From the NCBI GenBank assembly GCA_000687695.1, contig JHWZ01000001.1:248001-312000 (forward strand): 64,000 nt of DNA, written 5' to 3'. The notes below the pieces were generated by a model. It worked only from the letters and a program-made list of their open reading frames with translations. It was not told where the DNA came from and searched no databases. Positions 1 to 64,000 of the stretch are shown one piece after another (positions within the stretch are counted from its first letter, which is position 1; every line of letters starts with the position of its first letter). The stretch comes from Lachnospiraceae bacterium P6B14 (GTDB lineage: Bacteria; Bacillota; Clostridia; Lachnospirales; Lachnospiraceae). Position numbers and translations under genes: made by a program.

Positions 1-91
1 GGGCAACACATGTAAGCTCATCACCCTTCTCAAAGATAACGGTACCCTTTGCGACCGGGGTGGTTTCGTTGATAGTTAATTCAGCGGACAT
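1..91 (-). CDS. Cyclic-nucleotide-binding-like protein, N-terminal fragment
   Basis: The first 30 codons of a gene run off the left edge of the window. The ATG at 91 follows a good ribosome binding site (GAGGAG, about 5 nt upstream). The peptide begins MSAELTINETTPVAKGTVIF and continues through EKGDELTCVA. That resembles the first strands of a Crp/Fnr-type cyclic-nucleotide-binding beta barrel, where a GxxIFxxGD pattern is usual. Too little is present to say whether a DNA-binding or other effector domain follows. The gene lies downstream of the SRP RNA and a large palindrome on the same strand. Confidence 0.5.
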   Translation of the reverse strand, partial: MSAELTINETTPVAKGTVIFEKGDELTCVA

Positions 92-114
92 CGGTTCTCC
101 TCATGTATAAATAT

Positions 115-210
115 CTGTTCGCGTATCGACGCTCTCTTCACAGAACTACAGATGGACTTCCGGAAGCATGCTTCCGGCTTCCATCTGCAGTTCCGCGCAT
201 ACGCGAACAG
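115..210. repeat. Long imperfect palindrome 3' of the SRP RNA gene
   Basis: The outer arms CTGTTCGCGTAT (115-126) and ATACGCGAACAG (199-210) are perfectly complementary. Inner arms around AACTACAGATGGA (142-154) and TCCATCTGCAGTT (180-192) pair with one mismatch and are capped by GGAAGC/GCTTCC around 164-175. A 15-base unpaired stretch lies on the left side only. It sits about 14 nt after the SRP RNA 3' end on the minus strand and before the next gene. It has no T-tract, so it is not a canonical terminator. See the findings on 3'-end palindromes. Confidence 0.75.
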
Positions 211-223
211 TAGTCTGTATATC

Positions 224-494
224 AAATCCGTGCGCCTCACTTCGAATCTGATCCACCGGACGTTACCACAGCAGTTAACTCGGTCCAGGTGACCCCGCGA
301 CACACAAGGAGCATCGCTTAGTGCTGCTTCCGTCAGGACCTGACACGGTTCACGAGTCCCTGTTGCACAGGACCCAAACGTCAACGCCACTTTCCGTGGG
401 CAGCTCCCAAAGATCAAACCCTCCATGAGACAACACCCCTGCTAGAGCGGATTGCAGGTACAGGGCACCGCTAACTCCCCGGCTGCACGGAAAT
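224..494 (-). ncRNA. ffs: Signal recognition particle RNA, large bacterial type
   Basis: On the minus strand the universal SRP domain IV core is present: GTCAGGTCCTGACGGAAGCA lies near 325-344 with the GGAAGCAG asymmetric loop. Alu-domain sequence also fits Clostridia: GGGGAGTTAGCGGTGCCCTG near the 5' end and CTGCTGTGGTAACGTCC near the 3' end. The ends pair as CCGTGC (485-490) with GCACGG (228-233), giving about 270 nt, the usual size of Bacillus/Clostridium scRNA. The RNA scaffolds Ffh and targets nascent membrane and secreted proteins. The 5' end lies about 11 nt after the HD-GYP gene stop, so the promoter may lie inside that gene. Exact ends are estimated. Confidence 0.92.
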
Positions 495-505
495 CTTAAC
501 AAGTA

Positions 506-2674
506 TTACTCTTTTCCACTGTTGCTCAGATCGGCAGAATCATAATGGATAGCTATCTGTTTTTTGTCGTACATCTTGTAGAACTCCATCATGATACGAT
601 CTGTCACCACGTGTACCTGATCTTCATCCATATTGAGCAGAAGAACGATACGCTGAGTCGCGCTGTACTTCGTTGTCGCATCCACACTTCGAATGGACTT
701 GAGTATCGCACGCTCAAGTATGGTCATCACGCGTTCTGTCTCATCGACGGTTACTCTATGCTCCTGCTCGCTCATCAGTGTAAACAGGAGAAGTCTCACG
801 TGCTGATGGTTGCGTTCCGCAACATCGGTGATGTAATTGAGCATCGTTGTGAACGCCGGAAGGTCGACTTCAAGGCCTCCCTTGTCACGTTTACGATTCT
901 TCAGGACAGATACCAAAGCGCGAAGGTCGGCACTCGCCTTTTCCTGACGCTCGATCTCTTCCTGTCCGCGCCAATGGATATAATATCCATCCTCACTCTG
1001 ATGCTTAGCTACGTAAAGCGCCTTATCCGCACGCTCGTAAACTACGTTGAACTCTTCCTTCTCGTGGTCGATCATGGCGATACCGATCGAAACGTTCAGC
1101 TTGCCGAGCGCCACCTGTTCATTTTTCCTGGCATTCAGCTTCTCACGGAACTTCTCCGCCATACGTGTCGCATGCTCAGGTGTGAGCACTCTCGGGAACA
1201 CAGCCACAAACTCGTCCGCGCCGAATCTGGCCACGATACCCTTCTCCCTGAAGGAAGCGATAAGCTTTGCCACGGTCTGCAGATAAATATCGCCGACCAT
1301 GTAACCCTCTGTCTCGTTTACCACATGGAACTGGTCTATATCGAAGATGAACAGGGTTCCCTGTCCCTGACGTGTTGTCTCCTGCAAAAGCTTTAAGCCG
1401 TAATTTCTGTTGTAAGCGCCGGTCAGCTCGTCGTGCATGTAGTTGTTTGCAAGCTGCTCCTCCTGCTTTTCCATGACACGGGAGAGAAGCTCTGTCGCCT
1501 CGCGAACCTCCTTCGGCTCCTCGTAATGCTCTTCCTGGATGAGGCGTCCCTGCTTGAGGAGGTTGAGCATGGCAGTTCCGGCTTCGGGATCGAACTGGGT
1601 CCCGATTCCCTTCTCGATCTCCTCCATGACGATATCGGGATCGAGTCTGTTTCTGTAAACACGGGTGCTGGTCATCGCGTCATACGCATCCGCCACCGCG
1701 ATGATACGTGCGATCTTCGGAATCTCATCTCCCTCGAGTCCGTCAGGATAGCCCTTGCCGTCATAACGCTCGTGGTGATGCTTCGCACCGACATCTATCT
1801 CAGGGATCATACCGATATCCTTGAGGATATCCGCACCGATCACCGTATGATTCTTCATCAGCTGATACTCATCATCGGTAAGCTTTCCGGGCTTGTTAAG
1901 AACAGAATCCGGCACACCGATCTTTCCGATGTCGTGAAGCAACGCGATAAACTTGATGTCCGCGATCTCACTCTCAGAGTATCCGAGCTCCTTCGCGATG
2001 CTGCCGGAGTAATCCGAAACTCGTCTGGAGTGACCCTGCGTATACTCATCCTTCGCATCTATCGTGTTTGCTATGGTCCGGATGGTCGCGATGGTCATTT
2101 GCTGCATATCTTCACGGAATTTTGAATTTCTTTTATCTATCATTCCGTAAATCTTTGCACCGACGGCTGAAGCCACAAAGCAAAGCGTGATACATGCTAT
2201 CTGGATCTCAACTGCCGCCCATCCGTCTTCACTTATTGTGTTGTTCGAAACACGGATGTATATCTGCATCGCATTTACCAACAGGGCTGTCACACCCGTC
2301 AGAATGATCAGGCCGATATCATGGTAAAGCACCATCAATGATAACAAGGGGAGAATATATGAGAATGTGAGTGGCGTAACACCCGTGATCATGACGAAGG
2401 TATACATGATCAGGTAGCCTATCAGCACGATATAGCGAAGGTAGAACCAGGCCGGTCTCCAATGATAGAGAACAAAAGCCAAAACAGCGGGAAGGATGGT
2501 GATCATCGAGAAGGTGATATAGTACGTCTCTGTACGTAACCCTCTCCAAACCTCTATACCGTAGGCCGTCATCAGTACCAAAACGATAACAAGCCAACCA
2601 TAAACAAGGCCTGCGTTCAGGCGCTCGTCACCCGGTCTGTCCTCTCTTTTTTCGAAATGGAATTTTTCAAACAT
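506..2674 (-). CDS. Membrane HD-GYP c-di-GMP phosphodiesterase with degenerate GGDEF domain
   Basis: The protein has 722 aa. Residues 22-178 hold about six membrane segments. An HD-GYP domain follows (about 200-375) with H247-D248 in HDIGK and the full HHExxDGxGYP signature at 300-310. This is the expected site for hydrolysing c-di-GMP to GMP or pGpG. A GGDEF domain spans about 412-565, but its signature reads GADEF (485-489), so cyclase activity is doubtful. The last 150 residues, including STDATTKYSATQ-like sequence, look like a second, badly decayed cyclase fold. No ribosome site lies near the ATG. A strong one (GGAGAGGGG) instead precedes an out-of-frame ATG at about 2703. The start is therefore by length and topology. 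Confidence 0.88.
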   Translation of the reverse strand: MFEKFHFEKREDRPGDERLNAGLVYGWLVIVLVLMTAYGIEVWRGLRTETYYITFSMITILPAVLAFVLYHWRPAWFYLRYIVLIGYLIMYTFVMITGVTPLTFSYILPLLSLMVLYHDIGLIILTGVTALLVNAMQIYIRVSNNTISEDGWAAVEIQIACITLCFVASAVGAKIYGMIDKRNSKFREDMQQMTIATIRTIANTIDAKDEYTQGHSRRVSDYSGSIAKELGYSESEIADIKFIALLHDIGKIGVPDSVLNKPGKLTDDEYQLMKNHTVIGADILKDIGMIPEIDVGAKHHHERYDGKGYPDGLEGDEIPKIARIIAVADAYDAMTSTRVYRNRLDPDIVMEEIEKGIGTQFDPEAGTAMLNLLKQGRLIQEEHYEEPKEVREATELLSRVMEKQEEQLANNYMHDELTGAYNRNYGLKLLQETTRQGQGTLFIFDIDQFHVVNETEGYMVGDIYLQTVAKLIASFREKGIVARFGADEFVAVFPRVLTPEHATRMAEKFREKLNARKNEQVALGKLNVSIGIAMIDHEKEEFNVVYERADKALYVAKHQSEDGYYIHWRGQEEIERQEKASADLRALVSVLKNRKRDKGGLEVDLPAFTTMLNYITDVAERNHQHVRLLLFTLMSEQEHRVTVDETERVMTILERAILKSIRSVDATTKYSATQRIVLLLNMDEDQVHVVTDRIMMEFYKMYDKKQIAIHYDSADLSNSGKE

Positions 2675-2733
2675 AGGCTGTGTACGTCGGATCCTTCCGA
2701 CATTCCCCTCTCCTGACCGATCCTGCGGTCATT

Positions 2734-3198
2734 TTAACGTTTTTTCCGAAGCTCTTTGAAAAATGAACTCATCAGCGTCTGGCACTCCTCTGTGAGCACA
2801 CCCTCCGTAAGTTTTACACGATGATTGAACCCGTCCACACTAAAAAGGTCAAGCACCGATCCCGCACAACCTGCCTTTGGGTTGCGGGCTCCGATCACAA
2901 CTCTCGGTATCCTGGCCTGGACGATCGCACCCGCACACATGGGACACGGTTCCAAAGTCACATACAGCGTGCAGTCCTCGAGTCTCCAATCACCGATACG
3001 CTTAGAAGCCTGCTCTATCGCAAAAATCTCCGCATGGGCAAGTGCCCTTTTTTCACGATTTCTCCGATTGTATCCCCGCCCTATGATTTTTCCGTCGTAT
3101 ACAATCACGCAGCCAATGGGAGTTTCGTCCTTTTTGTAGGCTTTTTTAGCCAGCTTCACAGCTTCGCTCATAAAAAAAACATCATCACAGACTTTCAT
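2734..3198 (-). CDS. tadA: tRNA-specific adenosine deaminase TadA
   Basis: The 154-aa protein belongs to the cytidine/deoxycytidylate deaminase fold. HAEIFAIEQA carries the zinc-binding His and catalytic Glu, and PCPMCAGA carries the two zinc-binding Cys. PIGCVIV and NRREKRALAHAE match TadA, which converts A34 to inosine in tRNA-Arg(ACG). The length is normal for the family. No Shine-Dalgarno sequence precedes the ATG. A promoter at 3206-3234 would start the transcript at about the first base of the gene, suggesting leaderless expression. An internal Met (codon 10) also lacks a ribosome site. Confidence 0.93.
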   Translation of the reverse strand: MKVCDDVFFMSEAVKLAKKAYKKDETPIGCVIVYDGKIIGRGYNRRNREKRALAHAEIFAIEQASKRIGDWRLEDCTLYVTLEPCPMCAGAIVQARIPRVVIGARNPKAGCAGSVLDLFSVDGFNHRVKLTEGVLTEECQTLMSSFFKELRKKR

Positions 3199-3205
3199 AT
3201 GTTAT

Positions 3206-3234
3206 ATAATACCCGATTTTGCGAAAAAAAACAA
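3206..3234 (-). promoter_or_regulatory. tadA promoter
   Basis: On the minus strand TTGTTT (3229-3234) and TATTAT (3206-3211) are separated by 17 bp. Only 7 bp separate the -10 box from the tadA ATG, so the predicted +1 coincides with the start codon. Confidence 0.6.
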
Positions 3235-3267
3235 CCATAAATTTGTATTTTTCACAAAAAATCGTTC

Positions 3268-3296
3268 TTGAAAAATCCTTCGTCGCGCTATATAAT
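3268..3296 (+). promoter_or_regulatory. trpS promoter
   Basis: TTGAAA (3268-3273) and a perfect TATAAT (3291-3296) are separated by 17 bp. The predicted leader to trpS is about 30 nt. No T-box structure lies between promoter and gene. Confidence 0.8.
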
Positions 3297-3332
3297 ATAG
3301 TCTGTGATTGTTTTTTTAGGAGGAATGAAGAA

Positions 3333-4379
3333 ATGAAGAAGATAATACTGACCGGCGACCGCCCCACAGGACGGCTTCACGTCGGGCATTACGTAGGTTC
3401 TCTGCGTCGCAGAGTCGAGCTCCAGAACTCAGGAGAATATGATGAGATCCACATCATGATCGCGGATGCACAGGCTCTGACCGACAATGCGGATAACCCT
3501 GAGAAGGTAAAGAGCAATATCTCCGAGGTCGCACTTGACTATCTTTCCTGCGGAATAGATCCGGAAAAGTCAAACATCCTCGTACAGTCCTACATATCGG
3601 AGCTGACGGAGTTGACCTTCTACTACTCCAACCTGGTGACGGTATCTCGTCTTCAGAGAAACCCAACGGTCAAAGCCGAAATCCAGATGAGAGGCTTCAA
3701 CACGAGTATTCCGGTAGGATTTTTCACGTATCCGATCAGCCAGGCTGCTGATATCACCGCGTTTAAGGCAACTACCGTGCCTGTCGGAGAGGATCAGCTT
3801 CCGATGCTGGAGCAGGCAAGAGAGATCGTGAGAAGCTTTAACTCGACATATGATGAGGTTCTGGTAGAGCCAAAGGCACTGTTGCCTGAAAACGAGGTTT
3901 GTTCGAGACTTCCGGGAGTAGACGGCAAGGCAAAGATGAGCAAATCTCTCGGAAATGCCATCTATCTCGCTGACGATCCTGAAGATATCAGAAAAAAGGT
4001 CATGAGCATGTTCACCGATCCGAATCACATTCGTGTCGAGGATCCCGGCTCACTCGAAGGAAACACGGTATTTACCTACCTTGACGCGTTCTGCAAGGAT
4101 GACATGTTCGCGGAGCATCTCCCGGAGTACCAGAACCTTCAGGAGATGAAGGACCACTACACACGTGGCGGCCTGGGCGACGTAAAGGTAAAGAAATTCC
4201 TCTACGAGGTACTGATGGAGGAGCTTTCACCTATACAGGCAAAGAGAAAAGAGCTCGAAAAGGACGTTCCGGCAGTAATGGAAATCCTCAGAAAGGGTAG
4301 CATGGAAGCCCGTGAGATCGCAGCAAACACGCTCGATGAAGTGAAGACGGCTATGAAAATAAACTATTGGAGCGCATAA
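3333..4379 (+). CDS. trpS: Tryptophanyl-tRNA synthetase
   Basis: This 348-aa class I aminoacyl-tRNA synthetase charges tRNA-Trp. The ATP-binding signature appears as [11 protein letters not shown] near the N terminus and the second as KMSKSLGNA. The start at 3333 is chosen because AGGAGG lies at 3318-3323; the reading frame stays open 38 codons upstream but without a ribosome site. The gene is monocistronic and convergent with bioY. Its last codons and TAA stop fall inside the conserved left boundary of a family B palindrome, which replaces a normal terminator. The leader is too short for a T-box. Confidence 0.96.
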
Positions 4380-4496
4380 GGCATGAGGCTGTGCATGTGC
4401 ATGTGACATGCATGCGTGCATGCAGTAGCACATGCATGTGCACAGGAGAGTCCAACGGACGACAAGTGACCGAAGGTCACTTGTAGGTATGCCTTA
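4369..4496. repeat. Family B branched palindrome between trpS and bioY
   Basis: The closing stem TAAGGCAT (4377-4384) pairs with ATGCCTTA (4489-4496). Inside are a 16-bp imperfect hairpin (4390-4405 with 4429-4444, 14 of 16 paired) with a GCATGC-rich loop, and a perfect 10-bp hairpin (4462-4471 with 4475-4484). The block CCAACGGACGACAAG (4452-4466) and the left boundary GGAGCGCATAAGGCATGAG (4369-4387) recur in the copy at 32.8 kb. The trpS stop and the last bioY codons lie inside it. Confidence 0.8.
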
Positions 4497-5049
4497 CACG
4501 CGGCCCCACTATGACCGCGATCACGATCTTTGCGATATCACCCGGGATAAACGGGATGACGCAGAGCATAAGCGAAGCTCCAACCGGCGTTCCGGTAGAT
4601 ATCACAAACCATGCGGTTCCAAGCAGATATAAAACTGCAGTTGCTATAACAAGACCGAAAGCCTCGATCACCCGCGTCAAAACGGCGCCGCGTGACGGGG
4701 TTTTCTTTTTTTTCGCTAAAACTATAAAGACCCCGCCTATCACGAGCATCGGTACATATCCGATCAGGTATCCGCCGGTAGGGCCGGCAAGCTTGCCGAC
4801 ACCTCCCTGAAACCCTGTAAATACAGGAAGTCCGGCCAATCCCAAAAGCAGATATAATACACATGAGACGACCGCACATCTGTATCCCACGGCATATATG
4901 GAAATATATAATACAAGTGTCATAAGAGATATGGGCACAGGGCCGATCGGTATGGATATCGGACCCACCACACAGAATACAGCCGCAGTAAGCGCGGTGA
5001 TCACAAGCATGAAAACATGGTTTCTATTTGTTGCAACACTCGATGACAT
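4477..5049 (-). CDS. bioY: Biotin ECF transporter substrate-binding subunit BioY
   Basis: The 190-aa integral membrane protein has about six hydrophobic helices. It carries the BioY hallmark GKLAGPTGGYLIGY in the middle and PGDIAKI near the C terminus. BioY is the S component that captures biotin and works alone or with the shared EcfAAT module, which is not in this window. The ribosome site GGAGGTGC lies just before the ATG. A probable BirA operator overlaps the promoter, fitting repression by biotin. The last codons, through the TGA, are encoded within the family B palindrome shared with the trpS 3' end. Confidence 0.95.
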   Translation of the reverse strand: MSSSVATNRNHVFMLVITALTAAVFCVVGPISIPIGPVPISLMTLVLYISIYAVGYRCAVVSCVLYLLLGLAGLPVFTGFQGGVGKLAGPTGGYLIGYVPMLVIGGVFIVLAKKKKTPSRGAVLTRVIEAFGLVIATAVLYLLGTAWFVISTGTPVGASLMLCVIPFIPGDIAKIVIAVIVGPRVRHTYK

Positions 5050-5064
5050 TTTGCACCTCCATTT

Positions 5065-5116
5065 TGGTAAACCATTTTTATAGTATAAGTTTACCTTTTT
5101 CTCTCCGCTCTGTCAA
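5065..5116 (-). promoter_or_regulatory. bioY promoter overlapped by a BirA-like operator
   Basis: On the minus strand TTGACA (5111-5116) and TAAACT (5088-5093) are separated by 17 bp. On the plus strand, half-sites TGGTAAACC (5065-5073) and AGTTTACCT (5088-5096) are separated by 14 bp. They resemble the known biotin operator pattern TTGTAAACC-N14-16-GGTTTACAA, with two differences in each half. The right half covers the -10 box. The BirA link is inference from this match and the gene product. Confidence 0.65.
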
Positions 5117-5206
5117 GTACTTATCAACACAATCCACAAAAACGACGTAAAACGCCCTACTTTTTTGTCTAAATGGTAGGATTCGCTGTCTCAATGCATC
5201 TTGTGT

Positions 5207-5230
5207 TTACAGAACATTCCACGGTATAAT
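5207..5230 (+). promoter_or_regulatory. Promoter of the small-protein cassette
   Basis: A weak -35 TTGTGT lies about 18 bp before a perfect TATAAT (5225-5230). The transcript would cover the two short frames at 5275 and 5362 and end at the terminator near 5655. Confidence 0.55.
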
Positions 5231-5274
5231 GATAGTAAGAAAGGCAGCCCGAAGAAAGGAGGGCAGAAGATAGG

Positions 5275-5340
5275 ATGAACCCACGGGGATGCCTGACCAA
5301 AAATCATTTACAATGTCTATTACATCACAGCACCTTCTAA
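5275..5340 (+). CDS. Possible 21-codon leader peptide
   Basis: A short frame (MNPRGCLTKNHLQCLLHHST plus F) follows an excellent ribosome site, AAGGAGGG at 5257-5264. It ends 21 nt before the next small gene. I recognise no family. It could be a translated leader or a chance frame. The strong Shine-Dalgarno sequence is the main support. Confidence 0.3.
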   Translation: MNPRGCLTKNHLQCLLHHSTF

Positions 5341-5361
5341 ACAATTATGAGAGGAGTATAT

Positions 5362-5568
5362 ATGGAACCAAGAATACGTTTTCTGGATCAGCTGAACTAT
5401 GCCAAGGCTCACGGAATAGGGATCGATATCGAAGGCGTTTCCTATAACCATCGACACCCGCAGGATGTGATCAGCATCATGCAAAGCGGCAGTTATATGG
5501 TTGACTATGAGAGCGATTTTACAGGGCATATTACCGCGATCCATATAAATAATGTTGATCGTTCATAG
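5362..5568 (+). CDS. Conserved-looking 68-aa small protein of unknown function
   Basis: The ATG at 5362 follows GAGAGGAG closely. An in-frame ATG at 5347 overlaps that ribosome site and is less likely. The product (MEPRIRFLDQLNYAKAHGIG and onward) is soluble, slightly acidic, and has no signal peptide or membrane segment. Motifs such as IDIEGVSYNHRHPQD give no family I can name. The gene has its own promoter and a following terminator, so it is expressed as a short independent unit. No function is proposed. Confidence 0.55.
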   Translation: MEPRIRFLDQLNYAKAHGIGIDIEGVSYNHRHPQDVISIMQSGSYMVDYESDFTGHITAIHINNVDRS

Positions 5569-5625
5569 TTTTTTCCGAAGTGAAGACGCATATATGTACA
5601 CCAATGGATCAACTCCTTTTATAGC

Positions 5626-5656
5626 AAAAAAAGAGCCATCTTACGATGGCTCTTTT
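5626..5656. terminator. Bidirectional terminator between small-protein gene and mecA
   Basis: AAAGAGCCATC and GATGGCTCTTT form an 11-bp stem with a TTAC loop, flanked by an A-tract on the left and a T-tract on the right. It can end transcription from both sides. Confidence 0.85.
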
Positions 5657-5670
5657 GGATTATGCCATGA

Positions 5671-6486
5671 TCAAAGCTTCGAAAGCTGGAACAATGCTTT
5701 ATCCTTTATGATTATCTTGTAATGCTCGTTGAAATAATCCTGCGTAGCATATGTGATATTTTCTTCGGATCCGTACTCGGATATGGTCGAACATGCCGAA
5801 TGGAATGCATGTTTGCCATTGCCACGGTTCAGAAGAAGATAGTACTTCTTTCCTACCGTATCCTTCCAGATGGTGTTTTTGCCATTGTAACCGGAAGTAA
5901 CACGATGCGCAGCCTCTATGATCGGATTTATCGATACAAATGAGAATACCTTTACCCTCTCATGAAGGTTATCACTCTTCTTCTGCTTGGTCGGCTTGGC
6001 TGTGCCGTTTGACGCACCTGCGAGTGCCTCCGAAAGCGGGATGAATTTCGAATCCTGATCCGCCTCCGCCTCATCAGGGTTTTTATCATAAAGCTGGTCA
6101 AAGCAATCCATGAGATCATCGAAGTTTACACTCGTGTTCTCCTCATCCTCCAAACCAATATCCGCAAAATCGGCATCCACATCCTCTTCCTCCGCTTCAG
6201 GAAGGTTGAAGTTCGCAAATCTCTCATCAAACTCCTGAGGATCGTCAACCTTTGTAATAACCAATACCAATGATTCCTTTGATGTCGGTATGGCCTCAAT
6301 CATCAGCGGTATATCTTCCGCTTCAAACCCAAAATCGATATTCGCCTGCTCCATCATGTCACGGAACAGCTCTTTCGCACGATCAGAACCATAAGCAAGC
6401 TCACTGATCTTAATGTGGCGCTCAACAAGGTCTCTCTTCGAAAGTGTGCATCTGATCTGATTGTCACTGATTCGTTCGATTCGCAT
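5671..6486 (-). CDS. mecA: Adaptor protein MecA
   Basis: The 271-aa protein begins MRIERISDNQIRCTLSKRDL, the typical MecA N-terminal degron-recognition domain. An acidic linker follows (about 90-150) and then a C-terminal ClpC-binding domain (about 175-271). MecA delivers substrates such as competence regulators to the ClpCP protease and drives ClpC assembly. The ribosome site AAAGGGGGT is 8 nt from the ATG. The gene stands alone between its own promoter and the bidirectional terminator. Confidence 0.93.
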   Translation of the reverse strand: MRIERISDNQIRCTLSKRDLVERHIKISELAYGSDRAKELFRDMMEQANIDFGFEAEDIPLMIEAIPTSKESLVLVITKVDDPQEFDERFANFNLPEAEEEDVDADFADIGLEDEENTSVNFDDLMDCFDQLYDKNPDEAEADQDSKFIPLSEALAGASNGTAKPTKQKKSDNLHERVKVFSFVSINPIIEAAHRVTSGYNGKNTIWKDTVGKKYYLLLNRGNGKHAFHSACSTISEYGSEENITYATQDYFNEHYKIIIKDKALFQLSKL

Positions 6487-6528
6487 AGGTCATACCCCCT
6501 TTCTTATCACACAGATATGTTTCCATGA

Positions 6529-6557
6529 ATTATATCGGATAAAACCTTATAAGTCAA
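6529..6557 (-). promoter_or_regulatory. mecA promoter
   Basis: On the minus strand TTGACT (6552-6557) and TATAAT (6529-6534) are 17 bp apart, with about 35 nt of leader before mecA. Confidence 0.8.
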
Positions 6558-6584
6558 GAGATTTTCGGGTACATTTTCCAAAAA

Positions 6585-8054
6585 TCATGCCTTCCATATA
6601 TTCACCGTACAGGTCTCAGCACCATTAAACATTGTCTTTAGCCATCCGGAGCCGTTTGCCACCTCGGATGGATCAATGGTAGCCAAAATCAGCGATGGGT
6701 CCTGCCCCTTTCCGTCGGCACCCAAATTATTTACGGTCTGACGGAATATCATAAGGTATCTGCTGGAATCACCTCCGAACAGCACAAGACTTCCCGCAGG
6801 CCATCTGGTCGCATTACGATTCATCTCATTCGTAGGCAACCCCGCCGGATCCGCAATATAGTAACGATCTACAGGATTATACGGTATCATCACAAGCGGA
6901 AAGGGCTTGTCATATGACAGCTTATTATAAAATGTCATTGCGGCGTTGCATGATTGGTTTATATTCGCATTATAGTTAAATCCGTTTGTCTCTATCTTTA
7001 TCCTTGGTCCGACATAGACAGGAAGCGGTGTAGGAGTCGCCGACCCACTGGGTCTCGGCGATGTACTCGCTCCCGGTGAAGCCGAAGCTCCGGGTGACGT
7101 ACTCGGTCTCGGCGATCCGCTCGCACCCGGCGACGTACTCGGCCTCGGCGATCCTGAGTATGTCGGCGTCGGGACACCCGAAGGCCACGGCGATGCGCTC
7201 GCAGACGGTCTCGGTGTCAAAGACGGTGTCGGAGTCGGGCTCGAAGGAAGAGTGGATCTGATGATCGTTACGGATTTAGGTCCGTTTCCGAGAGCCTCCT
7301 TAAGACCGGTGGCATTCATGATCCTGCCAAGTCTGGTATAAGCGTATCCGCTTGTATGATCCTCATATGTCAGTTCATATCTCGAGTTACCAAACAGCAT
7401 AAAATCTCCCGCAAGAAGATTTTTCGGTTTGTACTCCTCCATTGGATAAATGATCCCGTCAGGATCCTCACCTATTTTTGTATTACTATTTAAATCAGTG
7501 AGGTACAGTGTTTTCGGAAGTGTACTGTACAACATCCTACCGCATGTATTATCAAGTATTGTCATAGGGAACTGCTTAACATTAGTTCCGTTTACTATAA
7601 GCACGGCCTGCATAGCTCCTCCGAGCTGTGCTGTAGGAGACGGCGTCGGCGACGCGGACGCACCATTACTGAAGATTTTTATCTTTGTCCATGTGGTCGT
7701 ACTTCTTTTTTTCTTTCCGGATTTGCAGGTTACTTTTACACTAATTTTTACGGTACCGGTATTCCTGGCGGTGATCAATCCGTTTTTATTTACAGTCGCT
7801 TTATTTTTGTTTGATGAGGTGTATTTTATCGATGTTTTTCCGAATGTATTATTCGTTTTTACATTCAGCTGTCTTCCGTGACCGATCTCTAATTTATATG
7901 TTTTTTTAGTTATAAATTTACCGCTTATTATAAGCTTAACTGTGGGCGAAGACGCTGAAAGAGCATCCGATGAAGACGGGAGTATCCCTATCATCAGACA
8001 CAGGCAAAGCCACAAGGCTACTCTGCGATATATATTCTTTACATTACTTCTCAT
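6585..8054 (-). CDS. Secreted Ser/Pro-repeat protein with Ig-like and cyclophilin-like modules
   Basis: The 489-aa protein starts with a signal peptide (NVKNIYRRVALWLCLCLMIG). A bacterial Ig-like group 2 module follows (about 37-130, ATVNKNGLITARNTGTVKIS). Two similar modules (about 145-262 and 350-489) flank a Ser/Pro/Thr linker (about 268-345). The modules resemble the cyclophilin-like fold: FPMTILDNTCGRML, then GDFMLFG, then LGRI. That assignment is tentative. The linker has 12-residue repeats. There is no cell-wall sorting signal. ATG 8054 is preferred because GGGAGAG lies 8 nt upstream; a GTG at 8063 is possible. The gene overlaps the upstream DUF1858-like gene by 11 bp. Confidence 0.7.
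   Translation of the reverse strand: MRSNVKNIYRRVALWLCLCLMIGILPSSSDALSASSPTVKLIISGKFITKKTYKLEIGHGRQLNVKTNNTFGKTSIKYTSSNKNKATVNKNGLITARNTGTVKISVKVTCKSGKKKRSTTTWTKIKIFSNGASASPTPSPTAQLGGAMQAVLIVNGTNVKQFPMTILDNTCGRMLYSTLPKTLYLTDLNSNTKIGEDPDGIIYPMEEYKPKNLLAGDFMLFGNSRYELTYEDHTSGYAYTRLGRIMNATGLKEALGNGPKSVTIIRSTLPSSPTPTPSLTPRPSASASPWPSGVPTPTYSGSPRPSTSPGASGSPRPSTSPGASASPGASTSPRPSGSATPTPLPVYVGPRIKIETNGFNYNANINQSCNAAMTFYNKLSYDKPFPLVMIPYNPVDRYYIADPAGLPTNEMNRNATRWPAGSLVLFGGDSSRYLMIFRQTVNNLGADGKGQDPSLILATIDPSEVANGSGWLKTMFNGAETCTVNIWKA
7040..7215. repeat. Degenerate 36-bp tandem repeat inside the secreted protein gene
   Basis: About four imperfect 36-bp units encode 12-residue Ser/Pro repeats (PRPSTSPGASGS). 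The phase is kept at codon level, so it is a coding repeat and a likely site of length variation. Confidence 0.75.
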
Positions 8055-8319
8055 CCGATCCACTCTCCCGATCTATCCTTACTCCGCGGATCCCGGCCTC
8101 ATATTCGGCCTTTCCACGGATAAATTCGTTTATCTTACCCACAAGCTCATCCGCATCGAGTCCATGCACGGCTGCAGCCTCTGCTAAGGTTTCCCCCGCG
8201 GATGCCGGACATCCAATACAGTGCATACCACTGGCCATGAGTATCGGAGCTATGGTCATGTCCAAAGACAGAATCTCAGATATTCCCATGTCTTTTTTTA
8301 CTTCTGTTATTTCTTCCAT
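8044..8319 (-). CDS. DUF1858-type redox disulfide protein
   Basis: The 91-aa soluble protein matches the small domain often found with hybrid-cluster proteins. It has a short helical start, then APILMASGMHCIGCPASAGE with a CxxC-like pair, then LAEAAAVHGLDADELVGKIN. The paired cysteines suggest a thiol redox or metal role, but no substrate is known. The start at 8319 is chosen because GGAAGGTG lies 6 nt upstream; an in-frame ATG at 8337 overlaps that site. It overlaps the secreted protein gene downstream and probably shares its transcript. Confidence 0.75.
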   Translation of the reverse strand: MEEITEVKKDMGISEILSLDMTIAPILMASGMHCIGCPASAGETLAEAAAVHGLDADELVGKINEFIRGKAEYEAGIRGVRIDRESGSDEK

Positions 8320-8354
8320 CTTTTTGACACCTTCCATATTTTTTTACTTAAAAA

Positions 8355-10286
8355 TCATGATGCGCTTTTTTCAAAGTATTTATTCAGATCATCCATCGGG
8401 ATAGGTTTGGAATACTTATATCCCTGGAGATATTTTGCGCTCATGCGTATACACTTTTCTTCATCCTGATCTGTCTCGATGCCCTCATAAAGAACCGAAT
8501 AGTCCATAGCGGAAAACATTCTCGCAAGATGTGTTACCATCTTTTCCGACTTCTCGTCAGAACCGCAGGCGATGACTAAAGACCTGTCAAACTTGATGAT
8601 ATCAAAAGGCAGTTCCATGATACGCTCGAAGTTCGAATACCCTGTACCGAAATCATCAAGATAGAACTTGATTCCATCCTCACGAAGCTCATTGATACGA
8701 TCCTTCACAATACGGAACTCGCTGTCGTTCTGACTCTCCGTGATCTCTATGGCTATTTTATCTTTTGGTATATCCACATCAGTTATTATACGTTTTATAT
8801 CGTCACAAAACTTCGGATCCTTCAGTTCACTCACGGTAAAGTTTACGGATATTCTCTGAACATTGAATCCCTGACCCATAAGTTTTTTTATCCGGACACA
8901 TGTCTTGAATAGTATTATCTCAGACAAAACATGTATCAGATTATGTTCCTCTGCAAGAGGTATAAATACATCCGGAAATACCATGCCCGTTCCGGGAAGA
9001 ATGAGTCGCATCAGAGCCTCTGCGGTATCATACTTTCCGGTGGCTATATTTAACACCGGCTGGCAGTAAACAACCACTCTCGGATCGTTCAGATTCGAAG
9101 TCTTTTTTATGTCCTCAAGCTGTGATAAAACATAATTTCTTTTTGCAAACTCTTCGTAGTCTTTTTCCTCGACCATCTTGAAAGAATTCATCTCCATTTT
9201 GCTTTCCATATACCGGATCATACGCAGATAATCCTGTTTCTCGGAAAGCGCGGCAGATGTGCGCATAAATACTATCTTATAGTCATACTGGAACCGTTTG
9301 TACTCCTCATAAAACTGATCCAGCATCAGATGCATGCTCTCTTCTATGTGCGGATTTTTCGCCATATCGGCAACCAATATCATGCGTCCGTTTGATACCT
9401 GAAAAAGCACGGAGCCTTTGAAATAAACCTGATTAAACTGACGGATGATCTCCTGTACTTTCTTGGGATAGTGTTTACCCGTTCCTTCAAACTCCGGCAT
9501 AAAAAGTGCCATAAGCATACGTGCCTGTTTTTTGTTGTGAGAAAACCTTATCATTTCCTCAAACGCACTTATATTTACAGTACCGATCTCGATATTATAA
9601 GGGTTGGAATGTATCATGTATAATAACGTGATAACCGGAAACATAAATGATGCCGTCGTGAATGATGACTGGCCGTTTATCCCCTGGAGTATCATTATCG
9701 AAAAACAAATAACAAAGGTGCCGATAACACCGTATACTATCTGCCTTACAACCCTTCCTCTGTAGTATATTACAAGGAATCCCAACAGCCCTACAAAGTA
9801 CACATAACCACAGCCAAAAATAAGCCCCCATGCCTCATGGATATTCTTTGCTTCATCAATATGATAACCGAACTTAAATATGGTCCCGAGTATATCATAT
9901 CCTATCACAACCAAAAATCCGGAGCCTGCCATGGAGGTTACGATCTTTCTGGTCCTTTCCTCGAGCTGCAGAGGCTCTTTTGTATAAATAACATACAAAA
10001 ACATATTCAGGAAATATCCGATATGCTGTAATTCTCTGAAAAAGTAAATCCAGAACACAGGAACCGTATCGCGTGTATTCAGCAAAATATGGTAGGTCAG
10101 ATTCGACATGCCGGCAACCATAAGACAACCTATCATCCACTGGAGAATACGATAGTTCTTACTTTTGATGTTGTAAGCAAACTTCATGAGTACCAAAAGA
10201 ACAAGGCAAGTGCCCAATACAACCACATCACCTACCGGAGAATAATTCTCATAATAATGGATTGCTGTATCGATGGTTCCGTTCAT
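8355..10286 (-). CDS. Membrane EAL-domain c-di-GMP phosphodiesterase
   Basis: The 643-aa protein has about seven N-terminal membrane helices (residues 18-230). A middle region (about 240-385) has no GGDEF signature and may be a decayed cyclase fold. A complete EAL domain follows (about 400-640). The catalytic set is present: EALMR (about 423), N in SVNFT, E in EITES, DDFGTG (about 543), K in IIKFD, EGIET and QGY. It should hydrolyse c-di-GMP to pGpG. The membrane part probably senses a signal but resembles no named sensor I recognise. The gene sits 18 bp after the ricT-trmN6 cluster, facing the same way. Confidence 0.9.
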   Translation of the reverse strand: MNGTIDTAIHYYENYSPVGDVVVLGTCLVLLVLMKFAYNIKSKNYRILQWMIGCLMVAGMSNLTYHILLNTRDTVPVFWIYFFRELQHIGYFLNMFLYVIYTKEPLQLEERTRKIVTSMAGSGFLVVIGYDILGTIFKFGYHIDEAKNIHEAWGLIFGCGYVYFVGLLGFLVIYYRGRVVRQIVYGVIGTFVICFSIMILQGINGQSSFTTASFMFPVITLLYMIHSNPYNIEIGTVNISAFEEMIRFSHNKKQARMLMALFMPEFEGTGKHYPKKVQEIIRQFNQVYFKGSVLFQVSNGRMILVADMAKNPHIEESMHLMLDQFYEEYKRFQYDYKIVFMRTSAALSEKQDYLRMIRYMESKMEMNSFKMVEEKDYEEFAKRNYVLSQLEDIKKTSNLNDPRVVVYCQPVLNIATGKYDTAEALMRLILPGTGMVFPDVFIPLAEEHNLIHVLSEIILFKTCVRIKKLMGQGFNVQRISVNFTVSELKDPKFCDDIKRIITDVDIPKDKIAIEITESQNDSEFRIVKDRINELREDGIKFYLDDFGTGYSNFERIMELPFDIIKFDRSLVIACGSDEKSEKMVTHLARMFSAMDYSVLYEGIETDQDEEKCIRMSAKYLQGYKYSKPIPMDDLNKYFEKSAS

Positions 10287-10332
10287 GTTGTCCTCACATT
10301 CCGAAGTATCCTGCTTCTATACGTCTACTATG

Positions 10333-11070
10333 TCAGTTTTCATACAACTCACGTACCTCATCCGTATATACGCCATCCTCTGTATATATGACCAGGGGCT
10401 TTTCAACCACCATTCCCGAGTTACCTCCGCGAACCCCTTCAATAAGCACCATGTTGGGCTCCTTGGCGGCCGCGGGATAAACCATCCTCATACGTTTCGG
10501 CTCTAATCTTTCTTTTACCATTTCACTGAATATCTCTGCCAGTCTGAAGGGACGATGAACCATGTAAAAATGTCCCCCGGATACAAGCAGTTTCGCTGAA
10601 ACCGATATCACATCCGACAGAGAAAGCATTATTTCATGCCTCGCTACAGCCTTGTGATCCGTCGGATTTATCAGTCCACCGTCTTCTTTTAAATATGGCG
10701 GATTACAGGTTACTACATTAAAAGATCCCGCCTTATATATTTCCACCGCATCCTTTAGATCGCCATCGGTTATAGTTATCCTTTCGGAAAGACGATTGTA
10801 ACTCACGGAACGATCTGCCATATCAGCTATATCCTTTTGGATCTCAAGCCCGTCAATATGAGACGCTTTAGTCCTCGCCGATAAAAGAAGAGGGATTACT
10901 CCATTCCCCGTGCAGAGATCTATCACACGTTCTCCTTCTCCCACACGGGCAAACGCGGACAGAAGCACCGCATCCATACCAAAGCAAAACCACGATGGGT
11001 TCTGGATGATCATAAGACCATCTCGTTGGAGGTCATCCAAACGCTCCCCCTCGTGCAGATAATCAGTCAT
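10333..11070 (-). CDS. trmN6: tRNA1(Val) adenine-N6 methyltransferase, TrmN6/YabB type
   Basis: The protein is a class I SAM-dependent N6-adenine methyltransferase. It has ERLDDLQRDGLMIIQNP at the start, a SAM-binding glycine motif VIDLCTGNGVIPL, and the catalytic NPPY. E. coli TrmN6 methylates A37 of tRNA-Val. The start is uncertain. ATG 11070 overlaps the ricT stop by 8 bp and suggests translational coupling. ATGs at 11088 and 11091 are also possible. The position after holB and ricT matches yabB in Bacillus. Confidence 0.88.
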   Translation of the reverse strand: MTDYLHEGERLDDLQRDGLMIIQNPSWFCFGMDAVLLSAFARVGEGERVIDLCTGNGVIPLLLSARTKASHIDGLEIQKDIADMADRSVSYNRLSERITITDGDLKDAVEIYKAGSFNVVTCNPPYLKEDGGLINPTDHKAVARHEIMLSLSDVISVSAKLLVSGGHFYMVHRPFRLAEIFSEMVKERLEPKRMRMVYPAAAKEPNMVLIEGVRGGNSGMVVEKPLVIYTEDGVYTDEVRELYEN

Positions 11071-11989
11071 CGAGCTTTGATTTTCCATCATCCTTTTCCA
11101 TCTTTTCGAGTTTCTCAAGGTCTTTATCGTGCTTTGAACCCTTGTCCTGACCACGACCTTTGTCAGAACGACCTCTTCCCTTGAATTTTAACTCCTTTAC
11201 ATCATACTCCCTGATATCCTTTTCGTCCTTGTCAAGCTCAACTATCACTCGAACTTTTTGCTTCAGGACGCTTACACTCTGTACCTCTCCATCGAGTCCG
11301 TCAGAAGTCTTTACGTGCTCACCTACATTCGGAAGGTGAGAATTGAGTTCCTCGTAAGCCAGCTCTTCATTTTTCAGGCAGCACATAAGTCTTCCGCATA
11401 CTCCTGAAATCTTGGTAGGGTTCAGAGAAAGACTCTGCTCCTTGGCCATTTTTATTGAAACCGGCGCAAACTCGGAAAGATAGCTGTTGCAGCACAGTGC
11501 TCGTCCGCAGATACCGATCCCTCCGCAGATCTTGGTCTCATCCCTGACACCTATCTGACGAAGCTCGATCCTTGTACGGAACACTCCCGCGAGGTCCTTG
11601 ACAAGCTCACGGAAATCGACTCTCCCGTCAGCGGTAAAGTAGAACAAAAGCTTGTTTCTGTCAAATGTGTATTCAGCTCCGATAAGCTTCATCTCGAGGC
11701 CGTGTCTTGCTATTTTTGTTTTGCAGATATCGAATGCCTCTTTTTCTTTTTCTCTGTTTTCTTTCTCAGTCTGCTCATCCTTTTCGGTAGCGATACGTAC
11801 TATCTTTTTTACTTCGTCGGAAAGCTTTTCCTCTTCCATCTCAGTGTTCGGCAGGATAACCGTACCGATCTCGGTACCCTTTTGAGTGCTTACTATGACC
11901 CGCTGCCCTCTGGCAAGCTTCTCACTTCCGGGGTCGAAATAATAAACCTTTCCTGCCTGTCTGAATCTGACTCCTATTACCGTTTTCAT
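11063..11989 (-). CDS. ricT: PSP1-domain protein RicT (YaaT)
   Basis: The 308-aa PSP1 protein has the cysteine-rich core of the RicT family: KICGGIGICGRALCC, then GVCGRLMCC. In Bacillus, RicT with RicA and RicF forms a 4Fe-4S-binding complex that adjusts RNase Y specificity and affects competence and sporulation. The C-terminal 50 residues are charged and low-complexity (GRGRSDKGRGQDKGSKHDKD), longer than usual. It is flanked by holB and trmN6, as in Bacillus. RicA and RicF are not in this window. Confidence 0.93.
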   Translation of the reverse strand: MKTVIGVRFRQAGKVYYFDPGSEKLARGQRVIVSTQKGTEIGTVILPNTEMEEEKLSDEVKKIVRIATEKDEQTEKENREKEKEAFDICKTKIARHGLEMKLIGAEYTFDRNKLLFYFTADGRVDFRELVKDLAGVFRTRIELRQIGVRDETKICGGIGICGRALCCNSYLSEFAPVSIKMAKEQSLSLNPTKISGVCGRLMCCLKNEELAYEELNSHLPNVGEHVKTSDGLDGEVQSVSVLKQKVRVIVELDKDEKDIREYDVKELKFKGRGRSDKGRGQDKGSKHDKDLEKLEKMEKDDGKSKLDD

Positions 11990-12004
11990 ATCTTTCTCCT
12001 ACCT

Positions 12005-12997
12005 TCAATCTTTCATGGTCGAGAACATCAGCTCCATGGTGATGTCCACGTTCACGTTCGCTTTTAAGCGAACCTTGGCCCTGTCAAAGGCCTGTATGAT
12101 CTCTTCGATCTTTTCATAGCTCCTGGTCTGCGCCTCATTTGAAATGGCCTGTGATTCGTTCTGGAATATCAACTGGTTGATATTTTTCGTGGCTTTAAAA
12201 ATGAGAACATCGCGATACCAAAGCATCATCAGATCGATATAATCTCTGAACTCTTCTCTTTTTGCGCCGAGGTTTTTGGCTGTTTCTACCATATCCGAAA
12301 CATCCATACGATCGACATTTTTGAGAACCTCAATTATCGTGTTTTTTCTTTTGACGAAATCATCGGAGGCGTCAGCATAGCGTATGGCTTTTCCGATATT
12401 TCCCTGCGCGAAGGCCGCACTCTCCTTGGCGATATAATCAGGTGTCCCGCACTGTGTGATGAGGAAATCCTCCACGGTACTTGTGGACAACGGATGAAAC
12501 TCAAGCGTAAGACATCTCGACTGTATGGTCGGAAGAAGCTCCGATATGTTTGATGTCAAAAGAAGTATCACAACGTACTCAGGCGGCTCCTCGAGAGTTT
12601 TTAGAAGAGCGTTCTGCGTAGCTTCGTTAAGTCTCTCCGCATCCGGGATTATGTATATCTTAAATGGTCCCGTATAAGGACGCACATCTACTGTCCCTAT
12701 CACCTGCTCACGAATCTCGTCAATACCGTAATCGGTTTTTGCGCGTGTGACCCATATCACATCGGGCATACTCATGGACTCGTTCTGTCGGCATGATATG
12801 CACTCCTTACACGGCTTTTCATGTCCCTTATCATCCTGACATAAAAGACCCGCCGCAAAGGTTTTGGCCATGGTTTCTTTACCCACACCTATATCTCCGT
12901 CAAAAATATATGCGTGGAACGGGTTTTTCTTTTTAATGGCCTCCTGGAGATGTGCTTTGATCTCCTCGTGCCCGACTATCTCTGAAAATGAAAACAT
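12005..12997 (-). CDS. holB: DNA polymerase III delta-prime subunit
   Basis: This 330-aa AAA+ clamp-loader subunit helps load the beta clamp during replication. Visible motifs are the P-loop-like GDIGVGKE (Thr/Ser replaced by Glu), a four-Cys zinc module ending KPCKECISC, the Walker B-like region near PDAERLNEATQNALLKTLEE, and the SRC motif in TIQSRCL. A degenerate P-loop is normal for delta-prime, which does not hydrolyse ATP. AAGGAGGCG precedes the ATG. It is the third gene of the gmk-yaaR-holB-ricT run. Confidence 0.94.
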   Translation of the reverse strand: MFSFSEIVGHEEIKAHLQEAIKKKNPFHAYIFDGDIGVGKETMAKTFAAGLLCQDDKGHEKPCKECISCRQNESMSMPDVIWVTRAKTDYGIDEIREQVIGTVDVRPYTGPFKIYIIPDAERLNEATQNALLKTLEEPPEYVVILLLTSNISELLPTIQSRCLTLEFHPLSTSTVEDFLITQCGTPDYIAKESAAFAQGNIGKAIRYADASDDFVKRKNTIIEVLKNVDRMDVSDMVETAKNLGAKREEFRDYIDLMMLWYRDVLIFKATKNINQLIFQNESQAISNEAQTRSYEKIEEIIQAFDRAKVRLKANVNVDITMELMFSTMKD

Positions 12998-13010
12998 GTC
13001 AAGCGCCTCC

Positions 13011-13454
13011 TTACGTTACGATATCAAGCAAGAGACCTCGTATCTCATCAACCTTGTCGAGTATCGCGATCGCGTCCTTTTCATCCTTTATCAGTTCACC
13101 CGCAAGCTCATCTAAAGCCGCGTCGACTCTTTTGATCATACCGTACACACGGTGACGTCCTCTACGATCCAAAAAGTTCTCACGTGAAAACTTATGCGAG
13201 CGATTAACAACCTCGTTCAAAAACTCCTTGATGAGCGCACGATAGTGCTTCATATCACGGATGTCCATACGTTTGCCGAGCTTTTTGCCCTGCTGGGTGA
13301 TCTCCTTCATCATCCCCTCAAGACGCTCTGCAAGTCCGTCCTCCTCAATCTTGCTCATCAGAGTAAATCGGAACTGATCGTCTGATTCACGCTGCCTCTC
13401 CACCTCAGGTGTCTGATTCACCTGCTGCATGGCATCTATACGGATGTTATCCAA
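13011..13454 (-). CDS. yaaR: YaaR family protein (DUF327)
   Basis: The 147-aa helical protein matches YaaR by context and by the conserved [14 protein letters not shown] and [15 protein letters not shown] stretches. The function is unknown; the family is consistently encoded beside holB. It begins with TTG, supported by an almost perfect AGGAGGTGA site 5 nt upstream, while the next Met lacks one. The stop lies 13 nt before holB. Confidence 0.85.
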
Positions 13455-13495
13455 GCGATCACCTCCTTACTCTAACCGATTTATTATAACATATT

Positions 13496-14083
13496 TTAGC
13501 ACCTTTCGTCAACAATAAGCTCCTCTATCTGGCTCATCGCTGTCTCCAGATCCTCGTTACTCACGCGGCGCACAATTTTGTTCTTTTCGAGCTTGTCCTC
13601 CGAAAAATCCTCATCATCCGCCAGATATCTTCGGCACACCTCGGCGATGCACGGGGTATCCTCCTTTTTTTCGCGACCGACAGCCCTCTCTATACGTGTC
13701 ACATCGGACACCTCGATGTAGATCGGGATCACTTTTTCGCTTCCGAAATAATCCCTGATCTGCTCATAACCTTCAAGCGTGGTTATCATGATGTGATCGG
13801 AATCACCACTTAACTGCTCATCATCCGCCGTGAAATAATACCAGTCACCTCGCACCGTGTGATAGCACCGACTCTCTATGATCTTTCCGTCCTTTTTCAT
13901 CTGTTCCATCGTTTCGATGTCGACAAAATGATACTCCTCACCTTCTGTTTCACCCTCCCTGATCGGCCTCGTAGTGTAGGGTATCACCGGTGCGAGCTCA
14001 GGATGCGCCTTTATTATCTTCGCATAGAGGGTATCCTTTCCCGTGGCACTCTTGCCCATCACGATATACATCAAACCATTCAT
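13496..14083 (-). CDS. gmk: Guanylate kinase family protein
   Basis: The 195-aa P-loop kinase of the guanylate kinase family phosphorylates GMP to GDP. The P-loop reads GKSATGKDTL, with Asp where Ser or Thr is usual. The GMP-binding lid is conserved (YTTRPIREGE, GEEYHFVD). The gene sits where tmk (thymidylate kinase) is found in the Bacillus yaaO-tmk-yaaQ-yaaR-holB order, but the YTTRP motif argues clearly for the guanylate group. A second, canonical gmk could exist elsewhere, so its true substrate needs testing. Confidence 0.82.
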   Translation of the reverse strand: MNGLMYIVMGKSATGKDTLYAKIIKAHPELAPVIPYTTRPIREGETEGEEYHFVDIETMEQMKKDGKIIESRCYHTVRGDWYYFTADDEQLSGDSDHIMITTLEGYEQIRDYFGSEKVIPIYIEVSDVTRIERAVGREKKEDTPCIAEVCRRYLADDEDFSEDKLEKNKIVRRVSNEDLETAMSQIEELIVDERC

Positions 14084-14122
14084 TTATTACCACCATTCCG
14101 GAGCATTTTTTAAAAGCTCCAT

Positions 14123-15250
14123 TCAGTTTATCGTAAGCGTCGTAAGATACTTTAAGCTCTCCTTTGTATCGCCGGGGCTCGTCATCAGGATAACATAGCT
14201 TTCCGTCACCTTTTCCGGCTCGATACGATACCCCAAAAGCTGCCCCTCTATAGTCGGTCCGTCACCGAGAACGATCAGCTTTGACGGGTCTCTGCCTTCG
14301 GGTGAAAGCAGGTTCATACCCGGCAAATGCGTTCCGTCCGCCATCGCTCTGGTCTTGACCGCCGCGTCATATATGTCCTTGAGATTTTTATCATACTGCA
14401 AAAATGTCCTGATACCCGGGCCCTCCTGCCAGCTCAGACACTGATCTATGGATGACATCAGAACGTATGAAGGCGAGCTCGTAATAAAGGTATCATGGTA
14501 GTTCATCACGGTCTCCTCACTGACTCTGTCAGAGCATCTGTGAAGGATCGCGGTTTGAGTGAGCGCCGGCAATGTTTTGTGCAAGGACTCTATAACAAAA
14601 TCCGCGTCCTGAGTCGTAGCAGGCTTCGGCCAGTCGAGCTTAAGCCCCGCGGTCCTCGACGCCAGCGTCAGGTGCGCACCATGCGCGGAATCAACTATCA
14701 GTATCGTTCCGTAATGATGAACTATTTCAGCTATTTTTTTAATATCGCTGACCACTCCCTCATAGGTCGGAGATGTGATCACAATGGCAGACGGAGTCCT
14801 GCCAGACTTCGCCAAATGATGAAAAAGATCATCAACTTCAGCAGGATCAATGGGCCCCGGTACCCTATGCTCCTCATCAAGATAAGGCCTTACTATTCTC
14901 ACGGATTTAAGGCCGAGCAGCTCAACTGCATTTGGGACCGATCTGTGACAGTTGGCATCCGTCACTATGACATCGCCTCTGCTGCAGGATGAAGCTATCG
15001 CTATCATATTACCTGATGTCGATCCGTTTACAAGTAAATATGTCCCTCTGGTCTCGTAATACTGCCTGAACCTCTCCATGAGATCCTTTATCACTCCGGT
15101 CGGGTGATGAAGGTCATCCATTCCGGAAACCTCAGTGATGTCGATCGCATACGGGTTCTCCATACGAAAGCAGGGATTCCTCTTGTGCCCCGGCATATGC
15201 ATGGGCACCATCTGTCTGGATATGTACTGAAGTAACGACTGATAAAGCAT
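14123..15250 (-). CDS. Orn/Lys/Arg decarboxylase family PLP enzyme, short form
   Basis: The 375-aa fold type I PLP enzyme is close to the YaaO/SpeA-like aminoacid decarboxylases. Motifs are MPGHKRN at the N terminus, GSTSGNMIAI, DSAHGAHL (cofactor-binding Asp and His), and SLHKTLPALTQTA with the Schiff-base Lys. It is about 100 residues shorter than Bacillus YaaO, with a reduced C-terminal domain. Substrate cannot be assigned; lysine, arginine and ornithine are options. The ATG at 15250 has GGAGGTG 4 nt upstream, whereas an ATG at 15262 overlaps that site. It is the first gene of the cluster leading to holB. Confidence 0.85.
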   Translation of the reverse strand: MLYQSLLQYISRQMVPMHMPGHKRNPCFRMENPYAIDITEVSGMDDLHHPTGVIKDLMERFRQYYETRGTYLLVNGSTSGNMIAIASSCSRGDVIVTDANCHRSVPNAVELLGLKSVRIVRPYLDEEHRVPGPIDPAEVDDLFHHLAKSGRTPSAIVITSPTYEGVVSDIKKIAEIVHHYGTILIVDSAHGAHLTLASRTAGLKLDWPKPATTQDADFVIESLHKTLPALTQTAILHRCSDRVSEETVMNYHDTFITSSPSYVLMSSIDQCLSWQEGPGIRTFLQYDKNLKDIYDAAVKTRAMADGTHLPGMNLLSPEGRDPSKLIVLGDGPTIEGQLLGYRIEPEKVTESYVILMTSPGDTKESLKYLTTLTIN

Positions 15251-15293
15251 TGCCACCTCCATTCCGAAGTGTTTTCACACTGCCTTGGCGAGT

Positions 15294-16172
15294 TTACCTT
15301 AACTGTTTATATATCGTATAACAAACAAATCCCACAGCTGATGTAAACAGTATATCAAAGCCTAATAAAATAACTGCATAATCAGTTGCCAAACCTACCT
15401 GCAAAAAGCTCAACGGGAGAATCCCGACCACCTGAAGAATTACCGCAAGAGACATCATCCCCTCACGTCTGCGATCATACCAGGCGATATCTCGACCCTC
15501 TTTTTTTATCTCTTCTAACTTCGCATCCGAGAATACATCCTTTGCCTTGTGTACTCCCATATAAATCAGGATTCCAAGCGCTATATGAAGCACATAAATA
15601 ACAACCTGCAAAAGACCCTCGCTGATCACCTCGGCAACCGGTCTTGTAGCGAGCGCCTCAACTGCCACCCTCTGGGTAGCACGAACACTCTCATCCGTAA
15701 TACTCGATATGTACTTATCCATACCGAGATCATTTACCGTCCGGGCGACCGTCATGTAAGTAAGCTCAGTAACTGCTCCATACATGACCATATAAATACC
15801 GGCCTTTCCTATCAGCATGAGGAATGCGTTTTCCCTGCCGGGTTTACCCTCCATGGCAAACCTTAAAATAAGTCTGGTAGAAAGCGCCATAAGTACTCCG
15901 TTTATTACAGCTGCGTAAAGCGCTGTATATACCGGATGCACCCCGGGATCCAGGTACTCACCAAGCCCTATCATAGATACAAAAAACATGTCAAGGACGT
16001 ACCTTGCTCCGATCATCAGTAACAGTCCGAGGCAGCCTATAAAAAAGGACATAAGCTTTGCCTTTTTGCGCATATTATACCATACAAAAATAATAATCGG
16101 CACCATCACGGATACTGCTAAAAGAACAGTAAAAACAGTGATCTGACCATCCGAAAAAATAGCTTTGTTCAT
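15294..16172 (-). CDS. Polytopic membrane protein, possibly YhfC-like
   Basis: The 292-aa protein has about eight hydrophobic segments. The general pattern, including the MYGAVTELTYM stretch and a long last helical pair, recalls the YhfC/PrsW-like intramembrane protease group. I do not see a clear metal-binding HxxxE or EExxK set, so protease activity is doubtful. A charged loop (about 215-240) is likely cytoplasmic. It precedes the decarboxylase gene by 43 bp on the same strand and may be co-transcribed. Confidence 0.5.
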   Translation of the reverse strand: MNKAIFSDGQITVFTVLLAVSVMVPIIIFVWYNMRKKAKLMSFFIGCLGLLLMIGARYVLDMFFVSMIGLGEYLDPGVHPVYTALYAAVINGVLMALSTRLILRFAMEGKPGRENAFLMLIGKAGIYMVMYGAVTELTYMTVARTVNDLGMDKYISSITDESVRATQRVAVEALATRPVAEVISEGLLQVVIYVLHIALGILIYMGVHKAKDVFSDAKLEEIKKEGRDIAWYDRRREGMMSLAVILQVVGILPLSFLQVGLATDYAVILLGFDILFTSAVGFVCYTIYKQLR

Positions 16173-16260
16173 GTGTTTTTATTCCCCTGTTTATAACATG
16201 AGGCGCCCCAAATAAAGGACGCCCCATTATACTTACATTAATCTCATGATCCTCTCAGAA

Positions 16261-16842
16261 TCAGAATCTGAACCTGATCTTAAACAGATCATTAAACGCA
16301 TCATCAATCTGTCCACGACTGAGAGAGCCGGTCAAATCTGCCAGACTTCCGGTAACGATAAACAATATCAGATAGATAGCACTGATCGATGCTCCGATAA
16401 TACCGCAAACAAGACCTGCCATGACCATTCCGTTATGGTGTCCTTTATTCTTCTCTGAAACTGCGAGACATATAGCAGCGATACCACATCCAAGTCCCGG
16501 AAGACATGAGCAGCAGCAAACTATGGAAACGATACCGAGTATCATGGATGCGATAGCCGCGCCCGAATACTCCTGTTTCGGCTTCTGAACATACTGCTGA
16601 CCCTGCGGTCCGTAATTCGGCTGACCATAGTTGGGCTGGCTGTAGTTAGGCTGACCGTAATTCGGCTCCGCCTCATTTGTTACAGTCTCTACTGTCTCTG
16701 TAGCAGCTTCCTCTGTTGTCTCCGCTACGTCCTCCACAACCTCAGGGATAACAGTCTCCTCTTCAGGAACTATAGGAAGTCCGCAGTTGCGACAAAACTT
16801 AGCGTTTTCTTCATTTTCCGTTCCACAACTCTTACAAAACAT
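16261..16842 (-). CDS. Zinc-ribbon membrane protein with DUF4190-like region
   Basis: The 193-aa protein starts with a four-Cys zinc ribbon (MFCKSCGTENEENAKFCRNC). An acidic linker, a short Tyr/Gln/Pro/Asn repeat (YGQPNYSQPNYGQPNYG) and two membrane helices with a Cys cluster (VCCCSCLPGLGCG) follow. This layout is common for Lachnospiraceae DUF4190 proteins of unknown role. AAGGAGGATG precedes the ATG. Downstream, GGCGTCC and GGGCGCC (16200-16230) can form a hairpin without a T-tract. Confidence 0.75.
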   Translation of the reverse strand: MFCKSCGTENEENAKFCRNCGLPIVPEEETVIPEVVEDVAETTEEAATETVETVTNEAEPNYGQPNYSQPNYGQPNYGPQGQQYVQKPKQEYSGAAIASMILGIVSIVCCCSCLPGLGCGIAAICLAVSEKNKGHHNGMVMAGLVCGIIGASISAIYLILFIVTGSLADLTGSLSRGQIDDAFNDLFKIRFRF

Positions 16843-16888
16843 AGCATCATCCTCCTTGCGAATATTTTACCTTTTTACGGAAAAAATG

Positions 16889-17248
16889 TCAAGCAACAGT
16901 GGCTCTCTGATTTAACTCATTCTGGATCAGTGCAAGGTTTACGATCGAGAGTCCTACTATCGATAGAATAAGGTAAACTACACCGCGGCTTCCCGCCATA
17001 CCATTCTCACGATTAACGATGTACTCATCCCATGCCTGTCCGGTCATATAGTACCAGTAAAAACCATAGATTCCGAAAGTCACGATAGTAAGCAGGATAA
17101 GAATACCACTTGATACCGGCCACTGTCTGCCGAGAAGTGCGTTCGAATCCTCCGAAACACGATACATCCAATAAAGTGCAAAAATACCAAGTGTGATGAT
17201 AGACAGGATAATCGCTATCGCAATGTCTCTTTTTTCTATAGTTGCCAT
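16889..17248 (-). CDS. DUF4234-like small membrane protein
   Basis: The 119-aa protein has three to four membrane helices and the family-typical LGIFALYWMYRVSEDSNALL and TFGIYGFYWYY stretches, both seen in DUF4234 proteins. Function is unknown. It lies 46 bp before the zinc-ribbon protein on the same strand. A good ribosome site (CGGAGGA) precedes the ATG. Confidence 0.75.
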   Translation of the reverse strand: MATIEKRDIAIAIILSIITLGIFALYWMYRVSEDSNALLGRQWPVSSGILILLTIVTFGIYGFYWYYMTGQAWDEYIVNRENGMAGSRGVVYLILSIVGLSIVNLALIQNELNQRATVA

Positions 17249-17294
17249 TTTTTCCTCCGTTCTGAGCCTTTGCTCATATATATGTTTTTTTATT

Positions 17295-18050
17295 TTACAT
17301 CAATACCTTTGAAAGGAATTCCTTCAGACGCGGATCATGCGGATCTTCGAAGAACTCAGCAGGAGGACGATCTTCCTTTATCTGTCCCTCGTCGATAAAC
17401 AGAACCCTGTTTGCAACCTCCTTCGCAAAGCCCATCTCGTGGGTAACGATGATCATCGTCATTCCGTCTTTCGCGAGCTCCTTCATGAGGTCCAAAACCT
17501 CTCCGACCATCTCGGGATCGAGCGCCGAAGTCGGCTCATCAAACAGTATCACGTCCGGTCTCATCGCCATGGCTCGAACGATGGCCACACGTTGCTTCTG
17601 ACCTCCGGACAAAGTAGACGGATAAACTCCGGCCTTATCCTCCAGACCAATCCTCTCAAGCAGCTCCAGAGCCCTCGTATTCTCCTCGGCTATGATCTCC
17701 TTTTTAGGAGTCTTTTCATTTTTGTCATGCGTCCTAACATAGATAGGCGCAAGCGAGATATTTCTTAATACTGTTTTATTGTTAAAAAGGTTAAAGTGCT
17801 GGAATACCATTCCCATGTGGCGACGGTGGATATTTATGTCCACGCTCATGTCGGCGATATCAACTCCGTTAAAGATGATCTGCCCGCCATCGGGATCCTC
17901 CATACAGTTTAAGCATCGCAAAAATGTACTCTTACCCGAGCCTGACGGACCCGTGATAACCACGATGTCGCCCTTATCCACATGCAGGTTTATGCCCGTA
18001 AGTACAGGCACACCCTGAAAGTTCTTTTTCAGATCAATTACGTCGATCAC
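17295..18050 (-). CDS. Polar amino acid ABC transporter ATPase
   Basis: The 251-aa protein of the GlnQ/HisP group energises amino acid import with the permease and binding protein upstream. Walker A is GPSGSGKST, the signature LSGGQKQR, and Walker [13 protein letters not shown], followed by the switch His in IVTHEMGFA. An insertion near residues 105-125 ([20 protein letters not shown]) is longer than in GlnQ. It starts with GTG and overlaps the permease gene by 17 bp, indicating one operon. Confidence 0.94.
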
Positions 18051-18744
18051 TTTTTTTCAGGCTCCTTTCCATGAGTTTGATACCGATACTGATGAGGACG
18101 ACTAATACGATATAGATCACAGCCATCACCAGGTAAGGAACCATAAATTCATAACTGTTAGTACCGATGTAGTTAAATGCAGTATACAGATCCGTAGCAC
18201 CTACAAAACTGACAACGGATGTATCCTTTATAAGCATGATAAACTCGTTTCCGAGAGTAGGCAGGATGTTCTTTATCGCCTGCGGGATCACTATCATTCG
18301 CATGGTAGTCGCAAAGCTGAGTCCCACGGCACGTCCGGCCTCCATCTGTCCGGGATCCACGGACTGTATTCCGCTTCGCATGATCTCTGATACATACGCT
18401 CCTGAGTTCAGTCCGAAGACCAGTATGGACACCGCCACGCTTGTCATTTTTACACCGATTATCGGGAGCAGGACGTAGTAGAATATCAAAAGCTGAACAA
18501 CCATCGGGGTACCGCGAAACATACCTACATAAAACGTACAGAACCCGTTCAGCACTCTTGGTAAAAGCTTGTATTTGGGCACCACACGTACTGCCGCGAT
18601 AAGCATTCCGATAAGTATTCCTATAAGCAGTCCGGCGATCGCTATTATGAGGGTATTTTTAAGTCCCTCAATTACCTTATCCGAACCGCCGTAGTTGATA
18701 AAAATATCAACAAACTGATCCCATTTTTGACCAAAGTTTCCCAT
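18034..18744 (-). CDS. Polar amino acid ABC transporter permease
   Basis: The 236-aa HisM/GlnP-type permease has about five membrane helices. The coupling loop contains [20 protein letters not shown] and [18 protein letters not shown], typical of this family. It forms a dimer bound to the ATPase encoded next. It lies between the binding-protein and ATPase genes, so the transporter is complete. Specificity cannot be read from sequence. No clear ribosome site precedes its ATG. Confidence 0.93.
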
Positions 18745-18776
18745 TTGTTTTTATCTCACTTTATCTTAATCCGATC

Positions 18777-19679
18777 TCAACCATTCTGAGCGTTCAGCGC
18801 ATCTGTAATGCACTTCGCCGGAGCAGAATCGATGATCACATAGTTAAGGTTTCCGTTGATCAGATCCTGACATGCGAGTGATCCGTTTTTGTAACCGATC
18901 GCCTGGCTCGGAAGCTTCTCAAAACCGGCCTCGTCATCACCCTCGCAATAAAGCTGTCCGGTAGTACCATTCTGAACACCGATCTTTACTGACGAATCCT
19001 TGCCCATGAGAGCTGCATGAATGCTGTCCGCATCCTTCATGGAGTCAAACTCAGTATCATCGCTCTTTACGATCAGACGCTGTGAAGCATTGTAGTATGA
19101 ATCAGTAAATGTAACATACTTTTTACGTGACTCCTTGATGGTCAGACCTGCCATTGCGATGTCGCATTTGTGCTGACCTACCGCGAGACATACCGCATCA
19201 AAATCCATGTTTGCGATAACGAGCTCCTTGCCGAGTTTCTCGGCAAAAGCCTTCGCGATCTCCATATCTATTCCGAGGTATTTGTCACCTTTCATATACT
19301 CGAACGGCTCAAATCCTGCGTTTGTGGCAACTACGAGCTGATCCTTTGATGAGTCCTCTACGGCGCTCTCAACAGGCTCCGGCTCTCCGTCACCGAAATA
19401 ACGATTACAGATCTTGTCGAACTCACCGTTCTCCTTGATCTCCTTAATAAAAGCGTTTGCCTCTTCCAGAAGATCAGTCTGATCCTTGTCAACACCGAAT
19501 GCATACTGCTCATCGGACAAGTCTACATCGATAACCTTGAGTACACCGGCACCGCTGCCTGATTCCTTTGATGCATCGTTTGAACCACCCTGACCACCGG
19601 CCGATTCATCACTTCCGCAGCCTGCTACCATGGCCATACTCATTACAAGAGTAAGCATTATCGCAACTATCTTTTTCAT
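18777..19679 (-). CDS. Amino acid ABC transporter binding lipoprotein with circularly permuted SBP fold
   Basis: The 300-aa lipoprotein has a lipobox (VAGCG, lipidated Cys about 21) and a Gly/Ser linker. It then has a segment (about 47-95, LKVIDVDLSDEQYAFGVDKD through DKICNRYFG) that normally forms the C-terminal end of family 3 binding proteins. The usual N-terminal start follows (about 114, QLVVATNAGFEPFEY), then the rest of both lobes. The protein stops at ITDALNAQNG, just where the moved segment would normally begin. This reads as a circular permutation. ATG 19679 has GGAGGA upstream; 64 further in-frame codons lack support. Confidence 0.85.
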   Translation of the reverse strand: MKKIVAIMLTLVMSMAMVAGCGSDESAGGQGGSNDASKESGSGAGVLKVIDVDLSDEQYAFGVDKDQTDLLEEANAFIKEIKENGEFDKICNRYFGDGEPEPVESAVEDSSKDQLVVATNAGFEPFEYMKGDKYLGIDMEIAKAFAEKLGKELVIANMDFDAVCLAVGQHKCDIAMAGLTIKESRKKYVTFTDSYYNASQRLIVKSDDTEFDSMKDADSIHAALMGKDSSVKIGVQNGTTGQLYCEGDDEAGFEKLPSQAIGYKNGSLACQDLINGNLNYVIIDSAPAKCITDALNAQNG

Positions 19680-19725
19680 TGTCTTCCTCCATTCCATGTT
19701 TTCTTTATTAAAAGGCACGAGGGAC

Positions 19726-19754
19726 ATTATAGCACAGGAGCCCCAAAAATGCAA
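19726..19754 (-). promoter_or_regulatory. Promoter of the amino acid ABC transporter operon
   Basis: On the minus strand TTGCAT (19749-19754) and TATAAT (19726-19731) are 17 bp apart. The -35 box lies inside the 3' untranslated gap after the rRNA methyltransferase stop at 19763. Confidence 0.8.
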
Positions 19755-19762
19755 GGATTTTC

Positions 19763-21172
19763 TTACATCAGACGCCATCCGCTGTGGTATTTGTTTTTTA
19801 GAGTACTCTTTTGTTTCTTCCCCCATCCGAGCGGATATCCGTCCACGCAAACGAGCACCATTCCGTCGCAAACCTCATCTGTCTCATCAACGCTTATCGT
19901 TTCACCCTTCAGATACCTGATAACCCTGTCATCAGCAGCCGACAAATCAAGTGTATTTTTGTAGTCCTCTTTTTTCAGAGCCATCGCCAACGCCTGGCTC
20001 GGTTCAAACCTTTTCTTTTTACACTCTCCGAGAAACAGTCCGCTCCGAAGGAATTTTAATCCCTTTATATCCGGCAGATCACCCCCGTAAAAAAGCATCC
20101 CGTCGTGAGACTCCATTTTTTCGGGATCAAGCTTTTTATTCTGATTTTTTTGATACTCTTCCCAAAGAGTTTTTTCTTCCTTTGACAACTTATTTTTATG
20201 ATCATTATTCCGTTTATTTTTACTGTGTTTTTTTTCGGTGATCTCGGATGCATCGATGGTATCCGCCTTGTGAAACAGTGCCAAAAAATGTCCCTCTCCA
20301 TCCATCCTGTGTGGGAATATCCTGACACATTTTTCAAGCTCTTTTATCCCGTCGCAGCAAACATCCGGTCTTCCTTTTGCAAACCCCTCATAGGGATCGA
20401 TATCGACGAGAGAGATGTCATCATCCAGCTCCAGTATTTTCATTACCGTCTCTTCATCCTCAAGCGGTGAAAAAGTACAGGTGGAATATAAAAGAAATCC
20501 ACCCGGAGCCAGCATGGGAAGCGCATGCTTTACTATGTCCTCCTGCATCGCTGCATATCTTGCCGGACTGTCTTTATCCCAGGATTTTATCATATCGGGA
20601 TCCTTGCGAAACATGCCCTCTCCGGAGCACGGAGCATCTATCAGTATTCTGTCAAAATACTGTTGAAAATATCCGGCAAGTTTCTCAGGATATTCAGTTG
20701 TTATTAGTGAATTTGTAACGCCGAAAAGCTCTATGTTTTTTTGAAGGGCTTTGGCTCTTTTAACCGATATATCATTCGCAACTAAAAGGCCTCTGCCCGA
20801 AAGCTTAGCGGCAAGCTCGGTAGACTTCCCTCCCGGTGCTGCACACAGATCCAAAACTCTGTTACCGGGCTTGACGGGAAGGCGCGAAGCCGGAGTCATC
20901 GCGGAAGGATCCTGAAGATAATAAAGTCCGGCGAAGTAGTAGGGATGCTTCGCCGGCTGGTAAGTCTCTCCGTCATAAAAATAACCGTTATCTATGTACG
21001 GTATTTTTTTGATCGGGAAGGGTGTTATTTTTTCAAATTCTTCTGTTGATATCTTTAATGTATTTACTCTGAGTCCATATAAACGGGGCTTTTCAAATGC
21101 ACCAAGATAAGCCGGGAACTCCGTTCCCAGCAGATCCTTCATTCTGTTTAAATACTCGTCTGACAGCTGCAT
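19763..21172 (-). CDS. rsmF: RsmF-like rRNA/tRNA cytosine-C5 methyltransferase
   Basis: The 469-aa NOL1/NOP2/Sun family enzyme has the SAM site DLCAAPGGKSTELA and the two catalytic cysteines in DAPCSGEGMFRKD and YSTCTFSPLEDEE. The C-terminal half (about 290-469) contains a Lys-rich stretch (about 310-345) and a PUA/RsmF-type RNA-binding region ending in WGKKQKSTLKNKYHSGWRLM. RsmF in E. coli modifies C1407 of 16S rRNA. The gene begins 3 bp after the surface-protein stop, so the two are translationally close. Confidence 0.9.
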   Translation of the reverse strand: MQLSDEYLNRMKDLLGTEFPAYLGAFEKPRLYGLRVNTLKISTEEFEKITPFPIKKIPYIDNGYFYDGETYQPAKHPYYFAGLYYLQDPSAMTPASRLPVKPGNRVLDLCAAPGGKSTELAAKLSGRGLLVANDISVKRAKALQKNIELFGVTNSLITTEYPEKLAGYFQQYFDRILIDAPCSGEGMFRKDPDMIKSWDKDSPARYAAMQEDIVKHALPMLAPGGFLLYSTCTFSPLEDEETVMKILELDDDISLVDIDPYEGFAKGRPDVCCDGIKELEKCVRIFPHRMDGEGHFLALFHKADTIDASEITEKKHSKNKRNNDHKNKLSKEEKTLWEEYQKNQNKKLDPEKMESHDGMLFYGGDLPDIKGLKFLRSGLFLGECKKKRFEPSQALAMALKKEDYKNTLDLSAADDRVIRYLKGETISVDETDEVCDGMVLVCVDGYPLGWGKKQKSTLKNKYHSGWRLM

Positions 21173-21175
21173 TTT

Positions 21176-23695
21176 TTACTCCAAATAACTGAAAAATCTG
21201 TTTCCTTTTTTCTTGAAAAAGCTCTCAAATTCCGATCTGCTGACCTTCCTCTTTCCGATGTCAGGATCGTATATGGAAAGCTCTTTTAATGTGTATCCCG
21301 AGATGACCACTCCTTTGTCATCATAAGTCATGGCGATGACGGGCTTGTTGTTGCTGACAAAATAGATAACCTGATCCAAGGTACAACCCTTCAGATTCAA
21401 TGGATGTGATACATAATCCTCCAGCATTTCATATGGCGATTTGTTTTCTCCCGTAAGTGACTCGGGTGACACCACGTCATCACTTGCCTGTGAAAGAACC
21501 ATCGCCGCACACGCCGCAAGATTTGATACCTTTGATCCGGATTTGATAAGCGTCAGATCACCTAAATTGTTCTGATTAAACGCACCGCTTCTCTCCCAAA
21601 CCACCTTATGGTCTCCGGAGATAACAACACCCATCTGCTTGTCTGCTTCCTTTATCGCTTTACTTACATCCTCAAACGACTTTGTTATTTTACCCATGGA
21701 AAGGACATAGTAATTCATTACTTCCGGTGCCTCGAGACGCAGCATCCTGTTGTTGGTTTTGACAGACTCTACGGGATCGTTCTTTTTTATACGTCCGGGC
21801 ATGGTAAATGTAGACGGGAATCTGATATACCACTCCGTCAGAGACTTGTTTGTAAGTCTCGATGTATACGAAAACTTTGATGCTTTTATAGAGGATCTGT
21901 TAAGAATGGAATCCTCTCCGGCATTTTTATATTCATCTCCTGACTTTGTGCAAAGCTGGATGTTTACAACGTTTCCGGATCCTACTGCATCTCTTACATA
22001 AACATCTTCTTTTTCATAAGTCTTTACAACCTTACCGGAAATCTCACTTATTAATAACCGATGGCATGGGATGATCTTCGTTCCGTCCGCCTGCTTTTTT
22101 ATATCCTCTTTTCGGACAAAGCCATATACAACATTGTTCTCTATCGTACCGAGCAGACGAATGTATTCATCCTCCGACGGGGTTCTTATCAGCTGGTGTT
22201 CATCGTTTTCAAGATTGTAGATTGTTATGCTGTCACCGTAGCCCTTTGAGAGAGACGATGACCATACATAGCAGTTCGAGCTCTCCATCGTCATGAAAGA
22301 AATATCCTTGACATTTTTCTGAAGTATCTCGAGTCGCTGACCGGAAATATTGTATGCGTAAACAGTGTTTGCAACAGTGAAATAGAATACATCTCTCGGA
22401 GAAACATAACTGTAGTTTTCAAAATCTATTGCGAGCTGTTTGTATGACGTTTCCATAGGCAGATTCACCAGTTCCTCGATGGAACCGTCAAGCTTGTAAC
22501 GATACAGGGTGATACATACATCTCCCTCATATGTACCCCTCGGCTGATAACCGAGCACCACGAAAAACAGCGCATCCTCGTCATCCGTAGCTATAAGTCT
22601 TATCTCATTTTCATCGTAAGCTCGCAAAAGATAATCCGCATCCTCACTGTAAATGCGATAAATTGTTTTCATGGTATTCTGTGCCATATCGTAAAAATAC
22701 AGCTCACCGTTTCTCTGGAAATAAAGCCCTTTTCCATCCTTGGTAGGCAGAAGCTTTCCGCTTGTTTTAGATGTGATACCGAGCTTCAGCTGTGAATTTG
22801 ATATGTTTGCAACCTCTGTATCAAAATCAGCCTCCATCGTTCTTTCGAAGTTCAGAAGGAAATCCTGACCGGGTATATGACGTACTCTGTACGACTCTTT
22901 TATGTGATAGTTTTCCGATCCGGAGTTCGTGTTTGCCTTTACAAAATAGTTGTACTGCACGCAGGCGGTTTCCATATTGTATTCTCTGATGGTTATGTAT
23001 TCATCGCTTATCACCTTCGGAGACATACCCGCCCAGGTAACGAGGTCCGAACTGGATTTTATGGTGACTCTGGCAAGAGTGGAATTACTGCTTGCCTCGT
23101 TAGGCTCCAAATATCTTGCGACATCTTCCATTTTATTTTTCTGGAAGGTGTTTTCGTGGAATTCTTTTACAAATGCGAGTTTTTTATCAAGACTTGAATC
23201 TTCGAGATAGTACTTGAGTCTGGTATAATAATGCACCTCTCTACCATCATCAAGTTTGCCGGCGATATCCATGATATACTCAGTGGATGTGGCCATGGCA
23301 TAAGACAAGACAAGCCTTACCTCCTTCTGTTCAGGGGTAAAGCCTTTTATGGATTGTGTATCGTATACTTCAGAGCTCTCCTTGTCAATTATACTGTAAG
23401 TTAGCTCGGTAAGTCTGCTCGTCCCCCCATCGATCCGAAGGGTGAGGCTTTTGGTACTATCTAACGGCGTCATTGACTCTCTGATGACATTCGCCGTCAT
23501 CGGTGCGGCGTATCCGTAAAGCGGATTGATAGTGTGCCCCTGTGTCTCTATCATAAGAACCGGGAAGGATTCTTTATCAATTTTTACCTGCTCCGCTTCC
23601 ACCTCATAGTTCGTTTCCATCTGCTGTCCAAAGAAGAAAAGCGCGCCAAAAAATATGAGTATAAGTCCAACTGTTTTATATATATACTTTGCCAT
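21176..23695 (-). CDS. Large membrane-anchored extracellular protein with degenerate C39-like peptidase end
   Basis: The 839-aa protein has one N-terminal membrane anchor (residues 5-24) and a long extracellular part. Residues about 300-560 contain short beta repeats (GLYFQRNGELYFYDMAQNT, VFYFTVANTVYAYNISGQ) that look like a beta-propeller or fibrous scaffold. The last 150 residues resemble a papain-like C39 fold: a Cys in SNLAACAAMVLSQ, then LDQVIYFVSNNKPVIAMTY. The expected catalytic His region reads GVVISGYT, with no His, so it may bind rather than cut peptides. Function unknown. Confidence 0.65.
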   Translation of the reverse strand: MAKYIYKTVGLILIFFGALFFFGQQMETNYEVEAEQVKIDKESFPVLMIETQGHTINPLYGYAAPMTANVIRESMTPLDSTKSLTLRIDGGTSRLTELTYSIIDKESSEVYDTQSIKGFTPEQKEVRLVLSYAMATSTEYIMDIAGKLDDGREVHYYTRLKYYLEDSSLDKKLAFVKEFHENTFQKNKMEDVARYLEPNEASSNSTLARVTIKSSSDLVTWAGMSPKVISDEYITIREYNMETACVQYNYFVKANTNSGSENYHIKESYRVRHIPGQDFLLNFERTMEADFDTEVANISNSQLKLGITSKTSGKLLPTKDGKGLYFQRNGELYFYDMAQNTMKTIYRIYSEDADYLLRAYDENEIRLIATDDEDALFFVVLGYQPRGTYEGDVCITLYRYKLDGSIEELVNLPMETSYKQLAIDFENYSYVSPRDVFYFTVANTVYAYNISGQRLEILQKNVKDISFMTMESSNCYVWSSSLSKGYGDSITIYNLENDEHQLIRTPSEDEYIRLLGTIENNVVYGFVRKEDIKKQADGTKIIPCHRLLISEISGKVVKTYEKEDVYVRDAVGSGNVVNIQLCTKSGDEYKNAGEDSILNRSSIKASKFSYTSRLTNKSLTEWYIRFPSTFTMPGRIKKNDPVESVKTNNRMLRLEAPEVMNYYVLSMGKITKSFEDVSKAIKEADKQMGVVISGDHKVVWERSGAFNQNNLGDLTLIKSGSKVSNLAACAAMVLSQASDDVVSPESLTGENKSPYEMLEDYVSHPLNLKGCTLDQVIYFVSNNKPVIAMTYDDKGVVISGYTLKELSIYDPDIGKRKVSRSEFESFFKKKGNRFFSYLE

Positions 23696-23709
23696 TTACT
23701 TTACCTGCT

Positions 23710-25671
23710 CTATGAATAATAAGGGTTGATAAGCCTCTTCTCAAACTCTTCTCTTGATAATGGTCTATCGAACAAAAAGCCCTGAGCCATGGTACATCCG
23801 ACTCTCTTCAGAAACTCTACCTGCTCCTCTGTCTCGACACCCTCGCAGATAACCTTTCTGTCAAGGTCATGGATCATACGAACGATGTTCTCGACCATTC
23901 TCTCCTCCTTCGCATCATTCTCATCACGAAGGAAAGTACGATCAAGCTTGATAACATCCATATCGATATCTCTCAAAAGAGAAAGAGATGAATAACCGGT
24001 TCCAAAATCATCCATGGATGTGTGGATACCCGCTTCTCTCATCTCGGATACGAAATACTTCATCGCATCCAGATCCTCGTAACCTGATGACTCGGTAAGC
24101 TCCGCCTCAAGATAGTACGGATCCGCACCATGCTTGTCAACCACAGCGAGCACATCATCAACAAACTGCTTGTTGTGAAGATGAAGCTTTGAAAAGTTCG
24201 AAGATACTCTGACAGGCTGTATACCTCGCCTCTGCCAGTCACCTATGTCACGACAAACCTTGTCAAACACATAGAAGTCGAGCTCCTGGACCTTTCCGTC
24301 ATTTTCAAGGACAGGGATAAACGATCCCGGAGGAACCATCTCTCCGTTTCTTATCCAGCGAACCAGAGCCTCACAACCACAAAGTGTCCTGGTCCTTAGG
24401 TTAACCTTGGGCTGATAATATACAACAAATTCCTCTTCATCGATCGCCTTATGGTATCCACTCAGGATATCCTTCTGGCGTATCATCTCATCACGTCTTT
24501 CCTGTCTGAACCATACGTAATCCTTGGCTCCGGACAAACGTGTTTCTCCCACGGCGATCAGTCCGGCATTAATCACATCATATATGGTATCCTCATCATT
24601 TATCTGATAGATACCGCACCTGCTGGTAAGAGTGAGTCCGAGTTTTTCTCCGACATCCACCGGAACCTTATTTATGTTATTGAGGAACTCATCAACATGA
24701 CCTTTTTCAATGAGCGCAATAAAGTTGTCTCCGCCATTTCTCGCGATGACCTCTCCATGCCTCAAATGCTCGCTCAGAGTCTTTGCATAGCCTTTGAGAA
24801 CTATATCTCCGACTACTGATCCATATTCCTGGTTTATAAACTTGAAATCCTTGATACTGATGGCAAGACCCGAATAATCCACGAGATGATTTTTCTTTTT
24901 TCTTCTCATCTTTTCGCCGACACGTATGAGCTTATCGAAGTTTGCCACACCTGTAAGAAGATCCCTGCTTATCATCTCTTCGGAAATCCTTAAACAGAAG
25001 GAAACGTTAAAGATCGCTGCAAGCAGCATCAACACCAGCATAACACGAGTTACGATACGCATCAGATCCGTAGATTCCCTCATGTCCTCCATAAGGCTCT
25101 CCGTGTCTTTTTTAATAGCCTGATCCATACCCATTATCTGACTGTTCATCTTTTCGATAATAGGCTCAAGCTTTGTGTGCATGGTATAATAAGCTGTCTG
25201 AGTCTCTCCCGACTTACTGAGATCCACGACCGTTTTTACGTTATGGATGTAACCCGACATCAGCGAAAACAGATCATGATATCCTATTTCATACTCGGTA
25301 CCGCGAACATTTTCCTCGAACTGAGCCATCTTTTCCTTAAGATGTGACTCGACCTCGTCAGCCTCCTCCATGAGCGCTCTTTTTTCCTGGCTCTTGCTTT
25401 CAGCCATGTGGTGGAAAACAATAGCCTGGTGCTCATATACACCTACCATCACATCATTCATATATTCTGCATTAGCATAATCCACTTCAACCACATGATT
25501 GTAATCGCGGATCACTTCCTTCATATTCATGTAAACAAGCTCTATCGCTACGATTGAAAAAAGGGATGAAACGATTGTAATCAAAGCAATCCGAAACGAA
25601 AGTCTGTTTCGTCTCAGATCGTTGGTTTTGATATTCCCGGGTCTTATTTCAAGCTTTTTCCTTCTCTTCAT
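23710..25671 (-). CDS. Membrane GGDEF/EAL protein, probable c-di-GMP phosphodiesterase
   Basis: The 653-aa protein has two membrane helices (about 27-48 and 208-228) flanking a 160-residue helical extracellular sensor like a four-helix bundle. A GGDEF domain follows (about 238-395) whose signature is GGDNF (about 311), lacking the acidic residue needed for cyclase activity. The EAL domain (about 415-650) is complete: CEALVRW, N in SSNFS, ELTES, DDFGTGYSS, VIKLD, EGVET, QGF. It should act as a phosphodiesterase, perhaps tuned by the GGDEF part. The start overlaps the stop of the binding-protein gene by ATGA, so the two are translationally coupled. Confidence 0.92.
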   Translation of the reverse strand: MKRRKKLEIRPGNIKTNDLRRNRLSFRIALITIVSSLFSIVAIELVYMNMKEVIRDYNHVVEVDYANAEYMNDVMVGVYEHQAIVFHHMAESKSQEKRALMEEADEVESHLKEKMAQFEENVRGTEYEIGYHDLFSLMSGYIHNVKTVVDLSKSGETQTAYYTMHTKLEPIIEKMNSQIMGMDQAIKKDTESLMEDMRESTDLMRIVTRVMLVLMLLAAIFNVSFCLRISEEMISRDLLTGVANFDKLIRVGEKMRRKKKNHLVDYSGLAISIKDFKFINQEYGSVVGDIVLKGYAKTLSEHLRHGEVIARNGGDNFIALIEKGHVDEFLNNINKVPVDVGEKLGLTLTSRCGIYQINDEDTIYDVINAGLIAVGETRLSGAKDYVWFRQERRDEMIRQKDILSGYHKAIDEEEFVVYYQPKVNLRTRTLCGCEALVRWIRNGEMVPPGSFIPVLENDGKVQELDFYVFDKVCRDIGDWQRRGIQPVRVSSNFSKLHLHNKQFVDDVLAVVDKHGADPYYLEAELTESSGYEDLDAMKYFVSEMREAGIHTSMDDFGTGYSSLSLLRDIDMDVIKLDRTFLRDENDAKEERMVENIVRMIHDLDRKVICEGVETEEQVEFLKRVGCTMAQGFLFDRPLSREEFEKRLINPYYS

Positions 25672-26903
25672 CCCGTGATTCCTTTCACCATATCATCAAG
25701 CAAATATTGCAAATCTTTTTTATCCGGATTTCCGCTTTCCATGATAGCGCCAAACTTACCCGACGCATCCCAGAAAGGAGCTGCGACTCTCTGAAGTTCA
25801 GCGTATTCGGACTGCTGTGACAGAGCAAGAACGGCCGGCTCATCCTTCACGGAGTCCATATTTTCAACCTCACGGTTTGCGGGAACCTCACCGGTAGTTT
25901 CGAACTCTACAACCTGGTTATCCTTTGAAGTTACATACTCAACAAACTTTTCAGCCCATTCGGGATGTTTTGTTTTTGCGCCTATCCCGAGAACCTTATA
26001 ACCCATAAAGCTCGCCATCTGAACCTGCTGTCCGTCAACCTCATATGTCGGCAGCTTGGTAGCGGCATAATCATCTCCCCAAACGCTTTTAATGTTATCC
26101 GCATTCCATGCACCATTAACTCCGGCAACTATGGAACCATCCTTAACTCCCTCGAGAAACGGTTCATCTTCGAGAGACGCAAATCCTCTTTTCGCGCAGA
26201 TGCCCGAAAGCGCTTCCGCTACGGCCAGGCCTGTATGAGTAGTGTCCGTCGCGTTCCAGTTACATATGTTTTTGGTACCGGTATCATCAAGCTTCAGCTC
26301 AAGTCCTGCCGCTTTGAAAAACGAATACAGATACCATCCGCTCCCGAGATACATAGATACTTTTTTATTTGAGTCCCCGGCTATCTGAACCATTCTTTCA
26401 AGGCTCTTTACATCTTCATCACCGAAGAACTTTTTGTTGTAGTAAAGAAAATATCCGTTTCCGGTTTCAGGATAGGCATATATTTTTCCGTCCCGCACTA
26501 CTGATTCGTACGCGACGGAATCCTTTCCCCCGAACACATCAAGTGCTTTTTCAGGATCCTTATTGAAGGCGTGCAGAACTCCTGCCTCCCTGAGGTCATC
26601 CAGCTGATCATCAGCAAATGCAAAAATGTCCGGAACGCCATCAGGATTTGCCAGGATCGTCTCACGGGCGGTGTCCTCTTCCTCTTTACTTATCTTGTAC
26701 TCGATATCCGCCTCGTCCTTATGCAGCTCGATGAAATCCTTCATGAACTTGTCCATCAGATTCATCTTCGCTTCGGATGCCCATATGGAAAGTGAAACCT
26801 TTTCCTTCTCTTCTCCACAGCCAACACAAAGACAGCACAAAAACAGGAGCATAGCTCCTGTGATAAGTTTCTTTGTTTGTTTTTTTATCAAACCTTGTTC
26901 CAT
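25668..26903 (-). CDS. Extracellular solute-binding lipoprotein coupled to a c-di-GMP regulator
   Basis: The 411-aa family 1 (MalE-like) binding protein has a signal peptide with lipobox CVGC and GVPDIFAFADDQLDDL and NGYFLYYNKKFF stretches typical of sugar-binding proteins. No permease or ATPase lies nearby. Instead it overlaps the GGDEF/EAL gene by 4 bp, implying a sensory partner for that protein. A strong promoter leaves 6 bp before the ATG, so the message would be leaderless; a TTG four codons later is an alternative start. Confidence 0.88.
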   Translation of the reverse strand: MEQGLIKKQTKKLITGAMLLFLCCLCVGCGEEKEKVSLSIWASEAKMNLMDKFMKDFIELHKDEADIEYKISKEEEDTARETILANPDGVPDIFAFADDQLDDLREAGVLHAFNKDPEKALDVFGGKDSVAYESVVRDGKIYAYPETGNGYFLYYNKKFFGDEDVKSLERMVQIAGDSNKKVSMYLGSGWYLYSFFKAAGLELKLDDTGTKNICNWNATDTTHTGLAVAEALSGICAKRGFASLEDEPFLEGVKDGSIVAGVNGAWNADNIKSVWGDDYAATKLPTYEVDGQQVQMASFMGYKVLGIGAKTKHPEWAEKFVEYVTSKDNQVVEFETTGEVPANREVENMDSVKDEPAVLALSQQSEYAELQRVAAPFWDASGKFGAIMESGNPDKKDLQYLLDDMVKGITG

Positions 26904-26909
26904 GGTTTT

Positions 26910-26938
26910 ATTCTACTATGAAAATGGGGATTTGTCAA
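26910..26938 (-). promoter_or_regulatory. Promoter of the binding-lipoprotein/GGDEF-EAL operon
   Basis: On the minus strand a perfect TTGACA (26933-26938) and TAGAAT (26910-26915) are 17 bp apart. Only 6 bp separate the -10 box from the ATG, predicting a leaderless mRNA. Confidence 0.75.
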
Positions 26939-26993
26939 AGAAATCATGGTACTTTCGTAATGTTTCGAGGCAAAACACTTCATGTTGCGCTTT

Positions 26994-27854
26994 TTACACT
27001 TTTTTTGTCAATCTGTCGGCTAGTCCGGCGAAAGCTGCAAGGTCAAGCTTTTCACCGCGAATAGTCGGCGAGAGTCCCTCGGCTTCGATAGCCTTTTGGA
27101 TAGTCTCCTTCTCAAAGCTGATCTCCGCGCTGCCGCTTATCGCGTTTACCAACGTCTTTCTTCTCTGGGCAAAGGCCGCCTTGATCAGGGAAAACATCAG
27201 CTTTTCATCCTTCGCTTTTACGGGCGGATCCTGTCTTGTCGTGAGTCTGATCACGGCAGAGGCCACCTTCGGGCGAGGGGTGAAACAGTTTTGGGGAACG
27301 TTTGCAGCGAGATAGATATCAGCGTAGTACTGCACAGCCAAGGAGATGGCTCCGCAGTCTTTGTCACCGGGCTTTGACATCATTCGGTCCGCTACTTCCT
27401 TCTGAACCATGACCGTTATACTTTCGATCGGGGCGTGGGTCTCGAGAAGCTCCATAAGGATCGGTGTTGTTATGTAGTAGGGGAGATTGGCAACAACCTT
27501 GATGGGGCGTCCGCCATTTTTTTCCTCCGCGATACGCGTGATATCCTGCTTAAGGATGTCTCCCGTTATGAGTTCCAGATTGTCATAAACAGGCATCAAC
27601 TCGCGTTCAATGATATCAGCCAGATCGTAGTCGAGCTCGACGGCGAGTACCTTCCCGGCGTTATCGCACAGGGCACGCGTGAGCGTACCGAGGCCCGGGC
27701 CGATCTCGAGGACAAAGTCGTCCTTTGTCACGTCTGCGGCGGCGATGATCTTATCGAGAACGCGGGGGTCGGTTAAGAAGTTCTGGCCGAAGCGTTTGCG
27801 GGCGTGGACGTCGTATCGTTTTATAAGGTCGTAGGTTGCTGAAATATAATCCAT
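26994..27854 (-). CDS. rsmA: 16S rRNA dimethyladenosine transferase
   Basis: The 286-aa KsgA enzyme dimethylates A1518 and A1519 of 16S rRNA. Motifs are RFGQNFLTD at the N terminus, the SAM site LEIGPGLGTLT, and the catalytic NLPYYITTPI. The start at 27854 is chosen because AGGAGAGA lies 7 nt upstream; the frame stays open 23 codons further but that part falls in a structured palindrome and looks non-coding. It lies downstream of tatD on the same strand, as is common in Firmicutes. Confidence 0.95.
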   Translation of the reverse strand: MDYISATYDLIKRYDVHARKRFGQNFLTDPRVLDKIIAAADVTKDDFVLEIGPGLGTLTRALCDNAGKVLAVELDYDLADIIERELMPVYDNLELITGDILKQDITRIAEEKNGGRPIKVVANLPYYITTPILMELLETHAPIESITVMVQKEVADRMMSKPGDKDCGAISLAVQYYADIYLAANVPQNCFTPRPKVASAVIRLTTRQDPPVKAKDEKLMFSLIKAAFAQRRKTLVNAISGSAEISFEKETIQKAIEAEGLSPTIRGEKLDLAAFAGLADRLTKKV

Positions 27855-27870
27855 GGAACAGTCTCTCCTA

Positions 27871-28028
27871 AAGGCATCCGCCCGGGTGTCTGACGTTTTC
27901 ATTCGGGACTTCGCTTTCGCCATTCGGATACGTAGCAGTGCATGGCACCAAAATACGGTGCCTACGCACTGACGTATCCGACAGGTCCCTCATAAAAACA
28001 TCAGACAACCCTTGGCTTCGGATGGTTT
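27871..28028 (-). repeat. Family A branched palindrome between tatD and rsmA
   Basis: A 16-bp stem (27887-27902 with 27992-28007) has two G-U pairs only if the minus strand is the RNA. GGGAC/GTCCC continues it. The long arm (CGGATACG with CGTATCCG, then CAGTGC/GCACTG, then GGCACC/GGTGCC around 27924-27980) has internal loops GTA and AT. A short GCGAAAGC hairpin with a GNRA loop follows on the minus strand. It begins about 16 nt after the tatD stop. Confidence 0.85.
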
Positions 28029-28044
28029 AAAGGTTTCTTCGTTA

Positions 28045-28824
28045 TTATTGCTTTTTTATGCTATACACTTTATATGCACTTTGAGTCGTTGTTTTTATGA
28101 CTTCTTCTACTGATACTCCCTTAATTTCAGATATTTTAGTTGCGACTAAAGGGAGGAGCGATGAGTCATTTCTTTTACCTCTGTGAGGTTCGGGGGCAAG
28201 GTATGGACAATCGGTTTCAAGGACTATACTTGTAAGTGGGATAGCCTCTACTGTTTCTATCAGCTTGCGGGCATTTTTGAAAGTGATGACACCTCCGACG
28301 CCGATATAAAAGCCCATATCCACATACTGTCGCGCCTGCTCGGCAGAGTAGGAATAACAGTGGATGATGCCACCGCATTCAGCTGCTTTTTCTTCACGTA
28401 TTATGTTCATTGTGTCAGCTGCAGCCTCGCGACTGTGTACTACTATCGGAAGTTCCATTTCCTTTGCAAGCGCGATCTGAGCCCGAAACCATTCCTGTTG
28501 ACTTTGGTTTTCCTCTTCGGATTCTGACCAGTGATAGTCGAGTCCTATCTCTCCGATGGCTACAACCTTGTTATCCTTTGCATGTTCGTATAACCAATCA
28601 ATATTATCCTTTGGCATCCCTTTAGTGTCACTCGGATGGAAGCCGATAGCGGCATAAATAAAAGAGTGTTTTTCTGCTAATTTTAATGTATTTTTACAGG
28701 TTTGTATATCGACTCCAATATTTACAACATTCCCTATATTATGCGAAGACAGACCGGAAAGTATTTCTTCCCGGTCTGCATTAAATGCTTCATCATCATA
28801 GTGTGCATGAGTATCAAAAATCAT
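28045..28824 (-). CDS. tatD: TatD family metal-dependent nuclease
   Basis: The TIM-barrel metal hydrolase carries the TatD metal ligands: FDTHAHYDD at the N terminus, GEIGLDYHW, PIVVHSREA, IIHCYSYS and LETDCPYLAP. The family has 3'-5' DNase/RNase activity. Length (259 aa) is normal. The second Met (28824) is preferred because AAGG lies about 12 nt upstream, while the first (28836) has it directly adjacent. It is followed by a family A palindrome and rsmA. Confidence 0.93.
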   Translation of the reverse strand: MIFDTHAHYDDEAFNADREEILSGLSSHNIGNVVNIGVDIQTCKNTLKLAEKHSFIYAAIGFHPSDTKGMPKDNIDWLYEHAKDNKVVAIGEIGLDYHWSESEEENQSQQEWFRAQIALAKEMELPIVVHSREAAADTMNIIREEKAAECGGIIHCYSYSAEQARQYVDMGFYIGVGGVITFKNARKLIETVEAIPLTSIVLETDCPYLAPEPHRGKRNDSSLLPLVATKISEIKGVSVEEVIKTTTQSAYKVYSIKKQ

Positions 28825-28886
28825 GTTATTATTCATCCTTTTCAGGCGTAATTATAATTTGATTTTTACCATCAATTTAACACGCC

Positions 28887-30851
28887 TTAACAAATCTCAG
28901 ATCCTGACGGAACACTCTTTTCAGGTGTCATAAGAACTACATTTCCGTCCGCATCCTCGGCACATAAAAGCATACCTTCCGAAAGCACTCCGGCAAGCTT
29001 GGCAGGCTTCAAGTTTACGAGCACCATGACCTTTTTACCAACCATCTCTTCAGGTGAGTACCATTTTTTGATACCGGATACGATCTGGCGTGTCTGAGAT
29101 CCGATCTTCACCTGTGAACAAAGAAGCTTTTTGGAGTTCTCCACTTCCTTACACTCGATGATCTCGCCTACCTGGAACTGCATCTTCATGAAATCATCGT
29201 AGCTTATTTCAGGCTTAGCTTCGATGTCGATACCTTCCTCATCGGAAGCAGCATCAGCTGCACCGCCCTGTGAAGCCTCCAGCGCGAGAACCTTGTCCAT
29301 TACCTCATTTACATCGAGGCGCTGGAAAAGAATCTCCGGTGCATCAGTAACCTTTGTTCCCGATACGTACTGTCCGAAGCCCTTTTCCAAAAGCTCATCA
29401 AGATCACAGGCTTTGGCATTTATCTGAGAAAGGATCTTTTCAGCCGTCTCAGGCATAAAGGATGAGAGCAGGTTCGCACTGATCCTGATACCCTCGATCA
29501 GATTGTAAAGTACGGTCGCCAGACGATCCTTTTTCGCATCATCCTTTGCGAGTACCCACGGCTCCGTCTCATCGATGTATTTGTTGCATCGCTTAAGCAG
29601 AGTGAATATCTCCGTGATCGCATCTGCCACGCGGAGCTTGTCCATTTTTTCAACGACCTTGGCAGGTGTGGAATTGGCAACAGCCTTCAGATCGTCATCA
29701 ACAGGCTCTGTTACACCCTTATCCTCAACCACGCCTCCGAAGTACTTGTTACTCATGGAGATCGTGCGGTTTACGAGGTTACCGAGAACGTTCGCAAGAT
29801 CTGAATTATTCCTCTCGACCACGAGCTCCCAGGTAATACTTCCGTCGTTATCGAACGGCATCTCATGTACAAGGAAATATCTGACCGCATCGACACCAAA
29901 TATGTCCACGAGGTCATCTGCATAGATAACATTTCCCTTACTCTTACTCATCTTATCATTGTTTGTGAGAAGCCACGGATGACCGAATACCTGCTTCGGC
30001 AAAGGTACATCCAAAGCCATGAGCATGATCGGCCAGTATATGGTGTGGAATCTGAGGATATCCTTTCCGATCAGGTGCAGATCTGCCGGCCAGTAACGAT
30101 AAAGCTCACCATGGTTTCCGTCAGCATCGTATTCAACACCGGTGATATAGTTGCTGAGTGCGTCGATCCACACATACACGATGTGGCCCGGATCGAAATC
30201 AACCGGGATACCCCATTTGAAGCTCGTACGGGATACACACAGATCCTGCAGACCAGGCTTGATAAAATTGTTTATCATCTCATTTTTGCGAGACTCCGGC
30301 TGGATAAACTCGGGATGTTCCTCGATATGCTTTGCAAGACGGTCCTGATATTTGGACAGTCTTAAGAAATATGCCTCCTCCTTTGCGGGCTGTACCTCTC
30401 GTCCGCAGTCAGGACATTTGCCGTCTACAAGCTGACTCTGTGTAAAAAATGACTCGCACGGAGTACAATAGAGGCCTTCATACTCGCCTTTATAAATGTC
30501 ATCCTGCTCGTAAAGCTTTTTGAATATCTTTTTGATCTGCTCCTCATGATCCGGATCCGTCGTACGGATGAATCGGTCATAGGAGGTGTTCATCATATCC
30601 CATATCCTTTTTATCTCGCCGGCCACATTGTCCACGAACTCCTTCGGTGTGACACCGGCCTCGGCCGCCTTCAGCTCAACCTTCTGTCCGTGCTCATCGG
30701 TTCCTGTCTGAAAGCGCACATCATAACCCTGAAACCTCTTGAAACGCACGATTGCGTCAGCAAGCACGACCTCATAGGTATTTCCTATGTGGGGCTTACC
30801 TGAGGTATAGGTGATCGCTGTTGTTAAGTAGTATTTTCCTTTGTTTGCCAT
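28887..30851 (-). CDS. metG: Methionyl-tRNA synthetase
   Basis: The 654-aa class I synthetase charges tRNA-Met. It has the HIGH-type motif KPHIGNTYE near the start, a zinc knuckle with paired Cys (CTPC and CPDC, about 127-147), and KMSKS in DKMSKSKGNV (about 298). The C-terminal 105 residues (about 549-654) are the EMAP/Arc1p-like tRNA-binding domain used for dimerisation in long MetRS. A good ribosome site (CGGAGG) lies before the ATG. It has its own promoter and a 50-nt leader with a CAGG/CCTG hairpin, not a T-box. Confidence 0.96.
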   Translation of the reverse strand: MANKGKYYLTTAITYTSGKPHIGNTYEVVLADAIVRFKRFQGYDVRFQTGTDEHGQKVELKAAEAGVTPKEFVDNVAGEIKRIWDMMNTSYDRFIRTTDPDHEEQIKKIFKKLYEQDDIYKGEYEGLYCTPCESFFTQSQLVDGKCPDCGREVQPAKEEAYFLRLSKYQDRLAKHIEEHPEFIQPESRKNEMINNFIKPGLQDLCVSRTSFKWGIPVDFDPGHIVYVWIDALSNYITGVEYDADGNHGELYRYWPADLHLIGKDILRFHTIYWPIMLMALDVPLPKQVFGHPWLLTNNDKMSKSKGNVIYADDLVDIFGVDAVRYFLVHEMPFDNDGSITWELVVERNNSDLANVLGNLVNRTISMSNKYFGGVVEDKGVTEPVDDDLKAVANSTPAKVVEKMDKLRVADAITEIFTLLKRCNKYIDETEPWVLAKDDAKKDRLATVLYNLIEGIRISANLLSSFMPETAEKILSQINAKACDLDELLEKGFGQYVSGTKVTDAPEILFQRLDVNEVMDKVLALEASQGGAADAASDEEGIDIEAKPEISYDDFMKMQFQVGEIIECKEVENSKKLLCSQVKIGSQTRQIVSGIKKWYSPEEMVGKKVMVLVNLKPAKLAGVLSEGMLLCAEDADGNVVLMTPEKSVPSGSEIC

Positions 30852-30901
30852 AATAAAACCTCCGTTCCGCAGGACGTATGGGCCCTGCCGATGATTGCCC
30901 T

Positions 30902-30930
30902 ATTCTAACACATCAGTCTGAATAATGCAA
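30902..30930 (-). promoter_or_regulatory. metG promoter
   Basis: On the minus strand TTGCAT (30925-30930) and TAGAAT (30902-30907) are 17 bp apart, in the gap after the pyruvate-kinase-like gene. Confidence 0.78.
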
Positions 30931-30974
30931 GAAAAACCTTCATTAAATACGATATCGTTTTACATCATCTCACC

Positions 30975-32024
30975 TTAAATATCAAGCAATTCTTTTATAT
31001 GCGGATCCGATGTCATAAGAGCGGTCTGAGCCGTCTTTGTCAGATACCTCATAGCACGGACCGGATACGCTCCGATCGCAGTCTCGCCGGTAAGCATCAA
31101 AGCCGATGCCCCGTCCTGAACAGCATTATAGATATCGGAAACCTCGGCCCTGGTCGGAACCGGATTCTGCTCCATCGAATGTAGAAACTGAGTTGCTACA
31201 AGGAATGGTTTATCAGCATGACGGCATACCTGAGCGATCTCTTTTTGTACCTTCGGCAGTTCCCAAAGAGGAAACGCATTTCCCAGATCACCTCTCGCCA
31301 CAACTACCATATCGCTGATCTCGGCAATCTCACCTATATGCTCATATCCTGCTCTATTCTCGATTTTTGAAAAAATACGAACATCATCCGCGTCATTTTT
31401 TCTGAGCTCTTCTTTTAACAGTTGTATGTCTCCGGCACCCCTTACAAAAGGAAGCATAACACCGGTCACACCATACTGACGGATGAGTTTTAACTGCTTT
31501 CTGTCCGCTTCAGTAAGGGTGGCTGCATCCGTCTCCTCATCCGCGATCGAGATATTTTTTCTTGAAATAAGACGCCCGCCGCGAATAACTTTACAGTTCA
31601 CGCTAACAACCTGCTTTTCTCCCTTTGAGGCACCTTTCGGTGTACCCTCATATACTTTCAGAACTTCAAGCTTGAGCTTTCCGTCATCTATCAAAAGCTC
31701 ATCGCCCTCCCGGATCGCATCGAGCATGACCTGCGGGATTGGAATATCCTCTCCGAAACCGAGTTTTACCTTATGTCCTTCCTTAAGCTCCAACGGCTTT
31801 TTCAAATCTCCGATCCGTCGCTCCGGCCCCTGCAGATCGATAAGAAGTTCAGGCTTCACACCAACTGCATCGGCAGCCTTAAAAACACGGCCTATCGGAA
31901 GCGATGCCTCGGAAAGAGACTGATGTGCGAGATTCAGTCGCATACCGGTCATCCCATATTCAAACATTTTTTTTAGTGTATCCTTGTCATCACATGATGA
32001 TCCGAGCGTTCCGTAATACTCCAT
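30975..32024 (-). CDS. Short pyruvate kinase-like protein without the C-terminal domain
   Basis: The 349-aa protein keeps the pyruvate kinase barrel: the catalytic Lys and metal ligand region IFSKIENRAG, VVARGDLG, and PVPTRAEVSDIYNAV followed by GASALMLTGETAIG. The N-terminal motif reads MTGMRLNLAH rather than the usual ARLNFSHG. A reduced B domain is present (about 65-165). The protein ends after the barrel, so the C-terminal allosteric domain is missing. It may be a paralogue with a different or unregulated activity, with a full pyk elsewhere. AGGAGGAG precedes the ATG. Confidence 0.8.
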   Translation of the reverse strand: MEYYGTLGSSCDDKDTLKKMFEYGMTGMRLNLAHQSLSEASLPIGRVFKAADAVGVKPELLIDLQGPERRIGDLKKPLELKEGHKVKLGFGEDIPIPQVMLDAIREGDELLIDDGKLKLEVLKVYEGTPKGASKGEKQVVSVNCKVIRGGRLISRKNISIADEETDAATLTEADRKQLKLIRQYGVTGVMLPFVRGAGDIQLLKEELRKNDADDVRIFSKIENRAGYEHIGEIAEISDMVVVARGDLGNAFPLWELPKVQKEIAQVCRHADKPFLVATQFLHSMEQNPVPTRAEVSDIYNAVQDGASALMLTGETAIGAYPVRAMRYLTKTAQTALMTSDPHIKELLDI

Positions 32025-32063
32025 CTTATCTCCTCCTAAGTTTATTGAGATATTTCATACATG

Positions 32064-32092
32064 ATTATACTAAAAAAGCCTCGCAAACGCAA
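32064..32092 (-). promoter_or_regulatory. Pyruvate-kinase-like gene promoter inside a terminator
   Basis: On the minus strand TTGCGT (32087-32092) and TATAAT (32064-32069) are 17 bp apart. The -35 box and spacer are the terminator hairpin of the upstream HAD gene. Confidence 0.65.
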
Positions 32093-32099
32093 GGCTTAA
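32070..32099 (-). terminator. Terminator after the HAD gene
   Basis: On the minus strand AAGCCTTGC and GCGAGGCTT form a stem around GTTT, followed by TTTTTAG. It ends the metK-tRNA-HAD transcript and overlaps the next promoter. Confidence 0.8.
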
Positions 32100-32101
32100 A
32101 T

Positions 32102-32701
32102 TCATACTCCGAGACCATCCAGTTCCGCTTTCAGATCCTCATATCCGGTAAATCGAATTCCGGTGATACCGAGTCTGTTTGCAGTCTCAATATTCGCTTC
32201 ATTATCATCAATAAAAATACACTCCTCGGCATGCAATCGGTAACGGTCCATCAGCATATGAAAGATCTTCTCGCCCGGTTTTGTAAGTCCGACTCGCGCC
32301 GAAATAATGTAACCATCCATTTCTTTCAAAAATGAAAACTTCGGCCAGTGTATATCAGCCAGCTTCGCCGGATAGTTTGAAAGCAAAAATACCTTGTACC
32401 CTTTTTCCTTCATCTCCATAACGAGGGGATAAGCAAAGTCATACTCGGAGACTATGGCCTCGATATTTGTCCAAAAAGCAGTTATCTCATTTTTTAAGTC
32501 GGGATATTTTTCACAGAAAAATGCGCAGGCCTCGTCCATGTCTTTCCTGCCTGCATCCATATCTTCCCAGAAGTCGGTAAAGATCATGTTATCGGTAAGA
32601 AACCTGATCGTCTCTTCAGAAAAGCCGAGATCGCGCATATAGTCCTGATGGCGGAAATCGATCAGGGTGTCGCCAACATCAAAGATAACGTTCTTAATCA
32701 T
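32102..32701 (-). CDS. HAD-superfamily hydrolase
   Basis: The 199-aa HAD-IA phosphatase-like protein has motif I FDVGDTL with the nucleophilic Asp, a helical cap (about 20-90), motif II in VFLLSNYPA, motif III Lys in GLTKPGEKIF, and motif IV FIDDNEANIETA. It should hydrolyse a small phosphorylated metabolite, but the substrate is unknown. AAAGGTGA precedes the ATG, 20 nt after tRNA-Arg, so it is probably co-transcribed with metK and the tRNA. Confidence 0.85.
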   Translation of the reverse strand: MIKNVIFDVGDTLIDFRHQDYMRDLGFSEETIRFLTDNMIFTDFWEDMDAGRKDMDEACAFFCEKYPDLKNEITAFWTNIEAIVSEYDFAYPLVMEMKEKGYKVFLLSNYPAKLADIHWPKFSFLKEMDGYIISARVGLTKPGEKIFHMLMDRYRLHAEECIFIDDNEANIETANRLGITGIRFTGYEDLKAELDGLGV

Positions 32702-32720
32702 AGAATCACCTTTCGACGAG

Positions 32721-32792
32721 TACTCCTGGCGGGAATCGAACCCACAACTGCCCCTTAGGAGGGGGCTGTTATATCCATTTAACTACAGGAGC
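32721..32792 (-). tRNA. tRNA-Arg (CCU anticodon)
   Basis: A 72-nt cloverleaf is visible. The acceptor GCTCCTG pairs with CAGGAGT (first pair G-U). The anticodon stem GCCCC/GGGGC has loop CTCCTAA, giving anticodon CCU. The T arm GTGGG/CCCGC has loop TTCGATT. CCA is not encoded. Its 5' end lies in the conserved left boundary of a family B palindrome. It reads AGG codons. Confidence 0.95.
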
Positions 32793-32925
32793 GCATAAGG
32801 CGTGAGTGTGCGCGGCTGATGAGACTGCTGCATGCTTGCATGCATGGAGTCTCATCCGCGCGCACGTGAACCCAACGTACCACGAGAAGTCGCAGACTTC
32901 GAGTTGGCGCGTTGGACTCACGCCT
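32788..32925. repeat. Family B branched palindrome between metK and tRNA-Arg
   Basis: The closing stem AGGCGTGAGT (32798-32807) pairs perfectly with ACTCACGCCT (32916-32925). Inside are an 8-9-bp plus 9-bp hairpin (32808-32826 with 32848-32865) capped by a GCATGC-rich loop, and GAAGTC/GACTTC (32885-32890 with 32894-32899). The left boundary GGAGCGCATAAGGCGTGAG and the block CCAACGTACCACGAG (32872-32886) match the copy at 4.4 kb. It ends 5 nt from the metK stop. Confidence 0.82.
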
Positions 32926-32930
32926 CTAAA

Positions 32931-34163
32931 TTACAAATACTTTTTAAGGGCATCGACCTTATCGAGCTTCTCCCAAGGCACGTCAATATCGTGCCTTCCG
33001 AAATGTCCGTAAGCCGCGGTCTGTTTATAGATCGGGCGACGGAGGTCGAGCATTTTTATGATACCTGCCGGACGCAGATCGAAGTTATCAAAGATGATAT
33101 CTACGAGCTTGTCCTCTGGAAGCTTTCCTGTTCCAAATGTATCAATACGAACCGATGTCGGCCATGCAACACCGATCGCGTATGAAAGCTGAACCTCAGC
33201 TCTGTCACAGAGTCCCGCTGCCACGATATTTTTCGCTACATAGCGGGCTGCATATGCACCTGAGCGGTCGACCTTTGTCGGATCTTTTCCGGAGAAAGCG
33301 CCACCGCCATGGCGTCCCATACCACCGTAGGTATCTACGATTATCTTTCTTCCGGTAAGTCCGGCGTCACCGTTAGGACCACCGATCACAAATCTTCCTG
33401 TAGGGTTGATATAGATCCTTGTTTTATCATCGATAAGATCTGATGAAACGATAGGATCGATCACATGCTTTCTGATATCCTCATGGATCTGATGCTGGCT
33501 CACATCCTCACTGTGCTGAGTCGATACCACCAAAGCATCAATCCTTTTTGGCTGTTTGTTTTCATTATACTCAACTGTTACCTGAGTTTTTCCATCGGCA
33601 CGAAGATAAGGAAGCGTGCCATTTTTGCGAACCTCTGTAAGTTTTTTTGCGAGGCTCTGCGCCATGTATGCCGGATATGGCATGTATGTCTCGGTCTCGT
33701 TTGTGGCAAATCCGAACATCATTCCCTGATCGCCGGCACCGATCTTGTCGATCTCGGCATCGGTCATTCCCATGTCGGTTTTGTTGAACACTCCGTCAGC
33801 ATCCGACTCTTGCTTGGTCTCAAGCGAGTTGTCGACACCGAGCGCGATGTCAGCGGACTGTTTGTCAAGCTTTACGATCACTTCACATGTACGACCGTTA
33901 AAGCCCTTTGCTTCGTCGTCATAGCCGATCTCGCAAATGGTATCACGAGCTATTTTCTCAAAATCAGCAGGTCCAAGATTTGCCCCTGTCGTGATCTCTC
34001 CTATGATACATACGAAGTTTGTTGTGATTGCGGTCTCACAAGCCACACGGCTCATGGGATCCTCTCTGTAGATAGCGTCAAGAATTGCATCAGAGATCTG
34101 ATCGCAGATTTTGTCCGGATGTCCTTCAGTTACGGACTCGGACGTAAATAAGATTTTTCCCAT
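32931..34163 (-). CDS. metK: S-adenosylmethionine synthase
   Basis: The 410-aa enzyme makes SAM from ATP and methionine. It has the three-domain MAT pattern: [19 protein letters not shown] at the N terminus, [12 protein letters not shown], and [22 protein letters not shown]. The ATG at 34163 has AAAGGAG upstream; 13 extra in-frame codons lack a ribosome site. The leader (34164-34264) shows no SAM riboswitch core. Downstream lie a family B palindrome, tRNA-Arg and a HAD gene on the same strand. Confidence 0.97.
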
Positions 34164-34264
34164 GTTCTTTTCTCCTTTCGGTAGCGCTTGTACTCCTCGC
34201 ATCTTCTTTTCGGCGTGATCGAAGACATCGAGAAGGCGAACACGTTTGCATATTAACAGTTACT

Positions 34265-34693
34265 TTATTGGGTTATCCACCTGCTCATCCCGGCACCATG
34301 ATTGCCGAATGGTCTGGTATGGAATCCAAGCTTTTCATAGAATTTTTCTTTGCCCATCGCACTCATAAGATTGACCATGATGGTCTCACCCGGGCCGACC
34401 TGCGTTTCCAGCCATGAAAGAGTGGTCTCGATCAGGCGCCTGCCCAAACCCTTTGACTGATAGGAGGGACGTACGATCACATCGCAAATAAAGTATACAT
34501 AACCCCCGTCTCCGACCACGCGCGTCATACCCACAGGCGTATCACCATCGTACGCGATAACCTTGAACAAAGCATTGTCAAGAGCCGTCCTCGCGCGGTT
34601 CTCCCGGATCAGACAGAAGTCAACACTTCCTCGCAGATCATTATAATCGGTAACGCTGATATCGTGCATCAGCTTAATCTCATTTGATTTCAT
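34265..34693 (-). CDS. GNAT-family N-acetyltransferase
   Basis: The 142-aa protein has the GNAT acetyl-CoA site in VIVRPSYQSKGLGRRLIE (motif A) and the C-terminal YEKLGFHTRP (motif B). The substrate is unknown. The start at 34693 is preferred because an upstream in-frame ATG at 34714 lies inside the promoter. The -10 box is 9 bp from this ATG, leaving 2-3 nt of leader, so the message is nearly leaderless. Confidence 0.85.
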   Translation of the reverse strand: MKSNEIKLMHDISVTDYNDLRGSVDFCLIRENRARTALDNALFKVIAYDGDTPVGMTRVVGDGGYVYFICDVIVRPSYQSKGLGRRLIETTLSWLETQVGPGETIMVNLMSAMGKEKFYEKLGFHTRPFGNHGAGMSRWITQ

Positions 34694-34702
34694 ATAGAGG
34701 AT

Positions 34703-34731
34703 ATTGTACCCCATACACTTAAGGTTGTCAA
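34703..34731 (-). promoter_or_regulatory. Acetyltransferase promoter
   Basis: On the minus strand a perfect TTGACA (34726-34731) and TACAAT (34703-34708) are 17 bp apart, 9 bp before the proposed ATG. Confidence 0.72.
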
Positions 34732-34753
34732 GATATGATTTTTGTCTTTCTTA

Positions 34754-35515
34754 TTATTTATTCTCTCTGAAAAAATCTCCGAGTTTCTGAATCAGTTCAT
34801 CTCTTTTTATTGACTTCAAAAGGTAGCCTGTAGGCTTCAGATCGAGAACCTTTACTATGGAGCCCTTATCACTTTTTCCTGTCAAAAACATAACCGGAAT
34901 ATCCTTAGTATCCTTCTCACTCTTTAACATCTCGAGCACCTGCGGACCACTGGTCACAGGCATCTCATAATCGAGCAGTATCAGGTCTACTTTGTTCTTT
35001 GCAAGCCATGTGATCGCCTGCAATCCCGAATTGACCATAGACACCTTATAAATATCCTTCAACCACTCTCTTATCATATGCATATAGTCAAGATCATCAT
35101 CAACTATCAGAATGTTTTTCTTTAATGAATCAAAAGAAAAACTGGTCATATATCTCTGTATTTTTTGAAGGAAAGAATCCATGTCGAGAGGTCTCTCAAA
35201 CCATTCCCATACCACTGATTTGTCGAGGTATTTTATAGCCACATCATACTCGGCTTTTGAACCTATCAGACACACTGCCTTTTCTTTTTGCATACAGGTA
35301 GTTTTGAGATAAACCAAAAGATCAGTATCTGCCGTAACCGTGTCATCCAAGTATAATATAAAAATATCCGCAGCATCTTCCTGTTGCTGAAGCTTGGTAA
35401 TATCCATGCCACATAATTCAGCATCGATCTCAACTCCCTTTAATTTCATCACGAGGCCTCTGACTATAAATGAGTCACCACTCGCGACGATAGCTGCTAA
35501 CTTGTTCTTTTTCAT
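34754..35515 (-). CDS. Response regulator with two receiver domains and no output domain
   Basis: The 253-aa protein has an N-terminal receiver-like domain (about 1-120) with a poor acidic pocket (VASGDS in place of DD), then a complete receiver (about 132-253). The second has LIVDDDLDY, the phosphoacceptor in LILLDYEMP, Thr in MFLTGKS and Lys in GYLLKS. No DNA-binding or enzymatic domain follows, so it acts through protein contacts. It lies downstream of the hybrid kinase gene and could be its relay target. GGGGGAT precedes the ATG. Confidence 0.9.
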   Translation of the reverse strand: MKKNKLAAIVASGDSFIVRGLVMKLKGVEIDAELCGMDITKLQQQEDAADIFILYLDDTVTADTDLLVYLKTTCMQKEKAVCLIGSKAEYDVAIKYLDKSVVWEWFERPLDMDSFLQKIQRYMTSFSFDSLKKNILIVDDDLDYMHMIREWLKDIYKVSMVNSGLQAITWLAKNKVDLILLDYEMPVTSGPQVLEMLKSEKDTKDIPVMFLTGKSDKGSIVKVLDLKPTGYLLKSIKRDELIQKLGDFFRENK

Positions 35516-35559
35516 TAGTAATCCCCCTGTATCAATTATAATTACTCAGTAAACTTCCC

Positions 35560-35642
35560 GCGTGCCGGCGGCGTGAGTTTTCTCACAGCGAGCTGGCGCA
35601 GCCACGAGTCGTGAGAAAAACTCACAACAGCGTCCGGCACGC
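35560..35642. repeat. Palindrome directly after the hybrid kinase stop
   Basis: GCGTGCCGG (35560-35568) pairs perfectly with CCGGCACGC (35634-35642). GTGAGTTTTCTCAC (35573-35586) pairs with GTGAGAAAAACTCAC (35611-35625) with one bulge. GCTG/CAGC forms a small inner hairpin. The right arm touches the kinase TAA stop at 35643-35645. It has no T-tract. Confidence 0.78.
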
Positions 35643-38600
35643 TTAACTATTTAGTTTATTTTTTATCTCGTCCCACTTCAGCGCATATAGATTCTTCTCG
35701 ATATCTTTTATCTTCTTATCGTCATCCGGCGGAAGCCTGAACTCCTTAAGTGAATTGATAACCATCTCCGCCAGATCATAATCCTCGGCATCCGCAAACT
35801 CCTTCAGAGATGAATACGCATCAGACAGCATCGCAGGATCCACATCCGGTCTGTCATCCTCGGTATCGTCACTCGCATACAACGTTGGATCTATCGGCGA
35901 GAGTGATTTCTTATACTCCTCATACATCGACAAAAACTCTTCCGTTTTCGCCTTTATTTTTTCCGCATCATTTGCGTTTCCGGCATCCTCAAGCTCCTGC
36001 GCCAAAGCATTCAGCTTCATCGCTCCGATGATCCTCGCGGAGCTTTTTAACGCATGTACTTTTATGGTATAATTCTTCCAATCTTCTTCCTCATAAAAGC
36101 CTCGGATCTCGGATGATTTTTCATCTATTGACCTGTAAAAAATCCCAAGCATGGACATATACATTTCCATATCCGCATTGTTTTTGAGACCTTCTTTTGT
36201 ATCAATAGTTTCGACTTCCTTCAACCAGTCGGGAAGAAGCGTATCCTTTTCCGGTTCAGAAGGCGCCAGACCTGCACCGGGTACTGCAGCAGCACGCTTC
36301 GATGGCTTTTGCATCTTTGACGCAGGGAGATGCTCCATCATCATTTTTTCCATCGTTGTGCCATCTATCGGCTTCGACAGATATCCCTCGAAGCCTTCTT
36401 TGAGATACATATCTTTTACTCCCGCCACCGCGTTTGCAGTAAGTGCGATAACAGGTGTATCTATATGACGTTCCTTCATCTTATGGAGCGTTTCTATTCC
36501 ATCCATCTCCGGCATCATATGGTCAAGGAATATCATATCAAACTCATTTTCATCAAGAATATTCAGCGCCTCGATACCACTGATCGCAGTTGTTATTTTT
36601 ACCTTTGTCCTCTTTAGAAGTCCTGTTGCCACTGCAAGGTTCATCTCGTTGTCATCCACAACAAGCACCTTCACATCCGGAGCCTCAAATAAAGGTATGG
36701 AAGGATCATTTACTCCGGGCTCGATCTGCTTGACGCTTTCTCTCCAACGTATACCGAGAACCTTCTCCGATGTGACATTTTGAGGAATTGTAAAGTAAAA
36801 CTCGGATCCCTTTCCATAGGTACTTCTGCAACCGAGCTCGCCTCCCATCATCTCTATCATCTGGCGCGCGATATCAAGTCCCAGTCCCGTACCCTGGATA
36901 CTCCTGTTTTTCTTTTCATCAAGTCTCTCAAACGGCTGGAAGAGCTTCTCCATATCCTCATCCTTTATGCCGATACCGGTGTCTCTGACAGTGAACTTCA
37001 GCATCACCTGTTTTTTGCCTGTCTCGTCGGTATTATCCTCGCTTCCTTCCTCAGGCTCGTCGATTCCCGGAAGCTCTATTTTTCCCTGCGGAAGATCATA
37101 TCGATTGATCTCCTTCATCTCAAAAATAACCTCTCCCGAAGGAGTATATTTTACAGCATTAGATAACAGATTCAAAAGGATCTGTCTCAAACGTACATTA
37201 TCACCATAGAGATATCTCGGAGAAATATCATCTATATTAACACGGAATTTCAGATTCTTTTCATCGCATCTTACCTGTATCATGGAAACAAGTGAGCTCA
37301 AAAACTCTGCCATATCATACTGCTCCGCAACGAGCTTCATCTTTCCTGATTCTATCTTCGACATATCGAGTATGTCATTCACTATAGACAGGAGAGAGTT
37401 TGAAGCGATCCTGATATCAAGCGCTCTTTCACGTACCTCGTCAGAAATATCATCCCTGAGTATCAGCTCGTCCATACCCATGATCGCATTGATAGGCGTG
37501 CGTATCTCATGAGACATATTCGCAAGAAATCTTGATTTCGCCTGGTTGGCAAACTCCGCCTCTTCTTTCGCTCTGGCGATCTCCAGATACTGATCATTGA
37601 TAATGGACATACTCTTGACCTTCGTCAGCATCCATGCTATCAAAACCACGAAAAATATCACGACACACAAAAGATATATTTTGAAATAAGGTCTCTCAAA
37701 CAACTGAGAATCCTTGATGATACTAAAGGATTCTTCTCTGACAACATCCTCGCTCGTACCATCGAAAACCTGCACCTTCAGCGCATAGTTTCCGTATGGA
37801 AGGTTGGTAAAGGTTAATGGAACGATCTCATTCTGATGGCAGATAACTTCACCTGCTTCCGCGCCTTCAAGCCAGATTTTCAGTAAAGGATTTGACAAAG
37901 TATAATTTAAAAATGCCACATCGATCTGCAGTTTTTTAGCGGTTATCGGGAGAGTAAATGCACCTCCCGAAGGTTCTATCTCTACTCCGTCAGCGTAAAT
38001 ATGATTTATCCTGATCTTGTAGGTTTCATCATACGTATTGTAGGTTTTTGTAGAGACCATACGCATTCCGTCGGTACAGCACAGATAAAGCTTGTCATCC
38101 ATAAAAGAGTTCCATGCATTCGCCGTAAGGGTTGTATAAAAGCCTCTCGCTCTGTTTAAAAGAGAATAATTATAACCTTCCTTATCCTCCAAAAAATCAT
38201 CCTTATTAATGATATATATTCCCGCTGATGAGCTCACCCAAACCGTATCATCCTCTGCCAGAAATACATCATAATTGTTCGTGTACGGGAAGTTTTTAAG
38301 CCTTTTTATTCGCTTACCGTTATCATAATAAATCGCGTTACTGGTTACGTAAATATAGCCTCCATCACACGGGATTATTCGCAGCACCACGAGCGAAGCA
38401 AGTCCCTGATGAATGCCTATATGATGTACTATTTTTTTATCTTTGATCTCATACACTCCGTCTCCGTCAGACGCTACAAGTATGTTTCCGTTTGGCTTCT
38501 CTACCATGGAAAGAATCTGAGGATTTGTAAGACCATCTTCCTCACCGAGCGTTGCTTTTATATAGTTACCTTTTATATAGGTAAGGCCCATGTTAGATGC

Positions 38601-40484
38601 GGCGAGGATAGTACCGTCGCTAAGCTCGGTAACAGATCTGAACCTGCCACCGAGTGTTCCGTTCGTCTCGTTAAAGCACTTGCATTCTCCATCTTCGGAA
38701 ACACGCACCAGTCCATCCGTACCATAGGTTGACACCCAAAGATTATTCTTTGAATCGATCATCATATGACGAACACGAACGCCCTCAAATCTTTTAAGCC
38801 ACTCATCATCGTTTTTATGATATGTTTTTCTGTCGATCGACACAACTCCATCGTCCATTCCTATATAGATATTTCTATAAGTCGTAGCGATCGAATTCAC
38901 CACGCCAGGCTCGAGTCCTGCCTTGATAAAAATATCCTCAAACGGAGTCCTGGCATATTTCATGATGCCCTGTTTATTTGAAGCGAACCAAATGTTATCC
39001 TGATAATCAATTACGATATCGCATATGGAACTGGAAAAATTATCCTTGGAAAGGACGGTATAATTTCCGTTTCTGTCCATAAATCCGAGACCGTTTTCTC
39101 CGCAGAAATAAAAGCCTTTTTGCTTTTCATCATAACGTATGGTGTTCATATACACCAGGTCGCCGGTCGTAACCTTGCCGACTGTTTCTATCACATTACC
39201 GTTTAATTCCACGAGCTCAGAGGTTGCCACGCTGGTTCCGACAAGACATCTTCCCGTAGGATCACAACCAACCGCAGTATAGTAGACACCCACCTGTCCC
39301 TCATGTGTTTTTTTAGCGATCACTTTTCTGTTTTTCATGTAAAAAAGTGTTCCGCCATTGGTTACGCCACAGATGGTTCCATCTTCCATTTTTACCATGG
39401 AACGAACACACTGTGTACTCTCATCATCCTTAATATTTTCTATATTTCCGGCAACATCTATGATCGACAATTCACCTGTTGTTCCGACATAAATATTACC
39501 GAGATTATCTTCACATATTGACCTGATCGAATTGGCTCCCAAGCCCTCCTGCATCGTGTATAATTTAAGCTTTCTGGTCGTCACATCATAGCAAGCCACA
39601 CCGCTCTCATTCGTTCCGATCCACAGTCTGTTTCTCGAATCAACGAAAAGCTGCATTACGGTATTAATACGATCATCGGGATATATCCTCTCAAACTTCA
39701 TCCCGTCGTATCTGTATAGTCCGGAGTATGAGCCGGCCCAAAGATAACCGTCATTCGTCTGAGCTATTGCATTTATCTCGGCAGTATCCAAACCGTTTGC
39801 ACTGTTGTAAAGTATCGTTTCAAACTCTGATGCGTATTCGATCGCACGGGCAGGTTTTTCGGTGGTAAAAATACCCATACCCAAAAGTCCTATTCCGATA
39901 ATACACATCAATGCCGCAGTCTCATTTTTAACGGATTTTTTCGCAAAAAAACGCCGCCCGCCTGTGGTAAATAAAGCCGCTATCACAAGGCTTACAACCT
40001 TGTCCGGCATCTCGACGAACAGCACACTTAATATAGTATTTAAAACAGGTACATTTATACTCTGGGAGAGCATATCATAGAGCGCGTTTCCCCAGACATT
40101 ACTTGTATATCCTCCAAGGAAAAGAATGTTCAGCGGAGTATCAACAATAACACCTACAAGTCCCGCAAGAGCGGCGATCTGCAGTATGTGATACGGTGTC
40201 TTTTTTTCTCTGGGATAAAACTTTCCGATTACAATTCCAACGCTAATTCCGGTAAGAATATACCATATAGGCTCACCGATATACAGCGCCGCTATCACAG
40301 TACCTGTAGCACCTACAAACGCACCTGCAACAGGTCCATACACTATTGCAGTGATCATTGTTCCGATACTGTCGATCCATACCGGAAACTCAAACTCGTG
40401 AGCAACCCAGCCCAAGAGCAGATTAAGTGCAATACTTACAATCCCTATTGTTAATCCTTTTAAAACTCTCCACTTGACATCCAT
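35643..40484 (-). CDS. Giant hybrid histidine kinase with ECF S-component-like and propeller sensor domains
   Basis: The protein has about 1613 aa. Residues 1-200 form about six helices resembling an ECF-transporter S component ([20 protein letters not shown]). Two-component-regulator propeller repeats follow (about 215-830; [25 protein letters not shown]), then a Y_Y_Y domain (about 840-935) and one membrane helix (about 945-968). The kinase has His in SHEIRTPIN (about 992), N-box LLSNAVKYT and GTGLGL. A receiver (Asp about 1318, [11 protein letters not shown]) and an HPt domain (His about 1477, [12 protein letters not shown]) end it. The start overlaps or nearly overlaps the previous gene: ATG 40511 forms an ATGA overlap, ATG 40484 has GGAG 5 nt upstream. 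Confidence 0.92.
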
Positions 40485-40507
40485 ACTGCTCCATCCCCGG
40501 ACAAATA

Positions 40508-43291
40508 TCATGAATTGAGATAAAACATCATCTTATCAACATCAATCTCTATCTCATCAGATTCACACTTGTCATACGTTGCTTTTTCTTTTGAACTGGT
40601 TGTGTAGGCTTCGTGATCTCCTGAGTTTACCGCTTCATTGTATGCAACATCATCGCTTTCCGACATCATGGACAAATAAGTCTTATTCTGTTTTACGGTT
40701 CCCATCTCATCAACAAAGCTGTACTCTATCTGCATGCGATAAGACATGGACATCCCTGTATCATCTTTTATCTTCACGCTTAAGACCTTGAAATTATCGC
40801 TGGAACGCAGAAGAGATCTGATATTTTCTACAGCTTTAAGTGCGGATTTTTCCATTTCGTTGAGGCTTTTGAACTTGTCAAGCTTAGTTCCGTCAACGAA
40901 CTGTTTTTCCTGAACGGTCAGCTTTCCGTACTCGTTTTCCAAAGACATGATCTCCGAAAACGGTGTATGATCATCCACAGCCTCCATACGCGTAGATATA
41001 TCCCTGACTGTCTTCAGATCAACATCTTTAAATCTCTCAAGCACAGTAGCGTTTGTGACCTCATTTTTTCTGTCATAAGGAACGGCATTATAGTCGTTTA
41101 ACGCCTTGTTAAAATCCTCCTGAGTCGGGATTGTGCTTTCCTCCAGCTTCCTGATTGACGCTGTCGCCGTCTCTACCGCAGAGGTTGCTTCAGAATTTCC
41201 GAATATCCTCCTTGCGGTAAGAAATCCCAGGAAGCACAGTGCGAGTAAGCCTACTATTATACCCGCTGCCAGGAAAAGCTTTACTGTGTCATGTCCCTTC
41301 TTTTTTTCTTCCTTTGATTCTTCTACATTTGCCGGTACTGCTTCCGGCTCATTTGCTTCCCGGGGTTTTTCCTCGGAAGCAATCAGTCCTGACGACGTTT
41401 TTTTCGCCGCCCCCGGGTTCCGAAAGGGCCGCGCCTTTTCTTTATTTTCGGGCTCCGGATTCATCTTGACCTCCATCTGTGGGCCATCCGGGAATTCTAC
41501 ACGCGGAAGTATCGGCTGCTCTACAGGATCAGGTAGCGGTGACTCCGGTATAGTTGCATCAGGGAAATCAAGCTCATCCAAATGTCCAAACTTGCTCTCC
41601 GATGACGGACTGTCGGGGAAGACAATCTGCGGATTGCCATCCTCGTCATGTATAACACTCGGTTCTATATCTTTTTTCTCGCTACTGAAAGGCATATTTG
41701 GGAGTTCTCCCTGAGGAACCTGCTTCAGTTCGATGACAGGTAACTCTTCCTCTTCTTCAGGCGGTTCTACCCATGACATTATATCTTCTGATTCAGGTAA
41801 CTCTACCTGTAGGAGTTCTTCCTCCTCCTTCGGAAGTTCTACCTGTGACAGTTCTTCTTTTTCCTCTGCCTTCTGCGGCTCGGGCTTTTCGAGATTCAAT
41901 ACCGGTTCTTCCGTTAACTTCAGCTCGGGAACTTCCTCCGGCTCCTTTTTCTCTTTTTCCTTTTTCTTTCCGAACAGTCCACCTAAACGACCTGACTTCT
42001 TCGATTTTTCTTCCTTAACAGGCTCTGATGCCTCTTCCGGCACGGACAAAAACTCGACCGACTCCTCCTCAGGGCTTGCGTCCATGGACTCGACCTTTCC
42101 GAAGCCGGGCATCTCCAAAGCTTTTTCAAGCTTGACTAAAGGACCATCATCCTCTTCTTCCATCTCCGGCTCAGGTCCCTCTATCTCGCCTATATCAGAC
42201 ATCATATCTTCAAGGCCAATAGTCACAGGCTCAGGCGAACTGACCATTGATTCTACAAGTCTTACCGGCTCCTCGGTCTCCTCCTCAAACACTATATCTG
42301 CAGCTATCTCTTCCGCAGCTACAGTTTCTTCCTCTACCGTCAGAACCTCTGCTGCATACTCCTCGGCCAAATCTGACGGGAAACTGATATCAGAGATTTC
42401 AGCTGCTTCTTTTTCATCTTCATCGTTGTCACTGAAAACAATATTAGCGGAATCAGCTTCCGGCATCCCCTCGTCGTCTGACTCGGGGAAGGTTATATCC
42501 GATGACAGTGAAACACTCGCATCCTCTGTTTCTGAGGGTATCCCGAGCACGGTATCCGCATCAGGAGTAGCTCCCTTCGGAGCGTCATAATAAGTAGTAT
42601 CATCCTCAGTCTCACCGAGGCGTGTATCCTCATATTCGTTATCGTCATCTGCCATCGAACCGATCTTGCCCATTTCCGGCTCGTCTTCTCTGATAATATT
42701 GAGCTTCACAGGCTCCGGCTCATCAGCCTTTGATCCTGTAAGTCTTACAGGTTCCTCAGCGGGCTCCTCATACGAAGGCTCGATCCCGGCTTCCGGCTCC
42801 TCTTCTGCCTCAGGCACAACGATCGGCTGTGGCTCCTCAAGTACCACCGGCTCCTCAAGTACGACAGGCTGTGGCTCCTCGAGTACTACAGGCTCCGGCT
42901 CGTCAAGTACGACAGGCTGTGGCTCCTCGAGTACTACAGGCTCCGGCTCGTCAAGTACGACAGGCTGTGGCTCCTCGAATATGGCTGGCTCCGGCTCCTC
43001 TGCCGGCGCCTCCTTGCGGGCCTTGGCCTCCTCCGGGTGCTCCTTATCGTAGATGCCCTGGAGATAATCCTTCCACATGATCTTTGACAGATCAGCAATG
43101 CTGGCACCGCAAACACGGCAATGCATCTGAGATGTCAGATTCATCACTCCGCACGAGCACCACCACTTGGCATTATCCGTCGCTGGCATATAGAGCAGAT
43201 CCGAATCGCGATCGGTTAATTTTTGATACTCCCTCTTGTAGATCTCGGCCAACTCCTTGCCAAGTTCCTCCTCAGCTGTTCTAAGCTCCAT
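40508..43291 (-). CDS. Acidic zinc-ribbon membrane protein with 16-residue repeats
   Basis: The 927-aa protein has a zinc ribbon near the N terminus ([18 protein letters not shown], about 45-62). A very long Glu/Pro/Asp-rich region follows (about 90-660), including tandem 16-residue repeats ([16 protein letters not shown], about 105-152), with a Lys-rich patch (about 435-450). One membrane helix (about 675-697) and a 230-residue C-terminal domain follow, predicted outside. I recognise no family for the C-terminal domain. It begins 5 bp after xseB and ends in an ATGA overlap with the giant kinase gene, suggesting a partner role. Confidence 0.7.
42835..42982. repeat. 48-bp coding tandem repeat
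   Basis: About three units of 48 bp (42850-42975) encode the 16-residue [16 protein letters not shown] repeat. Two consecutive units are identical in sequence, pointing to recent expansion by slippage or unequal exchange. Confidence 0.85.
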
Positions 43292-43296
43292 CTGGT

Positions 43297-43503
43297 TTAG
43301 TCTCCCTCGTTTTGATTTATGATCTGAAGTTCCTGCTCGACGCCCTCCAAATGCTCCTTACATTTGGTTGCGAGCGTCACCCCTTCTTTGTATAAATCTA
43401 TCGATTCCGCCAATGCCTGCTCTCCCGAAGCCAGCTTGGAATTGATCTCCTCCAGCCTCTCGAGCGCCTCATCGACGTCAAATTCTTTATCCTTCTCCGC
43501 CAT
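43297..43503 (-). CDS. xseB: Exodeoxyribonuclease VII small subunit
   Basis: The 68-aa XseB has the expected FDVDEALERLEEINSKLASG and LYKEGVTLATKCKEHL motifs that form the helical tail bound to XseA. The holoenzyme degrades single-stranded DNA in recombination and repair. It overlaps xseA by 17 bp and ends 5 bp before the zinc-ribbon protein gene. Confidence 0.95.
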   Translation of the reverse strand: MAEKDKEFDVDEALERLEEINSKLASGEQALAESIDLYKEGVTLATKCKEHLEGVEQELQIINQNEGD

Positions 43504-44728
43504 TTGTCCCTCCTGAAGATGTCTTCTCGACTGCCAAAACCTTTGTCTTTATCTCACCATCATGGACTCTGATAAAAATGTCATCATTCGGATTGACCGA
43601 ATCCACTGTGCTAACCGGTCCTCCGGGTCCGGTGATATACCCGAATCCTCCAACGAGCTTCGCCGTAGGAGATAGTCCATGCATCCGAGCTATCAGTACC
43701 TCCAACCGATGTTTTCTTCTCTCCACGAGCGCTGTCATAGCCTGATCAAGTTCTTCTCTGGCCGCCTTGAGGCGCTCCGTCTTTTTGGCAAGTACCGCCT
43801 CCGGTGAAAACCTTTCCAATCGTTCTCTTCGCGATTCCAAAAGAAGCAATCTGCGCTTAAGCGCATTTTCCATACCTCTCCTGATACCATCTTCGAGCTG
43901 ACGTACTCTCCGTATATCGCTCATGACGTCCGGAAACACTCCCTGCGCCGCATAAGTTGGTGTTGAAAATCTGGCATCCACAGCCAGATCAATAAGTGTC
44001 CAATCTCTCTCGTGACCGACCCCCGATACTATGGGAGTCTTGGCTTCGTATACGGCTCTGACTACCTGTTCATCATCAAAAGGTGCCAGATCCTCTCTCG
44101 CTCCTCCTCCACGACTGACAATGATCAGATCGTAGCCGCGATCGTCCATAGCCCGTATTCCCTCTACAATAGAGGCCGGTGCACTGGCTCCCTGAACCGT
44201 AACATTATACAAAAATAACTGCACATACGGATTGCGATCATGCGCAACTCTACATATATCCCTTATCGCATCTCCCTCTTTAGAGGTGACTATCCCGACT
44301 TTCTTTGGATATTTGGGTATGGGCTTTTTGTGCTCAATATCGAAAACGCCTTCGGCTTTAAGCTTTTCCCTGAGGAGCTTGAGCTCCAGGCTCTCTCCTC
44401 CTTCTCCGAGGTTAACAACCCTTGCTACGATGAGCTGGCCCTCACCTTTTTTTGTGTTAAACCTGAGATTCCCGAGCAGCCCGACCTCTTTTCCCTCCTC
44501 GAGCGGGAAAGACAAGGCGATCGGCACCGCACTTTTCCAGATCACACAACGAAGAACTGATGCGGAGTCCTTTATCGTGAAGAAATGGTGCCCGTTCCAT
44601 TCGGCATGGTTTGATATTTCGCCCTTAACCTTTACGAATCGGAAGAGTGAGTTATTATCGAAATACGTGGCGACCATCTCGTTAACAGCGGACACCGTTA
44701 CATACTCATCCTCCGTCATCTGTTCCAT
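43487..44728 (-). CDS. xseA: Exodeoxyribonuclease VII large subunit
   Basis: The 413-aa XseA has an N-terminal OB fold (VKGEISNHAEWNGHHFFTIK), a catalytic domain with GIVTSKEGDAIRDI, VSRGGGAREDL and GVGHERDWTLIDLA, and a coiled-coil (about 270-350) for XseB binding. The start at 44728 is chosen because GGAGG lies 5 nt upstream; the frame extends 19 codons further without a ribosome site. It heads an operon with xseB, the acidic zinc-ribbon protein and the giant kinase. Confidence 0.95.
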   Translation of the reverse strand: MEQMTEDEYVTVSAVNEMVATYFDNNSLFRFVKVKGEISNHAEWNGHHFFTIKDSASVLRCVIWKSAVPIALSFPLEEGKEVGLLGNLRFNTKKGEGQLIVARVVNLGEGGESLELKLLREKLKAEGVFDIEHKKPIPKYPKKVGIVTSKEGDAIRDICRVAHDRNPYVQLFLYNVTVQGASAPASIVEGIRAMDDRGYDLIIVSRGGGAREDLAPFDDEQVVRAVYEAKTPIVSGVGHERDWTLIDLAVDARFSTPTYAAQGVFPDVMSDIRRVRQLEDGIRRGMENALKRRLLLLESRRERLERFSPEAVLAKKTERLKAAREELDQAMTALVERRKHRLEVLIARMHGLSPTAKLVGGFGYITGPGGPVSTVDSVNPNDDIFIRVHDGEIKTKVLAVEKTSSGGTNGGEG

Positions 44729-44818
44729 AAAGCCTCCAACACAATCTATTGTATGCAGGTAGTAAGTAAAACGCAACACCTGCAAAACACGCCGTTTTAC
44801 GCACTGTACCAGTTATCT

Positions 44819-44847
44819 ATTATACGACATTTTCGCTAATATAGCAA
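44819..44847 (-). promoter_or_regulatory. xseA operon promoter
   Basis: On the minus strand TTGCTA (44842-44847) and TATAAT (44819-44824) are 17 bp apart, about 85 nt before xseA. It is the only clear promoter seen for the xseA-xseB-zinc-ribbon-kinase run. Confidence 0.75.
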
Positions 44848-44871
44848 GTAAGTATTACAAAAAAACGCATA

Positions 44872-44909
44872 AAAAAACAGCGGCCAATCCCGAAAAGATC
44901 GGCCACTGC
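44872..44909 (-). terminator. Terminator after metY
   Basis: On the minus strand CAGTGGCCGATC and GATTGGCCGCTG form a 12-bp stem with two wobble or mismatched positions around TTTTCGG, followed by TTTTTTT. Confidence 0.85.
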
Positions 44910-44933
44910 ACATCGCATCTATACAATAATAAT

Positions 44934-46220
44934 TTATGAAAGCGCCTGCTCGATATCAGCGATAAGATCTTCCTTATCCTCGAGCCCAAGAGACATCCTC
45001 ACAAGACCTGCAGGGATTCCTGCCTGCTCTAACTGCTCATCTGTCATCTGGCGATGTGTTGATGTAGCAGGGTTGAGGCAGCACGATCTCGCATCAGCAA
45101 CATGTGTCTCCACTGCTATAAGTCTAAGCTTTTTCATAATACTCTCTGCCGCAGATCTTCCTCCGGCAACCTCAAATGAAACTACTCCACAAGTACCATT
45201 CGGCATATACTTCTTTGCACGCTCATAATACTTGTCTCCTTCAAGTCCCGGATACGTTACTTTCGTTACTTTCGGGTGATCCTTAAGGAACTTCGCAACT
45301 GCGTAACCATTCTCCGCATGCTTAGGCATACGTACGTGTAGAGACTCGAGTCCCAGGTTCAAAAGGAACGCATTTTGCGGAGACTGGATCGATCCGAAAT
45401 CACGCATCAGCTGAGCTGTACACTTAGTAATAAACGCACCTTCTTTGCCGAATTTTTCCGCATAGGTTATCCCATGATATGAGTCGTCCGGAGTACACAA
45501 TCCAGGGAAGAGTTCTGCGTGAGCCATCCAATCAAACTTTCCTGAATCGACGATCGCACCGCCGACTCCGGCGCCGTGTCCGTCCATATATTTTGTTGTA
45601 CTGTGCGTAACGATGTCCGCACCCCATTCGATCGGTCTGCAGTTGACCGGAGTAGGAAATGTATTGTCAACGATAAGTGGCACCCCGTGTCTGTGAGCAG
45701 CACCCGCAAATCTCTCGATATCAAAAACAGTAAGCGCAGGGTTCGCGATCGTTTCACCAAATACCGCTCTCGTGTTATCTCGGAAAGCGTCCTCAAGTTC
45801 ACGATCCGTACAGTCAGGAGAAACAAACGTTGTCTCGATTCCCATCTTCGCCATCGTCACTGCTATAAGATTGAAGGTTCCACCGTAAATCGACGATGAA
45901 GCCACGATATGCGATCCGTTTTCACATATATTAAAGAGCGAAAAGAAGTTTGCTGCCTGTCCTGAAGACGTAAGCATTCCTGCAGTGCCGCCCTCAAGCT
46001 CAGCTATCTTTGCAGCCACATGATCATTGGTCGGATTCTGCAGGCGGGTATAGAAATATCCCGTCGCCTCAAGATCAAAAAGCTTACCCATGTCCTCACT
46101 CGTGTCATATTTAAATGTCGTTGACTGAATGATAGGCACCTGTCTGGGCTCACCGTTGCCGGGTCTGTAACCGGACTGGACACACTGCGTGCCCTTTTTA
46201 TAAGTTGCTGTGTCGTTCAT
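44934..46220 (-). CDS. metY: O-acetylhomoserine sulfhydrylase
   Basis: The 428-aa Cys/Met metabolism PLP enzyme has the Schiff-base Lys in HSTTKYMDGHG and the family motifs YFYTRLQNPTND and SSIYGGTFNL. MetY condenses O-acetylhomoserine with sulfide to give homocysteine. The insertion around 230-270 (DSYHGITYAEKFG) fits the MetY rather than the MetB/MetC branch. It is monocistronic between two terminators, with its own promoter and possibly a second upstream promoter with an attenuated leader. Confidence 0.92.
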   Translation of the reverse strand: MNDTATYKKGTQCVQSGYRPGNGEPRQVPIIQSTTFKYDTSEDMGKLFDLEATGYFYTRLQNPTNDHVAAKIAELEGGTAGMLTSSGQAANFFSLFNICENGSHIVASSSIYGGTFNLIAVTMAKMGIETTFVSPDCTDRELEDAFRDNTRAVFGETIANPALTVFDIERFAGAAHRHGVPLIVDNTFPTPVNCRPIEWGADIVTHSTTKYMDGHGAGVGGAIVDSGKFDWMAHAELFPGLCTPDDSYHGITYAEKFGKEGAFITKCTAQLMRDFGSIQSPQNAFLLNLGLESLHVRMPKHAENGYAVAKFLKDHPKVTKVTYPGLEGDKYYERAKKYMPNGTCGVVSFEVAGGRSAAESIMKKLRLIAVETHVADARSCCLNPATSTHRQMTDEQLEQAGIPAGLVRMSLGLEDKEDLIADIEQALS

Positions 46221-46259
46221 CTTTTCACGTCCTTTCCTAAAACAGATTTGATAACTGAT

Positions 46260-46288
46260 ATAATACCATAGTACATCGCATCATGCAA
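46260..46288 (-). promoter_or_regulatory. metY proximal promoter
   Basis: On the minus strand TTGCAT (46283-46288) and TATTAT (46260-46265) are 17 bp apart, leaving about 33 nt of leader. Confidence 0.75.
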
Positions 46289-46301
46289 GCAAAAATCAGA
46301 C

Positions 46302-46396
46302 AAAAGGGAAGGCCGGAGATTGCTCTCCGGCCACTAAAGGGATATATGATCAAAAATAACTGATAAGCGATTTCACATGTTCCTTAAATATGCTAT
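46302..46396 (-). ncRNA. Possible short leader RNA or small RNA upstream of metY
   Basis: A promoter at 46398-46426 (TTGACG, 17 bp, TAGTAT on the minus strand) would start RNA near 46391. A perfect hairpin GGCCGGAGA/TCTCCGGCC (46310-46331) followed by TTCCCTTTTG would end it about 90 nt later. It could be an attenuated metY leader or an independent small RNA. I recognise no riboswitch consensus. Confidence 0.4.
46310..46332 (-). terminator. GC-rich hairpin after the ATP synthase operon and before metY
   Basis: GGCCGGAGA and TCTCCGGCC form a perfect 9-bp stem with a four-base loop. The minus-strand tail TTCCCTTTTG suits termination of the ATP synthase transcript, of the short leader RNA, or of both. 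Confidence 0.75.
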
Positions 46397-46397
46397 T

Positions 46398-46426
46398 ATA
46401 CTAGCATCTTTCATTCTGAACGTCAA
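46398..46426 (-). promoter_or_regulatory. Distal promoter upstream of metY
   Basis: On the minus strand TTGACG (46421-46426) and TAGTAT (46398-46403) are 17 bp apart; an overlapping TATAAT lies at 46395-46400 with a 20-bp spacer. Two TGTACA-centred palindromes lie just upstream. Confidence 0.55.
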
Positions 46427-46433
46427 TCGCAAA

Positions 46434-46486
46434 TTTGTACAAACTATCTGATTAATTGCTATGAAATTTGGTAAATATGTACAAAT
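46434..46486. promoter_or_regulatory. Twin TGTACA palindromes upstream of the distal metY promoter
   Basis: TTTGTACAAA (46434-46443) and ATGTACAAAT (46477-46486) are centred 42 bp apart, about four helical turns. They lie upstream of the -35 box. The pairing suggests binding of a dimeric regulator with looping, but the protein is unknown. Confidence 0.4.
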
Positions 46487-46491
46487 GCATG

Positions 46492-46782
46492 CTATTTGGG
46501 AACATGCAGATGAAACTCAAAGTCATAATCCTCTACATGTATGTTTGTAGGGCGATTATTATCATCCACAACACGGATTCGTCCATTCAGGATTTCTCCG
46601 CCTTCATAAACCTTTCCTTTTGTGAACTGGTCTGAATCCACATGCGCTATGGCGTAATTCTTCAAGTCATTGGCATAAAGCGTCCCCGTGGAAGAATCAA
46701 ACCTCGCATCCTTAGATTCCTTCTTCACTCCCAGCTCAGCATTCAACTGATCCAGCAACTCCTTTTTCAGAGTTTCATCCAT
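46492..46782 (-). CDS. 96-aa protein of unknown function after atpC
   Basis: A small acidic soluble protein with a helical N-terminal third (MDETLKKELLDQLNAELGVK) and a beta-rich remainder ending HVEDYDFEFHLHVPK. It has no signal peptide or membrane segment. It follows atpC by 19 bp on the same strand and is probably part of the ATP synthase transcript. A good ribosome site (GGGAGGTG) lies upstream. I recognise no family. Confidence 0.6.
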   Translation of the reverse strand: MDETLKKELLDQLNAELGVKKESKDARFDSSTGTLYANDLKNYAIAHVDSDQFTKGKVYEGGEILNGRIRVVDDNNRPTNIHVEDYDFEFHLHVPK

Positions 46783-46801
46783 TTCTCACACCTCCCATAA
46801 T

Positions 46802-47215
46802 CTATTTTGTAAGATACTTATCTCTTCCTGACAATCTGGCCATCGCTCTGGCAAGCGATGATGCGGTTATATGATACTCGACCAGACTCTGCTTTTGCTG
46901 CAGCTTTTCTCTGGCGCGTTCTGCTGCAGCCTCGGCCCTGAACTTATCAATTTCCTCAGGCCTCTCTGCTGAATACACGATCACGTCGACTCGGTTTTTC
47001 TTGACCGTGAGCATACCGTCAGACACTATCGCGATATGCATCTGTCCGTCAGGAGTCCCAAAACGCATCGTACCTATCTCGGTCGTCGTAACCATCTGCT
47101 CATGATGCGCCTGAACAGCCATCTCTCCGTCTTCGACAGGAAATACCAGTATGGTCGCTTCGCCCTCGTAGAAAATACGATCGCAGGCTACTATTTTAAG
47201 ATAAAACGTATTCAT
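46802..47215 (-). CDS. atpC: ATP synthase epsilon subunit
   Basis: The 137-aa F1 epsilon subunit has an N-terminal beta sandwich (FPVEDGEMAVQAHHEQMVT) and a two-helix C-terminal tail (about 88-137). It couples gamma to the c-ring and can inhibit ATP hydrolysis. It is the last standard gene of the operon, 15 bp after atpD. Confidence 0.93.
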   Translation of the reverse strand: MNTFYLKIVACDRIFYEGEATILVFPVEDGEMAVQAHHEQMVTTTEIGTMRFGTPDGQMHIAIVSDGMLTVKKNRVDVIVYSAERPEEIDKFRAEAAAERAREKLQQKQSLVEYHITASSLARAMARLSGRDKYLTK

Positions 47216-47230
47216 CCGTTCTCATCCCTC

Positions 47231-48703
<1,473 letters not shown>

Positions 48704-49657
48704 CTAGGCGATGACCTTTTTCTTCTTTTTCTTTTTGAGAGCTTTCGCTCCGGCGATGACCTCCGTGATCTCCTGGGTGATCGCAGACTGTCTGGCGCGA
48801 TTAAACTGAATCGAAAGCTCACCGAGCATTTCTTTTGCGTTATCGGTTGCGGCCTGCATGGCCATCATCCGCGCATTCTCTTCACTTGCAGAGCCCTCAA
48901 CCAGCACTCCATAGATAAATCCCGTTAAATAATTGTACACAAGCTTATCAAGTACTTTGCGCGGATTCGGATATATGTTGTACCAGTCCTCAGCATCGCA
49001 CTCGATCTGTTCACGGGTTTTACCCCCATGCTCGCTCATCGCTTTTTCGATCAGCTCATCCTTCAAAAAGGTGTGTGTCTTCAACGGGAGCAGTCTCTCC
49101 TTACGCACCTCAGATTTCATGGTGTTTACCATGTGTGTGTAGATAACATATACTTCATCGAGCTCTTTGTTCTTATACATCTCAACTATATTCTCGGATA
49201 TCACCCGGGCCCTGTGCATAGTCGGATTAGTCGCGGAGAAGAGGAACTCACTCTCAACGTTGAAGCCTTCTGCAGCGAGCTCATGTCGTCCCACTTCACC
49301 TACCACAAACAATCTGTCATCCTGAGCAATGTGCAGTAATGCGTCTTTGATAACATTGTGGTTGTAGGCGCCTGCCATACCCTTGTCACCGACCACGATT
49401 ATGAATCCGCGCTTCGGCTCATGTGAATCCTCGAGTTCCTCGGCGCTGTTAAAGAAATAGCGGTCCTGCATATCCGGAAAGTGCAAAAGGATATTCAGAA
49501 TCTCTTCCTTCAGACCTTCGAAGTACGGCTCTGTATTTTCGAGCTTGCTTTTTGCCTTCCGAAGCTTCATCGATGAGATCATATACATGGCGTTTGTGAT
49601 CTTCATCGTGTCACGGATGGAGTTTATTCTGTTTTGAAGCTCTTTTGTGTTTGGCAT
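48704..49657 (-). CDS. atpG: ATP synthase gamma subunit
   Basis: The 317-aa rotary shaft subunit has the N-terminal helix IRDTMKITNAMYMISSMKLR and the C-terminal helix ENARMMAMQAATDNAKEML. It ends with an unusual run of lysines (KALKKKKKKKVIA). The length is slightly above the usual 285-290. The start shares one base with the stop of the delta-alpha gene (TGATG). Confidence 0.95.
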   Translation of the reverse strand: MPNTKELQNRINSIRDTMKITNAMYMISSMKLRKAKSKLENTEPYFEGLKEEILNILLHFPDMQDRYFFNSAEELEDSHEPKRGFIIVVGDKGMAGAYNHNVIKDALLHIAQDDRLFVVGEVGRHELAAEGFNVESEFLFSATNPTMHRARVISENIVEMYKNKELDEVYVIYTHMVNTMKSEVRKERLLPLKTHTFLKDELIEKAMSEHGGKTREQIECDAEDWYNIYPNPRKVLDKLVYNYLTGFIYGVLVEGSASEENARMMAMQAATDNAKEMLGELSIQFNRARQSAITQEITEVIAGAKALKKKKKKKVIA

Positions 49658-51735
49658 CAGGCTTCCTCCGCATCCTCTGCATAATCAGCAGTCTCTGTCT
49701 CTGCATCCTTTTCTTTGTTAATCTTTTCTTTATACTCTTCGCACTTATCTGCAATTCGTTTATTCAACTCATCCGGAAGGTCGAGATATGTCTCGAGCTC
49801 TGTGATGATATCAGTGCACTCCGCGTGGAAGAACTCGAGGAGTCCTTTTCTGAAATCAAGCACCTCCGTTACCGGAACATCGCTGAATACGTGCGCATTT
49901 GCCCCGACAAGGATGATAACCTGATCAGCCATGGAGAACGGATGTCCCAACGGCTGTTTCAAAAGCTCCATGAGCGCTCGTCCATGATCGAGCTGTTTCT
50001 TCGTAGCATCATCAAGATCTGACGAGAACTGCGTAAACACTTCCATCTCTCTATACTGCGCCAAGTCGATACGAACGCTTCCCGCCGCCTTTTTCATGGC
50101 CTTTCTCTGAGCCGCTCCGCCGACACGTGAAACCGACAAACCTACATTGACGGCAGGTCGCTGACCGGAGAAGAACAGCTGACTCTCCAGATAGATCTGA
50201 CCATCCGTGATAGAGATGACGTTCGTCGGAATATAGGCCGACACGTCTCCCGCCTGGGTCTCTATGATAGGCAATGCCGTGATCGATCCGCCTCCGGCCT
50301 CGGGAGACAGTCTCGCGGACCTCTCCAAAAGGCGCGAATGAAGGTAGAACACGTCTCCGGGATAAGCCTCGCGTCCCGGCGAACGCTCCAAAAGAAGCGA
50401 AATCGCACGATAAGCGACAGCGTGCTTGGACAGATCATCATATACTATCAAAACATCCTTACCCTGATACATGAAATACTCAGCCAAAGCTGTACCCGAA
50501 TAAGGCGCGATATATTGAAGCGGAGCAGGGTCAGATGCCGTGGCGCTCACAACTATGGTGTAGTCCATCGCTCCGGCGTTCTTCAATGTCCCTACCAGCT
50601 TTGCAACTGTCGATGCTTTCTGCCCAACGGCAACATAAATACATATGGTATCTTTGCCCTTTTGATTTAGGATCGTATCCATGGCTATGGATGTTTTTCC
50701 GGTCTGGCGATCTCCGATGATCAACTCTCGCTGACCACGACCGATCGGGAACATCGAATCAATGGAAAGAATACCCGTCTCCATCGGGACGGACACACTC
50801 TTACGATCGACGATACCCGGCGCATTCATCTCGATGGGGCGATAGCTGTCTGTGGCGATCTCTGCTCCACCGTCCAATGGAGCCCCGAGTGCATCCACAA
50901 CTCTTCCCAAATACTCGTCACCTACGGGGATTCCGGCCATTTTGCCAGTACGAACCACTCTCGATCCTTCATGTATATCCGTATCTCTACCAAAGAGGAT
51001 GACGCCAATCTCATCACGACGCACATCCTGAACCATTCCTTTTACTCCACAATCGAAGATAACAATCTCTCCGTAGTTTGCGTGGTCAATACCGTCGACA
51101 TTGACGATACCGTCGCCGACCCAGTTCGCTACACCGATTTCCTTATCGGCCGCGGTGAGTTCGAACTCCTCGATAGTCGAACGAAGAATAGAGATGATAC
51201 CGTCTTCCGAATATGTGGTCTGGGACGCAACAGCACTACTCAATCTCTCCTCAAGCTGTTTGATGCGTCCGGCCTGTGACCAGTCATACTCCTTTGATCC
51301 GACGCGGATGATGAAACCGCTTTTAAGCGATGCGTCCTGTTTGAGCTCAAGCTCCATATCAGGATTTCCGCACTCACGACCCAAAAAATCTCTTATCTTT
51401 ACGAGCTGCTCATCCGTAGGCTCAGTCACATATACGAGCTCGGCAGAAGAAGCTTTCTCCTTCGGGCTCTTTTGCATCTGCTGATACTCTTCACGGATAC
51501 TGTCAAATGATCCGAAGTCAGAGTTATCGCAGAGCAACTTTAAGAAGTTTCTGATGCCACCCGGAAAAATCCTCTCGATCACGACGTGCTTTACGTCAAT
51601 AGGGACTGCCGGATCCGACAGCTCTTCCCTTACCGCGGGTACGGCATCGAGAATATCTTTGGTCTGTGCGACCATTTCTCTGGCGTCAGGGATCTTCATC
51701 AACTCTGACGCATATTCAATCGTCTGTTGTGTCAT
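49657..51735 (-). CDS. atpHA: Fused ATP synthase delta-alpha subunit
   Basis: A single 692-aa frame. Residues 1-170 match the delta subunit (OSCP): helical N-terminal domain, then the C-terminal sheet with [19 protein letters not shown]. From about 178 the alpha subunit begins ([14 protein letters not shown], then [12 protein letters not shown]). Alpha motifs are the P-loop [25 protein letters not shown], and [15 protein letters not shown]. There is no stop or ribosome site at the join. The C terminus has an extra acidic tail (about 670-692). It overlaps atpF by ATGA. Confidence 0.95.
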
Positions 51736-52220
51736 GAATTATCCCCCGCTTTTTTTGATAAAAACTCATCGTATAAAGAGCGATCAAAATCAGCGCCTTC
51801 GGCCGTACCTGCCACCTTGCCGGCAGCCTCCACAACCATATCGGCGATCTCTTCTTCCGCACTCTTAAGTATCTTCTTTCTCTGATTTTCGGCTTCCGTC
51901 TGCGCACGCGCAGTTATATCCTTCGCCTGCGCTTCCGCATGCCCGATAATACGCTGGTACTCGTCATCAGCCTTTTTCCTGGCCTCATCGAGCGTTTCCT
52001 TTCGATGCTGATCTATCTCAGCCAAGGATGCATCATACTGCTCCTTCGCCGCATCAGCCTCAGCCTGCTTTTGTTTTGCACCATCATACTCGCGATCGGC
52101 CTCAGCCTGTCTTTCGTCGAGTATCTTCCTGACAGGTTTAAAAAGGACAAGCCACAGCCCGCCGAACAGCAAAAGGATATTTATAACGGTGAAAATCAGA
52201 TTGAAATCAATCCGTAGCAT
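51732..52220 (-). CDS. atpF: ATP synthase subunit b
   Basis: The 162-aa stator subunit has one N-terminal membrane helix ([20 protein letters not shown]) and a long Ala/Glu/Lys-rich helix that dimerises and contacts delta. It overlaps the delta-alpha gene by 4 bp. A good ribosome site (AGGAGG) precedes the ATG. Confidence 0.95.
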
Positions 52221-52234
52221 ATATTTCCTCCTGC

Positions 52235-52459
52235 TTATTTACCTAACATCATGATTATCAACAGGGCGATGACAAAACAGTAGATGGCTGTCGCCTCTGC
52301 AAGCGCACAACCAAGGATCAGGTTTTTCATGATCTTTGAGTCAGCCTCAGGCTGTCTTGCCACTGCCTCAACCGCCTTTGATGTAGCGATACCGATTCCG
52401 ATTCCCGCTCCTATCGCTCCGAAAACCGCCAATGCTGCTCCGATTGCAATTGCTCCCAT
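52235..52459 (-). CDS. atpE: ATP synthase c subunit
   Basis: The 74-aa hairpin subunit has the RQPE loop (35-38) and ion-binding Glu55 in ALAEATAIY. The position matching the Na+ ligand Gln32 of Ilyobacter is Ile22 in GIGIGIATSK. The Ser66 position is Ala56. Both differences favour proton rather than sodium coupling. GGAGG precedes the ATG. Confidence 0.95.
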   Translation of the reverse strand: MGAIAIGAALAVFGAIGAGIGIGIATSKAVEAVARQPEADSKIMKNLILGCALAEATAIYCFVIALLIIMMLGK

Positions 52460-52498
52460 AATTTAGTTACCTCCGTTTTTTGTTATGTTTACGTGATA

Positions 52499-53272
52499 TC
52501 ACGCTACACTTTCCTGTTTCTCATCCTGCAGTTTCAGGATCTTTTTGCCGCGCCTCTTTTTCTTTTTCCCGTTCTCTTCTTCCTCCTCTTCGATCTCCTC
52601 CTTAATATAGAGCGAGGTCAGGAATACAAAGACATATGCCTGAAGTATACCGTCGAACAGATCGAAGTAGATGCTGAAGATCGCAGGCGCTACCACCGGC
52701 GCTACCGCTTCCAAAAGCTTCATGATGACGAACGCACCAAGCACATTACCAAACAGTCGCATACACAGCGAAAGCGGTCTCGTCACCAGATCAAGAATGT
52801 TGAACGGTGTGACCATACCTATCGGCTGTGTAAATCCTTTCAGCCACCCTTTGAATCCAAGATAGTGAATACCCGCTGCCTGAACTAAAATGATACTCAT
52901 CAGCGCCAGCGCTATGGTGACATTCAGATCTTTGGTCGGCGACTTGAATCCAAATATACCGCATATATTCGCCAGGGTGATATACATAAGAATGGTCGTG
53001 AGATACGGCGTCAATGCCTTCCCCTTCTCACCGACCATGCTCCCCGTGAGGTTTTGCAGCTTTACGACGATTGTCTCGATCACCGCCTGCCGCCTTGAAA
53101 TGTTCCTCACACGAAGATTCCTCGTCATGATGAAGCAGAAGATCAGCATGACCGCCATGATTATCCAGGTCACAACGACCGATTCCGCAACAGGAATGCC
53201 GTCACCGATCGGTATCGTAAAGACCGTTTCACACTCAAGCTCTTCGACCAGCTTTTCTGCTAATCCTTCCAA
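52499..53272 (-). CDS. atpB: ATP synthase subunit a
   Basis: The 257-aa stator channel subunit has the essential Arg in LSLCMRLFGNVLGAF and the family stretch TPFNILDLVTRPLSL. It starts with TTG, supported by AAAGGGGTGA 5-7 nt upstream. It heads the operon order B-E-F-HA-G-D-C. The C terminus is charged (EEEEENGKKKKRRGKK), longer than usual. Confidence 0.94.
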   Translation of the reverse strand: MEGLAEKLVEELECETVFTIPIGDGIPVAESVVVTWIIMAVMLIFCFIMTRNLRVRNISRRQAVIETIVVKLQNLTGSMVGEKGKALTPYLTTILMYITLANICGIFGFKSPTKDLNVTIALALMSIILVQAAGIHYLGFKGWLKGFTQPIGMVTPFNILDLVTRPLSLCMRLFGNVLGAFVIMKLLEAVAPVVAPAIFSIYFDLFDGILQAYVFVFLTSLYIKEEIEEEEEENGKKKKRRGKKILKLQDEKQESVA

Positions 53273-53312
53273 GTCATCACCCCTTTCTTTCCATAAGATG
53301 ATCCACTACTAT

Positions 53313-53341
53313 ATTCTATAACATTTTCGCTCGACTTTCAA
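53313..53341 (-). promoter_or_regulatory. ATP synthase operon promoter
   Basis: On the minus strand TTGAAA (53336-53341) and TAGAAT (53313-53318) are 17 bp apart, about 35 nt before atpB. Confidence 0.72.
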
Positions 53342-53406
53342 GGTGTATTTCAGAAAAATGCCCCGCTCGCACACTCTATCCGACTACGACTATCCACAGT
53401 TTTCCC

Positions 53407-53435
53407 TTGACACTCTTATGCTTTCCTGATAAAAT
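53407..53435 (+). promoter_or_regulatory. Promoter of the hydrolase-acetyltransferase fusion gene
   Basis: A perfect TTGACA (53407-53412) and TAAAAT (53430-53435) are 17 bp apart, with TAGGAGGG before the ATG. Confidence 0.8.
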
Positions 53436-53462
53436 GTAGTACACTTTGATGTTAGGAGGGAT

Positions 53463-54644
53463 ATGATGAAAAAGGGATTGCTTATACTACTTCCGGGCAT
53501 TCGTTATAGCGTTGATTGTCCGCTGCTATACTACACAAGAATTGCGTATAGCTACGCAGGCTACGAAGTAATACCTGTAGATGATTATGGCGTAAAAGAA
53601 ACCGATGATCTCGATGCCTTCGCGGATAAAGCCGCAAAGAATCTCGTAAAACGCCTTTCTGACGTCGATTTTAAAGACTACGAACAGGTTATTTTTGCAG
53701 AAAAATCCGTCGGGACCGTAATCGGAATGATGCTCGAGGACATGCTCAAGCTTGATAATATTACACATATCCTCTACACACCTCTCGAAGCTATCTACGC
53801 ATACTTAAATACTGACAGGTCTATCGCCGGTGTTGCCTGCGGTACAGATGACAAGCACATTGAGGTCAAAGCTCTGCGTGCCGCCTGCAAAAAACTCCAG
53901 CTTCCACTGGTTGAGATCAAGAATACAGGTCACCGTCTTGAGGGCGGAAAGGATGTGACCAAGGATATCAGCGCGATCGCTCAGGTTATCGCTACGATCG
54001 GCGAACCGTCTGCCGCAGAAAAGCTCTGGAAAAAGAAGGCTGACGAAAAGGCCGCAGCCGAGAAAAAAGCCGCCGAGGAGAAGGCTGCAAAGGAGAAGGC
54101 CGAAAAAGAAAAAGCTGCAAAGGAGGCAGCCGAAAAAGAAGCTGCCGAGAAAAAAGCTGCCAGAGAAGCCGCCAAAAAGGCCGGAAAGATAGTCGCTGCT
54201 GAACCAAAATGTGTCCGCAAGCTGAAAACAGGCACCAAGGAGTCAGATAAGCTCATAGAGGAGATGATGGAGATTTGGCTCCAGAGTAACGTCGCTGAAC
54301 AAAGTTTTATCCCCAAAAAATATTGGAGCAAAAACTACAAGGAAGTCCTGCGCGTGATGAGCATCGCCTCCGTATATATATATGAAGAGGATGGTCAGAT
54401 CCTGGGATTCGCAGGATCCATGGAAGAAGCCATGGTTGCCATCACAGTCATTGACGGCGAAAGAGGACGCGGCATCGGCTCGCTTCTTCTTGACAAAATG
54501 AAAGACGAGATGGGCATACTCGAAGCATCCGTCTACACCAAAAATAAAAACGCCATGAAGTTCTTCCAGAAAAATGAATTCAAAGCGAAGGACATCCAGG
54601 TAGAGGAGTCCACAGGCGAAGAGATCGTCCTTTTATCCTGGTAA
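53463..54644 (+). CDS. Fusion of alpha/beta-hydrolase-like and GNAT acetyltransferase domains
   Basis: The 393-aa protein has an N-terminal alpha/beta-hydrolase-like domain (about 1-180). A possible nucleophile Ser lies in FAEKSVGTVIG (about 82) and a His in KNTGHRLEGG (about 160). A Lys/Ala/Glu-rich helix follows (about 183-245, KEKAAKEAAEKEAAEKKAAR), with strong coiled-coil character. The C-terminal GNAT domain (about 250-393) has the acetyl-CoA loop in GERGRGIGSLLLD and NKNAMKFFQKNEF. Substrates are unknown. Two adjacent ATGs could serve as start. It may be co-transcribed with the next gene. Confidence 0.82.
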   Translation: MMKKGLLILLPGIRYSVDCPLLYYTRIAYSYAGYEVIPVDDYGVKETDDLDAFADKAAKNLVKRLSDVDFKDYEQVIFAEKSVGTVIGMMLEDMLKLDNITHILYTPLEAIYAYLNTDRSIAGVACGTDDKHIEVKALRAACKKLQLPLVEIKNTGHRLEGGKDVTKDISAIAQVIATIGEPSAAEKLWKKKADEKAAAEKKAAEEKAAKEKAEKEKAAKEAAEKEAAEKKAAREAAKKAGKIVAAEPKCVRKLKTGTKESDKLIEEMMEIWLQSNVAEQSFIPKKYWSKNYKEVLRVMSIASVYIYEEDGQILGFAGSMEEAMVAITVIDGERGRGIGSLLLDKMKDEMGILEASVYTKNKNAMKFFQKNEFKAKDIQVEESTGEEIVLLSW

Positions 54645-54711
54645 ATCAAAACGGCGATATCCGCCTACCATAAAGGCGGTTCGCATATATCCATAAGGAG
54701 AGTATTGTAAA

Positions 54712-55797
54712 ATGAAAGAGTTTTTGAAGAAGAAAGACATCGAGATCTCACTCAAGCGTTATGGTATCGACGCTCTCGGTGCGATGGCACAGGGACTTTT
54801 CTGTTCCCTGCTGATCGGTACCATCATTGATACCATAGGAACGCAGTTTGACATCGGGTTCCTGACAATGACAGTAGCTACCATCAAGGATGTCCCGTAC
54901 ACAGTAGGCGGACTCGCAGCTGCGATGAGCGGCCCCGCAATGGCTGTTGCCATCGGACACGCATTGAAATGCCCACCGCTTGTACTGTTCTCACTTATCA
55001 CGGCAGGCTTTGCCTCAAATGCACTTGGTGGTGCAGGAGGACCTCTCGCTGTACTTTTTGTAGCAATAATCACAGCAGAGATCGGAAAGCTCATATCCAA
55101 GGAGACCAAGCTTGATATCCTGGTTACTCCATTAGTTACCGTAGGAGTCGGCATCGGCCTTTCAGCACTGATCGCTCCGCCTCTCGGAAGCGCCGCTATG
55201 TGGGTCGGTGACCTCGTAATGTGGGCAACAGAGCTCCAGCCGTTCCTGATGGGAATCCTGGTATCCGTTATTATCGGTATCGCTCTTACACTTCCTATTT
55301 CCTCAGCTGCCATTTGTGCAGCCTTGGGACTTACCGGACTCGCCGGAGGAGCCGCAGTAGCAGGCTGCTCGGCGCAGATGATAGGCTTTGCAGTTATGTC
55401 ATTTAAAGAAAATAAATGGGGCGGACTCATCTCACAGGGTGTGGGAACATCGATGCTTCAGATGCCTAACATCGTAAAAAATCCACGCATCTGGATAGCT
55501 CCGATCCTCACATCGGCCATCACCGGACCGCTTGCAACATGCCTTTTCGGTATGCAAATGAACGGTGCTGCAGTATCCTCAGGAATGGGAACATGCGGTT
55601 TCGTCGGACAGATTGGTGTATATTCAGGCTGGGTTAAGGACGTCGCAGAAGGAACAAAGGACGCCATTACAGCGATGGATTGGATCGGACTTTTTGCTAT
55701 ATGCATTGTCCTTCCTGCGATACTCACACCGCTGTTTCATATGATCGTCAAGAAACTCGGATGGGCAAAGGACGGAGATCTGAAGCTTCCAGAATGA
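54712..55797 (+). CDS. PfoR-like PTS EIIC-type membrane protein
   Basis: The 361-aa protein has about ten membrane helices and Gly-rich loops (GGLAAAMSGPAMAVAIGHAL, GGAGGPLAVLF, MQMNGAAVSSGMGTCGFVGQ). This matches the PfoR/EIIC_2 family, which resembles phosphotransferase permeases but lacks EIIA/EIIB partners. PfoR was first described as a toxin regulator in Clostridium, though a transport role is equally possible. AAGGAG precedes the ATG. The stop lies 3 nt before a long palindrome. Confidence 0.85.
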   Translation: MKEFLKKKDIEISLKRYGIDALGAMAQGLFCSLLIGTIIDTIGTQFDIGFLTMTVATIKDVPYTVGGLAAAMSGPAMAVAIGHALKCPPLVLFSLITAGFASNALGGAGGPLAVLFVAIITAEIGKLISKETKLDILVTPLVTVGVGIGLSALIAPPLGSAAMWVGDLVMWATELQPFLMGILVSVIIGIALTLPISSAAICAALGLTGLAGGAAVAGCSAQMIGFAVMSFKENKWGGLISQGVGTSMLQMPNIVKNPRIWIAPILTSAITGPLATCLFGMQMNGAAVSSGMGTCGFVGQIGVYSGWVKDVAEGTKDAITAMDWIGLFAICIVLPAILTPLFHMIVKKLGWAKDGDLKLPE

Positions 55798-55800
55798 GCA

Positions 55801-55930
55801 ACGCAACGAGGTGCTACATCGGCTCGGACTGCAAGCAGCCCTCGCGATTTAGCAGTCGTTAAGCAATAAAAAATATCCCGCATCGAGTACACTCGTGCGG
55901 GATATTTTATTATTACTTACCTCGTTGCGT
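55801..55930. repeat. Palindrome filling the gap between two convergent genes
   Basis: ACGCAACGAGGT (55801-55812) pairs perfectly with ACCTCGTTGCGT (55919-55930). The left arm starts 3 nt after the PfoR-like stop and the right arm touches the permease stop. Between them are a GACTGC/GCAGTC pairing (about 55826-55857) and a strong terminator hairpin. Confidence 0.8.
55868..55908. terminator. Bidirectional terminator inside the palindrome
   Basis: AAAATATCCCGC and GCGGGATATTTT, extended by TCGAG/CTCG around a TACA loop, form a long stem with A- and T-tracts on the two sides. It serves both convergent genes. Confidence 0.9.
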
Positions 55931-56823
55931 CATCCCTTGACTGATCCCAGGGCGATACCTCGGATAATGTACTTCGACAGACACAGGTATACGACGATCA
56001 GCGGCATGATAGCCAAACCAAGCACCATATACACCTTACCAAGGTCGAAGTTGTCGTTACCGGACGCATTCAGCGCGGCGACGACCAGCGGCAGGGTCGC
56101 AGTCTTCGATGTATTCTGCATCAACAACTGTGGAAGGAAGTAGTTATTCCACGATGCGACGAACGAGAAGATCATCTGCACTGCGATAGCAGGTTTCAGT
56201 ATCGGTAGGACAACGAAGTTAAATATGTAGAACTCATGTCCACCATCGATACGACCGGCCTCGACGATCTCAAGCGGAAGTGCACTCTCCATATACTGAT
56301 GAATGAAGAAGAACACACCCGGAGCAGCGATAGCCGGGAAGATCAGAGCAGGGAACGCGTTGTCGTTCTCGAAGCCCCAACCCTTTACCATCTGAACGTA
56401 ACCAAGAGCGGATACCTGAGTCGGTACCATCAGGACGATCATGATGAATGTGTAAGCAACTTTTTTAAGTTTGAAATCATATGCGTACAGACCATACGCT
56501 GTCAGCGATGATACGTATACGTTGATGATACAGGTAACGGCACCGATAAGAAGTGAGTTACCCATCGCACGAACAACGGCTACGTTGTTATCGTTGATGA
56601 TCCTGGTAAAGTTCCTGATAAAGGATCCGCCCGGGATCAGGCTGAACGCCTGGCTCAGCTCAGCATGGTTCTTTGTCATGTTGATCAGCAGTGTTAAAAA
56701 CGGAAAGACACACAGCAGACACATGGCAATAAGTATAATGTAAGATATAATACGGCGGATAATGAGGAAGACGTGACCTCTTTTCTCCTCCGCTGTAAGA
56801 TTGGAATTGAAATCTTCAGTCAT
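55930..56823 (-). CDS. Carbohydrate ABC transporter permease, MalG type
   Basis: The 297-aa permease has six membrane helices and the coupling EAA loop in EIVEAGRIDGGHEFYIFN. Together with the MalF-type permease and binding protein upstream, it forms a CUT1 sugar importer. No ATPase gene is present, so a shared MsmK-like ATPase elsewhere is likely. GGGGGTG precedes the ATG. Confidence 0.94.
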   Translation of the reverse strand: MTEDFNSNLTAEEKRGHVFLIIRRIISYIILIAMCLLCVFPFLTLLINMTKNHAELSQAFSLIPGGSFIRNFTRIINDNNVAVVRAMGNSLLIGAVTCIINVYVSSLTAYGLYAYDFKLKKVAYTFIMIVLMVPTQVSALGYVQMVKGWGFENDNAFPALIFPAIAAPGVFFFIHQYMESALPLEIVEAGRIDGGHEFYIFNFVVLPILKPAIAVQMIFSFVASWNNYFLPQLLMQNTSKTATLPLVVAALNASGNDNFDLGKVYMVLGLAIMPLIVVYLCLSKYIIRGIALGSVKG

Positions 56824-56829
56824 TCTTCA

Positions 56830-57831
56830 TCACACCCCCTTTGCCATAGCAGCTTTTCTCTCTGCTTTTTCACGCTTTTTATTCTTGCGTCTCTCTTTCT
56901 CATCGTCGCTTTCCATCGACTTAAAGAGGATGAGTCCTATTATACCGGCAACAAAGAACAGTATAACTGATTCTGCACCGGCCAAACCGATATCTCCGGA
57001 TCCTCCGATACCAGCTGAGATGTCCATAACGACTGTCTGGGCAACCTTCTGAGTACCACCCTGTTTTACCAACAGGTTCGGGATATCGAACATCTGCAAA
57101 CCACCGATCATAGATGTGACGAGCACATACAACATGATAGGTTTAAGCATGGGCAACGTAATCTTTCTAAACTGCTGTCCTGCTGTGGCACCATCGATAG
57201 CACTTGCCTCATAAAGTGCAGGGTCGATACCCATGATACCGGCCATCAAAAGGATGGTCGTGTTACCGGTCCACATCAGGAAGTTAACCGCGGCTATAAG
57301 CCCTCGGACACCCCAGGCCGATTGTAGCCAATCGATGTTGGTTCCAAGAAGGTCATTCACCGGTCCGCTCAAAGCAAACAGCTTGTTGAACAGGACGGCG
57401 ATAGAAGATGCCATAAGCATATTCGGAAGGTACAAAACTACCTTCATTATGCCCGTACCCTTCAGCTTCAAACGGATATCCGTAAACCATGAAGCGAAGA
57501 GCAGCGAGAGTAACAACTGCGGAATAAATCCCAAAATCCAAAGTAAAAATGTATTTCCAAAATGATAGATGAATCCGGTCTCTGAGAACGGATCCTTGGT
57601 AAATAACGTGGAATAGTTTTTGAATCCCACGAACTTCTCAACCGTCTTGATCGTAACAGGATCTTTGAAACGAGAGAAGAAACTGTAATAAAACGTTGTA
57701 ATCAGCGGATAAAACGAAAAGAGGAAATACGCGATAAAAAACGGAAGGATAAAAATGATACCCCATTTCCCATATTTTAACTTATTTTTTTTCTGTCTTA
57801 CCGCGACTGTTGCACTATTTGTTTTCGCCAT
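56830..57831 (-). CDS. Carbohydrate ABC transporter permease, MalF type
   Basis: The 333-aa permease has six membrane helices and the EAA loop in YEASAIDGATAGQQFRKITLP. ATG 57831 has GGGGGC upstream; 21 in-frame codons before it overlap a hairpin and are unlikely to be coding. The C terminus is charged (DDEKERRKNKKREKAERKAA), longer than usual. It starts 94 bp after the binding-protein stop, with a hairpin in the gap. Confidence 0.94.
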   Translation of the reverse strand: MAKTNSATVAVRQKKNKLKYGKWGIIFILPFFIAYFLFSFYPLITTFYYSFFSRFKDPVTIKTVEKFVGFKNYSTLFTKDPFSETGFIYHFGNTFLLWILGFIPQLLLSLLFASWFTDIRLKLKGTGIMKVVLYLPNMLMASSIAVLFNKLFALSGPVNDLLGTNIDWLQSAWGVRGLIAAVNFLMWTGNTTILLMAGIMGIDPALYEASAIDGATAGQQFRKITLPMLKPIMLYVLVTSMIGGLQMFDIPNLLVKQGGTQKVAQTVVMDISAGIGGSGDIGLAGAESVILFFVAGIIGLILFKSMESDDEKERRKNKKREKAERKAAMAKGV

Positions 57832-57868
57832 AGCAACAAGCCCCCTAAAGATTATTTGAGTTAAAAAT

Positions 57869-57891
57869 AGGGGCAGGACAAATCCTGCCCC
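57869..57891 (-). terminator. Intercistronic hairpin between binding protein and permease genes
   Basis: GGGGCAGGA and TCCTGCCCC form a perfect 9-bp stem around CAAA, followed on the minus strand by TATTTTTAA. It is likely a partial terminator or 3'-end stabiliser that raises binding protein over permease levels. Confidence 0.8.
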
Positions 57892-57925
57892 CATTTTAGG
57901 TCTTTAGTTAAGATCCCCTTTTAGA

Positions 57926-59398
57926 TTAAACTGAAAGGTTCGGGAACTTCTTAAGTACGTCATCCTGCCACTTCTTCAAGCAGTCTTCCTTAGAAGATTT
58001 ACCTGAGAAGAAGTCGCCAAAGTCATTCTCAGAGTTCTCGATGCAAGCCTGATCATAGATTGTAAGGTTTGTCATAGAGATGTTCTCTGCTGACTGCTTA
58101 AGTGTACCGATCATGTCCTGATCACCAAGGAACGGAGCGGTTACGCCGTCAGATGAAAGCTTCTCGCAAGCTTCCTTACCGTTTACGTAATCCTGCTTAT
58201 CCTTAGAGATGTTGTAAAGGATTGTCTGATCGCATGTCATCTTCAGCATGATATCCTTGATGAGTGCTGCGTTGTCAGTACCCTTTGCAGCCATGATCCA
58301 TGTACCACCCCAGTTGAAGGACTGCGGTCCAAGGCAAAGGCCCCAATCGCCGTAAGAATCCTTACCATCCTTGTGAGTGTATGTTCCATCATCATTTGCT
58401 GTAGCACCTGAAGCTGCTGACATTGTGAAGGAGATGAACCATGCCGGGCCGAAGAATGCGAATACGTGACCATCCTTACCCATGTTCTTGTTCCAATCCT
58501 CGCTCCACAGACCCATTGTCGGGCTAAGTACATAACCCTCGTCGCAGAACTTCTTGGTGTTGTCAACCCACTGCTCTGATCCCGGTGTGAATGTAAGTTT
58601 ATCACCGTCTACGAACTTGGTTGAGTCGTTGTTTGTGTAGATACGATGCATATCGTTCGGACCAGCCATCATGAAGTCCTTACCCTTTGACTTCTCTTTG
58701 ATGGTCTTGCAGGCCTGCTCGAACTTATCCCAATCAGATACCTGCTCCTGGATTGCATCCGGATCATCTGTACCGAAGTACTTCTTAGCCATTGAACGAC
58801 GGTAGATCATACCAGCCGGGCAAGCCTGCCATGAAACTCCCTTAAGAACGCCGTTCTCATCAGTTGCAACCTGCTTGGTGTACTCATACATGTTGCTCAT
58901 GTCATCGTCTGTAAGACCAAGTGCATGAACGTCCACAGCAACGTCAGCTGCTGCTGAAGAGTACTTAGCGATGTAGTCAGCCTCTGCCATGAACAGATCG
59001 ACTTTGTCGTCTGCAGCAGCGCTTTCCTGCTTACCAAGAGCCTCATCCAGCTTATCCTGGTAGTTAGAGCCCTCGTTTACGTTCTGGATGAACTTAATCT
59101 CTACGTCGCCTACTTTTCCGTCCTTGTAGTCCGGATAGTACTGCTCAAATCTCTCTTTGAACTCCTCGTTCCAGCAGTAGATGTTGAGCACTTTACCGCC
59201 ACCATCTTCGAGAAGGTCAACTGCCGGTGCCTCTTCTTCCTGAGTGTCATCAGCCGGTGCCGGCTCTTCTTCCTTAGTGTCGTCTGCAGTCTGCTGTGTA
59301 TCGTTGTTTGCAGCAGGCTCCTTGTCGTCGCCACAACCGCTGAGCATTCCTACAGCAAGTGCCATAGAAAGAGCGATTGCCAACCATTTTCTCTTCAT
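57926..59398 (-). CDS. Carbohydrate-binding lipoprotein of the ABC transporter
   Basis: The 490-aa CUT1 binding protein has a signal peptide with lipobox LSGCG (Cys about 22), an acidic Ala/Glu/Pro linker (about 28-60), and a two-lobe binding region starting VLNIYCWNEEFKERFEQYYP. It delivers sugars to the two permeases encoded next. Location opposite a GH94 phosphorylase gene suggests beta-glucan oligosaccharides such as cellodextrins. ATG 59398 has GGGAGGA upstream; 36 earlier in-frame codons span the promoter leader. Confidence 0.93.
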   Translation of the reverse strand: MKRKWLAIALSMALAVGMLSGCGDDKEPAANNDTQQTADDTKEEEPAPADDTQEEEAPAVDLLEDGGGKVLNIYCWNEEFKERFEQYYPDYKDGKVGDVEIKFIQNVNEGSNYQDKLDEALGKQESAAADDKVDLFMAEADYIAKYSSAAADVAVDVHALGLTDDDMSNMYEYTKQVATDENGVLKGVSWQACPAGMIYRRSMAKKYFGTDDPDAIQEQVSDWDKFEQACKTIKEKSKGKDFMMAGPNDMHRIYTNNDSTKFVDGDKLTFTPGSEQWVDNTKKFCDEGYVLSPTMGLWSEDWNKNMGKDGHVFAFFGPAWFISFTMSAASGATANDDGTYTHKDGKDSYGDWGLCLGPQSFNWGGTWIMAAKGTDNAALIKDIMLKMTCDQTILYNISKDKQDYVNGKEACEKLSSDGVTAPFLGDQDMIGTLKQSAENISMTNLTIYDQACIENSENDFGDFFSGKSSKEDCLKKWQDDVLKKFPNLSV

Positions 59399-59496
59399 AA
59401 ATGAATTCCTCCCTGTAATGAAATTTGGTTGTTTTGTGGGGATCTGCCTGATCCTCACGGTTGATATTTTGGGCTTTTCTCGAAAACCCATAGAGT

Positions 59497-59525
59497 ATAA
59501 TACCACACTTTTGTCACATAATCAA
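59497..59525 (-). promoter_or_regulatory. Carbohydrate ABC transporter promoter
   Basis: On the minus strand TTGATT (59520-59525) and TATTAT (59497-59502) are 17 bp apart, about 95 nt before the binding-protein gene. Confidence 0.7.
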
Positions 59526-59610
59526 CACTTTTTTTTCATTTTTTGTATATTTTTTACAATAAAGGGTTTGATTTTTTTCAAATTATGCACTTTTTTTATA
59601 AGAAAAGATG

Positions 59611-59672
59611 TGTTAGAATATATCTCACAGGCTCATGATTCGCGAGCCAATTTTATAAAACGGGGATATGAC
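59611..59672 (+). promoter_or_regulatory. GH94 phosphorylase promoter and double-hairpin leader
   Basis: TGTTAGAAT (59611-59619) is an extended -10 element; the -35 region is only T-rich. The leader holds GGCTC/GAGCC (about 59630-59648) and ACGGG/CCCGT (about 59659-59675) hairpins just before GGAGG. They may affect ribosome access. No known operator is recognised. Confidence 0.5.
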
Positions 59673-59695
59673 CCGTCATATTATGGAGGATTTTT

Positions 59696-62176
59696 ATGAG
59701 ATACGGTTTTTTTGACAATGACAACCGCGAATACGTCATTCTGCGTCCGGACACACCGACGCCCTGGGCAAACTACCTGGGCTCACCGGAGTACGCAGCA
59801 CTGATATCCAACAACGCAGGCGGATACTCCTTCGCAAAATCAGGAGCAAAGGGGCGTATACTTCGCTACAACTTCAACAGTATGGATTATCCGGGTCGTT
59901 ACATTTATATTAGAGATAACTCATCCGAGGATTATTGGTCTGCTTCATGGAAGCCGGTACGTAAACCCTTTGCGGAAGCCGATGAAGACTACGCAAAGCG
60001 TGCAGGCGTAGACGGTTCCGGTGACATCAGCACCTCTGACAAATTCAAAAACGTCGTCCGCTACGGCATGGGCTATGCTCGTTTCATCACAGACTATGCC
60101 GGTATCAGAAGCGTGGCAACCTACTATGTGCCGAAGGATGCAACCTATGAAGTGTGGGAGCTTACCCTGAAAAATACCACGCAGGAGGCTAAAGAACTCA
60201 CCATCACCGGTTATGCCGAATTTACCAATGATCCATACTACTCGAACGATATGGTAAACCTGCAGTACACACAGTTCATCACGAGAACTGCTTTTAACGA
60301 AAACAGAATCCTACAGGAGGTAAACGGTAACCTCGATATCATCGCGGCACGTGACGATATCGATGACAAGCATGTCAGACGTCGCTTCTTCGGACTCGCC
60401 GGAGAAAAGGTTTCCTCCTACTGCGGAGACAGAGCCGACTTCCTCGGAAACGGTCATGACTACTCGGATCCGATCGGAGTCACAAGCGGAAAGCTTTCCG
60501 ATACCACCAACTATAACGCAAACAGCTGCGGCGCCCTCTCAACCGTAATCAAACTGGCTCCGGGAGAGACAAAGACCATAGCATTTTTGCTCGGAGAAAG
60601 AGATGATAAGGAAGCAGGCGAAATAGTTTCTTCCTATTATAACAGTGTAGCAGATACCTGCGCATCAGAACTTAAGGATCTCGTTTCTGATTGGCATGCA
60701 CGTTTCGACGCTCTTCAGATCGACACCCCGTCACAGGAGTTCAACACAATGATGAACACCTGGCATGCATACAACTGCTTCATGACCTTCATCTGGTCCA
60801 GAGCTGCTTCATTCATTTACTGTGGCGAGCGAAACGGCTTCGGCTACCGCGACACCGTGCAGGATATACAGGGAGTTATCCATCTCCGTCCGGACATGGC
60901 AAAGAAAATGATCGTATTCATGCTTTCTGCTCAGGTTCACCACGGCGGCGGACTTCCGCTCGTGAAGTACACCCACAATCCGGGACATGAAGATACACCT
61001 GAGGACGAGTCCTACGTAAAGGAGACCGGACATCCGGCGTACAGAGCCGACGATGCACTCTGGCTGTTCCCGACTATCTGGAAATATATTTCGGAAACGG
61101 GTGACACGGCATTTTTGGATGAAGTTATCCCGTTTGCCAACAAGGATGAAGGCACGGTATATGAGCATTTGAAACGCGCCATCGACTTTTCGGATAACCA
61201 TCTCGGTGCTCACGGCATGCCCGCCGGACTCCACGCCGACTGGAACGACTGTCTCAGACTCGGTGCAATGGGCGAGTCTTCCTTCGTTGCCGAGCAGTAC
61301 TACTATGCACTGACAATACTTCAGCGCTTCGCGGACATCAAGGGAGATTCTTCCTATAAGAGTGAACTTGAAGCCAAGCAGAAAAAGTTCGGCGACCTCG
61401 TACAGGAACTCTGCTGGAACGAAGACCGTTTCCTCAGAGGCTACAAAGATACGGGAGAGCGCATAGGTGATAGAAATGATCCGGAGGCAAACATGTGGCT
61501 GAACCCACAGAGCTGGGGCGTGATCAGCGGACTTGCTTCAAAGGAGCAGGCCGAAACCTCCATGCAGCAGGTATTTGAAAGACTGAATACCGACTTCGGT
61601 GCGGTTCTCATGGATCCGCCATACCACGCGCATGCGTTCGATGGCGCTCTCGCCGTACTTTTCAACCCGGGTTCCAAAGAAAACGCAGGTATCTTTTCAC
61701 AGTCTCAGGGTTGGCTTATCCTCGCCGAGTCTCTCCTCGGTCACGGAAACCGCGCATTTAAATACTTTATGGAAAACAACCCTGCCGCTCAGAACGACAT
61801 AGCGGAAAAGCGAACCATCGAGCCTTACTGCTTCGGTCAGTTCACCGAAGGCAAGGCGAGCCTTAACCACGGACGTTCACATGTTCACTGGCTCACCGGT
61901 ACCGCATCGACGATCATGGTTGGATGCGTCGAGGGTATCCTCGGTCTCCGTCCGGATCCCGCAGGCATCCGCCTCGCTCCGTCGATCCCGTCAGACTGGA
62001 AGTCTTTCTCCATGGACAAAACATTCCGTGGCAAGAAGATGCACATCACGGTGGAGAATCCAAACGGACACGAGTCGGGCTTTACCTCGCTTACGCTTAA
62101 TGGCGAGACACTTTCCGATAATTACATTCCGGCTGACAAGCTTGCATCTGAAAACCAAATCGTGTTGACGATTTAA
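59696..62176 (+). CDS. GH94 cellobiose/cellodextrin phosphorylase-like enzyme
   Basis: The 826-aa protein matches family GH94: an N-terminal beta-sandwich (about 1-290), a helical linker and an (alpha/alpha)6 barrel with GYRDTVQDIQG and the catalytic acid in LHADWNDCLRL (about 510), then a C-terminal beta domain. The family splits beta-1,4-glucosidic bonds with phosphate, giving glucose 1-phosphate. Cellobiose and cellodextrin are the most likely substrates; chitobiose and others cannot be excluded. No signal peptide, so it acts in the cytoplasm on imported sugar. TATGGAGGA precedes the ATG. Its stop lies in the arm of a family A palindrome. Confidence 0.92.
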   Translation: MRYGFFDNDNREYVILRPDTPTPWANYLGSPEYAALISNNAGGYSFAKSGAKGRILRYNFNSMDYPGRYIYIRDNSSEDYWSASWKPVRKPFAEADEDYAKRAGVDGSGDISTSDKFKNVVRYGMGYARFITDYAGIRSVATYYVPKDATYEVWELTLKNTTQEAKELTITGYAEFTNDPYYSNDMVNLQYTQFITRTAFNENRILQEVNGNLDIIAARDDIDDKHVRRRFFGLAGEKVSSYCGDRADFLGNGHDYSDPIGVTSGKLSDTTNYNANSCGALSTVIKLAPGETKTIAFLLGERDDKEAGEIVSSYYNSVADTCASELKDLVSDWHARFDALQIDTPSQEFNTMMNTWHAYNCFMTFIWSRAASFIYCGERNGFGYRDTVQDIQGVIHLRPDMAKKMIVFMLSAQVHHGGGLPLVKYTHNPGHEDTPEDESYVKETGHPAYRADDALWLFPTIWKYISETGDTAFLDEVIPFANKDEGTVYEHLKRAIDFSDNHLGAHGMPAGLHADWNDCLRLGAMGESSFVAEQYYYALTILQRFADIKGDSSYKSELEAKQKKFGDLVQELCWNEDRFLRGYKDTGERIGDRNDPEANMWLNPQSWGVISGLASKEQAETSMQQVFERLNTDFGAVLMDPPYHAHAFDGALAVLFNPGSKENAGIFSQSQGWLILAESLLGHGNRAFKYFMENNPAAQNDIAEKRTIEPYCFGQFTEGKASLNHGRSHVHWLTGTASTIMVGCVEGILGLRPDPAGIRLAPSIPSDWKSFSMDKTFRGKKMHITVENPNGHESGFTSLTLNGETLSDNYIPADKLASENQIVLTI

Positions 62177-62319
62177 AAAGAGATCTTATCGTGTATCTGC
62201 GGGGGCACGCTTTCGCTTTTTTCCCGAACGCAGCGGTGCATGGCAGCACAGTACGCTGCCTACGCACCGGCGTTCGCGACACATCCCCCGCAGTGATACA
62301 CATATAAGATCTCTTTTTT
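62175..62319 (-). repeat. Family A branched palindrome, copy 2
   Basis: An outer stem AAAAAGAGATCTTAT pairs with ATAAGATCTCTTTTT; GTGTATC/GATACAC and GCGGGGG/CCCCCGC continue it. On the minus strand a long arm CGAACGC/GCGTTCG, CGGTGC/GCACCG, GGCAGC/GCTGCC follows, then GCGAAAGC with a GNRA loop. Both outer ends have T-tracts on opposite strands, so it can terminate in both directions. The GH94 stop lies in its first arm. Confidence 0.88.
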
Positions 62320-62406
62320 ACTTTACAGCAAGCTATGTATGATCGAAACCCGGCAACGTTTCCATTCGGATGGTTTTTATTATGCATGCGTTCAGCAACT
62401 CAAGCA
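62320..62406. other. Spacer between the two inverted family A copies
   Basis: 87 bp without a credible gene. CCATTCGGATGG followed by TTTTTATT (about 62370-62390) is a small terminator-like hairpin. TTCGGATGGTTT also occurs at the end of the family A copy at 28.0 kb. Confidence 0.5.
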
Positions 62407-62559
62407 GGGGATCTTATAAGTGTATCACTGCGGGGGATGTCCATCATACGTCGTTGCGCAGGCGAGGTAAGGGAACTCTATGAGTTCCCTCGAGCCGCAC
62501 AACGTGACGTATGATGAAAAAGCGCAAGCGTGCCCCCGCAGATACACAATAAGATCCCC
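62407..62559 (+). repeat. Family A branched palindrome, copy 3
   Basis: GGGGATCTTAT pairs with ATAAGATCCCC, then GTGTATC/GATACAC and GCGGGGG/CCCCCGC. On the plus strand the long arm is CATCATACGTC/GACGTATGATG with an inner AGGGAACT/AGTTCCCT, then an A-run and GCGCAAGC with a GNRA loop. It is inverted relative to copy 2 and shares its outer 40 bases almost exactly. Confidence 0.88.
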
Positions 62560-62596
62560 GATTGTCTTTAAGCAACCAACAAAACCTCTGAATCAA

Positions 62597-62630
62597 AAAG
62601 GCCCGCCATCAGGCGAGCCTTTTCATTTTT
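62597..62630. terminator. Bidirectional terminator after the monosaccharide transporter operon
   Basis: AAAAGGCTCGCC and GGCGGGCCTTTTT form a stem around TGAT on the minus strand, with an A-tract and a T-tract on the two sides. Confidence 0.85.
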
Positions 62631-62961
62631 ATTCATCATCCGAATTATCGTATTTTGCGATATCCCTGATACCAAGCTTCTGCGACGGCGTATCCTTTTC
62701 ATCAGGTACCTCGTCAGCAGTCGGCGGCGCCTCTGACGAGACGTCCTCCGCTACCGGCGTCTTGAAAAAAGACACCAGCGCGTAGATGATAAAGCCGACC
62801 GCAAGTACGAGGAAGAGGATGCCGAAAATCAGAAAAGCGATATTCGGATCACCTAAGTATCCCTTCACCAGCATAACGCCCATAAAGCCGATATACCCGG
62901 CGACGACGATACGTAGGGTCATCTTGACCGTGCGCTGTTTTTTTTCGTCCAGCTGCATCAT
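62629..62961 (-). CDS. Small membrane protein coupled to the monosaccharide permease gene
   Basis: The 110-aa protein has two membrane helices (about 15-32 and 40-64) and an acidic Pro/Glu-rich cytoplasmic tail (AEDVSSEAPPTADEVPDEKD). Its ATG overlaps the permease stop by ATGA, so translation is coupled. I recognise no family. It could be an accessory subunit of the transporter. Confidence 0.65.
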   Translation of the reverse strand: MMQLDEKKQRTVKMTLRIVVAGYIGFMGVMLVKGYLGDPNIAFLIFGILFLVLAVGFIIYALVSFFKTPVAEDVSSEAPPTADEVPDEKDTPSQKLGIRDIAKYDNSDDE

Positions 62962-64000
62962 GACTTACCGGTCTTGTGATTTGATACGACGTCGAATACA
63001 ACGGCGATCAGGAGCACGAGACCTTTGACTACGTACTGCCACATGTCAGGCAATCCGTAGATTGACATTCCCTGGTTGATAACACCGAGTAGGATAGCTC
63101 CGACCATGACTCCCGGAACTGTACCGGAACCACCGTATGCAGAAGCACCACCGATGAAGCAGGATGCGATAGCGTCCATCTCGTATGTGTTACCCATGTT
63201 ACCATCAACAGAACCGATACGGGCTCCAACCAGAAGTCCTGAAAGACCTGCCAAAAAGCTCATCAGGAAATATGCCCAGAAGTAAACCTTTCTCGGATCG
63301 ATACCGGAAAGCTTTGTAGCCTTCTCGTTACCACCTACTGCATAGAAGTAACGACCAAATACAGTAGAGCTTGTGATGAATGCAAAGATAAGTACTACAG
63401 CGAGGATCCAGAGAACCATTACCGGAATACCCTTGTAGTTCATCAGGCAGAATGAATACAGCACGATGAGGATTGCGATAACGATCGTACGAGCGATCTT
63501 TGCTACCGGTGAACCTACATCATAACCACGAGCCTTTTTGCGTCCCATGCTGATGAACGTCCAGATAACAAGTGCTACCGCAACGATGATACCGATGATA
63601 AGTGCTGAAACATACTGACCATCCTTATCAATACCCGGAATCTCAATATAGCTTGTAAAGATGTTTGTGAATCCCTCAAACTTGGTAAGCGGCAGTGTCT
63701 TTGAATCAAGAACGACACGAGCCAATCCTCTGAAGAGGAACATACCCGCCAATGTACAGATGAATGGCGGTATGTGTACATAACCTATCAAGTATCCCTG
63801 GAAAATACCGATAACAGCACCGATTGCAAGCGGTACCAAAAGTGCCACGATCAGCGGCATATCAGCTCCAAGGAGTTTAGCTGCCAATGCAGCTGTAAGA
63901 CAAAGTGTTGAACCGATCGAAAGATCGACGTTACCACCTGTAAGGATACAAAGCAGCATACCACAGGCCATGATCAACACGTATGCGTTCTGCAGCAACA
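62958..64000 (-). CDS. mmsB: Multiple monosaccharide ABC transporter permease, partial
   Basis: 347 codons are visible; the gene runs past the right edge. The protein is a CUT2 (RbsC/XylH-like) permease with about ten helices: GGNVDLSIGSTLCLTAALA near the start, FICTLAGMFLFRGLA, and ASCFIGGASAYGGSGTVPG near the end. Length and the KKARGYDVGSP cytoplasmic loop fit the GguB/MmsB subgroup, which imports several monosaccharides. The ATPase and binding protein would lie to the right of the window. Confidence 0.9.
   Translation of the reverse strand, partial: LLQNAYVLIMACGMLLCILTGGNVDLSIGSTLCLTAALAAKLLGADMPLIVALLVPLAIGAVIGIFQGYLIGYVHIPPFICTLAGMFLFRGLARVVLDSKTLPLTKFEGFTNIFTSYIEIPGIDKDGQYVSALIIGIIVAVALVIWTFISMGRKKARGYDVGSPVAKIARTIVIAILIVLYSFCLMNYKGIPVMVLWILAVVLIFAFITSSTVFGRYFYAVGGNEKATKLSGIDPRKVYFWAYFLMSFLAGLSGLLVGARIGSVDGNMGNTYEMDAIASCFIGGASAYGGSGTVPGVMVGAILLGVINQGMSIYGLPDMWQYVVKGLVLLIAVVFDVVSNHKTGKS

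Follow-up and report, generated by a model that had tools for sequence, protein, structure and literature searches.

A large family of putatively non-coding, probably mobile palindromes with a conserved three-armed core in Lachnospiraceae

The window, the whole stretch of 64,000 nucleotides analysed here (G000:C1:248001-312000), comes from the 2.69-Mb genome of Lachnospiraceae bacterium P6B14 (G000) and carries three copies of a palindromic element (Table 1). Copy 1 is the whole palindrome between two genes, which we take to be tatD-like and ksgA-like, and the strand that bears the GNRA loop (the GNRA strand) is sense to both. Its long arm shows a 2-nt bulge and an apical loop, both in the sequence and in the predicted fold. 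Copy 2 lies immediately downstream of a plus-strand frame (59696-62176) and has a terminator-like outermost stem (AAAAAGAGATCTTAT / ATAAGATCTCTTTTTT). Copy 3 has a type II arm (see below) and is the inverted neighbour of copy 2; the outer stems are common to these two copies as inverted repeats, with 95% identity over 40 nt. It is of a divergent type and bears an extra apical hairpin, and hairpin modules of this kind were also found in other copies of the family, either in the apical loop or replacing the GNRA loop. Elsewhere in the window, we noted a bacterial large SRP RNA (228-490, minus strand) and seven overlapping repeat copies with 24-bp spacing (42805-43000), the latter within a long minus-strand frame.

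Table 1. Element copies in the window and their parts (window positions).
Feature	Position	Strand	Basis
Copy 1 (no. 36 of 63)	27871..28028	minus (GNRA strand)	Model match 27893-28001, 76 bits; RNA fold
Copy 1 long arm	27925..27980	minus	CGGATACG...CGTATCCG on the plus strand; coordinates by eye
Copy 1 GC-GAAA-GC hairpin	27913..27920	minus	Sequence and fold; counted by eye
Copy 2 (no. 2 of 63)	62175..62319	minus (GNRA strand)	Model match 62191-62301, 125 bits; fold
Copy 2 long arm	62225..62276	minus	Sequence and fold; counted by eye
Copy 2 GC-GAAA-GC hairpin	62209..62216	minus	Sequence; counted by eye
Copy 3 (no. 28 of 63)	62407..62559	plus (GNRA strand)	Model match 62420-62547, 94.6 bits; fold
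Copy 3 long arm	62442..62516	plus	Sequence and fold; counted by eye
Copy 3 extra apical hairpin GGGAACTC-TAT-GAGTTCCC	62471..62489	plus	Sequence; orthologues with and without it (nos. 6, 49)
Copy 3 GC-GCAA-GC hairpin	62522..62529	plus	Sequence; counted by eye

The RNA folds predicted for the GNRA strand of copies 1, 2 and 3 reached -92.5, -87.8 and -87.5 kcal/mol (z = -10.7, -11.2 and -10.5), and the opposite strands of copies 1 and 3 also folded strongly (z = -8.6 and -12.6); for each of these five folds, none of 200 shuffled sequences folded as well. As DNA, both strands of copy 1 are predicted to fold (z = -8.5 and -7.5). A sequence-only reading of the window had described three recurrent copies at these sites. 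The covariance model described below recovered all three, their outer stems extend to about the limits proposed at the time, and all fold well beyond chance (z between -8.6 and -12.6), which confirms that the observation is real. That reading had also matched the design to no named RNA family. At gathering scores, Rfam 15 reported only the SRP RNA and tRNA over the whole window, and for six element loci inspected at E values up to 10 nothing came near a gathering score. These searches give no support to a known Rfam riboswitch, ribozyme or small RNA. No description of the three-armed family was found in the literature searched, a body of text that leaves most subscription journals outside its coverage.

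Searching G000 at the DNA level with copy 2 as the query yielded 36 matches. From the 30 loci returned by this search we assembled an alignment of 16 G000 copies (A3), omitting 14 loci that were duplicates, carried inserted hairpins, represented copy 2 itself matched in reverse (one locus) or belonged to a third type. The locus of copy 1 is outside A3, being of this third type with its hairpin misaligned. A covariance model built from these 16 copies (R1) found 63 copies in G000 at an E value of 0.001 or better, numbered no. 0 to no. 62, with window copies 1, 2 and 3 corresponding to nos. 36, 2 and 28. Several types can be told apart in this genome: type I with the arm GGTGC-GTAG, type II with GTTGC-GCAG, and the third type, that of copy 1, marked by GGGACC at the junction.

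The core of the element spans about 110 nt and consists of an 8-9 bp stem with a 2-nt bulge just outside it, the three-way junction, the GC-GNRA-GC hairpin and the long arm, which is interrupted by a bulged base and by a bulge of 2 nt and closes in a GTATTTT-like apical loop. Beyond the core there is a further stem, variable in sequence but kept complementary. Over the 40 pairs of A3, 93.1% of cells held standard pairs, falling to 21-52% when the structure was slid along the alignment. Changes on both sides were seen in 28 pairs, with 132 such cells compared with 43 in shuffles. The paired changes that the sequence-only reading had pointed out (CAGTGC/CGGTGC and GGCACC/GGCAGC) can be read directly from the sequence, as can the variation of the GNRA loop between GAAA and GCAA. 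Its proposal that GTA and AT stay open within the long arm fails in this genome, since the bases pair in all 16 copies: column 40-63 is G.U in 11 and G-C in 5, and column 41-62 is U-A in 10 and C-G in 6, with one bulged A beside them. Across genera, one of these two pairs is mostly open (not paired in 24 of 42 sequences).

These 42 sequences form the alignment of a second model (R2), with 34 matches from 29 other genomes and eight from G000, fitted to the structure. Here, 38 of the 40 pairs change on both sides (543 cells compared with 163 in shuffles), and 92.6% of cells are paired compared with 61.7% in shuffles. Both pairs of the GC-GNRA-GC hairpin, which are invariant in the 16 copies of A3, show changes on both sides across genera. 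The unpaired motifs are constant. The three-armed element is an uncatalogued structured family without an Rfam entry. The sequence-only reading had set a covariance-model search of the genome and its relatives as the check on its proposal, and further copies turned up in both, 63 in G000 and matches in 122 of 299 family genomes, with covariation exceeding that of shuffles. Neither of the outcomes that it had named as refuting its proposal was seen, and a recurrent three-way-junction family with paired changes and constant unpaired motifs is supported.

Within the family, R1 matched 72 of 299 genomes and, in the genus, 20 of 39, and R2 extended the family figure to the 122 genomes given above. 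Of the 269 genomes that did not feed R2, 92 match; the other 30 did feed it. In a sample of 398 genomes from the phylum, apparently with at least five members of the family among those listed, R2 matched five, four of the family itself and one (G693) of another family. The match in G693 (L222) is a single genuine-looking copy with recognisable core motifs, which may stem from transfer or from contamination. A degenerate-pattern search returned 20 stretches in named genomes, including Brotaphodocola catenula, Kineothrix sp. MSJ-39 and several Lachnospiraceae MAGs. Two exact element patterns gave no matches in viral contigs, leaving carriage on such contigs unsupported. Three species of the genus hold 53-63 copies per genome, and the presence of the element is patchy between species of the genus. 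In the genome G110, whole elements also occur in tandem arrays, with three copies of 187 bp at L315:5411-5975 and four of 164 bp at L317:5084-5748. We regard these arrays as tandem duplications; no partner gene was noticed among the frames listed there, which were read without family searches.

Genomic context was scored for 177 copies, comprising the 63 of G000, 44 of 45 from G316 and G302 (without a weak match), 41 of 42 from G323 (without a weak remnant) and 29 from other genera, one per locus. According to a simple gene caller, the neighbouring genes were co-directional for 126 copies, convergent for 17 and divergent for 5; the remaining 29 were not assignable, 24 lying in a called frame that is probably false and 5 at contig ends. 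The elements avoid divergent (promoter-only) gaps, which in the G323 background of 1.16 Mb number 67, compared with 39 convergent ones. Relative to co-directional genes, the GNRA strand was antisense in 80 cases and sense in 46, and in other genera alone the figures were 8 and 11. Another gene caller, applied to G000 alone, scored 34 copies as antisense and 15 as sense, placed 9 between convergent and 2 between divergent genes, and left 3 undetermined. We claim no probability for any of these counts because orthologues are counted more than once. The outer stem is not generally followed by a run of T residues: across the 63 copies there were on average 3.1 A in the 9 nt upstream and 2.7 T in the 9 nt downstream of it, so that a rule placing the element always in a terminator was rejected.

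We then compared the sites of the three window copies between species. The orthologues of copy 1 in G323 and G316 are almost unchanged, with the orientation kept in all three species. At the same junction, G303 and G305 carry a like-oriented core that differs in its outer stems and arms, a plain hairpin occupies the site in G302, and no core was present in the stretch examined in G314, G304, G301, G329 and G331. At the site of copies 2 and 3, G323 retains only a remnant of copy 3. In G316 both copies are missing, and the flanking matches lie about 57 nt apart. Downstream of the same gene, however, G301 carries a core (L295) oriented like copy 2, and for this reason we dropped the idea that copies 2 and 3 are young. 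From these comparisons it follows that the same gene ends have been occupied repeatedly, either by descent or by repeated arrival.

Eighteen of the 63 copies could be aligned through to G323. The comparison is two-peaked, a copy being either kept nearly unchanged or replaced by another type: core and near stem differ by 0-4.7% in 11 copies and by 14-36% in the other 7. In the 11 kept copies, the difference rises from 1.46% in the core to 4.8% in the outer 40 nt and 9.5% in the far flanks, a contrast whose size is biased because these copies were chosen by low difference. The clearest single cases are no. 9, with 0 of 151 positions different compared with 8.0% in its flanks, and copy 1, with 4 of 149 compared with 17.4%. 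In 16 orthologous copies, 986 pairs were unchanged and 2 differed on both sides; 9 had gained or lost a G.U and 5 an A.C, 13 had changed in other ways, and 13 contained gaps. Copies that change six times slower than their flanks would not be expected of every mere parasite and hint at a function for the host.

To characterise the units in which the core is found, we retrieved copies with equal or nearly equal scores in five genera, and those of G110 were left out of the analysis. All four copies fetched from G166 are embedded in a 272-273-bp unit whose ends centre on GGGTGTCAAAAGCCCTTA and which is flanked by target duplications of 8 bp (8/8, 8/8, 7/8 and 7/8 matching). Likewise, all three from G094 are contained in units of 211 bp; these have TAGGC..TTGCGAAACTC-type ends and duplications of 10-11 bp (11/11, 10/10 and 10/11). 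Five of the six copies from G037 belong to units of 490-495 bp with ends around AAACTGCAGTTTAAA, the sixth differing on the left, and no clear target duplication was found around these five. The G037 unit contains two opposed cores, both of which match the model in one copy (L087) and are recognised by alignment in the others. In G106, two of three copies were comparable over both flanks; they part early on one side, leaving their ends undefined. The inverted-repeat ends of the G166, G094 and G037 units look unrelated to each other, while the core is the same. No gene was noticed within the units. Units holding the core have moved.

In G000 itself, nos. 42 (C3:101512) and 43 (C14:50896) share an identical stretch of 157 bp, outer stem included, and have unrelated flanks; inspected by eye, this unit shows no target duplication and no ends beyond the stem. 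The comparison with G323 covered 1.16 Mb, about half of the genome, and 39 of the 63 G000 copies could be placed there: 18 had a like core, 2 were inverted, with the whole hairpin turned in place, and 19 had another core, a remnant or none. Several of the absences are deletions that leave one arm, and absence alone is therefore no proof of insertion. At two loci (nos. 6 and 49), G000 and G323 differ by a small hairpin module inside the loop.

A further case is the gap between two genes that, from their protein ends, we take to be xylA and xylB. In G302 and G000, it contains a 13-bp stem, GGAATGTGTCAAC / GTTGACACATTCC, whose arms are 3 nt apart; T residues come directly after it. In G323, the arms of the same stem are separated by 128 nt that match R2 (74.8 bits), and in G316 a homologous stem, GGAATATGTAAAC / GTTTACATATTCC, encloses a 110-nt insert that also matches (107.1 bits); the G302 locus has no R2 match. 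Identity to G000 across the region is 93% for G323, 90% for G316 and 82% for G302, so the plain hairpin is also present in the most distant of the four. Here the core sits in the loop of an older terminator hairpin. The cores of G323 and G316 are of different types, and two insertions, or one insertion with later replacement and loss in G000, make about equally short histories. When we looked for more pairs of filled and empty hairpins, 28 of the 44 G316 and G302 copies could be placed, giving seven candidate empty sites, none of which was a plain host hairpin and one of which keeps a single arm; xylA is the sole clean example.

Taken together, we think it probable that these sequences form a large family of putatively non-coding mobile palindromes of the MITE or REP kind with a conserved folded core. 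The element appears to work like such a palindrome, settling mostly at the 3' side of genes. MITE-like features are the short units, the many copies and recent movement (63 copies and the identical 157-bp pair), the terminal inverted repeats in G166, G094 and G037 and, in the first two genera, the target duplications. Unlike in MITEs, the ends differ completely between genera while the three-way-junction core is constant, and in G000 neither ends nor a duplication were seen by eye. On this reading, the outer stem is either a host hairpin holding the core in its loop, as at xylA, or the stem made by the ends of a moving unit, as in two genera. The folded core would be the recognised part, most likely while it forms a hairpin of single-stranded DNA as a gene is transcribed or the DNA replicated; core-bearing units could be moved in trans by the transposases that belong to other elements; and a settled copy would act, on the 3' side of genes, as a strong hairpin, its pairing kept by selection. 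A bolder version, which we offer tentatively as one possibility, is that the core is a self-contained folded module made of RNA or of single-stranded DNA. It would seek out, or be captured by, the loops of terminators, of MITEs with unrelated ends and of its own relatives, in this way riding several transposition systems across Lachnospiraceae, and would then be retained under strong selection as a 3'-end element. A constant folded core in mobile units with different ends is unusual, and would mean either that the core is needed for movement in some way or that it is a useful structure carried by several mobile elements. The element family, which lacks an Rfam entry, spans many related genera of gut bacteria; within one bacterial family, roughly two in five of the genera sampled contain it (122 of 299 genomes). 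It provides a natural data set on the interplay of palindromes, terminators and transposition.

The same core could instead be primarily a functional RNA, that is, a structured 3'-UTR or intercistronic element (a stabiliser, processing site, terminator or protein-binding RNA) that exists in many copies and has spread as the cargo of mobile units. We consider this rather unlikely, although much of the evidence would suit it, namely the covariation in 38 of 40 pairs, the GNRA loop and constant unpaired motifs, the slow core of the 11 kept sites (1.46% compared with 9.5% in the far flanks), the avoidance of divergent gaps, and the conservation of copy 1 and its orientation in three species together with the like-oriented cores of G303 and G305 at that junction. 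An RNA role for the GNRA strand would predict a clear excess of G.U over A.C on it. In 91 distinct rows of a further alignment (A4; 95 matches, the rows being related and two near-fixed columns left out), G.U exceeded A.C by 15 to 3 in the arms, a weak lean towards RNA, but the outer stems were near parity (36 to 25). The mixed orientation to co-directional genes (46 sense, 80 antisense), the patchy presence between species of the genus, the two copies inverted in place and the lack of any slowing when all 18 aligned copies are pooled (10.4% for the element, 10.5% for the flanks) also speak against it. The earlier interpretation of the element as a selected RNA structure is therefore partly supported: the paired changes are borne out by covariation, whereas their RNA nature is not, with G.U only modestly above A.C (9 to 5 among the changes in the 16 orthologous copies). 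Mobility, seen here in identical copies at unrelated loci, in units with inverted-repeat ends and target duplications and in the occupied terminator loop, was out of reach of the sequence-only reading.

Nor is covariation decisive for selection on RNA, because template switching during replication can also build, mend and maintain hairpin stems and yield paired changes (PMC8794818). It is very improbable, in our view, that the perfect stems and paired changes are a mutational product of this process and of palindrome repair, arising without selection on structure. G.U and A.C are indeed scarce (with the near-fixed columns included, G.U fills 98 and A.C 44 of 3576 paired-column cells, or 2.7% and 1.2%), and hairpin deletions and inversions were seen between G000 and G323, but the unpaired motifs are constant across genera, and the arms do not co-drift freely, since only 2 pairs changed on both sides compared with 986 unchanged in the 16 orthologues.

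That the family consists of REPIN-like elements moved by a RAYT (Y1 tyrosine transposase) is highly improbable: palindromes downstream of genes, sometimes in opposed pairs, and a Y1 transposase (PF01797) in all four element-bearing genomes tested from other genera (G268, G207, G290 and G120) would fit, but PF01797 is absent from all nine element-bearing genomes tested in the genus (G000, G323, G316, G301, G302, G303, G313, G321 and G305, several of them incomplete) and present in four element-free ones (G333, G335, G319 and G308), there is no unpaired GTAG tag, the GTAG-like bases lying inside the element arm, and single-strand Y1 transposition does not fit target duplications of 8 and 10-11 bp. 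For the genus, the absence of PF01797 speaks against a RAYT unless a very distant Y1 protein escaped the search. In the same nine carriers, reverse transcriptase (PF00078) was absent from five, and IS110 (PF01548) passed the cut-off in three, was weak in four and gave nothing in two. With each lacking in some or all of the nine, Y1, reverse transcriptase and IS110 are unsupported as a general mobiliser. Integron attC sites are folded single strands with extrahelical bases, variable sequence and conserved pairing, and the element resembles them in its folded strand, its extrahelical bases and the keeping of pairing over sequence; no integron boxes were noticed by eye near it.

REP, REPIN and BIME sequences share with the element their palindromes downstream of genes, their head-to-head pairs and, for some REPs, a position inside larger palindromes, the last also a point in favour of REPIN kinship (PMC3733652). 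In the same paper, REPs are 20-40 bp long with an unpaired tag, and CGTC-tagged REPs have an unpaired terminal CGTC, an 8-9 bp stem and a CCA tail, whereas the element core has about 110 nt and three arms, and its CGTC (columns 31-34) is paired in nearly all 42 sequences. The paper contains no mention of Firmicutes, Clostridium, Lachnospir or Eubacterium. The GC clusters and hairpin or double-hairpin elements of fungal and sponge mitochondria are likewise reported as mobile hairpins (PMC4478555, PMC2800124), but they belong to organelle genomes and have other sizes, and nothing points to a common origin with the three-armed element.

Two further kinds of hairpin were observed in G323. A second intergenic hairpin with GTGAGTTTT...AAAAGCTCAC arms lies beside the element or replaces it (L136:6350-6800 and L114:12614-12776) and is perhaps another mobile palindrome. 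In the L147:1844 region, a larger hairpin has GGAAACTC...GAGTTTCC arms, a motif also present in the small module of element loops and in part of the G094 unit ends, and this small module may be a separate element.
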